64,000 nucleotides of DNA from Elusimicrobiota bacterium (lineage in GTDB: Bacteria > Elusimicrobiota > Elusimicrobia > UBA1565). The notes beneath the pieces were generated by a model. It did not search any database. It saw only the letters and a program-made list of their open reading frames with translations, and was not told the DNA's origin. Positions 1-64,000 of the stretch are shown here, in pieces. The stretch is from the NCBI GenBank assembly GCA_016196755.1, contig JACPXC010000004.1, positions 1-64,000 on the forward strand. Reading direction: 5' to 3'. The first letter of the stretch is position 1; every line of letters starts with the position of its first letter. A program made the translations under genes and the position numbers.

Positions 1-219
1 ATCAGGACGCCGCACGATCGGAACGACGCAATCCCCACGCGAGAATCCGCTTCCCGCCGGCGCCGCGCCATAGAGGCCTTCGAGGATTTCGCGGTCGGTG
101 CCGCAGACGCCGATCGCGACCATCTCGACGAGCAGGGCGCCGTCCTCCGCGGGAGGCTCAGCCACGTCATCCAGCGAGGCCGAACCGGGCGCTTTCGGCG
201 CCACTCGCAGGGCCTTCAT
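1..219 (-). CDS. Zinc-dependent alcohol/glucose dehydrogenase-like protein, N-terminal part, runs off the window edge
   Basis: Manual translation MKALRVAPKAPGSASLDDVAEPPAEDGALLVEMVAIGVCGTDREILEGLYGAAPAGSGFSRGDCVVPIVRRPD; VCGTDREI is typical of glucose 1-dehydrogenase-like MDRs. Not in the ORF track. Confidence 0.65.
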   Translation of the reverse strand, partial: MKALRVAPKAPGSASLDDVAEPPAEDGALLVEMVAIGVCGTDREILEGLYGAAPAGSGFSRGDCVVPIVRRPD

Positions 220-456
220 CGCACCGGAAAGGCGATCGTGCTGAGCAGCGTTGCCTTCATCATGGGGCTATCTTCGCCTATCGGACGTGTAGGCCAAGCG
301 ACCGCGCGGTAGCCTTTGGTTAGAGGCTGGCGATCCGGTCGGCCGCGCTCTCGGCCTTGGGACGGCTCCAGAGCGAGGCCGGGACGATCACGCAGCTGCA
401 CGAGGCGTGGAGGACGAAGGTGAGAGCCCAGTTCAGCGCGGTGTGCCAATCCAGTT

Positions 457-473
457 CCATGCTTTAAGCATGG
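457..473. repeat. Short palindrome CCATGCTT-T-AAGCATGG
   Basis: 8-bp perfect arms around one base, at the edge of an AT-rich patch. Confidence 0.5.
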
Positions 474-644
474 CGGGGTTTTGGCGGGGCGGCTAATGAA
501 GATAAGATTAAGAAAAATTATTTGTTTTTATATAGATTATTCGAGCATTGGGTGCTAGGGTTCAAGTCCTCTTAAGGACCCCAACTTTGTGCAGGTCGGT
601 GAACGGAATTCCTGAGCGAGAGAGATTCCGAATCCGAACTCTAT

Positions 645-667
645 GCGGCCCTCGATGCGAGGGCCGC
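645..667. terminator. Hairpin GCGGCCCTCG-ATG-CGAGGGCCGC downstream of the hydrolase gene
   Basis: 10-bp perfect inverted repeat with a 3-nt loop just past the stop of the minus-strand gene; no clear T tract. Confidence 0.5.
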
Positions 668-684
668 ACTCGTTTCCGGGACAT

Positions 685-1676
685 TCAAAGCGAGGCTATG
701 GTGTCAGCGACTGCTCGAAACGCCTCGGGCGCTGCTCGCCGGTAGGTCAGATCCCGGGGAGTGGCGCGAGGATCGAGCGCATGGCCGAGCTTCGGGAAGT
801 ATCGAAACGAAATGGTCGGTTTTTTCCATATCGCCTTGTTCAGTAGTTCGATCGACTTTGTCCCGTAGACGGGAGCCTGATTATCCCACTCGCCGTGAAA
901 AAGGGCGATCGGAATCTTGAGGTCCCGCACTAGTTCCGCGGGCTTCGGGCATTGGGCCTCCTGAAGGCGATACTCTCGCACCGATGCCGCATCTACGGCG
1001 ATGTTCGAGAAGTTCCCGGCCATCAATTCGTCTCTGCTCAGCGCGCCGTCGCCGTCGAGGTCCAAGACGGCCATCTGAGCCGCCAAAGCTTTCGCTTCCG
1101 TCGAGGGTGCACCTAGCTCCGCAGCATTCAAGGTCTCGTCGCCGTTGATATCCAGTTGACGAAAAATCGGGCGACCTGAAGCGCCACGTTCGCCCCTTCG
1201 CTATGGCCGACCAGGAAGACACGCGCGCGAGGGAAGCGGCGGGCCGTCCAGCGTGTGAAGTGCCGAGCGTCCTCGATGAAGTAGCGCAGGGGATCGGCCG
1301 CGTATCGCTTGAATTTCTTCGAGGCGGCGAAGTTCCTGTCCGCGGCGATCATTCGCGCGGCAGCGTATGACCGCTTGTCGTATCGCACGACCGCGATGCC
1401 GCGTCCGTTCAGAGCCGCCGCGAGGTCGGCGAAGAAATAGTTGGTCGTGCCGGGCGCGGAGACCGAGCTAAGATCCTCATCGAGACTCTGTGGGCCCGAG
1501 CCGTGGATGAGGACGACGACGCGTTCGACCGAGTCTTCCGAAGCAGCTGCGTTGATGTCCAGACGCGCTCTTAGCGGAAAGCCGTCGAAGCTTTTAACCG
1601 AGTGCTCCGATCCGGCGCAGGAAAGCGCTGTCAGCAATAGACTCCCGATCCCGAGGAACAGCTGTAGGAGCTTCAC
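685..1676 (-). pseudogene. Alpha/beta hydrolase with an inserted EF-hand pair, split by a 1-nt frameshift
   Basis: ORF 1128..1676 carries VVLIHGSGPQ and the nucleophile elbow LVGHSEGAN; ORF 685..1131 carries LDLDGDGALSRDEL, HGEWDNQAP and KLGHALD. Adding one T in the T5 tract near 1167 restores QLDINGDETLNAAEL and one continuous frame. Confidence 0.75.
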
Positions 1677-1701
1677 GACGTCAGTTCCGTGCCGAGGGGC
1701 G

Positions 1702-2136
1702 TCAAGAAGCCCCCCGGCCAGCCTTGGGCGGCAGCGTTTTCAGGCGAATGAACTTGGCAAGGGGCTCGAACTCGGGGTCCTTATGCACTAGAGTCGCCCC
1801 CAAGCGCTCCGCGGTCGCCGCGATCCAAGCATCAGCCACTGACAGCTTGTGTCCAGCTTTGATCCGGGCGGCAGCGAGGCCCAATGGTTCGTCGCTTTCA
1901 ACGACCTGTAGCGGAAGTTGCTTGAGCTGAAGGACGCCCTCGCGCGCGGCCGCCTCACCCTGTTCCTGCTCCAGGATGTACGCCAACTCCATGATCGACA
2001 TGAAGCTGACGAAGACCGTCTCCTTCTTGCCGTGCTGCCGGAGAATGGTTTCGACTTCGGATGCCCCCGGCTCGTTCTCCTTCAGGCAGAGCAGGGCCGA
2101 CGTATCGAGGACGAAGGTTTCAGCGGCGGGCGGCAT
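1702..2136 (-). CDS. PIN-domain (VapC-like) toxin
   Basis: FVLDTSALLCLKENEPG N-terminus, SIMELAY, LSVADAWIAATAERLGATLVHKDPEFE; overlaps an AbrB-type antitoxin. Confidence 0.9.
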   Translation of the reverse strand: MPPAAETFVLDTSALLCLKENEPGASEVETILRQHGKKETVFVSFMSIMELAYILEQEQGEAAAREGVLQLKQLPLQVVESDEPLGLAAARIKAGHKLSVADAWIAATAERLGATLVHKDPEFEPLAKFIRLKTLPPKAGRGAS

Positions 2137-2344
2137 CTTCCCGTCGGTTGGCCAGCAGGGTTCGGGTCACGCCCTTGGGTGCCGATCCGCGAAACGCGGC
2201 GATGGGGTCCTTGGCGACTGGAAGGACGTAGATCACTTTCCCATCCTCCGCCCATTCCAACTGCTGATGGGCCTTGAGCTTGAAGCGTTTGCGGATGCGG
2301 GCAGGGATCGCCGTCTGGCCTCGGTCGCTGAGTGTGGTGAGCAT
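2120..2344 (-). CDS. AbrB/SpoVT-type antitoxin (VapB-like)
   Basis: MLTTLSDRGQTAIPARIRKRFKLKAHQQLEW SpoVT/AbrB motif; 17-nt overlap with the PIN toxin gene. Confidence 0.88.
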   Translation of the reverse strand: MLTTLSDRGQTAIPARIRKRFKLKAHQQLEWAEDGKVIYVLPVAKDPIAAFRGSAPKGVTRTLLANRREDAARR

Positions 2345-2350
2345 TGACTC

Positions 2351-2379
2351 AGTGTAACAGCCGCCTTGATGCCTGTCAA
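2351..2379 (-). promoter_or_regulatory. Sigma70-type promoter for the antitoxin gene
   Basis: Minus strand TTGACA (2379-2374), 17-nt spacer, TACACT (2356-2351), 6 nt before the ATG. Confidence 0.75.
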
Positions 2380-2394
2380 GCTGTTTTTGATAAA

Positions 2395-2424
2395 ATACAT
2401 GTAAACATCTAATTTAACATGTAT
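2395..2424. promoter_or_regulatory. Inverted repeat ATACATGT-N14-ACATGTAT upstream of the TA promoter (possible operator)
   Basis: Perfect 8-bp arms, AT-rich, 15 nt upstream of the -35. Confidence 0.5.
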
Positions 2425-2461
2425 AGCAAGGGGTGTGACAGGGCACTTTGTTGCCTGCGCC

Positions 2462-2797
2462 TCAGGCGCCGGACCCGTCGGCTTTCCCCTTAGCCCGCGC
2501 CAAAAAGAGCAGCATCTTGAAGCGCTCGACGGCCAAGACGGCATGCGGGATCCCGCTGGGCATGACCAGCATCTGACCGGCCTTGAGGCGGTGCGGCTTT
2601 CCGGCCAGCGTGACCTCCGCCTCGCCGTCGAGGACGTGGATCAGCGCCTCGAAGGGCGCGCTGTGCTCGCTGAGGCCTTCGCCTTTGTCGAACGAAAACA
2701 CCGTGGCCGACCCGGTGGGTGCGTTGAGCAGAGAGCGGCTCACGACCGAGCCCTCCGAATACGGCGCGAGCTTGGCGACGTCCAGGACTTCATCCAT
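2462..2797 (-). CDS. Cupin-domain protein
   Basis: HSAPFEALIHVLDGEAEVTLAGKPHRLKAGQMLVMPSGIPHAV cupin pattern. Confidence 0.85.
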   Translation of the reverse strand: MDEVLDVAKLAPYSEGSVVSRSLLNAPTGSATVFSFDKGEGLSEHSAPFEALIHVLDGEAEVTLAGKPHRLKAGQMLVMPSGIPHAVLAVERFKMLLFLARAKGKADGSGA

Positions 2798-3419
2798 AGA
2801 TACCTCCGTCCGGCGGCATGTCGCGCTTGGCCGCCATGTAGTCGCGCTGCGTATCGAGGTCGAGAAACGAGCGGCCGTCCCGGTCGAACGCTTGGACCTC
2901 GGCCTCCGAGAAGACGCGCGTGCGCACGCGCGGGAACAGGTCCCGGACGCTCAGGCGCTGCTCGGAGACGAGCCGCTTGATGCTCGGGAGGCACGACTTC
3001 GAATAGACCGCGCATAGCGGCTGGAGTTCCCCCTCCCACATCGCAACGACGGCGTCGTAGTCCGAGGACGCCTCGCAGAGCGTCCGGATGAGCTCGGGGC
3101 TCAAAAACGGCATGTCGCAGGCGCAGACGAAGACGCGCTCGGTCGGCGCCGCCTCCAACGCGGAATAGATCCCGCCGAGAGCATGGTGCTCGGCGAAGGC
3201 ATCGGGCACGATGAGGCGGTCCGGGCGGGCGAGATGAGCCAGCGCCGCGGGAGCCTTGACGACGATCAGCCTGAGCCGAAAGAGTCCGGCCAGCGAGTCG
3301 GAGACGGACTCGACCAAGGTCGAGCCGTTCCATGGCGCCACGGCCTTGTCCGAGCCGAAGCGCCGGCTGCGCCCGCCCGCGAGCACGGCGCCGCAGACGC
3401 CCTCGATCACTTGTGCCAC
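2790..3419 (-). CDS. mobA: Molybdenum cofactor guanylyltransferase
   Basis: GAVLAGGRSRRFGSDKA, CACDMPFLSPELI, LQPLCAVYS; GTG start. Confidence 0.88.
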   Translation of the reverse strand: MAQVIEGVCGAVLAGGRSRRFGSDKAVAPWNGSTLVESVSDSLAGLFRLRLIVVKAPAALAHLARPDRLIVPDAFAEHHALGGIYSALEAAPTERVFVCACDMPFLSPELIRTLCEASSDYDAVVAMWEGELQPLCAVYSKSCLPSIKRLVSEQRLSVRDLFPRVRTRVFSEAEVQAFDRDGRSFLDLDTQRDYMAAKRDMPPDGGIYG

Positions 3420-3468
3420 CGGAAGGCGAGTTGGTCGCCCGCGCCGCTGCAGTGCAGGGAGATGCCCT

Positions 3469-3922
3469 TCAGCATGCCCACTTCTCCCAGGACCGAAGCG
3501 GGAAAGCGCCCCGGATATTGAGGCGAGGCACCGCTAGGATCGAAGTCTTACCGATCTCAAGACCTGGTCCGCCGTGGTGCCGAAGAGAGCGTCGCTGAGG
3601 ATTCCCTTCTTGTGCACGACCAGCACGGTGAGGTCGAAGCGCTCCGCCGTTTGCGAGATGACCGCCGGCGCTTTCCCCTTTTGTACCAGGAGGTCCGGCG
3701 AGCATTGGCGCCTTACGCGTCCCGGCAGGCGCTCGACCATGCCGGCGAACCGGATACTGGGATCCCGAGACGAGCCGGTCTTCTCCGCGACGTGCAGCGC
3801 CGAAAGGCGTCCTCCGCCGCCTTAAAGCGCCGAGCCAAGCCTACCGCCTGTCCGTAGGCATCCCACGATAGCTCCGACAAGTCGACGGGGATCAGGATTT
3901 TTTGGGGCGGGAAGCGGATCAT
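3469..3922 (-). pseudogene. Universal stress protein (UspA family), frameshifted
   Basis: Collinear fragments in different frames: MIRFPPQKILIPVDLSELSWDAYGQAVGLARRFKA / LHVAEKTG...QTAERFDLTVLVVHKKGILSDALFGTTADQVLRSV / KTSILAVPRL. Confidence 0.7.
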
Positions 3923-3989
3923 AGAGCCTATACAACGTTCTGCAACGAATCCGCCACCGCGGCTTGGGTGAAGTGATACAACATCTTTT

Positions 3990-4898
3990 GTGAATCTGCT
4001 GTTCTTGCTCCCCCTCCTATTCATCTTCACCCCCTGGGCCTCCCCTCCGCTGGCCCTGCTCGCGGGGATAGCCATGGCGCTTGTCTTCGGCAGCCCCTAT
4101 CCCGCCCAGGTGAAGTCCGTCACCAAGACGCTCCTCCAGGCCAGCGTGGTCGGCCTGGGCTTCGGCCTCAACCTCCATCAGGTGCTCAAAGCCGGCCTCG
4201 ACGGCTTGGCGTATACGGCGGTCGGAATCCTATTCACGATGGCCGTCGGCACCTGGCTGGGTCGGCTCCTGCGCGTGCCGGAGACGACCTCCTACCTGAT
4301 CTCGACGGGCACCGCCATCTGCGGGGGCAGCGCCATCGCCGCCGTGGGTCCGATCCTCGAAGCCGACCATGAGGAGATGTCGGTGGCGCTAGGCACCGTG
4401 TTCCTGCTCAACGCGGCGGCGCTCTTCGCCTTTCCGGCGATCGGCGCGGCCCTCGGCCTGACGCAGGAGCAGTTCGGGCTCTGGGCGGCGATGGCCATCC
4501 ACGACACCAGCTCGGTCGTGGGTGCTACCGTGAAGTATGGGGTCGGAGCCCTGGCGGTAGGCACCACCGTCAAGCTCGTGCGCGCGCTTTGGATCGTGCC
4601 GCTCTGTCTCGTCACCGCGGCCCGCCGCGCTTCCAGCGCAAAGGTGCAGTGGCCTTGGTTCATCCTCTTCTTCGTCCTGGCGGCCGCGGCCAACACCCTG
4701 CTGCCCCAGGGACGCTCGATCTATTCTCCGCTCAACGCGGCGGCAAAGGCCGGACTCATCGCCACGCTGTTTTTGGTCGGCAGCGGCATCTCGAAGGAAG
4801 CGCTCAGGAAGGTCGGCCCGCGGCCGTTGCTCCAGGGCGTCCTGCTTTGGCTGCTGGTCGCCGGCGTGTCCTTGGCGTTCGTAGCCGCACGTCCGTAG
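3990..4898 (+). CDS. YeiH-family putative sulfate exporter/transporter
   Basis: LLQASVVGLGFGLNL, TGTAICGGSAIAAVGPIL, AIHDTSSVVGA motifs of YeiH/UPF0324. Confidence 0.88.
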   Translation: MNLLFLLPLLFIFTPWASPPLALLAGIAMALVFGSPYPAQVKSVTKTLLQASVVGLGFGLNLHQVLKAGLDGLAYTAVGILFTMAVGTWLGRLLRVPETTSYLISTGTAICGGSAIAAVGPILEADHEEMSVALGTVFLLNAAALFAFPAIGAALGLTQEQFGLWAAMAIHDTSSVVGATVKYGVGALAVGTTVKLVRALWIVPLCLVTAARRASSAKVQWPWFILFFVLAAAANTLLPQGRSIYSPLNAAAKAGLIATLFLVGSGISKEALRKVGPRPLLQGVLLWLLVAGVSLAFVAARP

Positions 4899-4992
4899 AC
4901 CCAAGACCTAATCCGGCCTAGGCCCAAAACTCCCCGCCCCAGGTCCCATCGCCCCAAGCACCTATCCGACATTCCGAGCACAATCTCCTCAG

Positions 4993-7083
4993 ATGATGCG
5001 ACTGAGGGCCCTCCTGAGCGTCGTTTTCGTTTTCTCGAACGCCGCCCCCTCCTTCGCCTTCGGCGTCACCACCGGCCGCGTCGCGGGTCCGACCGCCCCG
5101 GCCACCCCCGGTTCCGCCGCCGTCGCGGCGCGCGCGTTCATCTCGGAGGTGAACTTCGCGGCCTCCCGCCTCGGCGTGATGACGCTGGCCCCGGTGACGT
5201 TGAGTGTGAGCGCCGTCTCCCCCGCTCCAGCCGCCGCGCCGCGCGCGCTGAGCTCCGACGGCGCCCTGCTCTTCATCAACGCCGTCGCCGCCTCGAGCGG
5301 CAAGCGCGAGGAGCACGAGGCGCGCCAGATCGTCCTCGAGTATATGGCCCGGCCTTCGATCCGCGACGAGGTCGAGGGCGGCCTCGAGCGCAAGGGCGGC
5401 GCTCGGGCTCGCCAGGCCGCCGAGGGCCTGCGCACCCTGCGCCGGGGTCTCGAGGCGATGGACCCAAGAGAACGCGGCCTGCTCCTAGACGGCCTGGCCG
5501 AGCTGCGCGCGAAGCTCTACTCGGACACGTCGAAGACCGCCTCGATCGCGGCGACGCGCGAGCACATGGCGCGCCTCTTCGATGGGAACGCCACGGCCGG
5601 AGCCGCGCCGTTTCTCCAGCCCGCCGGGCCCCTGCCGGAGAACCGCAAGGGCCGCGTCCTCCCGGCACCCGAGGGCGCCTTGGCGGGCGGCGCGCGCACG
5701 GTGTTCATGCCGCGGGAGGCCATCCCGGCCCAGCTCGACCGCCGGCTAGACGACGCCGGCACCGCCGATGTCCTCAAGACGATGGCGCTCGTCAACTACC
5801 GCCACGTCGACAAGCCGTCGTTCCCGCGCCTCCTGTCGGGACTGGCTCGGCACGCGGAGGTGCGCGGCACCGTCTCGGAGGGTCCGACGAAGCGTCAGCG
5901 CCGGCGCGCCCAGGACGCCCTGGCCGAGGAGATCGGCTACTCGCTCAACGGCACCGAGGAAGAGGTCTGGGAGGCGACGCACCGGATCATCCACCGCTAC
6001 GTCCGCACCGGCCTGACGCCCATCATGAGCCCGGCCGATCTCTCGGGGGTGCTCAAGTCCGTCCTATCGCGCGTGCAGGACCGCTTCTCGGAGTTCTTCG
6101 ACGCCGCCGACTCCGACCTCCTCGACCAGGACGCCGAAAATGTCTACGCCGGCATCGGCGCCGCCCTCGAGCAGCCCGCCGACGAACGGGCCGTGGTCAA
6201 GCAGGTGACCAAGGGTGGGCCGGCGGACAAGGACGGGCTCAAGGTGGGCGACCGCATCATGAGCGTCGATGCTCAGCCTTGGAGCTCGGCCGACGACATC
6301 CTTAAGATCCGCGGAGAGGTCGGCACGAAGGTGGTGCTCGGCATCGAGCGCGAGGGACTCAGCTTCGAGCTGACGGTCACTCGCGGACTCGTGCCGGAGC
6401 CCTCGACGGTCTTCGGGGCGATGCTGTCCCATAAGCCCGGGGTGGGCTATCTCCACATCGCCGAGTTCAACCTGACGACCTACACCGACGCTCTTGCCGC
6501 GCTCATGGCCCTCAAGGCCGCCGGGATGAGCTCGCTGATCATCGACGTGCGCTTTAATCCTGGCGGCATCGTCGAGATCGTGAACTCGATCGTGGCCCTC
6601 TTCCTCAAACCGGGCCAAGTGACGGCCTATGTCCAGCAGATGGGCGAGACCAAACCCAGCATGACGATGAAGCGCAAGGCCGGACGCTTCGCGGGCCTGC
6701 CGGTGGTCGTCCTCGCCGACGGGGCCAGCGCGTCGGGTGCCGAGTGGCTGACCGCCTCGCTTCAGGAGAACGGAGCGGCGACCTTCATGGGCCAACATAC
6801 CTGGGGCAAGGGCATCGGGCAGAGCTTTACGCCGATGGAGTACGTCGGCACCAAGGGGATGGTCCAGTTCACCACGATGCGCTGGCTGACACCGCTCAAG
6901 AACTGGATCCAAGACGTCATCCCGGGCTACGGCGGGGTCCTGCCCGCTGTGGAGCTCCCCGCCGACGAATTCCAGCGCCAGGCCGCCGCCGAGATCATCG
7001 GCCAGGGGCGGATCGACCCGGCGCAGTGGCGGCCGCAGGACGACCCATGGGTCTCCGCCGCCGTCGAGAAGCTCGGCAACTAG
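4993..7083 (+). CDS. Exported S41 (C-terminal processing) peptidase with PDZ domain
   Basis: Signal peptide; PDZ GGPADKDGLKVGDRIMSVD; IIDVRFNPGG; DGASASGAE catalytic Ser; TWGKG catalytic Lys. Confidence 0.93.
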   Translation: MMRLRALLSVVFVFSNAAPSFAFGVTTGRVAGPTAPATPGSAAVAARAFISEVNFAASRLGVMTLAPVTLSVSAVSPAPAAAPRALSSDGALLFINAVAASSGKREEHEARQIVLEYMARPSIRDEVEGGLERKGGARARQAAEGLRTLRRGLEAMDPRERGLLLDGLAELRAKLYSDTSKTASIAATREHMARLFDGNATAGAAPFLQPAGPLPENRKGRVLPAPEGALAGGARTVFMPREAIPAQLDRRLDDAGTADVLKTMALVNYRHVDKPSFPRLLSGLARHAEVRGTVSEGPTKRQRRRAQDALAEEIGYSLNGTEEEVWEATHRIIHRYVRTGLTPIMSPADLSGVLKSVLSRVQDRFSEFFDAADSDLLDQDAENVYAGIGAALEQPADERAVVKQVTKGGPADKDGLKVGDRIMSVDAQPWSSADDILKIRGEVGTKVVLGIEREGLSFELTVTRGLVPEPSTVFGAMLSHKPGVGYLHIAEFNLTTYTDALAALMALKAAGMSSLIIDVRFNPGGIVEIVNSIVALFLKPGQVTAYVQQMGETKPSMTMKRKAGRFAGLPVVVLADGASASGAEWLTASLQENGAATFMGQHTWGKGIGQSFTPMEYVGTKGMVQFTTMRWLTPLKNWIQDVIPGYGGVLPAVELPADEFQRQAAAEIIGQGRIDPAQWRPQDDPWVSAAVEKLGN

Positions 7084-8459
7084 CGCTTTTCGGCCAGCTC
7101 GAGCACGAGCTGGTGCAGGAACTCGAGCCCCTGGCGCAGGCTCCCCACTGGGATGCGCTCGTCGGCTCCGTGCATCCGCATCCGGTCCTCATCGGTCAGC
7201 GGCATCGGCAGGATGCCGTAGGCCGGGATCCCCGACGAGCGCAGGAACTCCGAGTCGGTGGCTCCGCGGCTCATGTTGGGAACGATGACGACGCCCGGCC
7301 AGACCTTGCGCGCGGTCCTCGCGATGGCGTCCGGTCCCGGTCCCTCGGCGGGTGAGGCCGGCGAGGGCGTGAAGCCGCCCTTGGGCGCCACCTCGACGGA
7401 CGGGTCGGCGACGGCCGCGACGAGGATCTTCCGGACGTCCGTGCTCGGCTCGCCGGGCAGGATGCGGCAGTTGACCGTGGCCTTCGCCTCGGCGGGCAGG
7501 GCGTTGGCGCGCGTCCCCCCCGAGACCAAGGTGGCCACGCAGGTCGTGTGGAGGAGGGCCGCCAGGGTCGGGTGCTTCGCGTCGATCTCGGCCATGGCGT
7601 CGGCGGGAAGCTCGCCCTTGGCCGCGAGCAGGCGGCCGATGAGCGCCTTCATCGGCGGCGCCTCGTCATCCTGGATGGCCGTCAGGTACGCGCGCGTCAC
7701 GGGCAAGAGGTACGCGGGGAAGCGCGCCCGGCCCACCCGGTCGAGAGCCGCGGAGAGCTTATAGATCGCGTTGTCGCTCACCGGCGCCGAGGAATGGCCC
7801 GAGGCGCCCTTGGCCGTGAGCGCGAAGTCCTGGTAGACCTTCTCGGCCATCGAGACGCCCAGCCGCGTCACCTTCCCATCCGGGCCCAGGACCGCCCCGC
7901 CGCTCTCGTTTATGGCCAGGCCGACCTTCAGTAGCTCGGGCTTCTTCTTAAAAAGGTCCCGGAGCCCTAGCCCGTCGGACTCCTCGTCTCCGGTCCAGGC
8001 CAGGATCACGTCGCGCTTGAGCGGGACCTTGGCGCGCTTGAGGATGAGCAGGGTCTGCAGCTCCAAGGACGCCATGCCCAGGTCGTCGAGGACGCCGCGC
8101 CCGACCAGGTAGCCGTCCTTCTCGGTCACGCGGTGCGGGTCCGAGGTCCAGGGCTGGTTCGCGTTGCCCACGAGGTCGGTGTGGGCCAAGAGCAACAGCG
8201 GCGGCTCGGCGCCCGAGCCGGGCAGGCGGGCCAGCAGGTTCTCGCGGCCCGGGCCGAACTCGAGCAGTTCGAACTCGATCCCGGCGGCTTCAAGACGCTT
8301 GGCCCCCAGGCGCGCCACGCGCGCCTCGTTGCCCGGCGGGTTGGTCGTGTCGGCGGCCACGAGCTCCTCGAGCAGGCCGCGAGCCTCCTTCGCCGCGGCG
8401 TCGTAATCGACAGCGCCGGCGTAGGACACCAGCAGCAAGGCCAATAGGCCGCTACTCAT
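7080..8459 (-). CDS. Exported M20-family metallopeptidase
   Basis: LLLLAHTDLVG, GRGVLDDLGM, WTGDEESDGLG; start assigned at MSSGLLALLLVSYAGAV. Confidence 0.88.
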   Translation of the reverse strand: MSSGLLALLLVSYAGAVDYDAAAKEARGLLEELVAADTTNPPGNEARVARLGAKRLEAAGIEFELLEFGPGRENLLARLPGSGAEPPLLLLAHTDLVGNANQPWTSDPHRVTEKDGYLVGRGVLDDLGMASLELQTLLILKRAKVPLKRDVILAWTGDEESDGLGLRDLFKKKPELLKVGLAINESGGAVLGPDGKVTRLGVSMAEKVYQDFALTAKGASGHSSAPVSDNAIYKLSAALDRVGRARFPAYLLPVTRAYLTAIQDDEAPPMKALIGRLLAAKGELPADAMAEIDAKHPTLAALLHTTCVATLVSGGTRANALPAEAKATVNCRILPGEPSTDVRKILVAAVADPSVEVAPKGGFTPSPASPAEGPGPDAIARTARKVWPGVVIVPNMSRGATDSEFLRSSGIPAYGILPMPLTDEDRMRMHGADERIPVGSLRQGLEFLHQLVLELAEKR

Positions 8460-9198
8460 CGTCCCCTCCTCCGCCGCCGTCCTGGCCCTCGAGCATGGTC
8501 CTAAACTGCGCCGGCAGGCCCTTCCAGGCCAGGCAGGCCTCGCGGTTGGCGGGGTCCGTGCAGACCTGGGTGCAGGAGGCCATGTCGACGCAGCCTTCCG
8601 GCGCGCCGCCCATCGGGATGTCATTGGTCGGCGGCTCCTCCTTCGTCCGCGAGGCGTTCAGGCAGAGGTTGACCGACCGCTCGATGCGCGGCGTAACGCG
8701 CATCCCTTCCTTCAGGAGAACGGCGAAAGTCTTGGCCCCGAGGCGTTTCTTGACGCAGTTCTGGGCCGAGCGCGGCGCGCTCCTGACGTCGGTGGAGACG
8801 CGCTGGCGCGTCAGACGCTCCTCGTCGTTCCCGCTCATGACCGTGTCGGCCGCCTTGGCCGGCTCGGGCTTCGAGGGCTCGACGGCGCCGATGAAGTCCA
8901 TGCACTCCTGGCGGTTGGCGGGGTCGGCGCAATACTGGTCGCATTCCGCCGGGGAGCCGCAGCCGCCCGGCGTGCGGGCCCCGCCCGGCGCCGAGGCGGA
9001 GGCCCCGTCCTCGCGCGGCGTCATGGCGTTGGAGGGCAGGGGGACCGGTTCAGTGGAGGCCGGCGCCGGAGCCGGTCCCGCCTCCAGCCCGGGGGCGGTC
9101 GATACCGCGGCCTCTTTCTGGTGCTGCCAATAGACGTAGAGCCCGATCGCGTCGGCGACGGCCAGGACGACGGCCAGGGTGATGAAGATCTTCTTCAT
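8452..9198 (-). CDS. Exported Cys-rich protein with two four-Cys modules
   Basis: CGSPAECDQYCADPANRQECMDF and CVDMASCTQVCTDPANREACLAW; N-terminal TM/signal segment. Confidence 0.75.
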   Translation of the reverse strand: MKKIFITLAVVLAVADAIGLYVYWQHQKEAAVSTAPGLEAGPAPAPASTEPVPLPSNAMTPREDGASASAPGGARTPGGCGSPAECDQYCADPANRQECMDFIGAVEPSKPEPAKAADTVMSGNDEERLTRQRVSTDVRSAPRSAQNCVKKRLGAKTFAVLLKEGMRVTPRIERSVNLCLNASRTKEEPPTNDIPMGGAPEGCVDMASCTQVCTDPANREACLAWKGLPAQFRTMLEGQDGGGGGDDE

Positions 9199-9199
9199 C

Positions 9200-9748
9200 T
9201 CAGCGCCATTTGATCGAGCAGCCCATCGACGGCCGCTGGTCCGTGGGCGCCGCGCGCCCCGCGGCCAGGGCCTGCACGGCCTCCCATAGTTCCTCTTTCT
9301 TGACCTTGGCCGGCTCCTGCCAGTTGTCGTCGAGCCGGCCGTGATAGGCCAGGCGCCCGCCGCCTGCGAGCAGGTAGAGGTCCGGCGTGCACTGCGCCTT
9401 GTAGGCCTTGGCGGTCGCCTGGTCGGCGTCTACCAGGTACGGGAACGGGATCTTCCAGTCGAGGACCTTCTCCTTCATGCGCTCGGGCGCGTCGTCGGGA
9501 TAGCCGGGATGGATGTTGGGGTTGACGGCCGCCGTGTTCACGCCGAGCGGCGCGGCCTTCGCGGCCAGGGCCACGAGGCGCGGCCAGACCGCGATGGCGT
9601 AGGGGCAATGGTTGCAGGTGAAGGCCACGAGCAGCCCCTTCGGCCCGGCGAGCGTCCGGGAGTCGTGCGTCTTACCGAAGCTATCGGCAAGCGTGAAGGC
9701 GGGCATCTCGGCGCCGAGCGGCAGCGGCAAGGACTCGATGAGGGCCAT
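9200..9748 (-). CDS. Thioredoxin/peroxiredoxin-like protein (AhpC/TSA fold)
   Basis: MPAFTLADSFGKTHDSRTLAGPKGLLVAFTCNHCPYA ... TPDLYLL; start at the ATG within ORF 9200..10864. Confidence 0.85.
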   Translation of the reverse strand: MALIESLPLPLGAEMPAFTLADSFGKTHDSRTLAGPKGLLVAFTCNHCPYAIAVWPRLVALAAKAAPLGVNTAAVNPNIHPGYPDDAPERMKEKVLDWKIPFPYLVDADQATAKAYKAQCTPDLYLLAGGGRLAYHGRLDDNWQEPAKVKKEELWEAVQALAAGRAAPTDQRPSMGCSIKWR

Positions 9749-11574
9749 CAGGATTCCTCTCTGAGGCCCGCCTCCAGGCAGGCCTTGGGCCAGAAGCGCA
9801 GCAGGCGCACGGGCTTGGACAACCCGCGCACCAGGACCTCGAACTCCTCGGACTCGCCGCCGTCCGACTTGAGGACCTCGCGGCAGCGCGGGTCCTCGAA
9901 GGCGCCGGAGCTGAGGACGAGGTCGCCCCCCCGGCTCTCGTTCTGCACGCGCGCGGCGAGGTTGACGGTGGTGCCGAAGTAGTCGAGGACGCCTTCCGAG
10001 TTGATCGCTATCGCCGGGCCGGCGTGCACGCCGACCTTCAAGATGACGGGCTCGGCCATGTCCTCGTTTCTGGCCAGGAGCCCGGCGTGCATGTCGAGGG
10101 CCGCGGCCACCGCGTCCGACGGGCTCGAGAAGGCCGCCATCACCGCGTCGCCGATGGTCTTGACCACCGCGCCGCGCCGCCGCTTGACGACCTCGAAGAG
10201 CACCTCGAAATGGTCGCGCACCACCGCGTAGGCGCGGGCGTCGCCGACCCGCTCGTACATCGCCGTCGAGCCCTTGAGGTCTGTGAAGACGAGGGCCAGG
10301 CTGCGGATCGACACCTCGGCGCCGGGGGCCAGCACCTCGGAGGAGAACAGGTCGCGGAACTCCTGGTAGGAGGTGACGAAGGCGGCGGTCACCGCCTTGT
10401 CGCCCCAGGCCTCGGTCTCGACCACGGTCCAGGTCTCGGGGCCGCCGGCGTTCTCGAGCGACAGGCTCACGCGCCCGGGCTTGAAGCGCAGTTCGGAGGG
10501 GCCCCCCTCGCCCAGGGGCAGGGTCAAGGCCGCGGGGCCGGCCTGGTCGGGCACCAGCGTGACGCGCTGCTTGGTGACGAGTCCCCGCATGACATGGCGC
10601 TCGGCCGTCAGTTCGACGCCGGCTTCCCGGCGGCCGCCGCCGTCGACGCGCAGTTGGGCGCGCCGGTGCGGGGTCTTGCCGGGCCCGCCGATGCAAAACT
10701 CCCCGGGACGGACCTCGCGTACCGAGGGGTTGGGCGAGAAGCGCAGCTCGACGTTTTCGTCGAGAGAACCCGTGAAGGAGACGTTGCAGAAGTCGCAGCG
10801 GCCCTCGGCGTGGAAGGAACGCAAGGACGCCACGCTGCCCTTGGCCACCCGGCAGTTCGGGCACAACAGCTCCCAGCGCAGATCGAGCAGGCCCGCCTTC
10901 GTCGCGCGCAGGAAGGCGGTGAGGGTCTCCAGGCGGTCGAGCTTCCAGTGGTCGGCCAGCGCGAAGGGGCGCATCAGGCCGGCCTCGACGTCGTCGGCGG
11001 TCTCGATATGCTCGACGAGGAGGCGAATGGGCTCGGCCAGGCCGTCGAGCGACAGGCGCCTGGCGCCCTCGCGCAGGCGCTCGCGGTCGACCCCGGCCCG
11101 GGGCTTGAGGACGATCGTCGGGTCTGGGCCGCCTGCCTTCTTGGCGGCCGCCACGCGGCGGGCGGTCTCGGCGAACATGGAGACGAAGCCTTCGGCGAAA
11201 CGGCGGCCGAGGGGCTTGCCGATCCGCCAGCGCGGGAGGACCTCGGTGCTCAGCGTCATGAGGCAGCCCGCCGCGCGCGGGGCGAACTGGACGCGGCCCA
11301 GGAAGCGCTTGAGCGGCCCCCCCTTGTAGACGCGCAGGATCTCATAGCGCTCGTTCTCGACCCAGTCGAAGGGATGTTCGTCCCAGGACACCGACAGCGG
11401 GCCGAACAGGCGGATGTTGGCCCCGCGCACGACCCCGCCGGGGGCCGGGGCGGTGTATTTTACCGGGGGCAGGCCCAGCGAGCGGTTGAGGCGGTCGGTA
11501 TAGGCCAAGGCCGGCCAGACGGATTGGACCGGGACGTCGAGCTCGAAGTCCCGCGAAAGACGCAGAGGCTCCAC
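9748..11574 (-). CDS. Class III adenylate/guanylate cyclase with N-terminal SRPBCC-like domain and zinc-ribbon region
   Basis: FELDVPVQSVWPALAYTDRLN SRPBCC-like; LLCPNC...CDFCN; LVFTDLKGSTAMYERVGD, TIGDAVMAAF, YFGTTVNLAARVQ. Confidence 0.88.
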   Translation of the reverse strand: MEPLRLSRDFELDVPVQSVWPALAYTDRLNRSLGLPPVKYTAPAPGGVVRGANIRLFGPLSVSWDEHPFDWVENERYEILRVYKGGPLKRFLGRVQFAPRAAGCLMTLSTEVLPRWRIGKPLGRRFAEGFVSMFAETARRVAAAKKAGGPDPTIVLKPRAGVDRERLREGARRLSLDGLAEPIRLLVEHIETADDVEAGLMRPFALADHWKLDRLETLTAFLRATKAGLLDLRWELLCPNCRVAKGSVASLRSFHAEGRCDFCNVSFTGSLDENVELRFSPNPSVREVRPGEFCIGGPGKTPHRRAQLRVDGGGRREAGVELTAERHVMRGLVTKQRVTLVPDQAGPAALTLPLGEGGPSELRFKPGRVSLSLENAGGPETWTVVETEAWGDKAVTAAFVTSYQEFRDLFSSEVLAPGAEVSIRSLALVFTDLKGSTAMYERVGDARAYAVVRDHFEVLFEVVKRRRGAVVKTIGDAVMAAFSSPSDAVAAALDMHAGLLARNEDMAEPVILKVGVHAGPAIAINSEGVLDYFGTTVNLAARVQNESRGGDLVLSSGAFEDPRCREVLKSDGGESEEFEVLVRGLSKPVRLLRFWPKACLEAGLREES

Positions 11575-11646
11575 GGCCTAAGTATAGAGGAAGGGTGGAA
11601 TGAAAGCTAGGCCGGGCGTCCGGATAGCCCCGTCGAAGCCCGGCAC

Positions 11647-11665
11647 AGCGGGGCTCCGCCCCGCT
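11647..11665 (-). terminator. Hairpin AGCGGGGC-TCC-GCCCCGCT overlapping the stop codon of the A-type carrier gene
   Basis: 8-bp perfect stem, 3-nt loop. Confidence 0.5.
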
Positions 11666-11987
11666 AGACGCCGAACGAGGTGCCGCAGCTGCAGGACGAG
11701 GCGGCGTTGGGGTTTCGGACCTTGAAGCCGGCTTCCATCAGGGTCTGGTGCCAGTCGACCACCGAGCCGTTGACGAAGAACACCGCCTTCTTGTCCACCG
11801 CCAGCTTGGCGCCCTCGGTCTCGGAGACCTGGTCGCCGGGCTGCGGCTCGTCGGCGTAGGCGAACTCGTAGCTCATCCCCGAGCAGCCGCCCGAGGCCAC
11901 GACCAAGCGCAGGACGCCGGCCGGCTTGCCTTCCTTGGCCAGCCGGGCCTTGACCTGGGTCGCGGCCTTCGGGGTGAGCGTCACCAT
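11664..11987 (-). CDS. A-type iron-sulfur carrier (HesB/IscA/ErpA family)
   Basis: VVASGGCSGMSYEF and C-terminal SCSCGTSF. Confidence 0.9.
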   Translation of the reverse strand: MVTLTPKAATQVKARLAKEGKPAGVLRLVVASGGCSGMSYEFAYADEPQPGDQVSETEGAKLAVDKKAVFFVNGSVVDWHQTLMEAGFKVRNPNAASSCSCGTSFGV

Positions 11988-12307
11988 CAGAACTTGTTCG
12001 ACTGGCCGCAGCCGCAGCTCGACTTCACGTTGGGGTTGCGGATCTTGAAGCCCTGGGCCGTGCCGTCCTCGGCGTAGTCGATCTCGGAGGCCTTGAGGAA
12101 CGGGGCGCTGTTGGGGTCGACGAGGACCGTGAAGCCGTCGAAGGTCATCTCGGTGTCGCCGTCCTTCTTGTCGTCGAAGGAGAAGGAGTACTCGTACCCG
12201 GAACAGCCGCCCGGCTTCACGCCCACGCGCAGGGACTTTCCCTTGGCTTCGGGATCGGTGAAGAACTCCGAGACCTTCTTGACCGCTTTGGGGGTGAGCG
12301 TCAGCAT
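11987..12307 (-). CDS. Second A-type iron-sulfur carrier (HesB/IscA/ErpA family)
   Basis: VKPGGCSGYEYSF and C-terminal SSCGCGQS; overlaps the downstream paralog. Confidence 0.9.
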   Translation of the reverse strand: MLTLTPKAVKKVSEFFTDPEAKGKSLRVGVKPGGCSGYEYSFSFDDKKDGDTEMTFDGFTVLVDPNSAPFLKASEIDYAEDGTAQGFKIRNPNVKSSCGCGQSNKF

Positions 12308-12349
12308 GGGTGAGCCTCCGGATACTTGACTTAACCAGTCAGGTATATT

Positions 12350-13579
12350 CTAGCCCAAAGCCGGGCTGGTTTCAAGACGGGGCAGGCGGCCGTAGACCCA
12401 GCCCCGAAGGAGCCATTCGAGCGGCCCGAAACGGTATCGGCTCAGCCAAAGCGAGCTGGCGCGGCAGAGGACCCCGAAGGTGGTCAGCGAGACGAGCAGG
12501 CAGGTCCCCCGCGAGAGCTGTCCGTAGAGGCCGAGGCCGTACGGGTAGGCCAGCCAGGCGAAAAAGACCGAGGCGGCGACGAAGTTCGTCAGGACCATCC
12601 GGCCGGCGTCGCGCACCGGAGCCAAGAGGCGCGCCAGGGCGGGCTCCTCCATCGCCAAGGTCAGGGCGGAGGCGAAGGACGCCGCCCAGAGCGCGGTGCC
12701 GACGTAGAGGCTCCCCCCGCCGATGAGGGCCGCCAGCGGCTCGAGGCTGCGCCCCTCGTGGAGCCAGAGGGCGCTCGCGTGCAGCGGAGCCCCCGCGGCG
12801 AAGGTGAGGGCCGTCCAGCGCCGCAGGGCCGGCCGCCAGCGCGGGGTGTCGTCGAAGACCCCGGCGCGGACCGCGGCCATGCCGCAGAGCGCGGCGGCCA
12901 GCATGCGCAGGCCGTTGATGGCGACGTTGAGCGGGAAGGCCCCGGCGAACATCTCCCAGCGCACGCGCGCCACGCGCAGCCAGTCGCCGTCGGAGTACGC
13001 CGCGTCCTCCCAGGCCTTCACGCGCGCGAAATAGGAGGCCAGCTTCCCGTCGACGCCGGCCAGCCCCGGCGCCAGCTCCCCGCAGAGGACGGCGGCGGCC
13101 GCGGCGGCCAGACCGGCGAGGAACAGGACGAGGGCCAGGCGGAGCAGGCGCTGCGGCGGCCGCGCGCGCAGGGAGGAGGAGGCGACGCCGACCAGGACCA
13201 GGGTCGGCAGTTGGGAGCCGTACCAGACGCCGACGGCCATGGCGGCCCCGACGGCCCAGAGGCCGTGCAGGCGCCGGGCGTAGAGCCGCTTGAAGTCGTT
13301 GCCCGCGCGGCGCTCGATGAGGGCCTGGCTCGCGCCGAACAGGAAGGCGAAGAGCAGGAGGCCCTTCATGAATGCCAGAGCGACCACGAGCGAGTCGGCG
13401 GCCAGCTCGAGGCCGGCGTAGCGCGGGTTGAGCGGCGGATAGACGCCGGCGAAGAACGAGGAGACGTAGACCGGCAGGTCCACCAGCGTGAAAAACAGCA
13501 GCGCCAGGCCGTGCAGGGCGTCGAGCGTGGGGTTGCGCTCTCCAGGGTCGCGCGGGCCGGCGCTGGCGGAGTCGGACAT
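12350..13579 (-). CDS. DUF418/YeiB-like multipass membrane protein
   Basis: TLDALHGLALL and LLFAFLFGASQALI; many TM segments. Confidence 0.7.
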   Translation of the reverse strand: MSDSASAGPRDPGERNPTLDALHGLALLFFTLVDLPVYVSSFFAGVYPPLNPRYAGLELAADSLVVALAFMKGLLLFAFLFGASQALIERRAGNDFKRLYARRLHGLWAVGAAMAVGVWYGSQLPTLVLVGVASSSLRARPPQRLLRLALVLFLAGLAAAAAAVLCGELAPGLAGVDGKLASYFARVKAWEDAAYSDGDWLRVARVRWEMFAGAFPLNVAINGLRMLAAALCGMAAVRAGVFDDTPRWRPALRRWTALTFAAGAPLHASALWLHEGRSLEPLAALIGGGSLYVGTALWAASFASALTLAMEEPALARLLAPVRDAGRMVLTNFVAASVFFAWLAYPYGLGLYGQLSRGTCLLVSLTTFGVLCRASSLWLSRYRFGPLEWLLRGWVYGRLPRLETSPALG

Positions 13580-13605
13580 GACGGCCTATGATACTATCAT
13601 CGACT

Positions 13606-15183
13606 ATGAGGTGGACGCTCAAGGGTGATGCCGAGGCCGCCCGGCGCATGAACCCGTGGAACCTCTACGTATTCGGGAAGCTGGCCCTGCAGTGGTTCGG
13701 CTACATCCGCATCGAGCTGGTCCCGGAGTTGGCCGGGTTCGTCGTCATCTACGCGCTGACCCGGCGCGCGGCCGAGCGGCTCTGGGTCCGGGCGGCCATC
13801 GGGGTCTTCGGGACGGTCCTGGCCGTGGTGCTGTTCTGGCGCGCGTCGTTCTTGCCGGCGCCTCCGGACGCGATGGAGTTCGTCTTGGACAACGCCCTGC
13901 GTCCCGACCGGACGTATTTCCTCAGCTTCCTGAAGGGCCTCACGAAGCGCTGGGAGGTCTGGGGCGCCGTGGCCGCCGCGGCGGCGCTGTTCCACTTCCG
14001 CCATCGCAAGGTGGTCGACCTGACCGCCCCGAGCCTGGCGGCGCTCCTGGCCTTCGCCGCGTTCTGGCCGCGCCCCGACTCGGCCCGGCTCACGGCGGAC
14101 AAAGCGTCGTTCTACGCCGCCGAGGCCCAGCGGCGCGTGAGCCTGCCCAAGCCCGCGGCCGACTTCGACCTGGTCTTCGTGCACGTCTGCTCGATGTCCT
14201 GGGACGACCTGTGGAAGACCGGCCTGGCCGGCGACTCCCTGCTCGGCCGCTTCGATCTGCTCTTCACGCGCTTCAACAGCGTGAGCTCCTACAGCGAGCA
14301 GGCCGCCATCCGCCTGCTGCGCGCCACCTGCGGCCAGCCGCGCTACGCCCAGATGTACAAGGAGGCCCCGCCGGAGTGCTATCTCAAGGGACAGCTGGAG
14401 CGGGCCGGCTACCACGTCGAGACGGCGATGAACCACAGCGGAGCCTACCTGGAGATGAGCGCCAAGCTCGCCCGGTGGGGGCATCTGCGGCGCCCGATGC
14501 CGGTGGCCGACCTTCTGGCCGACAAGGTCAATTTCAACGGCACGGCGGTCTACGACGACTACGAGGTCTTGGAGCGCTGGTGGAAGAAGCGCCAGGCGAG
14601 CGGGGCCAAGCGGGCGGCGCTCTACTACAACACGGTCAGCCTGCACGCCGGGGCGCACCCGGTCGGCGAGAAGCGCGCCTGGTCGAAGGACCCGGCAGAG
14701 CGCTTCCGCATCTCGGCGGTGGACCTTTTCGCGGATCTCCAACGCTTCTTCGGCCTGCTCGAGGCCTCCGGCCGGAACGTCGTCGTCGTCCTCATCCCGG
14801 AGCACGGCGGGGCGGTGCGCGGCAGCCAGTTCCTGCTCCCCGGGATGCGCGATATGGTCCTTCCGGCCATCGCGCTGGTGCCGGTGGGCGTCAAGCTCTT
14901 CGGCGCCGCGAAGGCGGCGGGGGGCCCTCGGCTGGTGACGGCGCCGGTGAGCTACTTGGGGCTGGCGCACCTGTTGGGCGGTCTTATGGCGCGCCCTCCC
15001 TTCGGCCCGAAGGGCGCGTCCTTAGACGAGACGCTGGCCGGCTTGCCCGAGACGCGGCACGTCGAGGAGAATCGGACGATGGTGCTGCTCGGCGACAAGG
15101 AGGACTTCTACCTGGACCTTTTGGACAGGAAATGGATCACCCTGCCGAGGAAGTTCCATCCCGACCGCGTCCGGACGCGTTAA
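13606..15183 (+). CDS. bcsG: BcsG-like cellulose phosphoethanolamine transferase
   Basis: MNPWNLYVFGKLALQWFGYI N-terminal region; FVHVCSMSWDDL; SYSEQAAIRLLRATCGQ; YYNTVSLHAGAH; VVVLIPEHGGAVRG. All align by eye with E. coli BcsG. Confidence 0.85.
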   Translation: MRWTLKGDAEAARRMNPWNLYVFGKLALQWFGYIRIELVPELAGFVVIYALTRRAAERLWVRAAIGVFGTVLAVVLFWRASFLPAPPDAMEFVLDNALRPDRTYFLSFLKGLTKRWEVWGAVAAAAALFHFRHRKVVDLTAPSLAALLAFAAFWPRPDSARLTADKASFYAAEAQRRVSLPKPAADFDLVFVHVCSMSWDDLWKTGLAGDSLLGRFDLLFTRFNSVSSYSEQAAIRLLRATCGQPRYAQMYKEAPPECYLKGQLERAGYHVETAMNHSGAYLEMSAKLARWGHLRRPMPVADLLADKVNFNGTAVYDDYEVLERWWKKRQASGAKRAALYYNTVSLHAGAHPVGEKRAWSKDPAERFRISAVDLFADLQRFFGLLEASGRNVVVVLIPEHGGAVRGSQFLLPGMRDMVLPAIALVPVGVKLFGAAKAAGGPRLVTAPVSYLGLAHLLGGLMARPPFGPKGASLDETLAGLPETRHVEENRTMVLLGDKEDFYLDLLDRKWITLPRKFHPDRVRTR

Positions 15184-16052
15184 CCGAGGAACTCGTCGAG
15201 CAGCGCCAGGTTCCGGCGGATGCGGGACATATGGCGCGCGAGGATGGTCTCCTTGGCGCGCAGGCCGATGAGGGCCAGCAGCTCGCTGGGCGCCGCGCCG
15301 CAGATCGTCGTATAGTCCTTGTACGCCGCCATGCGCTCGAAGAGGGCCTTGTCCTTGGCGACCAGCCAGCCCACTCGGGTCCCGGCCAGGCCGAACGACT
15401 TCGACATCCCGAACAGGGTGATCGCCTTGTCGTAGAGCTCGCAGGCCGAGGGCAGGCGCGCACCGGCGTCGAGCTCGAGGAGGCGGTACATCTCGTCGGA
15501 AAAGAGCCAGATGCCGCGCTCCCGGGCGGCCTCGACGACGCGCCGGTAGTCCGCCGGCGACAGGGTCTGGCCGGTGGGGTTGTGAGGGAAGTTGACGATG
15601 ATGAGCTTGGTGTCGGGCCGCAGGAGCCCGATGAGCGCGTCGACGTCGAAGCGCCAGCCGTCCTCAGGCTCGGGGCGCCACTTCTCGACCCTGCAGCCCA
15701 GCGACTCTGCGATCGAATAGAGCGACCGATAGCCCGGGAACGTGCAGACCACATGGTCCCCCCTCTCGAGCAGGGAGTTCATCGCGATGAGGATGGCCTC
15801 CTCGGGGACGGCCGTGAGGACTTGGGCCGGGTCGACTCCTTTGTAGAGGGCGGCGATCTCGCGGCGCAGGAGCGGGTGGCCCAGCGACTCGCTGTAGCCG
15901 AGGCGCAGGTCCTCCCAGAGAGCGCGCGCCTCGGGGTCGGCGAGGCCCAAGAGCTCGCTCTGCGCCCAGCCGTCGCAGTCCGAGCTCGAGAGCAGGTACT
16001 CGGTCGAGAACTCGTGCTTGGCGAAGTAGCGCTCGAGCGCGAAGGGCTCCAT
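15180..16052 (-). CDS. PLP-dependent aminotransferase class I/II, probably C-terminally truncated
   Basis: NFPHNPTGQTLS, FSDEMYRLLE, LFGMSKSFGLAGTRVGW; ends at about 290 aa. Confidence 0.85.
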   Translation of the reverse strand: MEPFALERYFAKHEFSTEYLLSSSDCDGWAQSELLGLADPEARALWEDLRLGYSESLGHPLLRREIAALYKGVDPAQVLTAVPEEAILIAMNSLLERGDHVVCTFPGYRSLYSIAESLGCRVEKWRPEPEDGWRFDVDALIGLLRPDTKLIIVNFPHNPTGQTLSPADYRRVVEAARERGIWLFSDEMYRLLELDAGARLPSACELYDKAITLFGMSKSFGLAGTRVGWLVAKDKALFERMAAYKDYTTICGAAPSELLALIGLRAKETILARHMSRIRRNLALLDEFLG

Positions 16053-16147
16053 GGGCGCGATGATACACAACCTAGGACCTCGATCTCGTTGACGGCCGCG
16101 CGCCGCCGCGCTAGAATTGCTCTTGCGTACGGTCTCGCGGAGGCGGA

Positions 16148-16861
16148 ATGAAGAACTCGGTCCTCGTCGTTTGTCTGACTCTATTAGGCGTCTCGGCCCG
16201 GGCCGCCGCTCCCGCCGTCCCCGCCTTGCCGGCGCCGGCCGCCTTCCTAAACAACCACGCCCCCGTCCCCAACGTCGGCGCCCAGGCCGCCATCCACGGC
16301 CACGACGCCGCGGGCTACGCCTCCAACGCCGCCGCGCGCGCGGCCCTAAACGACTTCCGCAGCCGTCTGGCCCAGGCCGGCATCACCGTGCTCGGCGGGA
16401 CCGTGGCCCCGGGCGCCGACGGCAAGTTCGGCTTCCACGTCGACTACCTGGACAGCCGGGAGCGCGCCGGCAACCCGGGCCGAGAGATCGAGTCGTACGA
16501 CAGCCCCGAGTTCGCCGCGCTCCCTGAGGCCCGCACCGAGCAGAACCGCAGCGTGGCGGCCTTGAGCGCGGCCGGCTTCGCCGTCCTGCGCGCGCAGCCC
16601 GGCGGCCAGGCCGGCAAGCACACCTACGCGATCGACTACATCCGCGCCCCCCAGGCCGCCCGCCCGGTCGTCGCGCGCCCGAACTTCTACTTCTTCACCA
16701 GCCCGGTCTATCCGATCGGGATGCGCTGGATCGCCGCTAGGGACATGAACGTCACCCTCATCAACCTGCAGGCGCGGGGCTACCGCATCATGAGCTACAA
16801 CCTCTACCAAGTCCCCGGCACCTTCTTCGTCCAATACCACATCCGCTACTTCGGGCGTTAG
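16148..16861 (+). CDS. Exported protein of unknown function
   Basis: Signal peptide MKNSVLVVCLTLLGVSARAAA; high GC3 continuous ORF. Confidence 0.65.
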   Translation: MKNSVLVVCLTLLGVSARAAAPAVPALPAPAAFLNNHAPVPNVGAQAAIHGHDAAGYASNAAARAALNDFRSRLAQAGITVLGGTVAPGADGKFGFHVDYLDSRERAGNPGREIESYDSPEFAALPEARTEQNRSVAALSAAGFAVLRAQPGGQAGKHTYAIDYIRAPQAARPVVARPNFYFFTSPVYPIGMRWIAARDMNVTLINLQARGYRIMSYNLYQVPGTFFVQYHIRYFGR

Positions 16862-17943
16862 TAGGCTTCGGCCTCTGTCTTGGGCGCCAACGGGTTGGCG
16901 GCGTTGACCTCCCCGTTGATGGTGGTCTCGGCGCTGCGGAACACCCCCGCGGCCTTGAGGAACTGGTGCGGGAAGTCGAGCATCGGCGCCGAGGCCGCGT
17001 CCAGGGCTTCGACCTGCTTGGCGGTGAGCGTGAGGTCGAGAGCCTTGAGGTTGTCCTCGAGTTGGGCCACGGTGCGCGCGCCGATGATCGTCGACGCCAC
17101 GCCGGGCCGGTTCTGGACCCAGGACAGGGCGACCTGCGCGGGCGTCGCCTGAAGCTCCGTGGCGGCCTCGAGCAGGACGTCGAGGACGTCGTAGGCCTTG
17201 TCGTTTAAGGCCGAGAGCACCCAGGCGCCGCGCTTGGCGTCGACCTTGCCCTTGTTGGCGCGCGTGTAGCGGCCGCCGAGCGCGCCGGACTTCAGCGGCG
17301 ACCACGGGGTCACGCCCAGGCCGAGTTCCCGCGCCATCGGCATGAGCTCGCCCTCCACGGTCCGCTCGAGCAGCGAGTACTCGATCTGGAGCGCCACGAG
17401 CGGGCTCCAGCCCTTCCATTCGGCCAAGACCTGGGCCTGGGCGCACTTCCAGGCCGGGGTATCCGAGAAGCCGATGTAGCGCACCTTTCCGGCGCGCACC
17501 AGGTCGTCTAAGGCTCGCATCGTCTCGTCGATGGGCGTGTGGTTGTCCCAGCAGTGCATCCAGTAGAGGTCGATGTAGTCGGTCTGCAGGCGCCGCAGGG
17601 ACTGCTCGCAGGCCGCCGTCAGCGACTTGCGCCCGGCGCCGCCGGCGTTGGGGTCTCCGGGGTACATCGAGCCGAAGAACTTGGTGGCCAGGACGACGCG
17701 GTCGCGCCGCGAGACCTTCTGGCGCAGCCAATCCCCCAGGACCTTCTCCGAGTGCCCTTTGGTGTAGACGTTGGCGGTGTCGATGAAGTTGCCGCCGGCG
17801 GCCGCGAAGCGCGTGAGGATGTCCTCGGACTCCTTCGGATCCGAGCCGAAGCCCCACTCGTTGCCGAAGGTCATGGCCCCCAGGCAGAAGGGGCTTACGC
17901 GCAAGCCGGAGCGTCCGAGCGTCAGGTAGTGGTCTAGAGGCAT
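16858..17943 (-). CDS. Aldo/keto reductase
   Basis: GRSGLRVSPFCLGAMTFG, NFIDTANVYTKGHSE, DYIDLYWMHCWD, VALSWVQNRPGVASTIIGARTVAQLEDN. Confidence 0.93.
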   Translation of the reverse strand: MPLDHYLTLGRSGLRVSPFCLGAMTFGNEWGFGSDPKESEDILTRFAAAGGNFIDTANVYTKGHSEKVLGDWLRQKVSRRDRVVLATKFFGSMYPGDPNAGGAGRKSLTAACEQSLRRLQTDYIDLYWMHCWDNHTPIDETMRALDDLVRAGKVRYIGFSDTPAWKCAQAQVLAEWKGWSPLVALQIEYSLLERTVEGELMPMARELGLGVTPWSPLKSGALGGRYTRANKGKVDAKRGAWVLSALNDKAYDVLDVLLEAATELQATPAQVALSWVQNRPGVASTIIGARTVAQLEDNLKALDLTLTAKQVEALDAASAPMLDFPHQFLKAAGVFRSAETTINGEVNAANPLAPKTEAEAY

Positions 17944-18005
17944 GGGCCGGATTCTACGAAAATTACACGTTTCCGCAGTCAGGGTTCGTGGTAGAGTATT
18001 CGCAA

Positions 18006-18023
18006 CGGGAATGGAAATTCCCG
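18006..18023 (+). promoter_or_regulatory. GNRA-tetraloop hairpin in the cold-shock gene leader
   Basis: CGGGAAT-GGAA-ATTCCCG, 7-bp perfect stem, about 54 nt upstream of the cold-shock ATG. Confidence 0.5.
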
Positions 18024-18076
18024 CGCCACATAGACGTACGTGAGCAAGACGCAAACCTAAAGAGGACACAAAACGA

Positions 18077-18280
18077 ATGGCTACGGGCAAAGTGAAGTGG
18101 TTCAACGACCAGAAGGGCTTCGGCTTCATCACGCCGGATGACGGTTCCAAGGATCTCTTCGTCCATCACACGTCCATCACGGGCGAAGGCTTCCGGTCGC
18201 TGGCCGAGAATCAGGCCGTGGAGTTCGACGTGGAGCAGTCCGACAAGGGCCCCCGCGCCGGCAACGTCCGCAAGCTCTAA
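18077..18280 (+). CDS. Cold-shock protein (CspA family)
   Basis: [34 protein letters not shown]. Confidence 0.97.
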
Positions 18281-18303
18281 GCTGAGCACCACCGCCTGCT
18301 CTT

Positions 18304-18370
18304 TGGTGCCGGACTTTGGCTTTTGGCTTTTCGCCGCCGGCGAAAAGCCAAAAGCCAAAGTCCGGCACCA
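18304..18370. repeat. 67-nt perfect palindrome
   Basis: TGGTGCCGGACTTTGGCTTTTGGCTTTTCGCC-GCC-GGCGAAAAGCCAAAAGCCAAAGTCCGGCACCA; 32-bp arms with no mismatch. Confidence 0.95.
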
Positions 18371-18408
18371 CTCTTGACGCTAGGGAGCCCCCCCCTTACC
18401 CTTAGCGC

Positions 18409-21144
18409 GTGGAAGCGCAGCTCATCGGGGCGGCGCTGGTGCTCGGCTTCGCCCAGTTGGCCGCGGTGCTGGCGTTCCGGAGGCGTCTGGCTCGTCCGTC
18501 CGTTCCTCCCGCTCCTTCCCTCCCCCCGCTCTCGGTCCTGACCGCCTGCAAAGGCCCTCAGGACGGCCTCGAGGAGAACGTCCGCACGGTCCTGGCCCAG
18601 GATTATCCGGCGGCCGTGGAGTTCGTGTTCGTGGTCCCGTCGCGAGACGACCCCGCCTTTGGCGAGTTGACCCGCATCCTCGCCGCCTTGGGCGACGCCC
18701 GCGCCAAGCTCCTCGTCTCCGACGCCGACCCGAGGGAAGCCAGCGAGCAGAACCTCAACCTGCTCTTCGGGCTCGAGCGCCTGGCGCCCGAAAGCTCGGT
18801 GGTCGTCTTCGCGGACGCCGACATCCGCGTCGGTCCGCGCTGGCTGGCCGCCCTGGCGGGGCCGCTGGAGGACCCGAAGGTCGGCTGCGTCACCGCGCCC
18901 GCCCTCTATGTCCCCGCCGCCGGCCTCCCCGCCGCGCTGCGCTGTTCTTGGATCGTCCACGGCCTGCCGTACATGGCCTCGCTCGGCTACGCCAGCGGAC
19001 AGTCGCTGGCGGTGCGCCGCGCCGATTTCAAGGCCTGGGGAGCGGCGGCGCTCTACGCGCGCTCGATAAACATGGACTTGACCCTGTCCGGCCTGGCGCG
19101 CAAGCGCGGGTTTGCCGTCGAGCTGGCCGCGGGCGAGTTGCCGCTTTGGCTCGAGCCCTGCTCGACGGCCCAGCTCCTGCGCGGGTTCAACAAGTGGATG
19201 CTGCACTTCAAGCTCTACGCGCCCCTGGTCTGGCTGCTGGGGGCGCTCTCCACGGCGGCCAAGGCCGCGGTCTATCTCAACGCCGGCGTCTCGCCCTTGG
19301 CCGCGGCCGTCGTGGCGGGCTCCGATGTCCTATGCGCGGTCCTGAGCGGCCGCGCGCTCGAGGGCGCGCTGGGCGCGCGGCTGGCCGAGGCGGGCTGTTC
19401 CCCGGGGAGGCTGACGCTGCGCGCGGCGGCGGCGGCGCCGTTCATGTTCGCGTTCCACGCGGTGAACCTGGCCGTCTCGTTCTGGATGAGCCGATTGGAC
19501 TGGGGCGGGCGCCGCTATCGCATCCGCGGCCCGTACGCGGTCAGCGTCGGCGCGTCGGAGGCCACGGCGTCCCCCGCCGTTACGGCGGTCTGCGTCATCC
19601 TGGGCGGCTTGGCTTACGGAGGGTCGTTCTGGCCGGGCGGGCCCTGGTGGCTGCACTGGGCGGCCCACGTTCCCCTGCTCTGGGCACTGCGCGGGCGCGA
19701 CCCCTGGCCGGGCTTCCTCATCGGCTGGGGCTACGGCACCGTGGCTTGGCTCATGGGGGCGCCGGGGCTGGCCGGGAGTCTCGAGCGGTTCATCGGCCTG
19801 CCGTCGGGCACCGGCTGGGCCCCGCTCCTCCTGCTCGACGCCTGGCACGGGCTCATGTGGGCCGGGGTCGCGGCCGCCGTCGTCCTGCTGGCGCCGCCCT
19901 TGGGGCGGGCCTGGGGCGGGCGCGAGGACGCCGCGGCCGCCGCCGTCTTCGTCCCGGCCGCCGTCCTCTTGGACGCCGTCTTCCCGCGCTTCATCCCAGT
20001 GCTCCTGGCCGATAGTCAGGTCGCCTGCCTCAGCGCGGTCCAACTGGCGGCGTACCTGGGGCCGTGGGCGGTGTCGGCCTGGGTGGCGGCGCTCAACGCT
20101 CTGCTCTTTCTCGCCGCCGCGGGACATCGGCGCAAGGCCGCGCTGGCGGCGGCCGCCTGCCTGGCTGCCGCCAACCTCGGGTTCGGCGCGCTGGCCTTGC
20201 GCGGCGCCGAACCCTCGCCCGCGCTCCTGAGGGTCGCGCTTATCCAGACGAACTTCCCCCACGGGCTGTCGTTTCCCCGCGTCGATTTCCATCCTCAGAA
20301 CCTAGCCCTGCTCAACAGCCTCAGCGACTCGGCGGCGGCTCAGGGACCGCTGGACCTCGTCGTCTGGCCGGAGTCGGCCTACGAACGCTTCATGGGCTAT
20401 CGCGAGTTGGAGGGCAGGCCCCAGGAGGTGTCGCTCGGCGGCCTCCCGTTCGCCGAGGCGTCCCGAGCCGACATGCCGGCCGGCGCGACGCTCTTGGCCA
20501 ACACCGTGGCCGAGGCGCTGGTTCCGCGAGGGAGCCGCTGGCGCAAGGCGGTGTATAACGTCGCCTTCCTCAAGGCCGCCGACGGGACCTTCGCGGGCCT
20601 GGTCCGAAAGCGCCAGCTCATCCCGTTCGGAGAGTTCATGCCGATGCCCCGCCGTCTAGGTTTCCTGCGCCGCTTCTCGCCGCGCACCTACGTCTTCTCC
20701 CCCGGTCCGGGCGGAGAGCTCCTGAGCTTGCCCGGCGGGGCGCGTCTAGGAGCGCTGATCTGCTACGAGGACCTCTTCCCCTCGCTGGCTTGGGCTTACC
20801 GCCGGGCGGGCGCCGACGTCTTGGTCAACCTCACCAACGACGTTTGGTTCACCGACGGCTTCACGCGCGAGCAGCATCTGGCCTACTCGGCTTTGCGCGC
20901 GGTGGAGACCGGACTGCCGATGGTGCGCGCGGTCAACACCGGCATCAGCGCGGTGGTCGATCCGTACGGCCGGGTCGTCTCGCGCTTGGAGCCCGACGCG
21001 GTCGGGATCCTGCTCGCCGAGGTACCCGCTCTGAAGCTCCGGCGCGCGCTGGCCCCGCCGTGGGCCGTGCCGGTCCTGGCGGCGGCGGCGCTCCTGCTCC
21101 TGGGCCTCAGGGCACGGGCGGGCGACCGCGCCCCGCGCACTTGA
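18409..21144 (+). CDS. Fusion: family 2 (ceramide glucosyltransferase/HpnI-like) glycosyltransferase plus apolipoprotein N-acyltransferase (Lnt)-like
   Basis: N-terminal half: FADADIRVGPRWL, YASGQSLAVRR, NMDLTLSGLARKRG. C-terminal half: VVWPESAYE, RKRQLIPFGEFMP, ALICYEDLFP (Glu/Lys/Cys triad context), multiple TMs between. GTG start. Confidence 0.85.
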   Translation: MEAQLIGAALVLGFAQLAAVLAFRRRLARPSVPPAPSLPPLSVLTACKGPQDGLEENVRTVLAQDYPAAVEFVFVVPSRDDPAFGELTRILAALGDARAKLLVSDADPREASEQNLNLLFGLERLAPESSVVVFADADIRVGPRWLAALAGPLEDPKVGCVTAPALYVPAAGLPAALRCSWIVHGLPYMASLGYASGQSLAVRRADFKAWGAAALYARSINMDLTLSGLARKRGFAVELAAGELPLWLEPCSTAQLLRGFNKWMLHFKLYAPLVWLLGALSTAAKAAVYLNAGVSPLAAAVVAGSDVLCAVLSGRALEGALGARLAEAGCSPGRLTLRAAAAAPFMFAFHAVNLAVSFWMSRLDWGGRRYRIRGPYAVSVGASEATASPAVTAVCVILGGLAYGGSFWPGGPWWLHWAAHVPLLWALRGRDPWPGFLIGWGYGTVAWLMGAPGLAGSLERFIGLPSGTGWAPLLLLDAWHGLMWAGVAAAVVLLAPPLGRAWGGREDAAAAAVFVPAAVLLDAVFPRFIPVLLADSQVACLSAVQLAAYLGPWAVSAWVAALNALLFLAAAGHRRKAALAAAACLAAANLGFGALALRGAEPSPALLRVALIQTNFPHGLSFPRVDFHPQNLALLNSLSDSAAAQGPLDLVVWPESAYERFMGYRELEGRPQEVSLGGLPFAEASRADMPAGATLLANTVAEALVPRGSRWRKAVYNVAFLKAADGTFAGLVRKRQLIPFGEFMPMPRRLGFLRRFSPRTYVFSPGPGGELLSLPGGARLGALICYEDLFPSLAWAYRRAGADVLVNLTNDVWFTDGFTREQHLAYSALRAVETGLPMVRAVNTGISAVVDPYGRVVSRLEPDAVGILLAEVPALKLRRALAPPWAVPVLAAAALLLLGLRARAGDRAPRT

Positions 21145-21175
21145 CGCCGGCGGAAGCCCCCTCTATCCTAGGGCG

Positions 21176-22417
21176 ATGAAAGGCCTCATCCTCGGCGGCG
21201 GCGTCACCGGCTTGGCCGCGGGGCTGGCCTCGGGCGTCCCGGTGCTCGAGGCCTCCGGCGGCCCGGGCGGCATCTGCGCCTCCTATATGAAGGAGGGCTA
21301 TCGTTTCGAGCGCGGCGGCGGGCATTGGCTCTTCGGGCTCGACGACGCCCTGCGCCCCATGCTGGAGGCCGCCTCGCCGCTCAAGACCTATCGCCGCAAG
21401 AGCGCGGTCTATTTCGCGGCCACCGGCCTCAAGGTCCCCTACCCGCTCCAATACCATCTGCGCTGTCTGCCCCGGGCGGTGGCGCGCCGGGCGCTGGCGG
21501 AGGTCGGGCGCGGCGGGCCGGCGCGGACGATGCGCGATTGGCTGAAGGCCTGGTTCGGCCCCACCCTCTGCGAGCTCTTCTTCGAGCCGTTCCACGACCG
21601 CTACACGGCCGGGCTCCATGCCCGCGTGGCCCCGCAGGACTCCTACAAGTCGCCGGTCGACATGCGCCAGGCCCGCGCGGGAGCGGCGGGCGGAGCCGCC
21701 GACGCCGGCTACAACGTGGAGTTCGCCTATCCCGCGCTCGGGCTCGGGGCGATGACGGGGGCTTTCGCGCGGCGCTGCGATCTGCGTCCGGGCTCGGCGG
21801 TCCGCGGCATCGACCTGGGTTCCCGCCGCGTGGCGCTCGGCGACGGCCGCTCGCTGGCCTGGGACCGCCTGGTCTCGACCTTGCCCCTGCCGGTCACCGC
21901 GCGGCTCTGCGGCTGGCGCGTCCCGGCGGCGGAGGCCCCGTTCACGTCGGTCCTCGTCCTCAACGTCGGCGCGGCGCGCGGCCCGCGCACCCCCGCCGAG
22001 CATTGGCTCTACGTGCCCGACGCCGCGTCGGGCTTCCACCGCGTGGGCTTTTACAGCAACGTCGACGCCTCATTTTTGCCGCGCGGCGCGCGCGGTCGGA
22101 CCTCGCTCTACGTGGAGCGCGCCTATCCGGGCGGGGCGCGCCCGACGCCGATAGAGGAGAAGGCCTACGCGGCCGCGGCTCTCGCCGAGCTGCGCGCCTG
22201 GGGCTTCATCGGCGCCGCCGACGTCGTGGACGCGTCGTGGGTCGAATACGCCTACACCTATTCCTTGCCGGGCTCGACGTGGCGCGCGCGGACCATGGCG
22301 CGCCTGGCCGCGGAAGGGATCCTGCCCGCGGGGCGCTACGGCCGCTGGCGCTTCCAAGGGATCTGCGAGTCCCTCCACGAAGGTCTTGCGGCCGGCGCGG
22401 CCCTGCGCGCCGCTTAG
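21176..22417 (+). CDS. FAD-dependent amine oxidase/UDP-galactopyranose mutase-like oxidoreductase
   Basis: LILGGGVTGLAAGLASG...VLEASGGPGGICASY dinucleotide-binding motif; FFEPFHDRYTAGLHARV. Confidence 0.8.
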   Translation: MKGLILGGGVTGLAAGLASGVPVLEASGGPGGICASYMKEGYRFERGGGHWLFGLDDALRPMLEAASPLKTYRRKSAVYFAATGLKVPYPLQYHLRCLPRAVARRALAEVGRGGPARTMRDWLKAWFGPTLCELFFEPFHDRYTAGLHARVAPQDSYKSPVDMRQARAGAAGGAADAGYNVEFAYPALGLGAMTGAFARRCDLRPGSAVRGIDLGSRRVALGDGRSLAWDRLVSTLPLPVTARLCGWRVPAAEAPFTSVLVLNVGAARGPRTPAEHWLYVPDAASGFHRVGFYSNVDASFLPRGARGRTSLYVERAYPGGARPTPIEEKAYAAAALAELRAWGFIGAADVVDASWVEYAYTYSLPGSTWRARTMARLAAEGILPAGRYGRWRFQGICESLHEGLAAGAALRAA

Positions 22418-23049
22418 TCCAGCCTCCCGGTGATCCGCGCCAGCCAGCCGCGCGCCTTGCGCCGCGGACTCCGGAGAGTGTCCTTCTTCTCCAGGCGCGG
22501 GGCGTGGAAGCTCTCCAGGGCCATGACGGAGGGGCTTTCCCCGCGCAGCCCGAACTTGGCGATCATCCGCGCCTCGGCGTCGGGCGGGACGCCCTCGTCG
22601 GTGAGGCGCTGCCTGCGTTCGGCGATGAGCTCGCCGAGAGCGCCGAAGTCGATGTCGGTCTTGAGCGCCTTGTGGAAGAGGTCGTGCTCCTCTCCCTTGA
22701 TGTGGTGGCGGACGTTCTCCGCGAGGACCCGGAACTTGGCCGCGTAGAACCGCTCGGTGCCGCGCATGAGCTCGAGCTCGGCGATCAGGAGCTTGGCCAC
22801 GTGGTGCTCCTCGTCGGCCTCCTCCACGACGCCGTCGACGTCGGCCTCCTCGAAGCCCTGCCGGAGGGCGGGGTAGAGCAGCTCCTCCTCGACGGCGGCG
22901 TGGACCTTGAGCGCCTTGATGGCCTCCTCGACCACCTCGATGCGCGCCCCCGGGGCCTCGGTCCGCTCGAACTCGTCGAACAAGGCCTTGATCCTGCGGT
23001 GGTCTTCCTTGAGCAGGGCCATGGCGTCCTGCGTCTTGAGCTCGTTCAT
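22414..23049 (-). CDS. Hemerythrin HHE domain protein
   Basis: LLKEDHRRIKALFDEFE, HAAVEEELLYPAL, DEEHHVAKLL, HHIKGEEHDLF. Confidence 0.9.
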   Translation of the reverse strand: MNELKTQDAMALLKEDHRRIKALFDEFERTEAPGARIEVVEEAIKALKVHAAVEEELLYPALRQGFEEADVDGVVEEADEEHHVAKLLIAELELMRGTERFYAAKFRVLAENVRHHIKGEEHDLFHKALKTDIDFGALGELIAERRQRLTDEGVPPDAEARMIAKFGLRGESPSVMALESFHAPRLEKKDTLRSPRRKARGWLARITGRLD

Positions 23050-23125
23050 GGGCTTCCTCCTGCGCCTTTCCCCGATGATACCGCCGGACCGGAGGACGGG
23101 ACCATTGCGCGGATGTGCCTGTTTC

Positions 23126-23154
23126 TTGACAGCCCGGGGGGCGCCTGTTAAACT
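23126..23154 (+). promoter_or_regulatory. Sigma70-type promoter
   Basis: TTGACA-N17-TAAACT 14 nt upstream of the ATG at 23169. Confidence 0.75.
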
Positions 23155-23168
23155 TCGGAAAGCCGCCG

Positions 23169-24077
23169 ATGCAAGAGGAAGCCCCCCCCCCGCCGCCCCA
23201 GGAACCGGGCTTCCGCTGGTGGTTGGCCCTGATCCCGATCGTCCTGCTGAGCCTCCTGATGTATTGGCTGGTCGGCGGCCGTCCCGGCCAGCCGGAGACC
23301 GTCGCCCGGACCGACGAGGACAAAGCCTTCAACGTCGACGAGGTCCCGCCGGAAGACGCGCCCGCCGAGCCGTACGTCTCGAACGCCGAGCGGGAGGCCG
23401 CGGCGCGCATGGACGGCTCCGCCGGCGGTCCTGGCCTGTCGGGCTTCATCCCCGAGAAAGACAAGATCTTCCACAAGGAAAACACGGCCGCCGCCAAGGA
23501 CGACTCCCGCGAGAAGGAGGCCGCCTTCATCAAACGCTACGACCCGCTCATCCGCCGGGAGCAGCGGCGCCTGAACCAGATCACCGCGCGCTACCGCAAG
23601 AAGGAGGCCGTCGTCCGCCAGGTCGACATGGCCTTCGGCGCCCTGCCGCGCTATATGGCCCTGCGTCAGCAGTATTACAAAGACCGCAATCCCTACGCCT
23701 TCGTGCGCGGAGCCATCACCCTGCCCGAGGTCCGCAAGACCGTCTTCAAGTACGCCACCAGCCCCGAGGTCTGGCGGGTCACCGTCGGGATGATGGTCGA
23801 GGGCCTGCGCCAGAAGCCGCCGCCGGAGGTCTACAACGAGACCAAGCGCTTCATGACCGAGGACAAGACGGTCTCGGGCTTCGTCACCGACGTCAGCGCG
23901 CACATCATGCCGCGGGCGGGCCTGCTCCTGCCGGCCGCCATCCGGCCGGGGCAGGACATCGGCGCGCTCAAGGTCCTGGCCAAGGACCTCAACGTGGCCG
24001 GGGCCGGGAACACCGCGGACCTTTCGGCGGCGCGCAAGGCCGTCGAAGACGCGCAAACAGGACGGCCCGCCCCTTAG
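23169..24077 (+). CDS. Membrane-anchored protein of unknown function
   Basis: Pro-rich N-terminus followed by one TM WWLALIPIVLLSLLMYWLVGG; promoter upstream, terminator overlapping the stop. Confidence 0.65.
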   Translation: MQEEAPPPPPQEPGFRWWLALIPIVLLSLLMYWLVGGRPGQPETVARTDEDKAFNVDEVPPEDAPAEPYVSNAEREAAARMDGSAGGPGLSGFIPEKDKIFHKENTAAAKDDSREKEAAFIKRYDPLIRREQRRLNQITARYRKKEAVVRQVDMAFGALPRYMALRQQYYKDRNPYAFVRGAITLPEVRKTVFKYATSPEVWRVTVGMMVEGLRQKPPPEVYNETKRFMTEDKTVSGFVTDVSAHIMPRAGLLLPAAIRPGQDIGALKVLAKDLNVAGAGNTADLSAARKAVEDAQTGRPAP

Positions 24078-24090
24078 AGGCGGGCCGTCC
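24060..24090 (+). terminator. Terminator-like hairpin overlapping the stop codon
   Basis: GGACGGCCCGCC-CCTTAGA-GGCGGGCCGTCC, 12-bp perfect stem; TAG stop lies in the loop. Confidence 0.7.
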
Positions 24091-24110
24091 CGTCCCGAGC
24101 CTGCCGCCGT

Positions 24111-24314
24111 CTATCCGCAGCAGCCGCCGCTCGAGCTCTCGGTCTTCTCGTCGGCCGGCTGGTCGGCTACGGCCGCGGCTTCGCCCGCCGCTTGTCCGGC
24201 CGCCGCGCCGCTCGAGCCCGGAGCCGGGTTGGCGGCGCGCGCCACCGGCGACAGGGCCATCATGCCGAGGACGGCGGCGGTGAATCCGATGACGGTGAAT
24301 TTAGTGGTATTCAT
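24111..24314 (-). CDS. Small exported protein with C-terminal SSSGGCCG
   Basis: Signal peptide ...ALSPVARA, 67 aa, ends ESSSGGCCG. Confidence 0.65.
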   Translation of the reverse strand: MNTTKFTVIGFTAAVLGMMALSPVARAANPAPGSSGAAAGQAAGEAAAVADQPADEKTESSSGGCCG

Positions 24315-24329
24315 GGTTTTCCTCCGGCC

Positions 24330-24584
24330 TCAGCCGCAGCACCCGCCGGAACTGGAAGCCGCCGATTCCTCGAGCGCGGCCTGCTTGGCCTCGCGGGCCG
24401 CCGTAAAGGACTTGTTGTACTCGTCGCGGTAGCGCGCGGCTTCCTCGGGGGTCATCTCGCCGGCTTTCGTGCCGTCGGCGGCCCGGATGTCCGCGCTGTA
24501 GCCCGGGTTGGGGGAGACGGCCATCGCGCCCAGGACCGCGGCGGCGAACCCTATCACCATTCCCATGCTCAAGGTCTTCTTCAT
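24330..24584 (-). CDS. Small exported protein with C-terminal SSSGGCCG
   Basis: Signal peptide, 84 aa, ends SASSSGGCCG. Confidence 0.65.
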   Translation of the reverse strand: MKKTLSMGMVIGFAAAVLGAMAVSPNPGYSADIRAADGTKAGEMTPEEAARYRDEYNKSFTAAREAKQAALEESAASSSGGCCG

Positions 24585-24667
24585 GGTCGACTCCCGCGCG
24601 CCTGTGTGACGCGACGACGTTGCGATACTTTGCTCGGTTGGCGGCCTAGGGGCAAGGGACTAAAGGC

Positions 24668-25456
24668 CTAGGACCTTTGGCCCACTCCTAGTAGGCCCTC
24701 GGTCGCCTTCAGACAGCCCAGCACCAGAGCGGTGTCGTAGGTAGCTCCGAAGAGGACCCCTCCCGCCAGCCCCAGGGAGCCGTAGCCATGCTGGAGCCAG
24801 TAGCGCCAGCAGTTGTTGGTCGTGCCCCAGGTGTCGGCGAAGAGGACGCATAGGAACCCGGCGGCGAGCACCGGCAGGTCGCGGGCCGTGTCGACGCCCA
24901 CCAGGAGCGCGGCGGCGACGGCGGCGAGCATGGCGACGGTGGCGGGCTCTGCGAGGGTCGGCCAGGAGAAGGCCGCCACGACCCCGAGGATGAGCGCGGC
25001 GGCGGCCCCATAGAGCAGGCGGCGGCGCCCGGCCGGGATCCGCGCCGCGGCGCCGGACCAGCGCGCCCCGGTGCGCTCGACGACCAGGGTGCCGAGGCCC
25101 CAGGCCGGGACGATCCAGAGCGGCGGCGTCTCGCGCGTATAGTAGCTCCAGAGCCCCAGGCGCGTGCCCCAGGCCTCGGCGGCCCAGCCCGCCGCCAGGG
25201 CCAGCGCCACTCGCAGGCCGTCGCGCTTGAAGTCGGCGCGGTCGGGGATGACGCGCAGGGTGTAGAGCATGATCCCGGCAAACAGCGCGACCTCGACGAG
25301 GAGCTTGTTCCGGGCCGAGCCGCCGGCCTGGAACTGCTTCCAGGTGACGCGCGCCGCCTCGAGGAACAGGTCCTGACGCCAGAGCGTCACCGCCAACATC
25401 AGCGCCGCGGCGGCGCCGAAGGCCACCCAGCGGCGGGCCTTAACGCCGACGGGCAT
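24668..25456 (-). CDS. Multipass membrane protein of unknown function
   Basis: Long hydrophobic segments; overlaps the start of the Lgt-like operon partner. Confidence 0.65.
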   Translation of the reverse strand: MPVGVKARRWVAFGAAAALMLAVTLWRQDLFLEAARVTWKQFQAGGSARNKLLVEVALFAGIMLYTLRVIPDRADFKRDGLRVALALAAGWAAEAWGTRLGLWSYYTRETPPLWIVPAWGLGTLVVERTGARWSGAAARIPAGRRRLLYGAAAALILGVVAAFSWPTLAEPATVAMLAAVAAALLVGVDTARDLPVLAAGFLCVLFADTWGTTNNCWRYWLQHGYGSLGLAGGVLFGATYDTALVLGCLKATEGLLGVGQRS

Positions 25457-26237
25457 CCCGGTCGGCCCAGTCCTTCCAGAGGTAGGCGGCGGTGGCGATC
25501 GAAGCCAGGGCTATGGCCTGCGCCGTGGTGAGTCCGAAGGGGCGGATGATGCCTGGGTCGCTGGCCCGCAGGAAGTCGAGGCCGAACCGGGCGACGGCGT
25601 AGAGGACGATGAAGGCCAGAAACGACGCGCCCGCCGGCAGACGTCCGTCCCGGACCCGCGGGAAGACGCCGAAGTGGACGGCGGCGAAGATCAGGCCGGC
25701 CGCGACGGCCTCGTAGAGCTGGAGCGGGTGGATCGGGACGCCGAGCAGGGAGCCTTTGATCGCCGAGCGAGGGTCGTCGAAGGCGACCGCCCAGGCCGCG
25801 TCGGTGGGCGTCCCGAAGCAGCAGCCGTGCTGGAAGCAGCCCAGGCGCATGACCGCCAGTCCGAGCGGGGCGGCGCCTCCGATGAGGTCGGCCACGCGGC
25901 GGAACGGCAGGCCCTTGAGACGCCAAACGGCCCAGGCGGTCAGGGTCGCGCCGGTCAGGTCGCCGTAGAAGGCCCCTCCGACGAAGCGCCGGCGCTCGAG
26001 CATCAGCGCCCAGTTCTTGGCCGGACCCCCGCCATAGGCGAAGAAGTAGAGCAGGAGGCCGCCGGCGATGGTGCCGACGGCCAGCGGGACCATCAGGGTC
26101 CAGAAGCTGTCCGAGTCGAGCTCGGCATGGGCGCGGTAGCGGTGCAGGTAGCGGGCGGAGGCCATGGCGGCCAGGCCGGCGAAGAGCGGGGCGGCCAGGA
26201 GCTGGATGCTCCCGATAGAGAAAAGGATAGGCCGCAT
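25440..26237 (-). CDS. Prolipoprotein diacylglyceryl transferase family protein (Lgt-like)
   Basis: VMRLGCFQHGCCFGTPTD, IHPLQLYEA, YAVARFGLDFLR. Confidence 0.82.
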   Translation of the reverse strand: MRPILFSIGSIQLLAAPLFAGLAAMASARYLHRYRAHAELDSDSFWTLMVPLAVGTIAGGLLLYFFAYGGGPAKNWALMLERRRFVGGAFYGDLTGATLTAWAVWRLKGLPFRRVADLIGGAAPLGLAVMRLGCFQHGCCFGTPTDAAWAVAFDDPRSAIKGSLLGVPIHPLQLYEAVAAGLIFAAVHFGVFPRVRDGRLPAGASFLAFIVLYAVARFGLDFLRASDPGIIRPFGLTTAQAIALASIATAAYLWKDWADRDARRR

Positions 26238-26342
26238 CGTTGGATTCTATATAAACACCGCGGAAGGGAGGGAACTTTTTCGGCACTTTTGCGTACTAGT
26301 GGGAGGGGTTTGCCGCTGGGCCCCCAACATGAGAGAATCCGG

Positions 26343-26927
26343 ATGTCGCAGATCGGGAGGGCCACGGTGGCGTTCGAGGCGGTTCCGACGTCTCTCTTTG
26401 AGGAGTTCGTCCGAGGGTATGGTGAGAGGGCTTTTCAGTTCGCCTATCGGATCTGCGGCAGCGCCGACGAGGCCAGGGAGCTCGTCCAGGCCGCGTTCAC
26501 GCGCCTCTGGGAGCGCTGGGGCGAGCACGACCCCGCACGCTCGCTCGAGGCCTGGTTCTTCCGCATCCTCCGCAGCGTCGCGGTGGACGCCGTCCGCCGC
26601 CGCGAGCGGCGCCGTTCGGTGTCGCTCGACGCATTGGTCGAGGGCGGCGACGGCGAAGATACCTACGCGGACTTGGTCCCCGGCCGGGAGGACGCCTTGC
26701 TCGAGGCCCTCGAGCGCCGGGGCCGCCAGGAGGCCGTGCGCCGGGCGCTGGCGGCCGTCAGCGTCGAGCACCGCGCCATCCTCGTGCTCTGCGACGTGGA
26801 AGGCCGGACGTACGAAGATATCGCCAGGGCGCTCACCGTCCCTCTGGGCACGGTGCGCTCGCGGGTCAGCCGGGCGCGTCTGGCTTTCCGCCGCGCTTTG
26901 TCGGGTGAGACCGAGGTGACGCCATGA
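26343..26927 (+). CDS. RNA polymerase ECF-type sigma factor
   Basis: ADEARELVQAAFTRLWER, WFFRILRSVAVDAVRRRERR, VEGRTYEDIARALTVPLGTVRSRVSRARLAFRRAL; ATG inside ORF 25674..26927. Confidence 0.9.
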   Translation: MSQIGRATVAFEAVPTSLFEEFVRGYGERAFQFAYRICGSADEARELVQAAFTRLWERWGEHDPARSLEAWFFRILRSVAVDAVRRRERRRSVSLDALVEGGDGEDTYADLVPGREDALLEALERRGRQEAVRRALAAVSVEHRAILVLCDVEGRTYEDIARALTVPLGTVRSRVSRARLAFRRALSGETEVTP

Positions 26928-27415
26928 GCTGCCCATCGTTCGAGACCCTGTCGGCCTACGCGGACCGCGAGGCGTCGCCGGCCGAGACCGCCCTGCTGGC
27001 GGCGCATGCGCCGGCTTGTCCCGCCTGCTCCCGCATGCTGGCCCTCATCGCGGCGGAGCGGCGCAGCCTGTCGGCCCTGCCGGTCCCGTCGATGCCTCCC
27101 GACCTGACGGCGTCGCTCCTGGCCCTCACCGCGCGCCGGCCGTGGTGGGAGACGCTGCTGTCCGAGCTGCGGGCCGGGTTCGCCCAGCCGACCGGGGCCG
27201 TGGCGGCCGCGGCGCTTGCCGTCGTCGCCGTCCTCGTCTGGGGACGCCGCGAGCCTCCTCCCGCGGCCGTCGCCGAACTCGAGGTCCCGGTGGAGGTGCT
27301 GATGGCGGCCCACCGGCGCTACGCGCTCTCGATGCCGCTGACGCCCCCCGAGTCGGCGCCACCGCCGGCGCAGCTCCAAGTGGCGGGTCTCGCCGCGGAG
27401 CGCGATGTCTACTGA
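26924..27415 (+). CDS. Anti-sigma factor with zinc-finger-like N-terminus and TM helix
   Basis: SCPSFETLSAYADREASPAE...HAPACPACSRM; TM AVAAAALAVVAVLVW; coupled to the sigma gene. Confidence 0.8.
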   Translation: MSCPSFETLSAYADREASPAETALLAAHAPACPACSRMLALIAAERRSLSALPVPSMPPDLTASLLALTARRPWWETLLSELRAGFAQPTGAVAAAALAVVAVLVWGRREPPPAAVAELEVPVEVLMAAHRRYALSMPLTPPESAPPPAQLQVAGLAAERDVY

Positions 27416-28415
27416 GCTTCTGCTGGCGGCCCTGGTCCTTGCCGGCGCTCCTGTACGCGCCGACGATGGAGCCACCGCCCTGCTCGAGGAGGCCTTGGAG
27501 CCCCCCGCTACGGCCTATGAAGGAGAGCTGTCGGTGATGACGGCGCGCGGCGGGCGCCGGGAGACCCGGCATCTCCTGGTACGCTTCTCCCCCCCGGACC
27601 TCTACCGCCGCGAGACCCTGGACGCCTTGGGGACGGCCGAGCTCGTGGTGGTCTCCGACGGGAAGACCGAGTGGGTGCACGACCGGCGCAGCGGGACGGT
27701 CTGGCAGGGCCTGCCGCCGGGCCGCGAGCACGGCCTCTCGGACCCCGATGAGGAACGCGCCCTGCTGGCCGACAACTACGCCGTCCGCGTCCTGCCCGAT
27801 GCAGCCGTGGCGGGGCGCCCGTGCCGCGTCCTCGAGGTGGCTCCGCGCCGCGGCGGGCCCGTCGTCTTGCGGCTGTGGATCGACGCCGTCGAGGGGCTGG
27901 TCCTCCAGCGCGAGGCCTACGAGCCCGACGGTACCGAGTCTCTCCTGGTGCGTTTCGAGCGCGTCGCCTATGGCGCGAAGGGCCGCGCCGCGGATTTCAG
28001 GTTCCGCCCTCCCGCCGGTGCCCGCGTCGTCAAGAGCCGGCCGGCGCCGGAGGCCTTGGAGCTCGAAGAGGCGGCCAAGGCCACCGATATGAAGCCGCGC
28101 CTGGCCGCATGGGTGCCTCCGGGCTACGTCTTCGAGAGCGTCAGCCTCCTCCCGTATAAAGGCGCCACTATCCTGCACTACCGCTGGTCGGACGGCGTCG
28201 ACGTCCTCTCGCTGTTCCAGGCGCCGGCGCGGGCGCGGGTCAGGCCGCCGACCGGCGGGCGCCCGCGCAAGGAGACCGTGGCCGGCGGACCGGGCGCGTT
28301 GACGGTGCTCCCCGACGGCAAGGCCTTGGAGTGGTCCGCCGGCGACCGCTTCGTGCTGGTCGGCCGCCTCGGACTCGAGTCCCTGCGCCGCGTGGCGGAG
28401 TCGGTGCCGCGGTGA
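27405..28415 (+). CDS. RseB/MucB-like sigma-E regulatory, LolA-fold exported protein
   Basis: AYEGELSVMTARGGRRETRHLLVRFSPPDLYRRETL; position after sigma/anti-sigma pair. Confidence 0.7.
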   Translation: MSTELLLAALVLAGAPVRADDGATALLEEALEPPATAYEGELSVMTARGGRRETRHLLVRFSPPDLYRRETLDALGTAELVVVSDGKTEWVHDRRSGTVWQGLPPGREHGLSDPDEERALLADNYAVRVLPDAAVAGRPCRVLEVAPRRGGPVVLRLWIDAVEGLVLQREAYEPDGTESLLVRFERVAYGAKGRAADFRFRPPAGARVVKSRPAPEALELEEAAKATDMKPRLAAWVPPGYVFESVSLLPYKGATILHYRWSDGVDVLSLFQAPARARVRPPTGGRPRKETVAGGPGALTVLPDGKALEWSAGDRFVLVGRLGLESLRRVAESVPR

Positions 28416-29086
28416 GCGGCCTTTCGGAGCATTCGAGCTCGCGCCCCCGCGAGCGCCTGCTCGAGCGCGGCCCGGCCGTCCTCTCCGAGGCCGAGCTCCT
28501 GGCCTGCGTGCTCGGCGTCGGCGTGGCCGGCTGCGACGTCCTGGAGCTCTCGGCCGAGCTCCTGCGCCGCCATCCGGACGGCGGGCTGGCCCGCCTTTCG
28601 CCCGAGGCGCTCTCGCGCGAACGCGGCGTCGGGGCCGCGCGCGCGGCGCGGCTCTCCGCGGCGCTCGAGCTCTCGCGCCGCTGGAGCGGCGCGGACGCCG
28701 CTCGGCCCGACCCGGTCGACTCCCCTCGCCGCGCCCTGCAGGAGCTGGGCGGCATGGCCGAACTCCGCAAGGAGCACTTCGTGGCGCTCTACCTCGACGC
28801 CTGCCGGCGGCTGGTGCACCGCGAGACCGTGTCGGTAGGGACGCTGACGGCCAGTCTCGTCCATCCGCGCGAGGTGTTCGGTCCCGCCCTCGAGCGCCCC
28901 GCCGCGGCGCTGATCGTCGCCCACAACCATCCCTCGGGCGACCCCGAGCCCTCGCGCGAGGACCGCGAGACCACGCGGCGGCTCTGCGAGGCCGGCCGGA
29001 TCCTCGGCCTGCCGATCCTCGACCATCTCATCATCGCTTCGCGCGGCTTCTTCAGCTTCCGCGAACAGGGGCTCCTGGATGCGTAG
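28412..29086 (+). CDS. radC: RadC family (JAB/MPN) protein
   Basis: LSEAELLACVLGVG, HFVALYLDACRRLVHRETVSVGTL, VHPREVF, IVAHNHPSGDPEPS; GTG start overlapping the upstream stop. Confidence 0.88.
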   Translation: MSGLSEHSSSRPRERLLERGPAVLSEAELLACVLGVGVAGCDVLELSAELLRRHPDGGLARLSPEALSRERGVGAARAARLSAALELSRRWSGADAARPDPVDSPRRALQELGGMAELRKEHFVALYLDACRRLVHRETVSVGTLTASLVHPREVFGPALERPAAALIVAHNHPSGDPEPSREDRETTRRLCEAGRILGLPILDHLIIASRGFFSFREQGLLDA

Positions 29087-29093
29087 GGCGGTG
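29068..29093. repeat. Left copy of an imperfect direct repeat flanking the MuF-C-like insert
   Basis: GGGGCTCCTGGATGCGTAGGGCGGTG versus right copy GGGGCTTCTGGATGCGTGGGGCGGCG (23/26). Confidence 0.7.
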
Positions 29094-29789
29094 CAGAAGG
29101 ATGGGAAGCTTTGCGGCCAGAAGGCAGCATGGGACCGCGCTCAGTACATGAAGGATGTCGGCGACGTGTTCGCCGGCAAAAAAGACCCGGGTCGGCCGCT
29201 CTACCTCGGACCCACGCCGGTGGTGCTCCAGTTTGTCGGCGCGAAGGACTACCCCGTCGTCATGCCCGCCTCGGTGGTCACAAAGGCCAGGGAAAAGCAT
29301 TCCGTCGGAATGGAGATTTTGACGCGGGTCCCTGATTTCCTAGCCGATCCGCTGATGGTCTTCAGGTCCGATACTGAGCCAAACGCGTTGGTCGTCCTTG
29401 CTGAGATTGAAAGCGCGGGGCGCCCGGTCGTAGCTGCTCTCCACCTCGAAAGGAAGCAGTACAGCATCGACGTGAATCGAGTGGCCAGCGTTCATGCGAA
29501 AGACACGTTGGGCCAGATTCAGGACTACATCGACGAGGACCTGACGCTCTACTGGGATGAGGAAAAAGCGAAGGCCTGGCTATCTCACAGGAAGCTCAAC
29601 GCCCCCGGTCAAGCCAAGCCTTCTACAGACACGATACTCTCAAAAGCCGATTTCGTCAAGGCCCAGCCCACAGGCGTCATCCCGAAGTATGACGAAAACC
29701 TGCTGCTCGAGATGATGGACGACGAGGCGCGGGGGCTTGGGAGCGGGGTGGTGCGGGAGGCGTCAGCTTTCGCCAGCGGGGGCTTCTGG
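29079..29789 (+). CDS. MuF-C-like (phage/polymorphic-toxin associated) domain segment, open reading frame continuous with the downstream lipoprotein
   Basis: RPLYLGPTPVVLQFVGAKDYPVVMPASVVTKAREKHSVGMEILTRVPDFLADPLMVFRSDTEPNALVVLAEI...VNRVASVHAKD; lower GC than surroundings; full ORF is 29079..30581. Confidence 0.65.
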
Positions 29790-29804
29790 ATGCGTGGGGC
29801 GGCG
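29779..29804. repeat. Right copy of the imperfect direct repeat
   Basis: See left copy at 29068..29093. Confidence 0.7.
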
Positions 29805-30581
29805 GCCGCGTTGTTGCTGCTGTCGGCCTGCGGGCCGAAGGCCGACTACGGTCATGCGGTGCGCGTGGAGGCCACAGGCGACCCGCTCAAGGCGGTGGCC
29901 GCCTGGGAGGCGTTCCTCAAGGCCCACCCGCTCGACGAGCGCGGTCCGGAGGCCGCCTACCGCGTCGCCTCGCTCTACGCCGTGGCGCTCGGCCGCTGTG
30001 AGGAGGCGCGGCCGCTCTTCGAGGCGGCAGCGCGCTCGAGCGGCCCATGGACCGAGCCTGCCAAGCTCGGCGTCATGTCCTGCCCGGACTACTTTCCGCT
30101 GGCCGCGGGAGCGCGCTGGACCTTCGTCGACACGCTCAGCGGCGGCCAGAACATGCGCCTCGAGACCAAGGTCGTCGTCGCTACCGGGACTTCGGCCGGG
30201 CTCGTCAAAGGCCAGTTCTACGCAGGCGACCAGGCCTTCCGCGACTATCGCCGGCGCTACGAGAAGGCCGACTGGAGCGTCTGGGAGGAGGACGAGGGCG
30301 TGCGCTCCCCGATTCTGCGCTGGCCCTACAACAAGGGCCGCACCTGGACGGCCGAGAAGGCCCAGGGCTCGGTGACCTACACGATCGAGTCCGCCGCCGC
30401 CTCGGTCAAGGTCAAGGCCGGCTCCTATTCGGGCTGCCTCAAGGTGCGCTCCCAGGCCGCCGGCTACGACGCCTCGTGGGTGTATGATTACTACTGCCCG
30501 GGCGTCGGCCGCGTGAAGACCACCGTCGGCGTGCCGGGCGCCGAGAACCCGAACACCGAGCTGGCCGAGTTCAGACCGTGA
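29790..30581 (+). CDS. Lipoprotein with TPR-like N-terminal region
   Basis: MRGAAAALLLLSACGPKADYG lipobox from internal ATG; KAVAAWEAFLKAHPLDERGPEAAYRVASLY. Confidence 0.7.
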   Translation: MRGAAAALLLLSACGPKADYGHAVRVEATGDPLKAVAAWEAFLKAHPLDERGPEAAYRVASLYAVALGRCEEARPLFEAAARSSGPWTEPAKLGVMSCPDYFPLAAGARWTFVDTLSGGQNMRLETKVVVATGTSAGLVKGQFYAGDQAFRDYRRRYEKADWSVWEEDEGVRSPILRWPYNKGRTWTAEKAQGSVTYTIESAAASVKVKAGSYSGCLKVRSQAAGYDASWVYDYYCPGVGRVKTTVGVPGAENPNTELAEFRP

Positions 30582-30587
30582 CGGGCA

Positions 30588-30605
30588 ACTGTCCACGGGG
30601 ACAGT
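30588..30605. repeat. Short hairpin ACTGTCC-ACGG-GGACAGT
   Basis: 7-bp perfect arms, intergenic. Confidence 0.6.
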
Positions 30606-30637
30606 CTTTGGCTGGCGTCCACGGGCGAGGATCCGGC

Positions 30638-31168
30638 GTGAAGTCGCTCCTCCTGCTGCTCGCTCTATCCTCCGCCGCTCGGGCCGACGAGGCCGTCAAC
30701 GCTTCCTCGATAACCTACCGGGTCGAGTCAGAGGTCGGCGCCCAGCTGATCTTCGGGCGGTGCACGGGAACGCTCAACGATCCGAAGGGCGCGCTAGCCA
30801 AGCTCGGAATCAAGGCGGCCGCCTTGGCCGAGGGGGTTCGCTGCGTCGCCGGGGACTTCGACGGCAACGGCACCTTGGATTTCGCCCTCACCTGCCCGTA
30901 CTGGGACAAGGGAACCTCGGCCTGCCGCGACATCGCCGTGGTCTTCTTCTCCGCGGACGGCGCTCAGCGCACCGAGACCTTCAAGCACCCGCGCCGCCCC
31001 GAGCTCTTCCTGTACCGGCCGGGCTCAGAGCGCCGGCCGCGCGGCGAGCCGGCGTCGCGCTTCGACGCCTTGGTCGACTGGGGCGAGGGCGCGATGAACA
31101 TGTTCTACATCCACGACCCCAAGAAAGGCCGCCTCAGGTTCAACAAGTACCGCAGCGAGGGCTCGTGA
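30638..31168 (+). CDS. Exported protein of unknown function
   Basis: Signal peptide from GTG start (V)KSLLLLLALSSAARA. Confidence 0.65.
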   Translation: MKSLLLLLALSSAARADEAVNASSITYRVESEVGAQLIFGRCTGTLNDPKGALAKLGIKAAALAEGVRCVAGDFDGNGTLDFALTCPYWDKGTSACRDIAVVFFSADGAQRTETFKHPRRPELFLYRPGSERRPRGEPASRFDALVDWGEGAMNMFYIHDPKKGRLRFNKYRSEGS

Positions 31169-31437
31169 CCGACATCAAGAGTCCGGGCCTCATCAAGGCC
31201 AAGGGCGTCCTGTTCGCGTGCCTCGCGGCGCTAGCCTCGTCGCTGCTCCTGCTCCGCCGCTGGGACCCGGTCGATGCCGTCTTGCTGGGGATAGCTTTGT
31301 GGGCCGCCTGCCGGGCCTACTACTTCGCGTTCTACGTCATCGAGCGCTACGTGGACCCGTCGTTCCGCTTCGCGGGCCTTTGGGACTTCCTCGTCTACCT
31401 GGCCCGCGGCAAGACCCCCCCGCCCGACGCCGTTTGA
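31165..31437 (+). CDS. Small membrane protein
   Basis: GTG start overlapping upstream stop; two hydrophobic stretches. Confidence 0.6.
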   Translation: MTDIKSPGLIKAKGVLFACLAALASSLLLLRRWDPVDAVLLGIALWAACRAYYFAFYVIERYVDPSFRFAGLWDFLVYLARGKTPPPDAV

Positions 31438-31451
31438 TACAATCGCGATAG

Positions 31452-32684
31452 ATGCGGCCTCTCTCGCACTCGTCGATAGGGATGTACCTGGAGTGCCCGA
31501 TGAAGTGGCATTTCCGCTACGTCCAGAAGGTCCCCGAGAAGCCCAAGCACTTCTTCTCCTTCGGCAAGTCCGTCCACGACGCCTTGGAGTTCTTCTACGG
31601 CGTGAAGACCCTCCCGCCGCCGTCGGTGACGGAGCTTATCAAGTACTACGACGACAACTGGATCACCGAGGGCTACCGGGACCCCCGCCAGGAGTCGGAC
31701 TACAAGGAGCAGGGCCGCGGCATCCTGCGCGACTACTACAAGAAGCACATCGAGACCTACCATATCCCGTACTTCGTCGAGTACGGCTTCAACCTCGACG
31801 TCGACGGGGTCAAGGTCACCGGCTTCGTCGACCGCATCGACAAGGTCGGCGACGACCGCATCGCCATCCTCGACTACAAGACCGGAAAGGCCTTCGGCAA
31901 GGACGCCGCGGTCTCCTCCGAGCAGCTGACCATGTACCAGATGGCCTGCGAGCAGCTCCTCGGCCTCAAGGTCGAGCGCCTGACCCTCTACCACCTCCCC
32001 TCCCAGACCGCGATCACCTCCGAGCCGCACTCGGACTCCCAGGTCAAGGAGCTGCGTGGGCGCATCGTCCGCGTCCACGCCGACATCAAGGATAACCTCG
32101 CCAAGCTCGAGCGCGCCGAGATCAAGCACTTCCCCACCGTCTTCACGCGCGACCCCAGCCTGCCGCGCACCTCGAAGATGAGCGCGGAGACGGTCTGCCA
32201 CTGGTGCGACTTCAAGCCGCTCTGTCCGGCCTGGGAGCACGCCTACCGCAAGCCCGGGGCCGAGGCCGCCCCGGCCGAGCCCGACGCGCTAAAAGACGAC
32301 GCCAAGATCGCCAAGCTCGTCGACCGCTACGGGAAGGTCCACGACGAGGTCAAGGAGCTCGAGGAGACGCTTGAGGAGCTCAAGGCACAGATCGTCGCCG
32401 CGCTCAAGGACAAGGGCTACGTGCGCGCCTTCGGCGACCGCTACGAGGCGGCCGTCCGTTCCGACGAGCGCTGGGAGTTCGGCCCCGAGAACCGTCCCAA
32501 GGTCCTCGAGGCCATCCGCTCGGCCGGGTTCTGGGACCGGGTCACCGGCCCCTTGGCCCCCAAGGTCCAGGAGCTCATGCGCGACGGCGGACTGCCGCTC
32601 GACCTGCGCGACCGGCTCCAGCGCCTCGGCAAGAAGGTCGAGTCGATCACCCTCAGGATCAAGAAAGTGTCGGAGGAGAAATGA
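31452..32684 (+). CDS. PD-(D/E)XK nuclease family protein (RecB/Cas4-like)
   Basis: LSHSSIGMYLECPMKWHFRYV, GFVDRIDKV...IAILDYKTGKAF, CHWCDFKPLCPAW Cys cluster. Confidence 0.9.
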   Translation: MRPLSHSSIGMYLECPMKWHFRYVQKVPEKPKHFFSFGKSVHDALEFFYGVKTLPPPSVTELIKYYDDNWITEGYRDPRQESDYKEQGRGILRDYYKKHIETYHIPYFVEYGFNLDVDGVKVTGFVDRIDKVGDDRIAILDYKTGKAFGKDAAVSSEQLTMYQMACEQLLGLKVERLTLYHLPSQTAITSEPHSDSQVKELRGRIVRVHADIKDNLAKLERAEIKHFPTVFTRDPSLPRTSKMSAETVCHWCDFKPLCPAWEHAYRKPGAEAAPAEPDALKDDAKIAKLVDRYGKVHDEVKELEETLEELKAQIVAALKDKGYVRAFGDRYEAAVRSDERWEFGPENRPKVLEAIRSAGFWDRVTGPLAPKVQELMRDGGLPLDLRDRLQRLGKKVESITLRIKKVSEEK

Positions 32685-33259
32685 CCAAACTGAAGCTCGT
32701 CGGACTCGACGCGCGCCGGCTCGCCGACTTCGAGCGCCTGGTGGGAGGCAAGGACTTCGGCGGCTGTTACTGCGCGGTCTGGAACAACTTCGGCCCCGAC
32801 TGGGAGGCGCGCTGCAAGGAGCGTCCCAAGGAGAACCTCGCCGCCACCGAGGCCGCCGTCCGCGCCGGCAAGCACCAGGGATTTCTCCTCAACCGCGAGG
32901 ACGACGGTGCCTACGTGGCCTGGACCGGGGCCGGCCCCAAGACTTCCTTCCCGTACCTTAAGGAGCGCCCCGGCAGCCGATTAGGGCCCTGGGACGACTC
33001 GGTATGGGCGGTGGCCTGTCTCGCCATCGGCTACGCCCACCGCGGCCGCGGCTACTCGGGCGAGATCGTGAAGCTCCTCGCCGCCGAGGCCAAGAAGGCC
33101 GGGGCCAAGACTCTAGAGGCGTACCCGATCGAGCCCGGCATCGGCGGCTCCGAGTACCGCGGCACGCGCAAGCTCTACGAGGCCGCCGGCTTCACGGTAG
33201 CGGAAGGCGAGCCGGCCGGCGACATGCACGCCCTGCGCATGGAGCTCAAGCTCTCTTGA
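32681..33259 (+). CDS. GNAT-family N-acetyltransferase
   Basis: VACLAIGYAHRGRGYSGEIVKLLAAEAKKAGAKTLEAYPIEPG...LYEAAGFTV. Confidence 0.85.
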   Translation: MTKLKLVGLDARRLADFERLVGGKDFGGCYCAVWNNFGPDWEARCKERPKENLAATEAAVRAGKHQGFLLNREDDGAYVAWTGAGPKTSFPYLKERPGSRLGPWDDSVWAVACLAIGYAHRGRGYSGEIVKLLAAEAKKAGAKTLEAYPIEPGIGGSEYRGTRKLYEAAGFTVAEGEPAGDMHALRMELKLS

Positions 33260-33324
33260 AGTCCGCCACCGAGTATTTCTTCTTCGAGACCCGCGGCGTG
33301 GTCGTGAAAGTCCTGGGCGAGTAG
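33256..33324 (+). CDS. Putative 22-aa microprotein (TTG start)
   Basis: (L)KSATEYFFFETRGVVVKVLGE*; GC3 very high, starts within the GNAT stop codon. Confidence 0.35.
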   Translation: MKSATEYFFFETRGVVVKVLGE

Positions 33325-33328
33325 CGCG

Positions 33329-34414
33329 GTGGGCAAGGGGCGGATCGCTCCGCTCGTCCACGAGGGACTGCGCCTCGCCGCGCGCTGGCTCTTCACCGTC
33401 TTCCACGACATCCGCGTCCACGGCGCCGAGCACGTCCCGGAGGGCGGCGCCGCCATCATCGCCGCCAACCACCCGACCTACCTCGACCCCGCCTTCCTCA
33501 TGGTCGGCCTCGGCCGGCCGGTGCGCTTCATGGCCTGGGAGAAGCCCTTCCGCCTGCCGCTCCTCGGCGTCATGATGCGCGCTTACGGGGCGATCCCCGT
33601 CAACATGAAGAAGCCCGGCCGGGCGTCGTTCGAGGCCGCGGTCAAGGTCCTGCGCGGCGGCGAGCTCTTCGGCATCTTCCCGGAGGGCGGGCGCACGAAG
33701 ACCGCCGAGCCGATGAACCCGGTCAAGTCGGGCGTGGCGCGCCTGGCCCTGATCACCGGGGCGCCGATCGTCCCGGCCACGATCGTCGGCGGCCGGCGCG
33801 TCTGGCGGCGCGGCGAGCTGTTCCCGAAGCCGGGGCCGATCACGGTCTACTTCCATCCCCCCCTGCGCGTCGAAGCCGGAGAGCGCGCCCGTTGGCGCCG
33901 CGACCGTACCCTCGAGAGGCAGGTCATCGACGGCGTCCTCGCGCGGATACACAAGAAGCTCGTGCCGTCCCTGCGCCGCGACAAGCGCGTCGACCGCATC
34001 CTTGCCGCGGCCCCTCAGCCGCCGACGCTCTGGGTGGAAGGCCTGCCGTTCATCTTCCTCGCCGCGGCCTGGCTCCTGCTTCCGGCGGAGGCCTGGCCGC
34101 GGCTCGGCGCTCCGAACGTTCCCTGGCTGGCCGGCTCGGCCGCTCTCCTGGGACTCGAGCTCGCCGTCGAGTGGCGCGGCAAGGGGCTCAAGTGGGTGCG
34201 CCAGGTCCTGCCTTGGGTCACGCTGGCGGCCTTCACCTGGTCCTCGTTCGGCTCCCCCAACAAGTGGAACCTCCCGTTGGAGAGCGCCTTCCTCATCGCG
34301 CTGGGCTGGTTCACGTTCTTCCGCTTTCCGGCCTACCGCAAGGTGCGCACGCCGCTGCTCCTGGCGGGCTACGGCGCTTGGCTGGCCGAGGTGGTCACCC
34401 GGAGCCGGCTATGA
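33329..34414 (+). CDS. 1-acyl-sn-glycerol-3-phosphate acyltransferase-like (PlsC) with C-terminal membrane region
   Basis: AANHPTYLDPAFL (HX4D-type), FPEGGRTK, GAPIVPATIVG. Confidence 0.87.
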   Translation: MGKGRIAPLVHEGLRLAARWLFTVFHDIRVHGAEHVPEGGAAIIAANHPTYLDPAFLMVGLGRPVRFMAWEKPFRLPLLGVMMRAYGAIPVNMKKPGRASFEAAVKVLRGGELFGIFPEGGRTKTAEPMNPVKSGVARLALITGAPIVPATIVGGRRVWRRGELFPKPGPITVYFHPPLRVEAGERARWRRDRTLERQVIDGVLARIHKKLVPSLRRDKRVDRILAAAPQPPTLWVEGLPFIFLAAAWLLLPAEAWPRLGAPNVPWLAGSAALLGLELAVEWRGKGLKWVRQVLPWVTLAAFTWSSFGSPNKWNLPLESAFLIALGWFTFFRFPAYRKVRTPLLLAGYGAWLAEVVTRSRL

Positions 34415-35874
34415 CGACCAAGGAGGCCGTCCTCGCGCTGGACCAGGGGAGCTCGAGCTCGCGCGTCTTGGCCTTCGACCCGCGCGGCCGCGTCCTCGCC
34501 CGCGCCCAGCGGCCGGTCAAGACCCGCTTTCCCGCGGCCGGCCGGGTCGAGCACGACGCGCTGGACCTCGCGCGCACGCTGGAGTGTTCGCTCGACGCGG
34601 TCTTGAAGGCGCTGCCGCGCTCGACCGAGGTCGCCGCGGTGGGGCTGAGCTGCCAGCGTTCCACGGTCGTCCTTTGGGACGCAGATTCCGGGCGGCCGGT
34701 CTGCCCCGCCCCGTCCTGGCAGGACGCCCGCGCCGCCGCGCTGGTCGCCCCGCTGGCCGCGGACGCCGCCCTGCGCGACCGGGTCCACGCGCGTACCGGC
34801 CTCTATCTCACCCCCTACTACTCGGCGCCCAAGATCCGCTCCCTGCTCGAGGAATATCCCGCGGCCGCCCGCCTCGCTGCTCAGGGACGCCTGCGCATCG
34901 GACCGGTGTCGACCTGGGTGCTTTGGCGGCTGACCAAGGGGGCGGTATTCTTCGTCGACCCAACGATGGCCCAGCGCACTTTGCTCTTCGACCTCTCGAC
35001 CTGGGACTGGGACGCGGAGCTCCTCGGCCTCTTCGGTGTGCCGCGCGCCGCGCTGCCCGCCGTCGCTCCGACCACGGGGCCCCTGGCCGAGTTCGAGCGC
35101 GGGGGACGGCGTCTGCGCCTGAGCGCCTCGGTCGGAGACCAGCAGGCCGCGGCCTACGGCCAGGGCGGCGGCGCGCCAGGCGTCGGCGTATTGAACTACG
35201 GTACAGGGGCCTTCTTCCTGCTCCACACCGGCGCCCGGAGAGCCGCGGTTCCGGGCCTCCTGACCTCGGCGGCCTGGCAAAAGCTCGGCGAGCCCTGCCA
35301 ATATTTTTTAGAGGGCACGGTCCACGCGGCCGGCACCTCTCTGTCCTGGCTCAAGGAGAACCTGGGCCTGCTCGATGACCCGCGTAAGGCGGACGCGGCT
35401 TGCCGGCGTTCACGGAACCGGGTCCTCGCCCTGCCGGCCATCGGCGGCCTAGGCGCGCCGCGATGGGATTATCGCACTCCGGCCGCCTTCTGGGGCCTCG
35501 ACGCGCGCACGACCAAGGACGACCTGGTCCGCGGCGTAGTAGAGGGCCTGGCCCAGCTCGTCGCCGACGGAGTGGATGCCGCGCGCGCCGCCGGCCATGA
35601 CGTTTCCGTCTTCAAGGCCGGCGGCGGTTTGGCGGCCCTGGACTGGCTCGTCGCCGCCCAGGCGGACTTCCTCGGCAGCCCGATCGTCCGTCTCAAGGAG
35701 GCCGAAGCCACGGCCCTGGGTGCGGCCGCCCTGGCCGCTGAGGCCGCGGGCGTGCGCTGGCAGGCGAGGCCGGCCGTCGGCAAGACCTTCAAGCCGCGCC
35801 TCTCCACCGCCGAGCGCCGGCGCCTGCGCGCTGCGTGGGCGAGGTTCGTCGCCGCCCAGCAGAGCCTGAGCTAG
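34411..35874 (+). CDS. FGGY-family carbohydrate kinase, glycerol kinase-like
   Basis: LALDQGSSSSRVLAFD, SWQDARAA, VGDQQAAAYGQG, FKAGGGLAALDWLVAAQADFLG. Confidence 0.9.
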   Translation: MTTKEAVLALDQGSSSSRVLAFDPRGRVLARAQRPVKTRFPAAGRVEHDALDLARTLECSLDAVLKALPRSTEVAAVGLSCQRSTVVLWDADSGRPVCPAPSWQDARAAALVAPLAADAALRDRVHARTGLYLTPYYSAPKIRSLLEEYPAAARLAAQGRLRIGPVSTWVLWRLTKGAVFFVDPTMAQRTLLFDLSTWDWDAELLGLFGVPRAALPAVAPTTGPLAEFERGGRRLRLSASVGDQQAAAYGQGGGAPGVGVLNYGTGAFFLLHTGARRAAVPGLLTSAAWQKLGEPCQYFLEGTVHAAGTSLSWLKENLGLLDDPRKADAACRRSRNRVLALPAIGGLGAPRWDYRTPAAFWGLDARTTKDDLVRGVVEGLAQLVADGVDAARAAGHDVSVFKAGGGLAALDWLVAAQADFLGSPIVRLKEAEATALGAAALAAEAAGVRWQARPAVGKTFKPRLSTAERRRLRAAWARFVAAQQSLS

Positions 35875-36818
35875 GCCGTAGCGGGCTGGTGGGACTCGTG
35901 CTCGGCGAGGAAGCGCTCGGCCTCCAAGGCGGCCATGCAGCCGGTGCCGGCCGCGGTGACGGCTTGGCGGTAGCGGGTGTCCATGCAGTCGCCGGCGGCG
36001 AAGACGCCGTCGACGCTGGTGCGCGTGCGGCCGTCGGTCTCGATGTAGCCGGAGGCGTCGCTCTTGAGCTGGCCGCCGAGGAACTGGGTGGCCGGGGTGT
36101 GGCCGATGGCCATGAACAGGCCGCCGCAGGCCAGGTCCTCGGTCTTGCCGGTCTTCACGTTCTTTAGCCGCACGCCGGTCAGCTTCTCGGTCCCGAGGAC
36201 CTCGTCGACGGCGCTGTCCCAGATAAAGGAGATCTTGGGGTTGTACTTGGCGCGGTCCTGCATGATCTTCGAGGCGCGCAGGGAGTCGCGGCGGTGGACG
36301 ACACGGACCTTGGTGGCGAACTTGGTCAGGAAGTTCGCCTCCTCCATCGCGGTGTCGCCGCCGCCGACGACGACGACCTCCTTGCCCTTAAAGAAGAAGC
36401 CGTCGCAGGTGGCGCAGGCCGAGACGCCCTTCCCCATGAGCTTCTTCTCGGAGGGGATGCCCAGCCATTTGGCGGTGGCGCCGGTGGCCACGATCAGCGC
36501 CTCGGCGTAGGCCTTCTTACCCTCGGTGGTCTCGACGTAGAAGGGGCGCTTGGAAAGGTCGACCTTGCTGACGAGCTCCTGGACGATCTTGACGCCGAGT
36601 CGCTCGACCTGCTTCTGCATGCGCTCCATGAGCTCGGGGCCCATTACGGGCTCCGGGAAGCCTGGAAAATTCTCGACGTCGGAGGTGATCATGAGCTGGC
36701 CGCCCATGGCGATGCCGCCGAACAGGAGCGGGTCGAGGTTGGCGCGCGCCGCGTAGATGGCGGCCGTGTAGCCCGCCGAGCCCGACCCGATGATGACGAC
36801 CTTGCGATTCTCTTCCAT
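35871..36818 (-). CDS. trxB: Thioredoxin reductase
   Basis: IIGSGSAGYTAAIYAARAN, SACATCDGFFFKGKEVVVVGGGDTAMEEA, VFAAGDCMDTRYRQAVTAAGTGC. Confidence 0.95.
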   Translation of the reverse strand: MEENRKVVIIGSGSAGYTAAIYAARANLDPLLFGGIAMGGQLMITSDVENFPGFPEPVMGPELMERMQKQVERLGVKIVQELVSKVDLSKRPFYVETTEGKKAYAEALIVATGATAKWLGIPSEKKLMGKGVSACATCDGFFFKGKEVVVVGGGDTAMEEANFLTKFATKVRVVHRRDSLRASKIMQDRAKYNPKISFIWDSAVDEVLGTEKLTGVRLKNVKTGKTEDLACGGLFMAIGHTPATQFLGGQLKSDASGYIETDGRTRTSVDGVFAAGDCMDTRYRQAVTAAGTGCMAALEAERFLAEHESHQPATA

Positions 36819-36848
36819 GCGGGCATTATAGGATTTCTATAATCGCGC

Positions 36849-37187
36849 ATGCCCGACCCCGCCTTCCCCGCTCCGCCCCTGCCCGCCGCCTGCTGGTCCT
36901 GCGCCAAGCCCCTCGACCCCTTCGACCGTTATTGCCGCTTCTGCGGTCACGGCCAAGGCGACAACGTGGCTTGGTACTACCAGCGCTGGGGGATCGCGCT
37001 GTCGTCGGTCCTCGGTCTGGGGCCGTTCGCCGTCGTCATGGTCGTGCGCTCCCCGCTCCTGTCGGGCGTCGAGCGTTGGGTCTGGTCCGCGGCCATCCTC
37101 GGGGTCAACGCCTGGCTGGGCTGGCGGTTCTATAAGACCGTCATGACGATGAACGCCTTCATCACGTCGGCCATGCAAGGCTTCTGA
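36849..37187 (+). CDS. Zinc-ribbon small membrane protein
   Basis: CWSCAKPLDPFDRYCRFCG plus two TM segments. Confidence 0.75.
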   Translation: MPDPAFPAPPLPAACWSCAKPLDPFDRYCRFCGHGQGDNVAWYYQRWGIALSSVLGLGPFAVVMVVRSPLLSGVERWVWSAAILGVNAWLGWRFYKTVMTMNAFITSAMQGF

Positions 37188-38461
37188 TGGCGTTCCCCAA
37201 AGGCTTTCTTTGGGGCTGCGCCAGTTCCGCCTACCAAGTGGAGGGCGGCAACCTTCGCTCCAACTGGGCGGCCTGGGAGCGCCGCAAAGGCCTGGCGCCA
37301 TGCGGCGCGGCGGCGAACTCTTGGGACCTCTGGCGGGAGGACTTGGCCTGCCTCAAGGCCCTCAACGCGAATGCCTACCGATTCTCGGTGGAGTGGTCGC
37401 GGGTAGAGCCGCATCCCGGAGAGTTCGACCAGGCCGCGCTGGACCGCTATACCGAGATGGCGCGCGCGCTGCGCCAGGCGGGCATCCGGCCGATCGTCAC
37501 CCTGCACCACTTCTCGGAGCCGGCTTGGCTATACGAGCGCCGGCCGAAGGGCTGGCTCGAGGACGGCCCCGAGGAGGACTTCACGCGCTTCGTCGACCGT
37601 GTCGTCCTCGCCCTGCGCGGCGAGGTCGACGACTGGATCACCTTCAACGAGCCTATGGTCTGGCTTCTGTCGGCCTACGGCCTCGGGCGCTTCCCCCCCG
37701 GCCTCCATCGCATCATTTCGCTGGAGCGGAACTTTATCAAGAACGGGCTCATCGACCGCGTCGCGCGAGCGCACCGAGCCGCCTACCTGCTCATCCGCGG
37801 CGCTATCCCCAAGGCCCGGGTGGCGATCGCGCAGAACGTGGTCGACCTCGAGCCGGCGCGGCCCCGGGTCTCCGACCTCGAGGCGACTCAGGCCTGGGAC
37901 CGCTTCATGCACCGGCACCTGCTCGATTTGCTCAAGTCGAGCAAAACCCTGGATTTCATCGGCCTCAACTACTACACGCGCATCTTCGTGCGCGGCTCGC
38001 GACTCTTCCCGCTGGGGACCATGCCCTGCTATCGGGAACTCGAGGTCCTGCTCGGCCGGCCGCTGTTCCGCCTGCTCGGCGGCCGGCGCGGCGGACGGCC
38101 CGAGACCGACATGGGCTGGGAGATCGTGCCGGAGGGCCTGGGACGCGTGGCCCTATCGCTCTGGCGCGCCTACGGTCTGCCGGTGTTCGTCACCGAGAAC
38201 GGCCTGGCGGACGCGGCGGGCGACCGCCGCGAGGCCTTCCTGCGCGAGCACGTGGCCGCGTTGGCGGGCGCCGCGGCCCAGGGCGCGGAACTCATGGGCT
38301 ATCTGCACTGGTCGCTCATCGACAACTACGAGTGGGGCGACTGGGGACCGCGCTTCGGGCTCTTCTCGGTCGACAGGGAGCGCGGCTTCAGGCGCGACCC
38401 TGCGGCGGGCTCGAAGCTCTTCGCCGAGCTGGCCGCCTCCAACGGCGCCTGCCTGAGCTAG
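37187..38461 (+). CDS. Glycoside hydrolase family 1 beta-glucosidase-like
   Basis: FLWGCASSAYQVEGG, ITFNEPMVW acid/base, VFVTENGLAD nucleophile, HWSLIDNYEWGDWGPRFGL. Confidence 0.93.
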   Translation: MAFPKGFLWGCASSAYQVEGGNLRSNWAAWERRKGLAPCGAAANSWDLWREDLACLKALNANAYRFSVEWSRVEPHPGEFDQAALDRYTEMARALRQAGIRPIVTLHHFSEPAWLYERRPKGWLEDGPEEDFTRFVDRVVLALRGEVDDWITFNEPMVWLLSAYGLGRFPPGLHRIISLERNFIKNGLIDRVARAHRAAYLLIRGAIPKARVAIAQNVVDLEPARPRVSDLEATQAWDRFMHRHLLDLLKSSKTLDFIGLNYYTRIFVRGSRLFPLGTMPCYRELEVLLGRPLFRLLGGRRGGRPETDMGWEIVPEGLGRVALSLWRAYGLPVFVTENGLADAAGDRREAFLREHVAALAGAAAQGAELMGYLHWSLIDNYEWGDWGPRFGLFSVDRERGFRRDPAAGSKLFAELAASNGACLS

Positions 38462-38859
38462 GTGCCGTAGCCGGCGTAGGAGGTCGGCGTCTCCCAGAGG
38501 GTGACGGACTTCACGGGGATTCCTTTCGACTTGGCGTAGTCGTACACCAGCTTGGCGATGGCCTCGGCGGTAGGGTTGCCCTTGGTCGTCACGTAGGGCT
38601 GGTCGTGCGCCTTCATCATGGCGATGATCGGGTCGGCCTCGTTGAGCAGCATCTTGTGGTCGAGCTCGGTGTCGACCCAGGTCTTCACGACCGCCGAGAT
38701 GTCCGAGAAGTCCATCACCATCCCGAGCTTGTCGAGCGTCTCCGACTCCACCACGACCTCGAGCAGGCCGTTATGGCCGTGGAGGTGGCGGCACTTGCCG
38801 GAGTACTCGAGCAGGCGGTGGCCGTAGCAGAACGAGATCTGTTTGGTGACCGAGTGCAT
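38458..38859 (-). CDS. 6-pyruvoyl-tetrahydropterin synthase/QueD family
   Basis: FCYGHRLLEYSGKCRHLHGHNGLLEVVVE, MVMDFSDI, LDHKMLL, NPTAEAIA. Confidence 0.9.
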   Translation of the reverse strand: MHSVTKQISFCYGHRLLEYSGKCRHLHGHNGLLEVVVESETLDKLGMVMDFSDISAVVKTWVDTELDHKMLLNEADPIIAMMKAHDQPYVTTKGNPTAEAIAKLVYDYAKSKGIPVKSVTLWETPTSYAGYGT

Positions 38860-38867
38860 GGGCGCTC

Positions 38868-39614
38868 CTAGGCGATGAGACGTCCGCCGTCGACCGGCAC
38901 GGCGGCGCCGGTGATGAAATCCGATCCGGCCAGCAGGAAGAGGACGGCCGCCGAGACGTCGGCGGGCGCGCCGACCCGGCCCACCAGGTTGGCGCGCGCG
39001 GCCGCGCGCTTCCACCGCCGCGCGGCGGCCCCGCCGGAGGCGGGCTCCAGCACCGGGCCGGGCATGACGGCGTTGACGAGGACCTTGGGTGCCAGCGCCT
39101 TGGCCATCGACTGGGTCAGGGCCAGCAGGGCGGCCTTCGAGGCGCAGTAGGGCGCCCAGTCGGCGTAGGGCCGCTGGCCGGACCAGTCGGCGATGTTGAC
39201 GATCTTGCCGGGCCTGGCGCGCGCCAGCGCCGGGGCCAGCGCCTGGGCCAGGAGCAGCGGCGCGCGCGCGTTGACCGCCATCTGGAGGTCGAAGTCGGCC
39301 GCGGTGGCCGTGCCGAAAGGATGCTTCGCGTAGACCGAGGCGTTGTTGACCAGGGCGTCGAGGCCGCCGAAGGCCCTCGCTGCTTCGCGCGCCAGGCGCG
39401 CTACCTGCCGCGGCTCGGCCAGGTCGGCGACGAGGACGACGCAGTCGGTCTTGTGGACGGCGCGCAGGCGCCGGGCCAGGGCCTCGGCCTCGCGGCGGGA
39501 GCGGTTGCAGTGCAGGATAAGGCGCGCGCCGTGCGCGGCCAGGGCGCCGGCCAGCGCCGCGCCTACGCGCTTGGCGGCGCCGGTGACCAGGACCCGTTTG
39601 CCGTCGAGCCTCAT
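38868..39614 (-). CDS. Short-chain dehydrogenase, pteridine reductase/FolM-like
   Basis: VLVTGAAKRVGAALAGALAAHGARLILHCNRS, LVNNASVY, YCASKAALLALTQSMA, VNAVMPGPVL. Confidence 0.85.
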   Translation of the reverse strand: MRLDGKRVLVTGAAKRVGAALAGALAAHGARLILHCNRSRREAEALARRLRAVHKTDCVVLVADLAEPRQVARLAREAARAFGGLDALVNNASVYAKHPFGTATAADFDLQMAVNARAPLLLAQALAPALARARPGKIVNIADWSGQRPYADWAPYCASKAALLALTQSMAKALAPKVLVNAVMPGPVLEPASGGAAARRWKRAAARANLVGRVGAPADVSAAVLFLLAGSDFITGAAVPVDGGRLIA

Positions 39615-40237
39615 GCCAGCTCCCGCGCGAAGGCTTCCGCCAGGGGGGTCTTGAGTTCGTCGACGCCGACCCGGCGCCCCAGGAGCTCCGAGACCGAGGT
39701 CATGACCTCGGCCGAGAAGCCGCACGGACGCACCGCCGCGAACGGCGCCAGGTCGAGGTCGGCGTTGAGGGCCACGCCGTGATAGGCCACCCAGCCGCGC
39801 ACCGCCACGCCGAGCGAGGCCACCTTCCGGCCGCGGCACCAGACCCCGGTCGCGCCCTCGCGGCGCTCGCCGGGCAGGCCGAAGCCGGCCAGCGTCTCGA
39901 TGACGGCGCCCTCGAGGCGGCGCAGCCAGCCGCCGACCGTCCAGTCCCGCTCGCGCAGATGGACGATAGGATAGGCCACCAGCTGTCCCGGGCCGTGGTA
40001 GGTGGTCTGTCCCCCGCGCTCCACGTCGCGCAGCGGGTGCGGCAGGGTGCCGACGGGCTCGCCGCGCGAGGAGGTCCCGCGCGTATAGACCGGCTCGTGC
40101 TCGACGAGCAGCAGGACGTCGGCGCCGCGGCCCTCGGCGCGCTCGGCGGCCAGCGCGCGCTGGAGAGCCCAAGCCTCGTCGTAGCTCATGCGTCCCAGGT
40201 CGCGGGTCAGCAGCCGGGCGACCGGGGCGGGGTTCAT
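39611..40237 (-). CDS. lipB: Octanoyltransferase
   Basis: RGGQTTYHGPGQLVAYPIVHL, GVWCRGRKVASLGVAVRGWVAYHGVALN. Confidence 0.95.
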   Translation of the reverse strand: MNPAPVARLLTRDLGRMSYDEAWALQRALAAERAEGRGADVLLLVEHEPVYTRGTSSRGEPVGTLPHPLRDVERGGQTTYHGPGQLVAYPIVHLRERDWTVGGWLRRLEGAVIETLAGFGLPGERREGATGVWCRGRKVASLGVAVRGWVAYHGVALNADLDLAPFAAVRPCGFSAEVMTSVSELLGRRVGVDELKTPLAEAFARELA

Positions 40238-41133
40238 GCCTTGCGCAGCATCCCCTCGAGGAAGAGCTCGCCGGCGCGATAGGACGAGCGCACCAGCGGC
40301 CCCGAGGCGACGTAGAGGAATCCCATCGTGCGCGCCAGCTCCCCGAGAGCGTCGAAGCGCTCGGGCGTCACGAACTCGGCGACCGGCAGATGGCGGCCCT
40401 GCGCGGTGGGGCGCAGGTATTGGCCGAGAGTCAGGATGTCGACGTCGGCGGCGCGCAGGTCCTCAAAGGCGGTCTTGAGCTCGGCCTCGGTCTCCCCGAG
40501 CCCGAGCATCAGCGAGGTCTTGGTCTTGGCCTTGGGGGCCAAGCGCTTAAGAGCCTCGAGCACCGACAGCGAAAGAGCGTAGCCGGCCTTCGCGTCGCGC
40601 ACGGTCGCTGTAAGGCGCTCCACCGTCTCCAGGTTGTGGGCCAGGACGTGCGGGCCGGCGTCGGCCACCACCTTGAGCAGGGCCTCGTCGCCGCGGAAGT
40701 CCTGGATCAGGAACTCGAGCAAGAGCTCGGGACAGCGCTCTCGGGCGGCGCGCACGCAGGCGGCCAGGTGGGCCGCGCCCTGGTCCGGAAGATCGTCGCG
40801 GCAGACAGTCGTCACGACGGCGTAGGTCAGGCCGAGCTTTCCCAGCGATTCGGCCAGCTTCGCGGGCTCGCTGGGGTCGGGCGCCTGGGGAACCCGGGCC
40901 GTAGCCACCGAGCAGAAGCGGCAGCCGCGCGTGCACTCGTCGCCCAGCACCATGAAGGTGGCGGTGCCGCCCCCCCAGCACTCGGCGACGTTGGGGCAGC
41001 GGGCCTCCTCGCAGACCGTGTGGAGGACCCCGTCGCCCATCTGGCGCTTGACCGCCTCGTAGCGCTCGCCCGAGGGCGGGCGGATGCGCAGCCAGGGAGG
41101 GAGGCGTCTGGTCGGGGCGTTGGTCGGGGCCAT
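40234..41133 (-). CDS. lipA: Lipoyl synthase
   Basis: CEEARCPNVAECWGGGTATFMVLGDECTRGCRFCSV, HNLETVERL, LTLGQYLRPT. Confidence 0.97.
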   Translation of the reverse strand: MAPTNAPTRRLPPWLRIRPPSGERYEAVKRQMGDGVLHTVCEEARCPNVAECWGGGTATFMVLGDECTRGCRFCSVATARVPQAPDPSEPAKLAESLGKLGLTYAVVTTVCRDDLPDQGAAHLAACVRAARERCPELLLEFLIQDFRGDEALLKVVADAGPHVLAHNLETVERLTATVRDAKAGYALSLSVLEALKRLAPKAKTKTSLMLGLGETEAELKTAFEDLRAADVDILTLGQYLRPTAQGRHLPVAEFVTPERFDALGELARTMGFLYVASGPLVRSSYRAGELFLEGMLRKA

Positions 41134-41149
41134 GAGGACCCCGATTATA

Positions 41150-42424
41150 TCACTCGTCGGAGGGCGGGGGCGCCGGTCGGCGGCGCTTCCTGGGGGAGGG
41201 CTGGGCGGCGGGCCGCGCGCCGCCCTTCGCCGCGCCCATGAACTGCTGCAGCAGGCGCTGAGTCTCCTCGGGGGTCATCCGCGGTCCGCCCTGGCCGCCC
41301 TTCATGTTTCCCTCGACTTGGGACAGCAGCTTCTTGAGGCTGGCGGCCTGCTCGGGAGCCAGCCCCTGCATGAGCGCCGGGCTCTCGAGTTGGCGCCGTA
41401 GAGTCTGGATGAGGTTGTTGGCTCCGCTCTGCATGCCCTGGTCCCGCAGCCGCATGGCGTCGGGGGCGCGGGGACGCTCTTCATCGTCGCCGCCGCCGGT
41501 CGGCGGCGAGAGGTAGTCGAGCGAGGAGCGCGGCGCCCCGCCGGGGATCTCCTGCGGGGCGTCCTCGATGGGGCCCGCCGAGCCCGGCTCTCCGCGCAGG
41601 CGGTCGGCCGGCGCGGAACGCGACGGCGCCGAGAGCGGGGCCGCCAGCGCGGCCGTCCGCCGCTGCTCCTCCGCGGCGGCGGGGTTGTTGGAGAGCACGG
41701 TGGCGGCGTTCTCGAGCCGCACGATGGCCAGGGTCAGCTTGTCGCGGCCGGCCCACGTGGACCCGGCCAGGAGCAAGCCGCAGACGCCTACGACCATCCA
41801 GACCTGTCCCGATGGGGCGTCATGGAGTTTCTCCACCGCGCAGACCGTTAGCCACGTGGCGTAGAGGATCGGCAGGCCCATCCACGAGGGGTCGGGAGCC
41901 CAGAGCGCGGCCAGGCAGAGCGCCGGTACCGCTCCCAGCCCGGCGGCCGCCTCGACGCTGCGCCAGTAGCCGCGCTGCCCGCCAGAGAGCCCGCTGAGCA
42001 TGTGGAGCATTCCCGCCAGCGCCAGCCCCGCCGGCACGGCCAGGATCAGGCCGCCGAGGGCGCCCGCGGCCAAGGGCAGGACCCCCCATGTGCCGGCGTT
42101 GAGGCGGGTCAGGGCGTAGGCCACCATGACGGCCGCGGTCACCGCGCCCCAGCCCAGCAGGGCCAAGGACGCCTCCGCCGATTGCGGCTCGGGCCGGGCG
42201 GCCAGGCCGCCAAACACCTCGGCCGGCGAGAACGGCGCGCGCGCGCCGGACTCCAGCAGTTCGATGAACGACGGAGGCTCGTGGACCTCGGGCGGAGGCG
42301 GAGGCGCCGCGCGCGCCGGGGGCGGCGCCGACGGGACCGTCATGCGGACGGGAGGCGGGGCGGCCGCGGGGCGCGCCAGGCGAGGGTCGATCGGACCGGG
42401 CCCGGGAGGGCCGGGGTTGGACAC
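41150..42424 (-). CDS. Pro-rich multipass membrane protein (Yip1-like region), unknown function
   Basis: Multiple TM segments in the middle, low-complexity Pro/Ala N-terminus; GTG start. Confidence 0.65.
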   Translation of the reverse strand: MSNPGPPGPGPIDPRLARPAAAPPPVRMTVPSAPPPARAAPPPPPEVHEPPSFIELLESGARAPFSPAEVFGGLAARPEPQSAEASLALLGWGAVTAAVMVAYALTRLNAGTWGVLPLAAGALGGLILAVPAGLALAGMLHMLSGLSGGQRGYWRSVEAAAGLGAVPALCLAALWAPDPSWMGLPILYATWLTVCAVEKLHDAPSGQVWMVVGVCGLLLAGSTWAGRDKLTLAIVRLENAATVLSNNPAAAEEQRRTAALAAPLSAPSRSAPADRLRGEPGSAGPIEDAPQEIPGGAPRSSLDYLSPPTGGGDDEERPRAPDAMRLRDQGMQSGANNLIQTLRRQLESPALMQGLAPEQAASLKKLLSQVEGNMKGGQGGPRMTPEETQRLLQQFMGAAKGGARPAAQPSPRKRRRPAPPPSDE

Positions 42425-42565
42425 GGGATTAGGTTAGACGGGAAGTTCGGCGGGGGCAAGAGTCGGGATGTGTCCATGTTCCCGAGGGGATCTCCGGCGC
42501 CTGAGCGACCTCGCGCTCTGCCTGCCCGTGCTCGTCACCGGAGTCCTCTACGCGCGATCAGTCCG

Positions 42566-43189
42566 TCACTTCGGCCGCAGATCGATGATCTCGTAGGACG
42601 GCGGCGGGGGTTTCTTAGGCGGCGTCTTCCTCCACCCCATCATCGCCGTTGCCGCTATCAGCAGCGCCGCCGCTCCCACCCCCGCCGCCAGCAGTCGTCT
42701 CCTGCTCGCTTTCCCTTCGGTCGCTTTCTCGAGCCGGTGGAACCTCTCCTTCTCAAATGCGAGGCAGACCGCGATGGCCATGTGCGTCTCGCTGGCCCCC
42801 TTATACGCCGTCTCGGCCCGCGTGAAGGCCACCAGGCCGGGCCCGCTGGAGCCCGGGTCGGCGAGCTGGCGCCGCCGGACCTCGGGCCCATAGGTCTCGC
42901 CGACGGACAGTTTGAGCGCCGAATATCCGCGGCGCAAGAGGAGCAGTTTCTTGTCGAGCTCCGCCAGGGCCGCCAGGGGCTCGGACCGGAGGCTTCGCGC
43001 CTGCTCGAGCGCTACGGTCTTGCCGTAGCCGCGCGGCAGCGCCGTGACCCGGTCGATGAGCGGAAGGGCTTCGTGGGCCAGGACGCGGTAGTCCTCGGAG
43101 ATCTTGTTGAGCGCGCGGACGTCGTCCTCGTAGCGGTCCGCCGAGGCCGGCGCGCAGAGTCCGAGGAGGAGGATGAGCGCCAGGCGCAT
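42566..43189 (-). CDS. EIIDLRPK-tail family protein, copy 1
   Basis: Signal peptide, helical exported region, TM AGVGAAALLIAATAMMGW, Pro-rich linker, SYEIIDLRPK end. Confidence 0.7.
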   Translation of the reverse strand: MRLALILLLGLCAPASADRYEDDVRALNKISEDYRVLAHEALPLIDRVTALPRGYGKTVALEQARSLRSEPLAALAELDKKLLLLRRGYSALKLSVGETYGPEVRRRQLADPGSSGPGLVAFTRAETAYKGASETHMAIAVCLAFEKERFHRLEKATEGKASRRRLLAAGVGAAALLIAATAMMGWRKTPPKKPPPPSYEIIDLRPK

Positions 43190-43876
43190 CTATTTCGGCC
43201 GCAGGTCGATGATCTCGTAGTCCGGGGCCGAGGGCGGCGGAGGCGGCGGGCCCGGCCTCCTTCGCGTGGCGTAGACGGCGAGCGCCGCCGCGACGAGGAG
43301 GAGCAGGGCGGCTCCCACGGCGGCCATGTTGCGCCGGAAGACCTCCGCCCGCCGGTGCTCGGCGGCGAAGCGCTTGAAGGCAACGTCCTCGCGCCCGAGG
43401 ATGTCGTCGAGCTTCAGCCGGAAGAGGCTGGCCTCCATGTCGGCCTCCTCGGAGGCTTCGAAGAAGCTGATATCCGCCCCGCCGTAGGGCGTGGTGACGG
43501 CCTCGGTGATGGCCGAGGCGCCGTGGCGGAGGAAGATCGCCGAGCGCATGTCCTCGTACTCGCCGCGCAGGCGGGTGATCTCGGCGCCGAGCTCGAGGCA
43601 GCGCGCGCGCGGGGTCTCGCGCCGGGCGGCTGCGGCGTCAATGTCCGAGCCGGGCTTATAGGATTGGCTCGCGGCGAAGAGGAGGTCGAGCAGGGGCTCG
43701 GCCTCGGCCCTGACGGCGGCGAGGCGGGTCTTGATGCGCTGCATCTCGGCCCCGTCCTCGCGCCGGACATCCTCGGGGGCGCGCGGGCTCGGCGCGGCGG
43801 AGGCGACGGCTGCCGTGAGGAACAGGGCCAAAGCCGCCCTCCCGAGCCTACTTAGGGCGCAGGTCGATGATCTCAT
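43190..43876 (-). CDS. EIIDLRPK-tail family protein, copy 2
   Basis: Same architecture; ends PPPPPPSAPDYEIIDLRPK; start uncertain. Confidence 0.7.
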   Translation of the reverse strand: MRSSTCALSRLGRAALALFLTAAVASAAPSPRAPEDVRREDGAEMQRIKTRLAAVRAEAEPLLDLLFAASQSYKPGSDIDAAAARRETPRARCLELGAEITRLRGEYEDMRSAIFLRHGASAITEAVTTPYGGADISFFEASEEADMEASLFRLKLDDILGREDVAFKRFAAEHRRAEVFRRNMAAVGAALLLLVAAALAVYATRRRPGPPPPPPSAPDYEIIDLRPK

Positions 43877-44465
43877 AAGACGGCGGACGCGGCGGCGGAG
43901 GCGGCCTCGGCGGCGGCTTGCCCGGTCTCAGCGCGAAGGCCAGGAGCAGCAGCGCGCCCACGGCCGCGGCGGCGGCTTTCGTCACCCTTGCCCTGCGTTG
44001 CCGGGACTTTTCCATGGCGCGGAACGCGGCGTCGTCGGCCTCGAGGATCCTCTCGATCATCCTGAGGACTCCGGCGGCCTCCTCTGCGGCGATCGCGGCC
44101 TTTGTGAACGCCTCGATGTTCGGGTCGCGGACCCCAGGGGTGGTGATCACGCGCGCGACGGCGACGGGGCCGTAGTGGTCCACGACCCGCGCGCGCAGGA
44201 GGGTGTAGTCGTAGCGCAGGCGGTGGAGGTCCATGGCCAGTTCCCCGAGGCGCTGGCGCAGAGGGGCGCGGCGCTCGGCGGCGCCTTTCGGGGAGGAGGC
44301 GTAGCTCCGCGTCAGCGCGCTGAGGCGGTCCTGCAGGAGCGCGGTCTCTTTCGACGCCAGCCGGTACGAGTCCCCGAGCTTTCGCGCCGCCTCGAGGTCG
44401 GACTCGGTGCCGCGCGCCAGGCCTGAGGCCGCGGCCAAGACGAGTAGGAGGGCGGGAATCGTCAT
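43848..44465 (-). CDS. EIIDLRPK-tail family protein, copy 3
   Basis: Same architecture; ends RPPPPPRPPSYEIIDLRPK. Confidence 0.7.
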   Translation of the reverse strand: MTIPALLLVLAAASGLARGTESDLEAARKLGDSYRLASKETALLQDRLSALTRSYASSPKGAAERRAPLRQRLGELAMDLHRLRYDYTLLRARVVDHYGPVAVARVITTPGVRDPNIEAFTKAAIAAEEAAGVLRMIERILEADDAAFRAMEKSRQRRARVTKAAAAAVGALLLLAFALRPGKPPPRPPPPPRPPSYEIIDLRPK

Positions 44466-45088
44466 TCGGGACGGATGTTGATGATCTCCTTGCCGCGGCG
44501 CCGGCGCCGGGCCAGCGCGGCCGCGGCGGCGTAGGCCACCCCGGCCAGGACGGCCAAGAGCGCCAGGCTCAAGGTCCAGATCGTCCGGCGGAAGGAATCT
44601 CGCTCGCGGTCGAGGTTCTTGAACGCGGACCAATCAAGCTCCTCGCGCCTTAGCTGGTCGTCGATGCCGCGGAGGAACAGCGTCGCCTGATGGGTGAAGG
44701 TCTGGGCGCGCATCGCCGCGATGAGATGCGGCGGGCTCTCCTTGGACATGCCGTTGCTGAAGGCCTCGAGGGCCTGCAGGCCGTGCTCCTCGGCGTAGCG
44801 CCCCAGGGAGCGGGTGGCGGCGTCATGATGGCCGCGCATGTCGGCGGCGCGGGCGGTGATGGCGGCCCTCAGCTCTTCGCGCCTTTTGCCCGCGCGGTCT
44901 CCGTCCTTTTCCCAGCTGTAGCCGCGGCGCAGGGACTCGAGCTGGTCGAGCAGGCGCGTGAGCTCGGACTGCGTGCGCCGGCCCTCGGCGACGGTCGCGT
45001 CGAGGGCCGCGGGGGGGGCGGTAGGCGGGGCGTCGGCGCCCGCCGCCGCGGCCCAACTCAGGAGACCGAGGATCGTCGCCCGGCCCAT
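44462..45088 (-). CDS. EIIDLRPK-tail family protein, divergent copy 4
   Basis: Same architecture; ends RRRRGKEIINIRPE. Confidence 0.65.
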   Translation of the reverse strand: MGRATILGLLSWAAAAGADAPPTAPPAALDATVAEGRRTQSELTRLLDQLESLRRGYSWEKDGDRAGKRREELRAAITARAADMRGHHDAATRSLGRYAEEHGLQALEAFSNGMSKESPPHLIAAMRAQTFTHQATLFLRGIDDQLRREELDWSAFKNLDRERDSFRRTIWTLSLALLAVLAGVAYAAAAALARRRRRGKEIINIRPE

Positions 45089-46305
45089 GTCGATTCCTCG
45101 TTGCGCACCCTGGGGAGCCCCGGACGGAGCGGGATCTCCAGTCGTGCGAAGGCGCGCCCGTTCTCGCTGCGCAACGTCAGCGTCCCGCCGGCGCGCTCGA
45201 GCAGGCGGCGCGACATCGCCAAGCCCAGCCCGACTCCGCCGAGGGAGGACTTGGTCGTAAACAGCGGCTTAAAGAGCTGGTCGGCCGTCTCGCCCGGCAC
45301 CCCCCCCGCGTCGTCGATGACGGTGACGACGGCCTGGTCGCCCTCCAGGATGGCCGAGACGGTGATGCGCCCGCCGCGGCCGGCGGCGAGGAAGGCGTCG
45401 AGGGCGTTCTCGAAGACGGCCGTGAAGGCGGCCGCGATCCCGTCGCGGTCGCCCGACATGGGGCCCAGGCGGGGGTCGACCCAGACCCGCGTCCTCAGGC
45501 CTTGGATGGGGTAGGACGCGGCGGCGCTGTCGAGGCACTCGCGCGCCAGGGCCTCGAGGTCCCACTCCGGCGCGCGGGCGGGCCGGCGGGTCGTGTTGTG
45601 CTCGTCGACCGTCTCGCTCATGCGCTTGAGTTTGCCGTTTAGCTCGACGACCATGTGGGCCAGCTTGCCGGCCAACTCCTTTTCGCTGCCGCCGGCCGCC
45701 GCGCGCTCGAGGTGCGTGGCCACCGCCGTCAGCGAGCTCAGGTAGTCGCGGATCTGGAAGAGCAGCAGGCTCAGGAACTCGTGGAAGAAAAGGCTCCGCG
45801 CCAGACCGGTCCGCTCGCGCACGTTGGCCGCGCTCGAGCGCAGCGAGGAGCGCGCAAATAGCGCGAGTCCCCAGGGCGAGGCCAGCACGAGCGCTGCGCG
45901 GTAGGCCGCTTCGAGGCGCGGCGGCGGGGTCAGCAGGCCCAGCGCGGCGGCGGCGAGGACCGTGGCGAGCGCCGCCTGCAGCGGCCGCAGCCGCACCGCC
46001 GCCATGAAAAGCGGGACCAGCAGGGCCAGGACGGCGTCGGGGTGCGGGGTGCCCGGCCAGGAACCGGCCCAGGCGACCAGGGCGATGTCGGCTGCGATCA
46101 GCGCGGTCTCCGCCCAGGCCGGCGGGGCGGCGGGCCTGAAGGCCAGGGCGGCGTTCGCCGCGGCGTAGACGAAGACCGTCCCGGCGGGTGCGGCCACCGA
46201 GACCAGGAGCCCCTTGCGGGTCTGGCTCCAGAGCCAGAGGACGAGGAGGAAGAGATTGGCGGAGCGCAGTCCGGCTCCGGCCTTGAAGGCCGAGACGGGC
46301 TTCAC
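45058..46305 (-). CDS. Membrane sensor histidine kinase (HATPase_c)
   Basis: Multiple N-terminal TMs; FFHEFLSLLLFQIRDYLSSL H-box-like; VFENALDAFLAAG N box; VIDDAGGVPGE; PLFTTKSSLGGVGLGLAMSRRLLE G box; GTG start. Confidence 0.85.
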   Translation of the reverse strand: MKPVSAFKAGAGLRSANLFLLVLWLWSQTRKGLLVSVAAPAGTVFVYAAANAALAFRPAAPPAWAETALIAADIALVAWAGSWPGTPHPDAVLALLVPLFMAAVRLRPLQAALATVLAAAALGLLTPPPRLEAAYRAALVLASPWGLALFARSSLRSSAANVRERTGLARSLFFHEFLSLLLFQIRDYLSSLTAVATHLERAAAGGSEKELAGKLAHMVVELNGKLKRMSETVDEHNTTRRPARAPEWDLEALARECLDSAAASYPIQGLRTRVWVDPRLGPMSGDRDGIAAAFTAVFENALDAFLAAGRGGRITVSAILEGDQAVVTVIDDAGGVPGETADQLFKPLFTTKSSLGGVGLGLAMSRRLLERAGGTLTLRSENGRAFARLEIPLRPGLPRVRNEESTWAGRRSSVS

Positions 46306-46859
46306 CGCGCGTCCGCGCAGGCGCGCTTGAAGAGCCGGCGGACCGTCTCCATCGGCAGGCCGATCACGTTGTCGCGCGCGCCCTCGATGCGCTCGATGAA
46401 GGGGTCGCGGGCGTCCTGGATGGCGTAGCCGCCGGCCTTGTCGAGGTGGCGTCCGACGAAGCGGAAGAGCTGGGCGTCGGCGAGCCGGCGGGCCTTCACG
46501 CGGCTGACCGCGGCCTCCGACCACGAGCGGCGGCGCGCATGGTGCACCAGCGCCACGCCGGTGTAGACCCGGTGCCAGCGGCCGTTGAGGGTCTTGAGCA
46601 TCTCGGCGCTCGCGGGGCGGCCGGCGGGCTTGCCGAGCACCCGCCCGGCGTGCACGACGACCGTATCGGCTCCGAGGACTAGCGCCTGAGGGTGCCTCCG
46701 GGCGACGGCGCGGGCCTTGCGCAGGGCCAAGAGGATCACGAGGCGACGGGGGTCGCGCTCGCGAGAGCCTTCGCTGACCTCGGAAGGGACGATGCGGAAC
46801 GGCACGCGCAGCTCCTTGAGGAGCTTGCGGCGCTGCGGGGAGGCGGAGGCCAGGACCAA
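46302..46859 (-). CDS. Maf-like nucleotide pyrophosphatase
   Basis: LASASPQRRKLLKELRVPFRI, LGADTVVVHAGRVLGKP, GGYAIQDARDPFIERIEGARDNVIGLPM. Confidence 0.93.
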   Translation of the reverse strand: MVLASASPQRRKLLKELRVPFRIVPSEVSEGSRERDPRRLVILLALRKARAVARRHPQALVLGADTVVVHAGRVLGKPAGRPASAEMLKTLNGRWHRVYTGVALVHHARRRSWSEAAVSRVKARRLADAQLFRFVGRHLDKAGGYAIQDARDPFIERIEGARDNVIGLPMETVRRLFKRACADAR

Positions 46860-46893
46860 CCCGCTGATCGCGGCCTTGGCCGCGCGCGAGCGG

Positions 46894-47628
46894 TTAATAA
46901 TCCCCCCATTTCTCGACCCGGAACGCGTCGGAGGAGGCTCCGGCGGCCTCGAGGCCGGCGCGCAGGGCGTCGATCTGCCGGCCGCCGCCGCACATGTAGA
47001 AGGCCGCGTCGCCCAGGTCGCCGAGTTCGGCGCGGACCCAGGCGGCGCTCAGCGGCCCTTTGCGCCCGTCCCACCACTGGCCGGGCTCCCAAAGACCCTC
47101 GGCGCCGAGGACCGAGAGGTGCAGGCCCAGTCCGCGCTCGGCGGCGGCCTCGAACTCGCGCCGGAACAGGAGGCGTCCCGGGGTCCGGTCGGCGTAGAAC
47201 AGGTCGAGCCGGTTCGGCAGGCCCTTCTCGAGGACGTAGCTGACCATCGAGCGCAGCGGGGCGATTCCGGTCCCCGAGGCCAGGAGGACCGCCCGCCGGT
47301 CCTCGTCGCGGTAGGCCCATTTGCCCAAGGGACCCCGCACCTGCAGGGTCTCCCCCCCGCGCAGGTCGAAGAGCCGCTCGGCGAGGCCGCCCTTGCGCTC
47401 GAAGAGGATTTCGACGGCCCCGGAGTCCTGGGGCGGGTTGGCGATCGAGAAGGTTCGCGAGGGGATCTCGGCGCCCGGCAGCTCCACCTCGACAAACTGC
47501 CCCGGGCGCCATTCGAAGGCGGTCCCCTCGGGCAGCTCGAGGCGCAGGAGCCGCGCATCGGGGCCTTCCGGGACGATCTTGCTGACGACGGCGGCAAGCG
47601 CGCCGGGCCGCGTCATCTGGGCGAGCAT
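46894..47628 (-). CDS. Ferredoxin-NAD(P) reductase-like FAD oxidoreductase
   Basis: SRTFSIANPP, LLASGTGIAPLRSMVSYVLEKG, AAFYMCGGGRQIDALRAGL. Confidence 0.88.
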   Translation of the reverse strand: MLAQMTRPGALAAVVSKIVPEGPDARLLRLELPEGTAFEWRPGQFVEVELPGAEIPSRTFSIANPPQDSGAVEILFERKGGLAERLFDLRGGETLQVRGPLGKWAYRDEDRRAVLLASGTGIAPLRSMVSYVLEKGLPNRLDLFYADRTPGRLLFRREFEAAAERGLGLHLSVLGAEGLWEPGQWWDGRKGPLSAAWVRAELGDLGDAAFYMCGGGRQIDALRAGLEAAGASSDAFRVEKWGDY

Positions 47629-47632
47629 CGCG

Positions 47633-47983
47633 TCAGAGCTGTTCCCGCCGGCCCGCGGCCGAGAAGCGTGTGTTGGCGCCGAGCCAATCGAGGTAGGGCA
47701 GGTGCCCGCCGTCGATCGGCAGGGTGATGACCTCGGGCACGGTGCTGGGATGGTTCTTGCGCACGTGCTCGCAGAGCTCGGGGATGATGTCGGTCCGGGT
47801 CTTGACGACGAGCAAAAGCTCGTCGGCGTGCTCGATCTTGTCCTTCCACCGGTAGACCGAGGAGACCCCGCCGACCACGTTGACGCAGGCCGCAAGCCGG
47901 GTCTTGACCAGCTCCTCGGCCAGAGCGTCCGCCTTCTCTTTTCCGGGGACGGTGATGAAGGCGATGGAATAGGGTGTCGCCAT
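47633..47983 (-). CDS. cutA: Divalent-cation tolerance protein CutA
   Basis: FITVPGKEKADALAEELVKTRLAACVNVVGGVSSVYRWKDKIEHADELLLVVKT. Confidence 0.93.
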   Translation of the reverse strand: MATPYSIAFITVPGKEKADALAEELVKTRLAACVNVVGGVSSVYRWKDKIEHADELLLVVKTRTDIIPELCEHVRKNHPSTVPEVITLPIDGGHLPYLDWLGANTRFSAAGRREQL

Positions 47984-47992
47984 GGGCCGATG

Positions 47993-49063
47993 TTAGCAAT
48001 TCCCGAGGGATTTCCTGAGGCCGGCCCCATAGGGGGCGCGGATCACGCCGCGGTCGGTGACCAGGGCGGTGATGAGCCGGGCAGGGGTGACGTCGAAGGC
48101 GGGATGGCGGGCCCGGGCTCCGGCGGGCGCCAGGCGGAGTCCCCGCACCTCCAGAACCTCGGCCTCGGAACGCTCCTCGATCGTGATGTCCCCGCCGTCG
48201 CGCGTGGCCATGTCGACGGTCGATGAAGGGGCCACCACGTAGAACGGGATGCCGTGGGCCTTGGCCAGGAGCGAGAGGCCGTAGGTGCCGATCTTGTTGG
48301 CCGCGTCGCCGTTGGCGGCCACCCGGTCCGCCCCGGTCAGGACGGCGTCGACGCGCTCGGTCTTCATGATGTGGGCCGCCATCCCGTCGGTGATGAGACG
48401 GGACGGGATGCCTTCCTTGGCGAGCTCCCACATGGTCAGGCGCGCCCCTTGGAGGTAGGGTCGGGTCTCGAGCGCGTAGACCAGCTTCACCTTACCCAGA
48501 CGGCGGGCCCAGCGCACGACTCCCAGGGCCGTCCCGATCCCGGCCGTGGCCAGGGCGCCGGTGTTGCAGATGGTCATGACGGTGGAGCCGGGCTTGAGCA
48601 GGGCCGCGCCGTGTCCGGCCATGCGGCGGTTGGCCTCGACGTCGGCGCGCGTGATGGCGTCGGCCTCGGCGAGGAGTCCGCAGTAGAGCGACGAGGTGCC
48701 CGCGGCTCGCAGGGCGGCGGCCCTCTCGCGCATGGCCTTGAGCGCCCAGAACAGGTTGACGGCGGTCGGCCGCGAGGCGGCCAGGAGGCGGTCGGCCGCG
48801 GCAAGGCGCTTCCAGGAGCGGGCGTCGGGACGGGAGACCCCCTTGGCGGCGAAGGCGTAGCCGTAGGCGGCGGCGCAGCCGATGAGCGGGGCGCCGCGCA
48901 GGACCATCGTACGGATCGCGTCGGCGACGGCCTGCGGCGTGGCGCAGCGCTTGTAGGCGACGCGCGAGGGCAGGAGCAGTTGGTCGAGGAAGTAGACGGC
49001 GTCGCCGCGGCGCTTGAGCGGGGCGACGCGGTCGGTCAGGGAACTGAGCAGAGGTTTGGCCAT
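47993..49063 (-). CDS. mtnA: S-methyl-5-thioribose-1-phosphate isomerase
   Basis: MVLRGAPLIGCAAAYG, ICNTGALATAGIGTALGVV, VYALETRPYLQGARLTMWEL, LTGADRVAANGDAANKIGTY. Confidence 0.95.
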   Translation of the reverse strand: MAKPLLSSLTDRVAPLKRRGDAVYFLDQLLLPSRVAYKRCATPQAVADAIRTMVLRGAPLIGCAAAYGYAFAAKGVSRPDARSWKRLAAADRLLAASRPTAVNLFWALKAMRERAAALRAAGTSSLYCGLLAEADAITRADVEANRRMAGHGAALLKPGSTVMTICNTGALATAGIGTALGVVRWARRLGKVKLVYALETRPYLQGARLTMWELAKEGIPSRLITDGMAAHIMKTERVDAVLTGADRVAANGDAANKIGTYGLSLLAKAHGIPFYVVAPSSTVDMATRDGGDITIEERSEAEVLEVRGLRLAPAGARARHPAFDVTPARLITALVTDRGVIRAPYGAGLRKSLGNC

Positions 49064-49083
49064 GGAAAGATTCTAGAAATTCG

Positions 49084-49114
49084 AGAGGCCGGGAGCGCTT
49101 TGCTCCCGGCCTCT
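49084..49114 (-). terminator. Terminator-like hairpin AGAGGCCGGGAGC-GCTTT-GCTCCCGGCCTCT
   Basis: 13-bp perfect stem downstream of the DUF167 gene. Confidence 0.65.
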
Positions 49115-49136
49115 TCGCGGCGGGCCACCCCGGATG

Positions 49137-49400
49137 TTACGGGATGGCCTCCATCACGCGCTTGAGCGACTCTTCCGTCTTGCCGGTGATCTCCACCGTC
49201 TTCTCGCGGCCTTTGGCTCCGCGGATGATGTTGACCGACCGGGACTTCACCTCGAAGAACGCGGCAAGGTAGTCGCGCAGGGCGGCGTTGCCCACCTCAT
49301 CGACTTCCGACGCTGTGACCTTCACGCGCAGGACGCTGCCGATCCGGCTGACGACCTCGTTCTCAGGGGCGCTGGGGATGACGCGTACTTTTACGATCAT
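49137..49400 (-). CDS. DUF167/YggU family protein
   Basis: VRVIPSAPENEVV...YLAAFFEVKSRSVNIIRGAKGREKTVEI. Confidence 0.85.
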   Translation of the reverse strand: MIVKVRVIPSAPENEVVSRIGSVLRVKVTASEVDEVGNAALRDYLAAFFEVKSRSVNIIRGAKGREKTVEITGKTEESLKRVMEAIP

Positions 49401-49446
49401 TCAGTCCCTCCCTCTCGACCTGGTCCAGCCTACGACGGTAAAACGT

Positions 49447-50157
49447 TCACTTCTTAAACAGCGCCGACCCGACACGGACGAGGGTGGCACCTTCTTCAAC
49501 GGCGACTTCGCAGTCCCCGCTCATCCCCATCGACAGCCACGGACCGTCAGGGCCGGCCTTCTCGGGGTACAGGGCGTCGTAAAGCTGTTTGAGGCGCTTG
49601 AACGCGGGCCGCGCGGCCTCGGGGTCGTCCCCCATCGGGGCGATGCCCATCAGGCCGGCCGGCCGCAGGTTCGGGTAGGTCTTGAGGCGCTCCAGAAAGG
49701 CCGCGGCCTCGTCCGGTCCTAGCCCCGACTGGGTCTCGCGCCCGGTCAGCTTGACCTGGACGAGGACGCCGAGCCTGCGCTCCGTGCCTTCGAGCCTGCG
49801 CTGGAAGGCTTCGGCCAGGTCCAGCGAGTCGAGCGAGTCGACCCAGTCGAAGAGCTCGAGCGCGGCCTTGGCCTTGTTGGTCTGCAGGTGGCCGATGAAG
49901 CGCCAGCCGCTCCGCGACGTCTCTCCGAGCCCGAGGCGCCGCTTCTGGGCGTCTTGGACGCGGTTTTCCGCGAACCACCGGCAGACACCGGCGGAGCGCA
50001 GGGCCTGGACGTCATCCAGAGCCGCGAACTTCACGACAGAGACGACCGACACCTCTTTCGCGTCGCGTCCGGCGCGCCGCGCGGCGTCGTCTAGTCTCCG
50101 TCTGAGGGCCGACCATGTGTCAAAGACCGGGTGCGTCAGAATGGGGCCCTTTGCCAC
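49447..50157 (-). CDS. YggS family PLP homeostasis protein
   Basis: VSVVKFAALDDVQAL, WRFIGHLQTNKAKAALELFDWVDSLD, GLMGIAP, LSMGMSGDCEVAVEEGATLVRVGSALF; GTG start. Confidence 0.9.
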   Translation of the reverse strand: MAKGPILTHPVFDTWSALRRRLDDAARRAGRDAKEVSVVSVVKFAALDDVQALRSAGVCRWFAENRVQDAQKRRLGLGETSRSGWRFIGHLQTNKAKAALELFDWVDSLDSLDLAEAFQRRLEGTERRLGVLVQVKLTGRETQSGLGPDEAAAFLERLKTYPNLRPAGLMGIAPMGDDPEAARPAFKRLKQLYDALYPEKAGPDGPWLSMGMSGDCEVAVEEGATLVRVGSALFKK

Positions 50158-50242
50158 CAGGGATTCATTATATCACAGGTGCCCGTCGGAATCCAAATCC
50201 GAGAAACTTTTTGAAGCCGCGCGCAAGGGACCTTGGTCCCCT

Positions 50243-50329
50243 TTTGGTGTCAGTTGTTGAATAGTTGAATTGTTGGGCTACGCCTGGGGCGCAGCCCAAC
50301 AATTCAACTATTCAACAACTGACACCAAA
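50243..50329. repeat. Very long perfect inverted repeat (37-bp arms, 13-nt loop)
   Basis: TTTGGTGTCAGTTGTTGAATAGTTGAATTGTTGGGCT-ACGCCTGGGGCGC-AGCCCAACAATTCAACTATTCAACAACTGACACCAAA. Confidence 0.95.
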
Positions 50330-50343
50330 GACGACACCAAAGA

Positions 50344-50375
50344 AAGACCCCCGGGGGATGTCCCCCGGGGGTCTT
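50344..50375 (-). terminator. groEL terminator hairpin
   Basis: AAGACCCCCGGGGG-ATGT-CCCCCGGGGGTCTT, 14-bp stem; minus-strand T-rich tail. Confidence 0.8.
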
Positions 50376-50409
50376 CTCGCCGTCGGGGGCCGCAAGCGGC
50401 CCCTGAGGC

Positions 50410-52032
50410 TCAGTACATCTCGCCGCCGTGCTGGTGGCCGCCCATCGGCTCCTTCTTCTTCTCGGGGATGTCCGCGACCAGGACGGAGGTCGTGAGGACG
50501 GTGCCCGCGATGGACGCGGCGTTCTCGAGGGCCGTGCGCGTGACCTTGACGGGGTCGACGATGCCGGCCTTGATCAGGTTCGTGTACTCGCCGGTGGAGG
50601 CGTCGAGGCCGATGCCCGGGCCCGCCTTCCGGATGTAGTCCACGACGACCGACGGCTCCATGCCGCAGTTCTCGGCGAGCTGACGGATCGGGGCCTCGAG
50701 GGCCCGGCGCACGATCCGCACGCCCGTGGCCTCGTCCTCGCTGTCGGTCTTGATCGAGTCGATGACCTTCTGGGCCGAGAGCAGCGCGACGCCGCCGCCC
50801 GCGATGATGCCTTCCTCGACGCCGGCCTTGGTCGCGTTCTTCGCGTCCTCGACCTTCGCCTTCTTGGTCTTCATCTCGGTCTCGGTGGCCGCGCCGACGT
50901 TGATGACCGCGACGCCGCCGGAGAGCTTCGCGAGGCGCTCCTCGAGCTTCTCCTTGTCGTAGTCGGACGTGGTGTCCTTGATCTGGACGCGGATGTTGTC
51001 CGCGCGCTTCTGGATCTCGACCTTCTTGCCCGCGCCGCCGACCACGGTCGTGTTCTCCTTGTCGACCTTGATCGTCTTGGCCTTGCCGAGCATCTCGAGG
51101 CCGGCCTTGTCGAGCTTAAGGCCGAGCTCCTCGGAGATCACCTTGCCGTCCGTCAGCGTGGCGATGTCCTGCAGCAGGTCCTTGCGGCGGTCGCCGAAGC
51201 CCGGGGCCTTCACGGCCACGACCTTGAGCGTCCCGCGCAGCTTGTTGACCACCAGGGTCGCCAGGGCCTCGCCCTCGACGTCCTCGGCGATGATCAAAAA
51301 CGGCTTGCCGGACTGAGCGACCTTCTCCAAGAGCGGCAGGATGTCGTTCATCGCGGAGATCTTCTTGTCCGTGATGATGACGTAGGCGTCCTCGAGGACC
51401 GCCTCCATGCGCTCCGGGTCGGTGACGAAGTAGGGCGAGAGGTAGCCGCGGTCGAACTGCATCCCTTCGACGACCTCGAGCGAGGTCTCGGCCGTCTTGC
51501 CTTCCTCGACGGTGATCACGCCCTCGTGCCCGACCTTCTCGAGCGCGTCGGCGATCATCTTGCCGATGGTCTTGTCGTTGGAGGCGATCGTCGCGATCTG
51601 GGCCTTGTCTTCCCAGGTCTTGACGGGCTTGTGGTTCTTCTGGATCTCCTCGACGACGGCCTTCACGGCTTTCTCGATGCCGCGCTTGAGGGCATGGCCG
51701 GAGGCGCCGGCGGTCAGGTTGCGGATGCCCTCGTTGAGCATGGCCTGGGCGAGTATGGTCGCCGTGGTGGTGCCGTCGCCGGCGATGTCGTTGGTCTTGG
51801 AAGCGACTTCCTTGACCAGCTGGGCGCCCATGTTCTCGAGGGCGTCCTCGAGCTCGATCTCCTTGGCGATGGTGACGCCGTCGTCCATGATGGACGGGGA
51901 GCCGAACTTCTTCTCTAAGATGACCGCGCGGCCGCGGGGGCCGAGGGTGCCGCGGACGGCGTCCGCGAGCTTGTTGATGCCGTCCTTGAGCTTGGTGCGA
52001 GCGTCGACGTCGTAGACAATCTGCTTAGCCAT
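50410..52032 (-). CDS. groEL: Chaperonin GroEL
   Basis: Full-length Gro[50 protein letters not shown]-terminus [13 protein letters not shown]. Confidence 0.98.
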
Positions 52033-52075
52033 TTATGTGTTCTCCAGAGTTAGCGTCGTTGATAGTTCGTTCGGA

Positions 52076-52387
52076 TTACGACAGGATGCCCAGGATGTCT
52101 TCCTGGTGCATGATGAGATATTCCTGGTCGTCGAGCTTGAGCTCGGTGCCGGAGTACTTGCCGTAGAGGACCCGGTCGCCCGCCTTTACGTCCATCGGCA
52201 GGACCTTCCCGTCCTCGGTGACTTTCCCCTTCCCGGTGGCGACGACCTTGCCTTCCTGGGGCTTTTCCTTGGCGGTGTCGGGGATGATGATGCCGCTCTT
52301 CTTCATTTCCTTCTGCTCGATGGGCTGCAGCAGGACGCGGTCGCCCAGCGGCTGGATCTTCACCTTCGTGAGAGTAGCTTCGGCCAT
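52076..52387 (-). CDS. groES: Co-chaperonin GroES
   Basis: [43 protein letters not shown]. Confidence 0.97.
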
Positions 52388-52427
52388 GTGTTCGTTTCCT
52401 CCGGGACTTCTGTCGCTGCGAGTGCGA

Positions 52428-52454
52428 TTAGCACTCAAAGCTGTTGAGTGCTAA
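52428..52454. promoter_or_regulatory. CIRCE element (HrcA operator)
   Basis: TTAGCACTC-N9-GAGTGCTAA, perfect, upstream of groES. Confidence 0.97.
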
Positions 52455-52483
52455 TTTTAGCACGCGCCGGGGATAATTGTCAA
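52454..52483 (-). promoter_or_regulatory. groES-groEL sigma70-type promoter with extended -10
   Basis: Minus strand TTGACA-N18-TAAAAT preceded by TGC; abuts CIRCE. Confidence 0.8.
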
Positions 52484-52503
52484 TCCCGGACGTCGAGTGC
52501 TAA

Positions 52504-53463
52504 TTATCCTTGGAGGCGGCCTTTGACGGAGGACAGCAGGGTGGAGAGCTTTTCCTGCCAGGGCGGCGGGACCGGTGTGATCTCTCCTTCGGGAGGCAAG
52601 GGCGTGGTTTGACTCCGAACCGGCGAGGTGTCGAGCGTATAGGGCGGGGGTTCCGCCGCGGGCGCGGCCGGCGGCGCGGGCTGCGGCGGCTCCGGATAGG
52701 CCGGGACCTCTTTTGAGATTCCGGCGGTCGCGCCCGGCAGGAGGTCGCCGAGCGTCTCTTCCAGCCGGCGGATGATCCCAAAGGCCTTGGCCAGCATGGC
52801 CTCCTTCTCGGTCAGACGCCGAGTCAGTTCGAGGAGCTGCTTCTCCCCCTCGGCGGCCTGCGTCTTGGCCTGGTCGAGGGCGCGGCGCAGGGTGGCGAGC
52901 TCGGAGAGCGACTTGGAGAGGTCGGCGTCGAGCCGTTCGGCCCCGCCGCGCGTCTCGTGGAGGTCGGCCCGCGCGCGGGTCAGCGCCTCGGTGAGCTCCT
53001 TCTCGCGGTCCTGGAAGCCTCCGATGAGGTCGGCACGGCCCTGGAGGTAGCTGGTCCGTTCGCGCAGCGAGGCGACCTCGACGCCCAGCTCCGCCACGCG
53101 GCGCTGGAGCGACTGGGTCAGGGCGCGCTCCTCCCGGCGGTTCTCGAGCTCGGCCATGAGCTCGTTGACGTGGCGGAAGATCTTCTGGCTCGAGTCGTTG
53201 AGGACGTCCTCGGGCGTGGTCGCGCGCGGTGCGTCGGGCAGGCGGACCGGGGGCGCCTCGGGCGGAGGCGCCGGGGGCTTAGCCGAGGCTTGGAGGGCCG
53301 TCACGATCTCGGGGAAGGCGCCGGCGCGCTCCCAGCGGCGCTCCGAGACGTCGTCGGAGGCCGGGCAGACCAGCGCGGTGGGGCCGAAGCCGGGGATGAC
53401 TGCCAGGTCCTCGGGCTCATAGCTGCCGGGCACCTCGCCGTTGAGATAAAGCCAGTACTTCAT
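52504..53463 (-). CDS. Coiled-coil protein with N-terminal GYF-like domain
   Basis: MKYWLYLNGEVPGSYEPEDLAVIPGFGPTALVCPAS; long heptad-rich central region. Confidence 0.65.
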   Translation of the reverse strand: MKYWLYLNGEVPGSYEPEDLAVIPGFGPTALVCPASDDVSERRWERAGAFPEIVTALQASAKPPAPPPEAPPVRLPDAPRATTPEDVLNDSSQKIFRHVNELMAELENRREERALTQSLQRRVAELGVEVASLRERTSYLQGRADLIGGFQDREKELTEALTRARADLHETRGGAERLDADLSKSLSELATLRRALDQAKTQAAEGEKQLLELTRRLTEKEAMLAKAFGIIRRLEETLGDLLPGATAGISKEVPAYPEPPQPAPPAAPAAEPPPYTLDTSPVRSQTTPLPPEGEITPVPPPWQEKLSTLLSSVKGRLQG

Positions 53464-54431
53464 GGCCCGGCCTCCTTGAGCTTCGTCTCCAGCCAGACGG
53501 TCGCCTCGCGCATGCGCGATTCTAGGAGCCGCTGGCGCTCTTCGAAGCTGGCGGTCAGGGCCGCCTCGCGCTTCTTGAGCTCGTCGAGGCCCAGCCTTGC
53601 CCGCTCCTCGGGGTCGGGCGCGGCGACGCGGACCAGACGCTCCTGGAGGGCCTGCCCCTGGGCGCGCAGCGCCTCGGCCGTGCCGCCGAGCTCACTCAGG
53701 CGCCGCTCGAGCTCCGCGACGTGGACGCGCTCGGCGTCGAGCCGCGCGCTCAGCGCGCGCCCGGTCTCGGCCCGGGCCTCGGCGGTCTCCCGCGCGTCGG
53801 CGGCCGCGGCCTCGAGGAGTTCGAGCCGCTCGGCCTGGCGCTTGAACTCCGACTGCAGGAACTGGCGGTCTTCGGTGGCCGTCTTGGCGCGCTCCTGGGC
53901 CTCGGCCAAGGCCTGCGCCATGCGCCCGCAGCGTCCCTCGAACTCGTCGCGCATGCGGTCGAAGTCGATCTTCAGCGCGGCGAGGCGCTCGAGCGCGTCG
54001 GTCTCGCGGCGGCGCAGGGCGGTGTTGTCGGTCTCGAGCTCGGAGGCGCGCGACGACAGCGAGGCGCGCTCGTTGGCCGAGCGGCGGCGCTCCTCGGCGG
54101 TCTCGCGCTGGGCCGGCGCCGATGGGTCGGCGCGCAGGCGCTCGAGCTCGACGCTCATCGACCGCGCCTCTCGGCGCGAGAGCTCGAGCTCGCGGTTGAT
54201 CTCGTCCGACTCGCCTCCAGGATCGGGTTCCCCCGGAAAGTCGGTTTCACCCTGCCACCAGCGCTCGAAGCCGTCGACCGCCTTCTTCATCGCGGCAGCG
54301 GCCTGCTTGCTAGGTGGCGCCTCGAGGTCGGGGCCTTTCGAGGCGGCCGACTGGGGACCCGACGAGGACAGGGCCTCGTCCACCTCGCGGCGGAATCCTT
54401 GCAGCCAGTCATCGTAGCCTTGCTCAGCCAT
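53460..54431 (-). CDS. Long coiled-coil protein, unknown function
   Basis: Heptad-rich E/R/A/L sequence; overlaps the downstream gene. Confidence 0.65.
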   Translation of the reverse strand: MAEQGYDDWLQGFRREVDEALSSSGPQSAASKGPDLEAPPSKQAAAAMKKAVDGFERWWQGETDFPGEPDPGGESDEINRELELSRREARSMSVELERLRADPSAPAQRETAEERRRSANERASLSSRASELETDNTALRRRETDALERLAALKIDFDRMRDEFEGRCGRMAQALAEAQERAKTATEDRQFLQSEFKRQAERLELLEAAAADARETAEARAETGRALSARLDAERVHVAELERRLSELGGTAEALRAQGQALQERLVRVAAPDPEERARLGLDELKKREAALTASFEERQRLLESRMREATVWLETKLKEAGP

Positions 54432-54470
54432 GCGCGTACGGGCTTATTATAAGGAAAGCCGGTTTCCGAA

Positions 54471-55109
54471 TCATTGCGTCCAACCCTTCTCGGCCAGGAA
54501 GCGCGCCAAGGCCGGGTCGGCGGGGTCGAGGCCGCGGGCCCGGCCCCAGGCCTCGCGCGCCCGGGCTTCGTCGCCGAGCGCGTAGTAAGAGGAGCCCAGC
54601 CTCAGCCAGGCGGAGCGGTTCTCCGGCAAGAGCAGCAAGGCGCGGCGGCAAGCCTGGATCGCGGCGCCGAAACGCCGGTCGAAGAACGCCTGCTCGGCGC
54701 CGGAGAGCTCATGCTGGACCAAGGCGTCCAGCGGCAGGAGGCCCTCGGGGTCGGCCGGGATCCCGGTCAGATCCTCGAGGACCTTGAGCAGGCGCCGCCG
54801 CGCGCCGTTACCCGGGTCGGCGCCCAGGGCGGCCTGGGACAGCAGGACGGCCTTGAGCTCGGAGCCCTCGGCGTAGGCCTCGATCGACTCGCCGGCCAAA
54901 AGCGGGCCGTTGAAGTCGTCGAGGCGCAAGAGCTCCGAGAACGAACCGGCTCCGCCCAGGCGTTCGAGCAGGCGGCCGCGGCGCAGGTTGAGCTTCTCGG
55001 CGGCTTGGGACGAGGAGGGCGCGGAGGCGCCCGCCTTGAGGGGCGTTGACGGAGGCGTGGCGCAGGCACCTAGCAGGAGCAGCGCGCCTAGCGGGGCCGC
55101 CCGCCTCAT
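54471..55109 (-). CDS. TPR-type lipoprotein
   Basis: MRRAAPLGALLLLGACATPP lipobox; AAIQACRRALLLLPENRSAWLRLGSSYYALGDEARAREAWGRARGLDP. Confidence 0.75.
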   Translation of the reverse strand: MRRAAPLGALLLLGACATPPSTPLKAGASAPSSSQAAEKLNLRRGRLLERLGGAGSFSELLRLDDFNGPLLAGESIEAYAEGSELKAVLLSQAALGADPGNGARRRLLKVLEDLTGIPADPEGLLPLDALVQHELSGAEQAFFDRRFGAAIQACRRALLLLPENRSAWLRLGSSYYALGDEARAREAWGRARGLDPADPALARFLAEKGWTQ

Positions 55110-56461
55110 TGGAGCACCGAAGGCAGCGCGCGCACGCGGCCGGCGCGCTGGAGCCGGTTCCAGCGCGCGAGCACCGCGCCCTGTCCTTCCTTCCCCCCCG
55201 CCGGCTCGGCGGGAAGGCGTTCGCGGACCAGGTCGGCGGCGACGGCCGGTACCGCGTCCAGGAACGCGCGGCGCAGCTCCGGCGCCTCGGGCGAGAGCGC
55301 GGCGGCCAGGGCGTCCGTGGAGAAGGCGCTGAGGCACAAGCGCAGGTCGGCGGGGTCGGCGGCGGCCAAGTCCAGGAAGAAGGGCAGCGCGCCCAAGCGC
55401 GCGGCCGCCTTAGGGGAGCAGAAGCGCAGCGTGGCGGTGGCCTCGGTGCGGAACGGCTCGCCGAGGCGCAGGACGATCTCCTCGAGCCGCAGGATGCCGG
55501 TGACGCGCCGCTCGAGCTTGTCCTTGAGGTCGGCGGGGAAGCGCACCGGCTCGGGGTAGGGCTCGCCGGCGTCGACGAGGAGCCTGGCGGCGCCCTGCCT
55601 GATGGGGCCGGGCAGGCGGGCGTAGACCTGGGCGGCCTCCGCGGGCGTCGCTTTGCCGAGCAGCCAGGCCGCCACCGCCGCGGGGCCGTCGCGCAGCAGC
55701 TCGGCGGCCAGCGCCGCGGCCTCGGGCGTCAGCGGCGCCAGGTCGGGGTCGGCGGTGGGCAGGAACGGGAGCTGGGGCGGGGCCGGCGGGATGGGGCGGT
55801 GGACATCGAATGCGGGGGCGGAGCGGGAGTCCGAGACGACGAGGGCCGTTCGCCGGCCGCGCAGGGCCATGGCCACAAGGACGAGTCCCGTGAGCAGGGC
55901 CAGCCCGACCGTCCCTCCCGCGGCGGCGCCGGCCGACACCGCAGGGTCGCGGCGAGTCTTGGCCATCGGCGCCCGGGCCGTCTGCAGCGTGTCGCCGCGG
56001 CGCGGCGCCAGGTCGAGCGCGCGCGTCACGGCCTCCGAGGCCGCGGCCAATTCGGGATCGCCCACGGCTTGGTCGACGATGAGCATCACCGAGAGTCCTT
56101 GTTGGGCCGCCTCGCGTTTGTCCACCGCCGCGCCTTGGCGGACCAGCTCGCGCACCACCTCCTCGCGCAGGCTGCGCGGGGCCGGGAAGCCCGGCAGGAC
56201 CGGAGGGGCCTGCTCGAGGCGGGCGCTGATGCGGTCCCAGAGCGCGGCCGGCTGGGGGGCCGGGTCGGGCGGGACGGGGTCGGGGCCGTCGGGCGAGCGG
56301 TCGACGAGACGGACGAAGGCATGGGCGCGGCCGGGACCGAGCATGTCGGCCAAGAGCAGGTCGAGGCGCTCCTCGACGGCGGGGCTAAACGGCATCGGCG
56401 CCGCGGCCCGGGCGGGCGCGGTCAAGAACGAGGCCGCTAGGAGGAGGAGCGCGGGGTGCAT
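55106..56461 (-). CDS. FliF C-terminal-like / FliG-like fusion protein
   Basis: Signal peptide; VEERLDLLLADMLGPGRAHAFVRLVD and LSVMLIVDQAV...RALDLAPRRGDTLQTARAPM; TM TVGLALLTGLVLVAMAL; FliG-like LAAELLRDGPAAVAAWLLGKATPAEAAQVYARLPGPIRQ...FFLDLAAADPADLRLCLSAFSTDALAAALSPEAPELRRAFLDAVPAVAADLVRERL. Confidence 0.65.
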   Translation of the reverse strand: MHPALLLLAASFLTAPARAAAPMPFSPAVEERLDLLLADMLGPGRAHAFVRLVDRSPDGPDPVPPDPAPQPAALWDRISARLEQAPPVLPGFPAPRSLREEVVRELVRQGAAVDKREAAQQGLSVMLIVDQAVGDPELAAASEAVTRALDLAPRRGDTLQTARAPMAKTRRDPAVSAGAAAGGTVGLALLTGLVLVAMALRGRRTALVVSDSRSAPAFDVHRPIPPAPPQLPFLPTADPDLAPLTPEAAALAAELLRDGPAAVAAWLLGKATPAEAAQVYARLPGPIRQGAARLLVDAGEPYPEPVRFPADLKDKLERRVTGILRLEEIVLRLGEPFRTEATATLRFCSPKAAARLGALPFFLDLAAADPADLRLCLSAFSTDALAAALSPEAPELRRAFLDAVPAVAADLVRERLPAEPAGGKEGQGAVLARWNRLQRAGRVRALPSVLQ

Positions 56462-56668
56462 GGCCTCTTTCGGGAAGTATAGCCGCGGGCCGGAGGCTTG
56501 CAAGAGCGGTTTTGTTACAGGATAAACGGTGCAGAATCCTACTAAAAGAATCTAGGCCCTTAGACCCTGGAGGCTGTAGGCCAACTAGCTCTTTCTGCGG
56601 GCCCCATTTGGGCCCACACTCGTCATAGGTCCTTAGGGCAAGCGGTACGGGCCGAAAGGGGGAACAAA

Positions 56669-59107
56669 ATGCGCCAAGCTCTCGCACTCCTCGTCGCCTT
56701 AACCGTAGCCCTCGCCCCCCTCCCCGTCGCCGCCCTCCCCGTCGCCGCTCCCGCCCCCGCCGACCGAGCGCTATCGCGAGGAAGTGCCGCCTCCGAGGGC
56801 GTGAGGGCGGCCGCGCTCGCCCTGCGCGACGCCTCCCAGCTCGACATCCTGCGCCGCCTCGCCGCGCTCATCGAGCTCGGCGTCGCCGCCGACGGCCGCC
56901 TCGAGGTTGTCCGCGGTGAGGAGCGCACCCCCCTTCCCGTCGAGCAGGAGGCCCGCGTCTCGCGCTTCCTGTCCACCCTCGACGCCGCCGAACCCGAGCT
57001 CGGCATGGCCCTGGCCCTGCGCGGCTACCTGTCCGCCCGGATGCCGGCCGCCCAGGTCGAGAACAACATGTTCCTCAAGCGCGGTGAGGACGGCGTCCTC
57101 AAACTAACTGAGACCGGCCGCAAGGCCCTGCTCGACATCCTGCTGGCCTCCGACGGTCAACTGCTCGAGTCGGCGACCCCGCCTAAGGGTCCCACGCCCC
57201 TGCTGCACGCCGAGGCCGGCCCTCAGGCCCCCGGCGGCTTGGCCGCGGCGGTCGGGCGCTCGCTCGACGCCAACGGGATCGCCGCCCTCGACCCCGAGGC
57301 CGCCTTCGACGGCTCGCGCCACCGCCTCGGGGCCTTCGATTGGTCGGCGCTGGGCCCCAACGCCGTCCAGGCCGGGGGCACCATGGCCGTCGACCAGAAG
57401 CGCCTCGAGGGCTGGTCCTATGACGCCGAGGCCGGCACGGTGCGCGTGATGGTGGCGGGCCGCAGCGCCGTGGCGGTCGACCGCCTCAAGTCGGCCGGCG
57501 ACGGGGCCGGGGTCTACGAGGAGGCCGGCCTCGACCGCAGCCTCTTCGAAGGCTACGGCGCGAAGGTGGTGCGCGCGGTAGACAACCTCGTGACGGTGGA
57601 CGTCCCCCTCGCCCAGGCCGCGGCGATGGGCTTGGCCTTGCAGGACGTCGGCGTGGAGAGCCGCCCGGCGCGCCTCTTCAAGGCCGCCGCCGGCGCGCTG
57701 GCCTCCCCGGTGGCCGGCCTGCTCGGCACGGCGCTGCTCCCTTTCCCGTCGGCGGGGACCATCGCCGCGCTGGCCGTGGCACCCCAACTGGCCGACGCGC
57801 GGTCGCTGGTCGGCGGCGAGGCCCTCGAGCGCGCCGGGATGCGCGGCAAGGGCACATTGGTCGGCGTCATCGACTCAGGCATCGACCCCGACCATCCTGA
57901 CTTCCAGGACGCCGCCGGCAACAGCCGCATCGCCTCCTATCTCGACTTCACCTCCGAGGGGAACGACGACGTCGTCGGCCACGGCACGCACGTGGCGGGC
58001 ACCATCCTCGGCTCCGGCGCGGCCTCCGACGGCGAACTGCGCGGCTCGGCCACCGAGGCCCGGCTCAAGATGGCCAAGGTCTTCGGGGTCAAGGGGGAGA
58101 CCGACGAAAGCGTCATCCTCGCCGCGATGAAGTGGATGGCGGGCGGCGCGGGCAACGGCGAGAAGGTCGACATCCTCAACATGAGCCTCGGCGGCCCCGG
58201 CGTCCCGAACGTCGACCCCCTGAGCTCGATGGCCAACTGGCTGACGGCCAAGGCCAAGATGCTGGTCGTGGCCGCGGCCGGAAACGACGGGCCGTGGACC
58301 GGCTCGGTCGGCTCCCCCGGCAACGCGCGCTACGCCCTGACGGTGGGCGGCGTCACCAAGGAAGGCAAGGTGGCCTTCTTCTCCTCGCGCGGGCCGGTGG
58401 TCGACGAGCAGAACCGCGAGCTTTACGGGAAGCCCGACCTCCTCGGCGTCTCCGGCGACGTGGACCTCTCCCGGGTCAACCCCGCCCTCCTGGTGGACGG
58501 CGCCGACCCCAAGGCCCCGGCCGCCGGCGGCCTGGCGTCCTTGGCGGGAGCGGCGTCGGAGTCATGCATCTACGCCCCTGGCGTGGCCGCCCCGCGCTCC
58601 AGCCATGACACCGACAAGCTCTGCTCGGTGTCCGGCAACGCGAACTACCGCTACATGTCGGGGACCTCGATGGCCGCCCCGCAGGTCGCCGGGATGGCCG
58701 CCGACGTGGTGGGCTACCTAAAGGCGCAGGGCTACGAGGTCGACCCCTTCGAGGTGAAAGCGCTCCTGATGGAGACCGCCCGGGAGCTGGCCGCCGAGGG
58801 CAAGGACGTCCAGGGCGCCGGCCTCGTCAACGGCGAGGCCATCGCCCAGTCCGTGGTCGACCGGGTCAAGCGCGGCCTGCCGGTGGGCAACGTGGCCTTT
58901 TCGCTCTCGATGCGCCTGACCCAGCGCGACCGCGCGGCGCTCTCGCGCCAGAGCCGCTACCAGCTGACGCCGCTGGGCCTGCTCGACAACTCGACCGGCC
59001 ATCTGGTGCGCGACGAGGGCGAGATCGCCGCGGCGCTGGGTGCCATCCGCTCCCTGCCGGCGACGACGGTCGTCTCGACCCCCGCCGCGGGGCCGACACC
59101 CACCTGA
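56669..59107 (+). CDS. Exported S8 (subtilisin-like) serine protease
   Basis: GVIDSGIDPDHPDF (Asp), GHGTHVAGTI (His), MSGTSMAAPQVAGMAA (Ser). Confidence 0.95.
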   Translation: MRQALALLVALTVALAPLPVAALPVAAPAPADRALSRGSAASEGVRAAALALRDASQLDILRRLAALIELGVAADGRLEVVRGEERTPLPVEQEARVSRFLSTLDAAEPELGMALALRGYLSARMPAAQVENNMFLKRGEDGVLKLTETGRKALLDILLASDGQLLESATPPKGPTPLLHAEAGPQAPGGLAAAVGRSLDANGIAALDPEAAFDGSRHRLGAFDWSALGPNAVQAGGTMAVDQKRLEGWSYDAEAGTVRVMVAGRSAVAVDRLKSAGDGAGVYEEAGLDRSLFEGYGAKVVRAVDNLVTVDVPLAQAAAMGLALQDVGVESRPARLFKAAAGALASPVAGLLGTALLPFPSAGTIAALAVAPQLADARSLVGGEALERAGMRGKGTLVGVIDSGIDPDHPDFQDAAGNSRIASYLDFTSEGNDDVVGHGTHVAGTILGSGAASDGELRGSATEARLKMAKVFGVKGETDESVILAAMKWMAGGAGNGEKVDILNMSLGGPGVPNVDPLSSMANWLTAKAKMLVVAAAGNDGPWTGSVGSPGNARYALTVGGVTKEGKVAFFSSRGPVVDEQNRELYGKPDLLGVSGDVDLSRVNPALLVDGADPKAPAAGGLASLAGAASESCIYAPGVAAPRSSHDTDKLCSVSGNANYRYMSGTSMAAPQVAGMAADVVGYLKAQGYEVDPFEVKALLMETARELAAEGKDVQGAGLVNGEAIAQSVVDRVKRGLPVGNVAFSLSMRLTQRDRAALSRQSRYQLTPLGLLDNSTGHLVRDEGEIAAALGAIRSLPATTVVSTPAAGPTPT

Positions 59108-59173
59108 AGCGCGGGCGGCTCACGGTCCTGCCGCGCTGCGGCCACCAGCCCCAACTCGAGTGCCCGGAGGGGC

Positions 59174-60433
59174 TCAGGGCGTCGGTTTTTGGCGGGAGCG
59201 GTTCAGCGCGATGATGCGCTCGGGTACGCAGGGCCGGACCCGGCAGGCCTCGGCGATCCGCTTGAGCGCCGGAGGCGCGGCGGGGTCGGCGGCCACGGCG
59301 TTGTAGTCCTCGCGCGCCCCGGCCGCGTGGCGCCGGGAGTCGCGGGCCAGGCCGCGGACGAGATGGAGGGCCGACTCCCAGCCGGGCGGCGGGGAGGGCG
59401 GCGGCGAGTTGAGCGCCCCTTGGATCCAGGCCTCGGCCGAGGTCGCGCGCTCGGGGACCAGGCAGGCGTCGGCGTAAGCGCCGCAGAGCACGGCCCAGCC
59501 TTTGGAATCGAATGCGTCCTCGGCGGCCAGTTGGGCGTAGACGGCGGCCCACGCTCCAACGGCCGCCTGGCGGTCGCCCGAGGCGGCGAGCATAGCCGCC
59601 TCTACCCCCGCGTAGTAGACGCTCTCCGGGAAGTCCTTGCGCAGCTCGCGCAGCAGGGCCAGGGCGCCCGTCGAGTCTTTCTCCTGGGCCATCAGGATCG
59701 TGAGCAGGAATTGGGCCGCCTGCTGGCGCGCGAACTGGCCCTTCTCCATCGCCTGGCGGATGCGCGCCAGGCCGCGCTCGCGGTTGCCGCGGACCAGGAG
59801 CAGGGCCCCTATGCGCAGGACCCCGGGCAGGACGGCGGACTGGTAGTCGAAGATGCCGAGGCCGAGGTAGGCGTCGTGAAACAGCGGGTCGACCTCGACG
59901 CAGCGGCGCAGGTGCTTGATCGCCTTCTTGCCGTCGAGGTAGGCCTTGAGCCATTGACGGTTGGTCAGCCGCCATTGTCCGCGCAGGCCGTAGGACATCC
60001 CGGCGACGAAGAAGGCCTCGGCGCGCAGGCGCGGCTGGGCCGCCTTGAAGAGCCGCTTGGACTTGACCACGGCCAGACGGCTGTGGCGGTCGAAGCTGAG
60101 CGCCAGCGCCGGGTCGTCGACGGAGCGCAGAAGCTCGGTGGAGGCCCGCCACCAGAGCATGCCGGAGATGAACAACTCGCCGTAGGGATTGTCCGGGTTG
60201 CCGGCGATGAAGGACTCCGCCTCGGCCTCCCCCGTCGAGTAGTTCAGGGAGTAGAGGGCGTGGAGGGCGCGGTTGAGCGCCGCGTCGCCGACCACGGCGG
60301 CCGCGTAGCTCTCGGGGAGCACCGCGGGGAGCGGCGCGTCCACGGCGGTGTCCTCCAGGTCTCCGATGTCCGGCGCGGCGGCGGCGACGGGGGAGCTCAG
60401 GAGGGCCAGGCAGAGAGTCAGCGTCAGGCGCAT
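59174..60433 (-). CDS. Exported TPR-type protein downstream of a TRAP transporter cluster
   Basis: Signal peptide; repeated helical units (LRRCVEVDPLFHDAYLGLGIFDY). Confidence 0.7.
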   Translation of the reverse strand: MRLTLTLCLALLSSPVAAAAPDIGDLEDTAVDAPLPAVLPESYAAAVVGDAALNRALHALYSLNYSTGEAEAESFIAGNPDNPYGELFISGMLWWRASTELLRSVDDPALALSFDRHSRLAVVKSKRLFKAAQPRLRAEAFFVAGMSYGLRGQWRLTNRQWLKAYLDGKKAIKHLRRCVEVDPLFHDAYLGLGIFDYQSAVLPGVLRIGALLLVRGNRERGLARIRQAMEKGQFARQQAAQFLLTILMAQEKDSTGALALLRELRKDFPESVYYAGVEAAMLAASGDRQAAVGAWAAVYAQLAAEDAFDSKGWAVLCGAYADACLVPERATSAEAWIQGALNSPPPSPPPGWESALHLVRGLARDSRRHAAGAREDYNAVAADPAAPPALKRIAEACRVRPCVPERIIALNRSRQKPTP

Positions 60434-60436
60434 CGG

Positions 60437-61366
60437 TTAGGAATCCTCTTCCTCGTCGAGCGCGGCCGGGCGGAAGCTGACGCGCTTGCGGGCGCTCATC
60501 CCTCCGTGCGTGCCCCAATAATCGCGGATGGCCTTCCAGGCCTGCTCGGCGGTGTCGACGTATTTAAATAGCTTCATGTCCTGGGGCGAGATGACGCCCA
60601 CGTAGGACAAGTACTCGAAGTTGATGACCTTCTTCCAGAACTCCGAGCCGAACAGGATGATCGGCAGGCCGTGCTTCTTGGAGGTCTGCACCAGGGTCAG
60701 CGTCTCGAAGAGCTCGTCGAAGGTCCCGAACCCGCCCGGGAAGGCCACCATCGCCTTGGCGCGCATGAGGAAATGCATCTTGCGCAGGGCGAAGTAATGG
60801 AAGCGGAAGCTCAGCTCCGGGGTGAGGTAGGGGTTGGGCTCCTGCTCGTGCGGCAGGGTGATGTTGAGGCCGATCGACTTCCCCTTGGCTTCCCAGGCGC
60901 CGCGGTTGGCCGCCTCCATGATGCCGGGGCCGCCGCCCGTGACGATGACGAACTCGCGCTTCTTGTGGCGGCGGTCGTCTTGGGAGGCGCGGGTCACGAT
61001 CTTGCCGAATTTGCGGGCCTCGTCGTAGTAACGCGAGTGCTCGAGGAGGCGCTCTGCTGCGCGGAGCCCGGCGACGAGCCGCCGGTCGCGCGGCCGCGCG
61101 CGCAGGGCGCGCGTGAGCTCGGCGACCTTGGCCCGGGCGGCCTCGGGCGACGGGATGCGGGCCGAGCCGAAGACCACGATCGTGGAACGGATGTCGAGCT
61201 CGGTCAGGGCCAGCTCGGGCTTGAGCAGCTCGAGCTGGAGGCGGATCGGGCGCAGCTCCTCGCGGTTGAGGAACTCGTCGTCCTGGTAGGCCTTCCGGTA
61301 GGTCGGCGAGTCCACGATGGCGTCGAGCATCCGGCGCTGCTGGCGTATGGTCGGGGGGCGGCTCAT
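60437..61366 (-). CDS. LOG family protein
   Basis: IVVFGSARIPSP, VTGGGPGIMEAANRGAWEAKGKSIGLNITLP, VAFPGGFGTFDELFETLTLVQT. Confidence 0.9.
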   Translation of the reverse strand: MSRPPTIRQQRRMLDAIVDSPTYRKAYQDDEFLNREELRPIRLQLELLKPELALTELDIRSTIVVFGSARIPSPEAARAKVAELTRALRARPRDRRLVAGLRAAERLLEHSRYYDEARKFGKIVTRASQDDRRHKKREFVIVTGGGPGIMEAANRGAWEAKGKSIGLNITLPHEQEPNPYLTPELSFRFHYFALRKMHFLMRAKAMVAFPGGFGTFDELFETLTLVQTSKKHGLPIILFGSEFWKKVINFEYLSYVGVISPQDMKLFKYVDTAEQAWKAIRDYWGTHGGMSARKRVSFRPAALDEEEDS

Positions 61367-62637
61367 CCGGGAGACCTCCATTGCAAGAGAGCCAGGCTCA
61401 GCGGAGGCCAGTAGGTGACCAGCGCGAGCATGGCGACGTGGGCCAACCAGAACGGCGCGCTCGCTCGGTAGAGCTCTCCGAGCGGGCGGCCGAAGCGCCG
61501 GTTGGCGAGGAATAGGTTCAGCCCCAAGGGCGGCGTCATGTAGCCGATCTCGAGGTTGAGGAGGAAGATCACGCCCAGGTGGACCGGGTCGATGCCGTAC
61601 TGGGCGGCTATCGGGATGATGATCGGCACCACGATGACGATGGCCGAGAAGATCTCCACCATGTTGATGACCAGGAGCAGGGCGTTGAGGACGCCCAGGA
61701 AAACCCATTTCGAGCTCACGAACCGGCTCAGCCACTCGAAGAGCCGTTCGGGGACCTCGGCGTCGATCATGTAGTCGGTCAGGCCCAGGGCGCAGCCCAG
61801 GACGATGAGGATCGAGCCGACGAGGACCGTGCTCTCACGGACGATGCGCGGGAGGTCTTTCCACGCTATGTCGCGGTAGACCAGGACCTCGACGACGAAT
61901 ACGTAGAACGCCATCACGGCCGCGGCGTCGGTGGCGGTGAATTTCCCGCCGTAGATCCCCCCCACAACGACGAAGGGCAGCGGGATCTCCCAGGCGGCGG
62001 CCCGCGCCGCGGCAAGGACGGCGGCGCCCGAGAACGCGGTCTTGGGCACCGCGGCCCGCCGGCCCTCCCACGCGGCGTAGACGCCTAAGAGGCCGAGGAG
62101 GAGGAGGCCCGGCAGGGCGCCGGCCAAGAACAGCTTGTCGATCGAGACCTGGGCCACGAGCCCGTAGAGGATGATCGGCAAGGACGGAGGAAAGAGCAGG
62201 CCCAGGCTGCCAGTGCAGCTCAAGAGCCCTAGCGTGAAGCGCTCGGGGTAGCCCTGCTTGAGCATCATGGGGTAGAGCAGGCCCCCCAGCGCGATTATCG
62301 TCACGCCCGAGGCGCCGGTGAACGCCGTGAAGACAGCGCAGCTCATGAGGCCCACGACGGCCAGGCCGCCGGGCATCCAGCCGAGGAGCGCCTCGGCCAG
62401 GGCGAGCAGGCGCTTCGGGGCCTTGGACTCGGCCAGTAGGAAGCCCGCGAAGGTGAACAGCGGGATCGCTATGAGCGCGGGGAGGCTGGCCACGCGCACC
62501 ATGGCGATGGCTGCCGACGACGCGTCGATCCCGGCGCCGGCAAAAAGCCAGAGCGTCAGGCCGGCCAACAGCGCGAATACGGGGGCGCCCAAGGCGCCCA
62601 GCACGAGGACGAGGACGGCGACCGCCCAGCCGCTCAG
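61363..62637 (-). CDS. TRAP transporter large permease (DctM-like)
   Basis: GVTIIALGGLLYPMMLKQGYPERF, GLLFPPSLPIILYGLVAQVSIDKLFLAGALPG, LEIGYMTPPLGLNLFLA; start codon uncertain. Confidence 0.92.
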   Translation of the reverse strand: MSGWAVAVLVLVLGALGAPVFALLAGLTLWLFAGAGIDASSAAIAMVRVASLPALIAIPLFTFAGFLLAESKAPKRLLALAEALLGWMPGGLAVVGLMSCAVFTAFTGASGVTIIALGGLLYPMMLKQGYPERFTLGLLSCTGSLGLLFPPSLPIILYGLVAQVSIDKLFLAGALPGLLLLGLLGVYAAWEGRRAAVPKTAFSGAAVLAAARAAAWEIPLPFVVVGGIYGGKFTATDAAAVMAFYVFVVEVLVYRDIAWKDLPRIVRESTVLVGSILIVLGCALGLTDYMIDAEVPERLFEWLSRFVSSKWVFLGVLNALLLVINMVEIFSAIVIVVPIIIPIAAQYGIDPVHLGVIFLLNLEIGYMTPPLGLNLFLANRRFGRPLGELYRASAPFWLAHVAMLALVTYWPPLSLALLQWRSPG

Positions 62638-63137
62638 ACGCCCTCCTTCACGGCATGAGGGTCGGCGGCGAGCGCCGCTTTGAGGAGATAGTGCAGGCAG
62701 AGCAGAGCGAAGCCGGCGGGCAGGATAGTCTCGAACCACCAAGCGGGGACGAGGCGGTCGCCGACCGAGAACAGGACCGCCGAGGCCTCGCGCTCCTGTT
62801 GGAAGAAGGTCCACGAGGCCTTGGCCATCAGCGCCGAGACCCCGGCGGTCAGGACGTGCAGGACGCCTTGGACCGCGGCCCGCGTCCGCCGGCTCATGAG
62901 GCGGAAGGCCGCGTCCATCGCGAACTGCTTGTCGTCTACCGCGGCCAGCGCGGCGCCGAGGAAGCCCAGCCAGAGCACGAGATGGCGCAGGAAGGTGTCG
63001 GCCCAGAGGATGCCGGCGGAGAAGCCGCGCAGGACGACCTGAGAGAAGCTCAGGGCCACCATCGCTAGGAGCATGGCCGACAGGAGGGCCTGCTCAAAGG
63101 CGGCCAGCCCGCGTTCCGCGGTCCGAAGGAGTCCCAC
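62634..63137 (-). CDS. TRAP transporter small permease (DctQ-like)
   Basis: FSQVVLRGFSAGILWADTFLRHLVLWLGFLGAALAAVDDKQFAMD; GTG start. Confidence 0.85.
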   Translation of the reverse strand: MGLLRTAERGLAAFEQALLSAMLLAMVALSFSQVVLRGFSAGILWADTFLRHLVLWLGFLGAALAAVDDKQFAMDAAFRLMSRRTRAAVQGVLHVLTAGVSALMAKASWTFFQQEREASAVLFSVGDRLVPAWWFETILPAGFALLCLHYLLKAALAADPHAVKEGV

Positions 63138-64000
63138 TATCTTTTCGCGCCTTTCCCCGCGCGCAGGGCGGCCAGCGCCTTTTCGACGCGCTCGAGGAGC
63201 TCGGCCGGGTAGAGGCGGCCGGCCAGGGCGCGGCGCGAGCTGCGGCCGGCTTCCTCGTAGGCGCTCAGCGCGGCGGCCGTGGGCGGGACCAAGCTCAAGC
63301 CCTGCTTCTTGAGCTGGGCCAGGGCGTCGGCGTTCAAACGCCGGGTCAGGTCGTTGAACGTCTTGAGGTGCTTGCGCGAGACCTCGAGCAGGGCGGTTCG
63401 CTGGGCCTCGGGCAGGGCGTCGAAGGCCTTCTTCGAGACCAAGACCGCCCCCGAGGCGTTGGCCACGGGCTGGGCGTGGATGAAGCGCGCCTTCTCGTGC
63501 CACTGCATGGCGATGGCGTAGAGCGGGGTGTTGTAGACCGCGTCGATCAGGCCGGTCTGCAGCGAGGTCATGACGTCGGTGATCGAGAGCGGGATGGGGT
63601 GGACGCCCAAGGCGGTGTAGGCCGCCTCGGCGATCGGGTCGCCCTCCCATACCCAGATCTTGATCTTGCGCATGTCCTCCGGCCCGGCCACCGCGGTCTT
63701 CGAGAACACGTAGATGAAGCCGACCTCGGTCCAGCCCAACAGGACGTAGCCCGCGTCGGCCAGGGCCTTCTCGAAGTCAGGGGCGAACTTCTCGTAGATG
63801 TGGTCGACCTCGGCGGAGTCCTTGAACAGCCAGGGGCCGTCGACGACGCGCACGAGCGGGGCCACCTCGCCGAGGCCCACGCCGGTGAAGCCGCCGGCGT
63901 GCAGCTGGCCGGAGCGGATCTTGCGCACCACGTCCCGCTCGTCGCCCTGGCGGCCGCCGGCGTAGAATTTGAACTTGAGCGCGCCGCCGGTCTTCTGCCG
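63137..64000 (-). CDS. TRAP transporter substrate-binding protein (DctP-like), partial
   Basis: RKIRSGQLHAGGFTGVGLGEVAPLVRVVDGPWLF, VWEGDPIAEAAYTALGVHPIPLSITDVMTSLQTGLIDAVYNTP; frame stays open to the window end. Confidence 0.9.
   Translation of the reverse strand, partial: RQKTGGALKFKFYAGGRQGDERDVVRKIRSGQLHAGGFTGVGLGEVAPLVRVVDGPWLFKDSAEVDHIYEKFAPDFEKALADAGYVLLGWTEVGFIYVFSKTAVAGPEDMRKIKIWVWEGDPIAEAAYTALGVHPIPLSITDVMTSLQTGLIDAVYNTPLYAIAMQWHEKARFIHAQPVANASGAVLVSKKAFDALPEAQRTALLEVSRKHLKTFNDLTRRLNADALAQLKKQGLSLVPPTAAALSAYEEAGRSSRRALAGRLYPAELLERVEKALAALRAGKGAKR

Follow-up and report, generated by a model that had tools for sequence, protein, structure and literature searches.

Results

The window, by which we mean the whole 64-kb stretch of DNA analysed, carries on its plus strand a radC gene (28412..29086) with a GTG start and a TAG stop and, downstream of it, a lipoprotein gene (29790..30581). 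Both are native to the host. RadC matches PF04002 (2e-40) and, above the cut-off, NF000642, and it shares 83% amino acid identity with RadC from a member of the same genus (locus L004 of genome G001), over the part of the gene present there. The lipoprotein has a MRGAAAALLLLSAC lipobox, which reads LLLLSAC, as well as a TPR-like part, and its gene is found in 47 of the 57 genomes included in the relatives search. Between these two genes lies a third open frame of 237 codons (29079..29789, plus strand), here termed MuF_C, whose ATG overlaps the radC stop codon and which reaches the ATG of the lipoprotein gene without encountering a stop.

This arrangement is bounded by an imperfect direct repeat (29052..29091 and 29763..29802, plus strand), which seed extension delimits to 40 bp, with 34 of 40 positions identical (85%) and a spacing of 711 bp, equal to 3 × 237. 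The 42-mers named in the original prediction lie at 29050..29091 and 29761..29802 and are, as it stated, identical at 35 of 42 positions. The repeat extends from the last radC codons, with a GGGGG run, across the overlapping ATG and TAG into the initial codons of the lipoprotein gene. Its left copy provides the 3' end of radC, the TAG stop and, overlapping the latter, the start codon (ATG) of the MuF_C frame. The right copy contains a relic of the radC 3' end and retains both the GGGGG run, which resembles a ribosome-binding site, and the ATG of the lipoprotein gene. In the radC frame, it still encodes the RadC-like end SFRQRGLLDA noted in the prediction, followed by TGG in place of the stop codon, and it is not expressed as RadC.

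The 671 bp between the two copies (29092..29762, plus strand) have a GC content of 0.60, compared to 0.72 in the flanks, in agreement with the low-GC segment originally described. Their GC content by codon position (~0.66/0.39/0.75, compared to 0.80/0.53/0.92 in radC) is typical of a protein-coding gene with an origin in lower-GC DNA. A single open reading frame fills this segment, in which neither an integrase or transposase nor terminal inverted repeats are present, and an Rfam search returned no match.

Among the direct repeats of the 64-kb window, the one at the radC/lipoprotein junction ranks third, and the two repeats ranked above it belong to one family, formed by three tandem paralogues with a common protein tail. 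When the 4.59-Mb genome was searched for the 24-bp repeat core with up to three mismatches permitted, just these two places were found, and a reversed control pattern gave no match. No other insert bounded by short repeats and showing a comparable drop in GC content was detected in the 788 kb of the genome that were scanned. A candidate second event in the same genome (contig C37, 92378-93445) was dropped, because the bioA-like fragment beside its right copy identifies it as the remnant of a tandem duplication.

Several other features were observed along the way. The three tandem paralogues (window 42566-44633, minus strand) are small genes whose products contain a signal peptide, one membrane segment and a proline-rich stretch; their bodies have diverged, and their C-terminal tails are identical (YEIIDLRPK), which suggests a common partner or a sorting signal. 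The tandem-duplication remnant on contig C37 (L111, 12009-13524) consists of a 203-bp repeat (88%) of the 3' end of a gene for a 211-aa protein, with low-GC DNA between its copies; an orphan, HicB-looking open reading frame in this low-GC DNA was assigned to no family by Pfam or NCBIfam.

The junction is empty in a close relative and was duplicated in this lineage

A single-copy empty site in a relative had been set beforehand as the test of an insertion, and such a site is indeed present in G001. There, radC ends at position 764 and the lipoprotein gene starts at position 757 of L004, so that the two genes overlap (ATGCGTAG) in a single copy of the junction (...GGGGGCTCCTCGATGCGTAG...), and the 671-bp segment is missing. 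In a further relative, G002, the two genes lie ~30 bp apart, again with no insert between them. The prediction would have been contradicted by the presence of the segment in all relatives; however, MuF_C was found in none of the 56 other genomes of the relatives sample, which leaves the genome of the window (G000) as its sole carrier, and a search of 235 genomes of the class uncovered no further carrier in its order. The empty site and the restriction of MuF_C to G000 within the order thus show that the segment is an insertion whose ancestral state is known.

The repeat copies also reveal where the duplicated sequence came from. They agree with one another and differ from G001 at five sites. 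At three of these, all located past the radC stop in the sequence of the lipoprotein start, they also differ from G002. When the six differences between the copies are polarised, the left copy accounts for two changes and the right one for four, among them the loss of the radC stop (TAG to TGG). As the copies share states that are missing from the sister species, the duplication took place in this lineage and used the junction of the host itself, and no imported foreign radC end is needed to account for it. The original proposal of a duplicated radC 3' end is supported, except that radC does not make up the whole extent of the repeat: the duplicated unit is the junction of radC stop and lipoprotein start.

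The inserted frame encodes a phage-type MuF_C domain

The protein encoded by the inserted frame, which had been predicted to resemble the C-terminal domain of phage MuF proteins, contains a PF18819 (MuF_C) domain (E=6.9e-24; 84.4 bits, against a curated cut-off of 27.6) at residues 68-165 (29280..29573, plus strand). This is the sole Pfam domain found in the open reading frame, which thus lacks a DNA homing endonuclease domain. Residues 19-194 match phrog_616, a large family of phage proteins, and the closest relatives correspond to internal regions of large phage and prophage proteins, with identities of 37% for Escherichia phage PhiR5_2, 32% for Stx-converting phages and 37-40% for prophage-like loci in Yersinia and Serratia; plasmid proteins are also among the relatives. 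Scans of viral contigs recovered no relative with the single protein and two with a two-row alignment. PADLOC and NCBIfam gave no match for this open reading frame, and a PDB sequence search with the protein returned nothing.

A predicted structural model (mean pLDDT 71.6) comprises a helix at residues 64-74, which ends in H74 (29298-29300), and strands at residues 93-96, 103-112, 115-125 and 130-138, the last of which contains S137 (29487-29489). Both residues are invariant across the alignments and form the predicted catalytic pair. The BECR fold has been described as an N-terminal helix followed by four or five strands, with a histidine in the helix and a serine or threonine in strand 4 (PMC5512222), and the predicted model fits this description of the core, making the protein a predicted RNase. 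Polyvalent proteins and the MuF C-terminal domain ranked among the best matches in a search of predicted viral structures, and a fold search of the PDB gave no significant hit, to a BECR protein or otherwise, with weak RelE/ParE-like ones far down. A search of 296 genomes of the phylum for PBECR4 (PF18813) yielded no match.

The closest known system is the PBECR/MuF-C domain of phage polyvalent proteins (Iyer et al., 2017, PMC5512222; PF18819; phrog_616). Unlike its phage counterparts, the domain described here stands alone between two chromosomal housekeeping genes, is open in frame into the lipoprotein gene, and has no phage, delivery-domain or immunity gene alongside. The MuF polymorphic toxins of temperate phages (PMC5576092) share with it the theme of a phage origin combined with a toxin-type C-terminal domain, but here an N-terminal MuF domain and a small downstream immunity gene are lacking: the open reading frame holds MuF_C alone, and the next gene is the conserved native lipoprotein gene. 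Of the suggested phage or polymorphic-toxin-type domain, the phage-type part is thus supported by Pfam, phrog_616 and the viral structures, whereas 'polymorphic toxin' is a less precise label than the one favoured by the evidence, namely a PBECR (MuF_C) domain of phage polyvalent proteins.

The foreign frame has remained open

The frame starting at 29079 is open through 30581 (500 codons), with MuF_C running into the lipoprotein. As there is no stop before the lipoprotein, a fusion protein may be made beside the restarted lipoprotein. The MuF_C frame has no stop in 223 codons, compared to three to nine in each of the five other frames. If the change in the right copy (4/40, or 10%) is taken as neutral, the chance of a 711-nt frame with this composition staying open is ~0.22 when substitutions only are considered and falls to 0.02-0.002 with indels included, the lower value applying to indels at 10% of substitutions. 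Few sites stand behind this estimate, so that the open frame can do no more than hint at selection. It is tempting to speculate that MuF_C has been kept as a working or attenuated version of the predicted RNase. Since the divergence of the copies rests on six sites, arguments on age and selection are soft.

Stand-alone MuF_C genes occur at six chromosomal sites in the phylum

Most MuF_C domains of the phylum are embedded in frames of 700-3100 codons. Stand-alone genes were identified at six chromosomal sites in five genomes (G000, G148, G211 and G212, with one site each, and G184 with two), and clear repeats are present at two of these sites, leaving four without a clear repeat. The second clear case is found in G212 (locus L064 on contig C83, minus strand), where the gene is bracketed by an 82-bp direct repeat (95%) that occurs in just two places in that genome and whose left copy corresponds to the 3' end and stop codon of a radical SAM gene. 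G212 is not a close relative of G000, and its MuF_C domain and that of the window are not sisters in the tree, so such an event has happened at least twice.

The stand-alone gene of G148 lies 5 nt after pcrA, but its repeat is gapped and borderline, so this site was not counted. The site on contig C85 of G184 was likewise left out, as its 30-bp repeat (90%) consists of AT-rich intergenic DNA and is weak; the gene itself is broken by a MITE-like insert of ~0.28 kb (L094, minus-strand coordinates 4215-4495) with the terminal inverted repeats GGGCGTGTTCACA...TGTGTGAACACGCCC. In G211, the stand-alone gene has an ABC transporter gene on one side and yajQ on the other. A strong repeat flanks tex in this genome (L067 on contig C50, minus-strand coordinates ~750 and 3060), but it proved to be a dispersed intergenic repeat and involves no insertion. 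Intergenic repeats of G211 can thus look like the footprints of insertions.

Discussion

On balance, the radC/lipoprotein locus probably reflects the capture of a single gene of phage-type DNA at the overlap of the two genes, with duplication of the ~40-bp junction by end joining. End joining is, in our assessment, the most likely of the mechanisms considered. A double-strand break with protruding ends would have arisen at the overlap between the end of radC and the beginning of the lipoprotein gene, and its ends may then have been joined to a passing phage fragment of ~0.67 kb that encoded one MuF_C (PBECR) RNase domain. If the protruding strands were filled in before joining, a direct repeat of host sequence would result on both sides of the foreign DNA. 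In the arrangement seen today, the left copy supplies the normal end of radC, together with an ATG for the foreign frame at the lipoprotein's old place, and the right copy retains the signals from which the lipoprotein gene starts, its ribosome-binding run and its ATG, such that both host genes stay usable, with the MuF_C frame between them in the transcription unit. Tolerated insertions would be those that keep both the radC end and the lipoprotein start; such a filter would explain the precise position of the insert, so that no target preference is needed.

The machinery for such an event is encoded in the genome, which contains adjacent genes for Ku and LigD (L101 6291-9480, contig C38), the latter with 3'-phosphoesterase, ligase and Prim-Pol domains. 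A search of nine relatives did not recover Ku. However, a link between Ku-LigD and the insertion comes down to one genome and one event. In addition, 40-80 nt would have to be filled in, which is a long stretch by the standards of end joining in bacteria. In mammalian cells, it is known that a break with protruding ends can leave a second copy of the protruding segment once its ends are joined (PMC5730883). These tandem duplications resemble the present case in their direct repeat of the protruding segment and their dependence on end joining, for which the host here possesses Ku-LigD, but differ from it in that they are mammalian; here, ~0.67 kb of phage-type DNA separates the copies. The 82-bp repeat in G212, finally, suggests something less accidental than random capture.

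One such process could be site-specific integration. The repeats may conceivably represent the attL and attR sites of a small integrative element targeting gene 3' ends, with the 711-bp unit being minimal or cut down and the integrase supplied from elsewhere, although we consider this scenario unlikely. Two genomes do contain imperfect direct repeats at gene 3' ends, one of 40 bp and one of 82 bp, reminiscent of elements such as SGI1, which integrates at the 3' end of trmE (PMC8409611); the left copy restores radC, and the empty site carries a single copy of the repeat, as it would for such an element. However, genes for an integrase or any other element function are missing from the insert, the target sites at radC and at the radical SAM gene have no obvious common core, and the copies share host-lineage states even in the lipoprotein start, which is unexpected for a copy of a foreign attP site.

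Homologous recombination with a very close relative that already carried the insertion, with the left and right copies derived from different strains, would explain the 15% divergence of the copies without great age. Consistent with this idea, the identity of radC to that of G001 is highest towards the 3' end. However, the same rise is seen relative to G002 and fits the conserved JAB domain, and recombination would merely shift the first insertion to an unsampled relative. We therefore regard this explanation as rather improbable.

A similar gene order is known from fungal mitochondria, where mORF hybrids, such as those of atp6 in Allomyces and Glomus (PMC3630166), have a nuclease-type open reading frame in phase at the 3' end of a gene, whose C-terminal end is duplicated on the far side. 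The present locus shows the same sequence of gene, duplicated C-terminal end, in-phase nuclease open reading frame and old C-terminal end, with a duplicated gene end beyond the open reading frame at both the radC locus and the G212 site. Stand-alone MuF_C genes could thus move in a similar manner, with the encoded nuclease or a break that it provokes driving insertion at gene ends and leaving a duplicated gene end behind, in line with the six chromosomal sites in five genomes, two of them with clear repeats. This mechanism appears very unlikely, though, because mORFs encode LAGLIDADG or GIY-YIG DNA endonucleases, whereas MuF_C has the predicted core of a metal-independent RNase (PMC5512222). 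Moreover, the imported C-terminal end is foreign in mORFs, but both copies are of host lineage here; the window and G212 domains are not sisters in the tree, and four of the six sites have no clear repeat. A more general notion, which we hold with considerable doubt, is that each stand-alone MuF_C gene acts on bacterial chromosomes as a mobile unit in its own right, inserting at gene ends with gene-end duplications of 30-80 bp and carrying a predicted RNase as cargo, and is thus a bacterial counterpart of mORFs.

An artefact of assembly or binning, finally, is barely credible, since, even though the genome comprises 67 contigs with an estimated contamination of 2.7% and may thus be a metagenome bin, the insert lies within a 166-kb contig between conserved neighbours that are native to the host, each of its joints carries a diverged copy of the repeat, and a chimaeric join would not double 40 bp with six differences.

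While the domain family is known, its stand-alone insertion into a chromosome with a duplicated stop/start junction is new, as is the second repeat-bracketed case at an unrelated site of another genome. The locus provides a before-and-after view of a single phage effector domain that has left a giant phage protein and settled between two working chromosomal genes, neither of which was broken because their stop/start overlap was doubled. It also raises the question of what role a predicted RNase domain with no visible antidote may play if it is translated within a housekeeping transcription unit. The parallel with the 82-bp repeat in G212 indicates that the case described here is not unique and instead belongs to a testable class.
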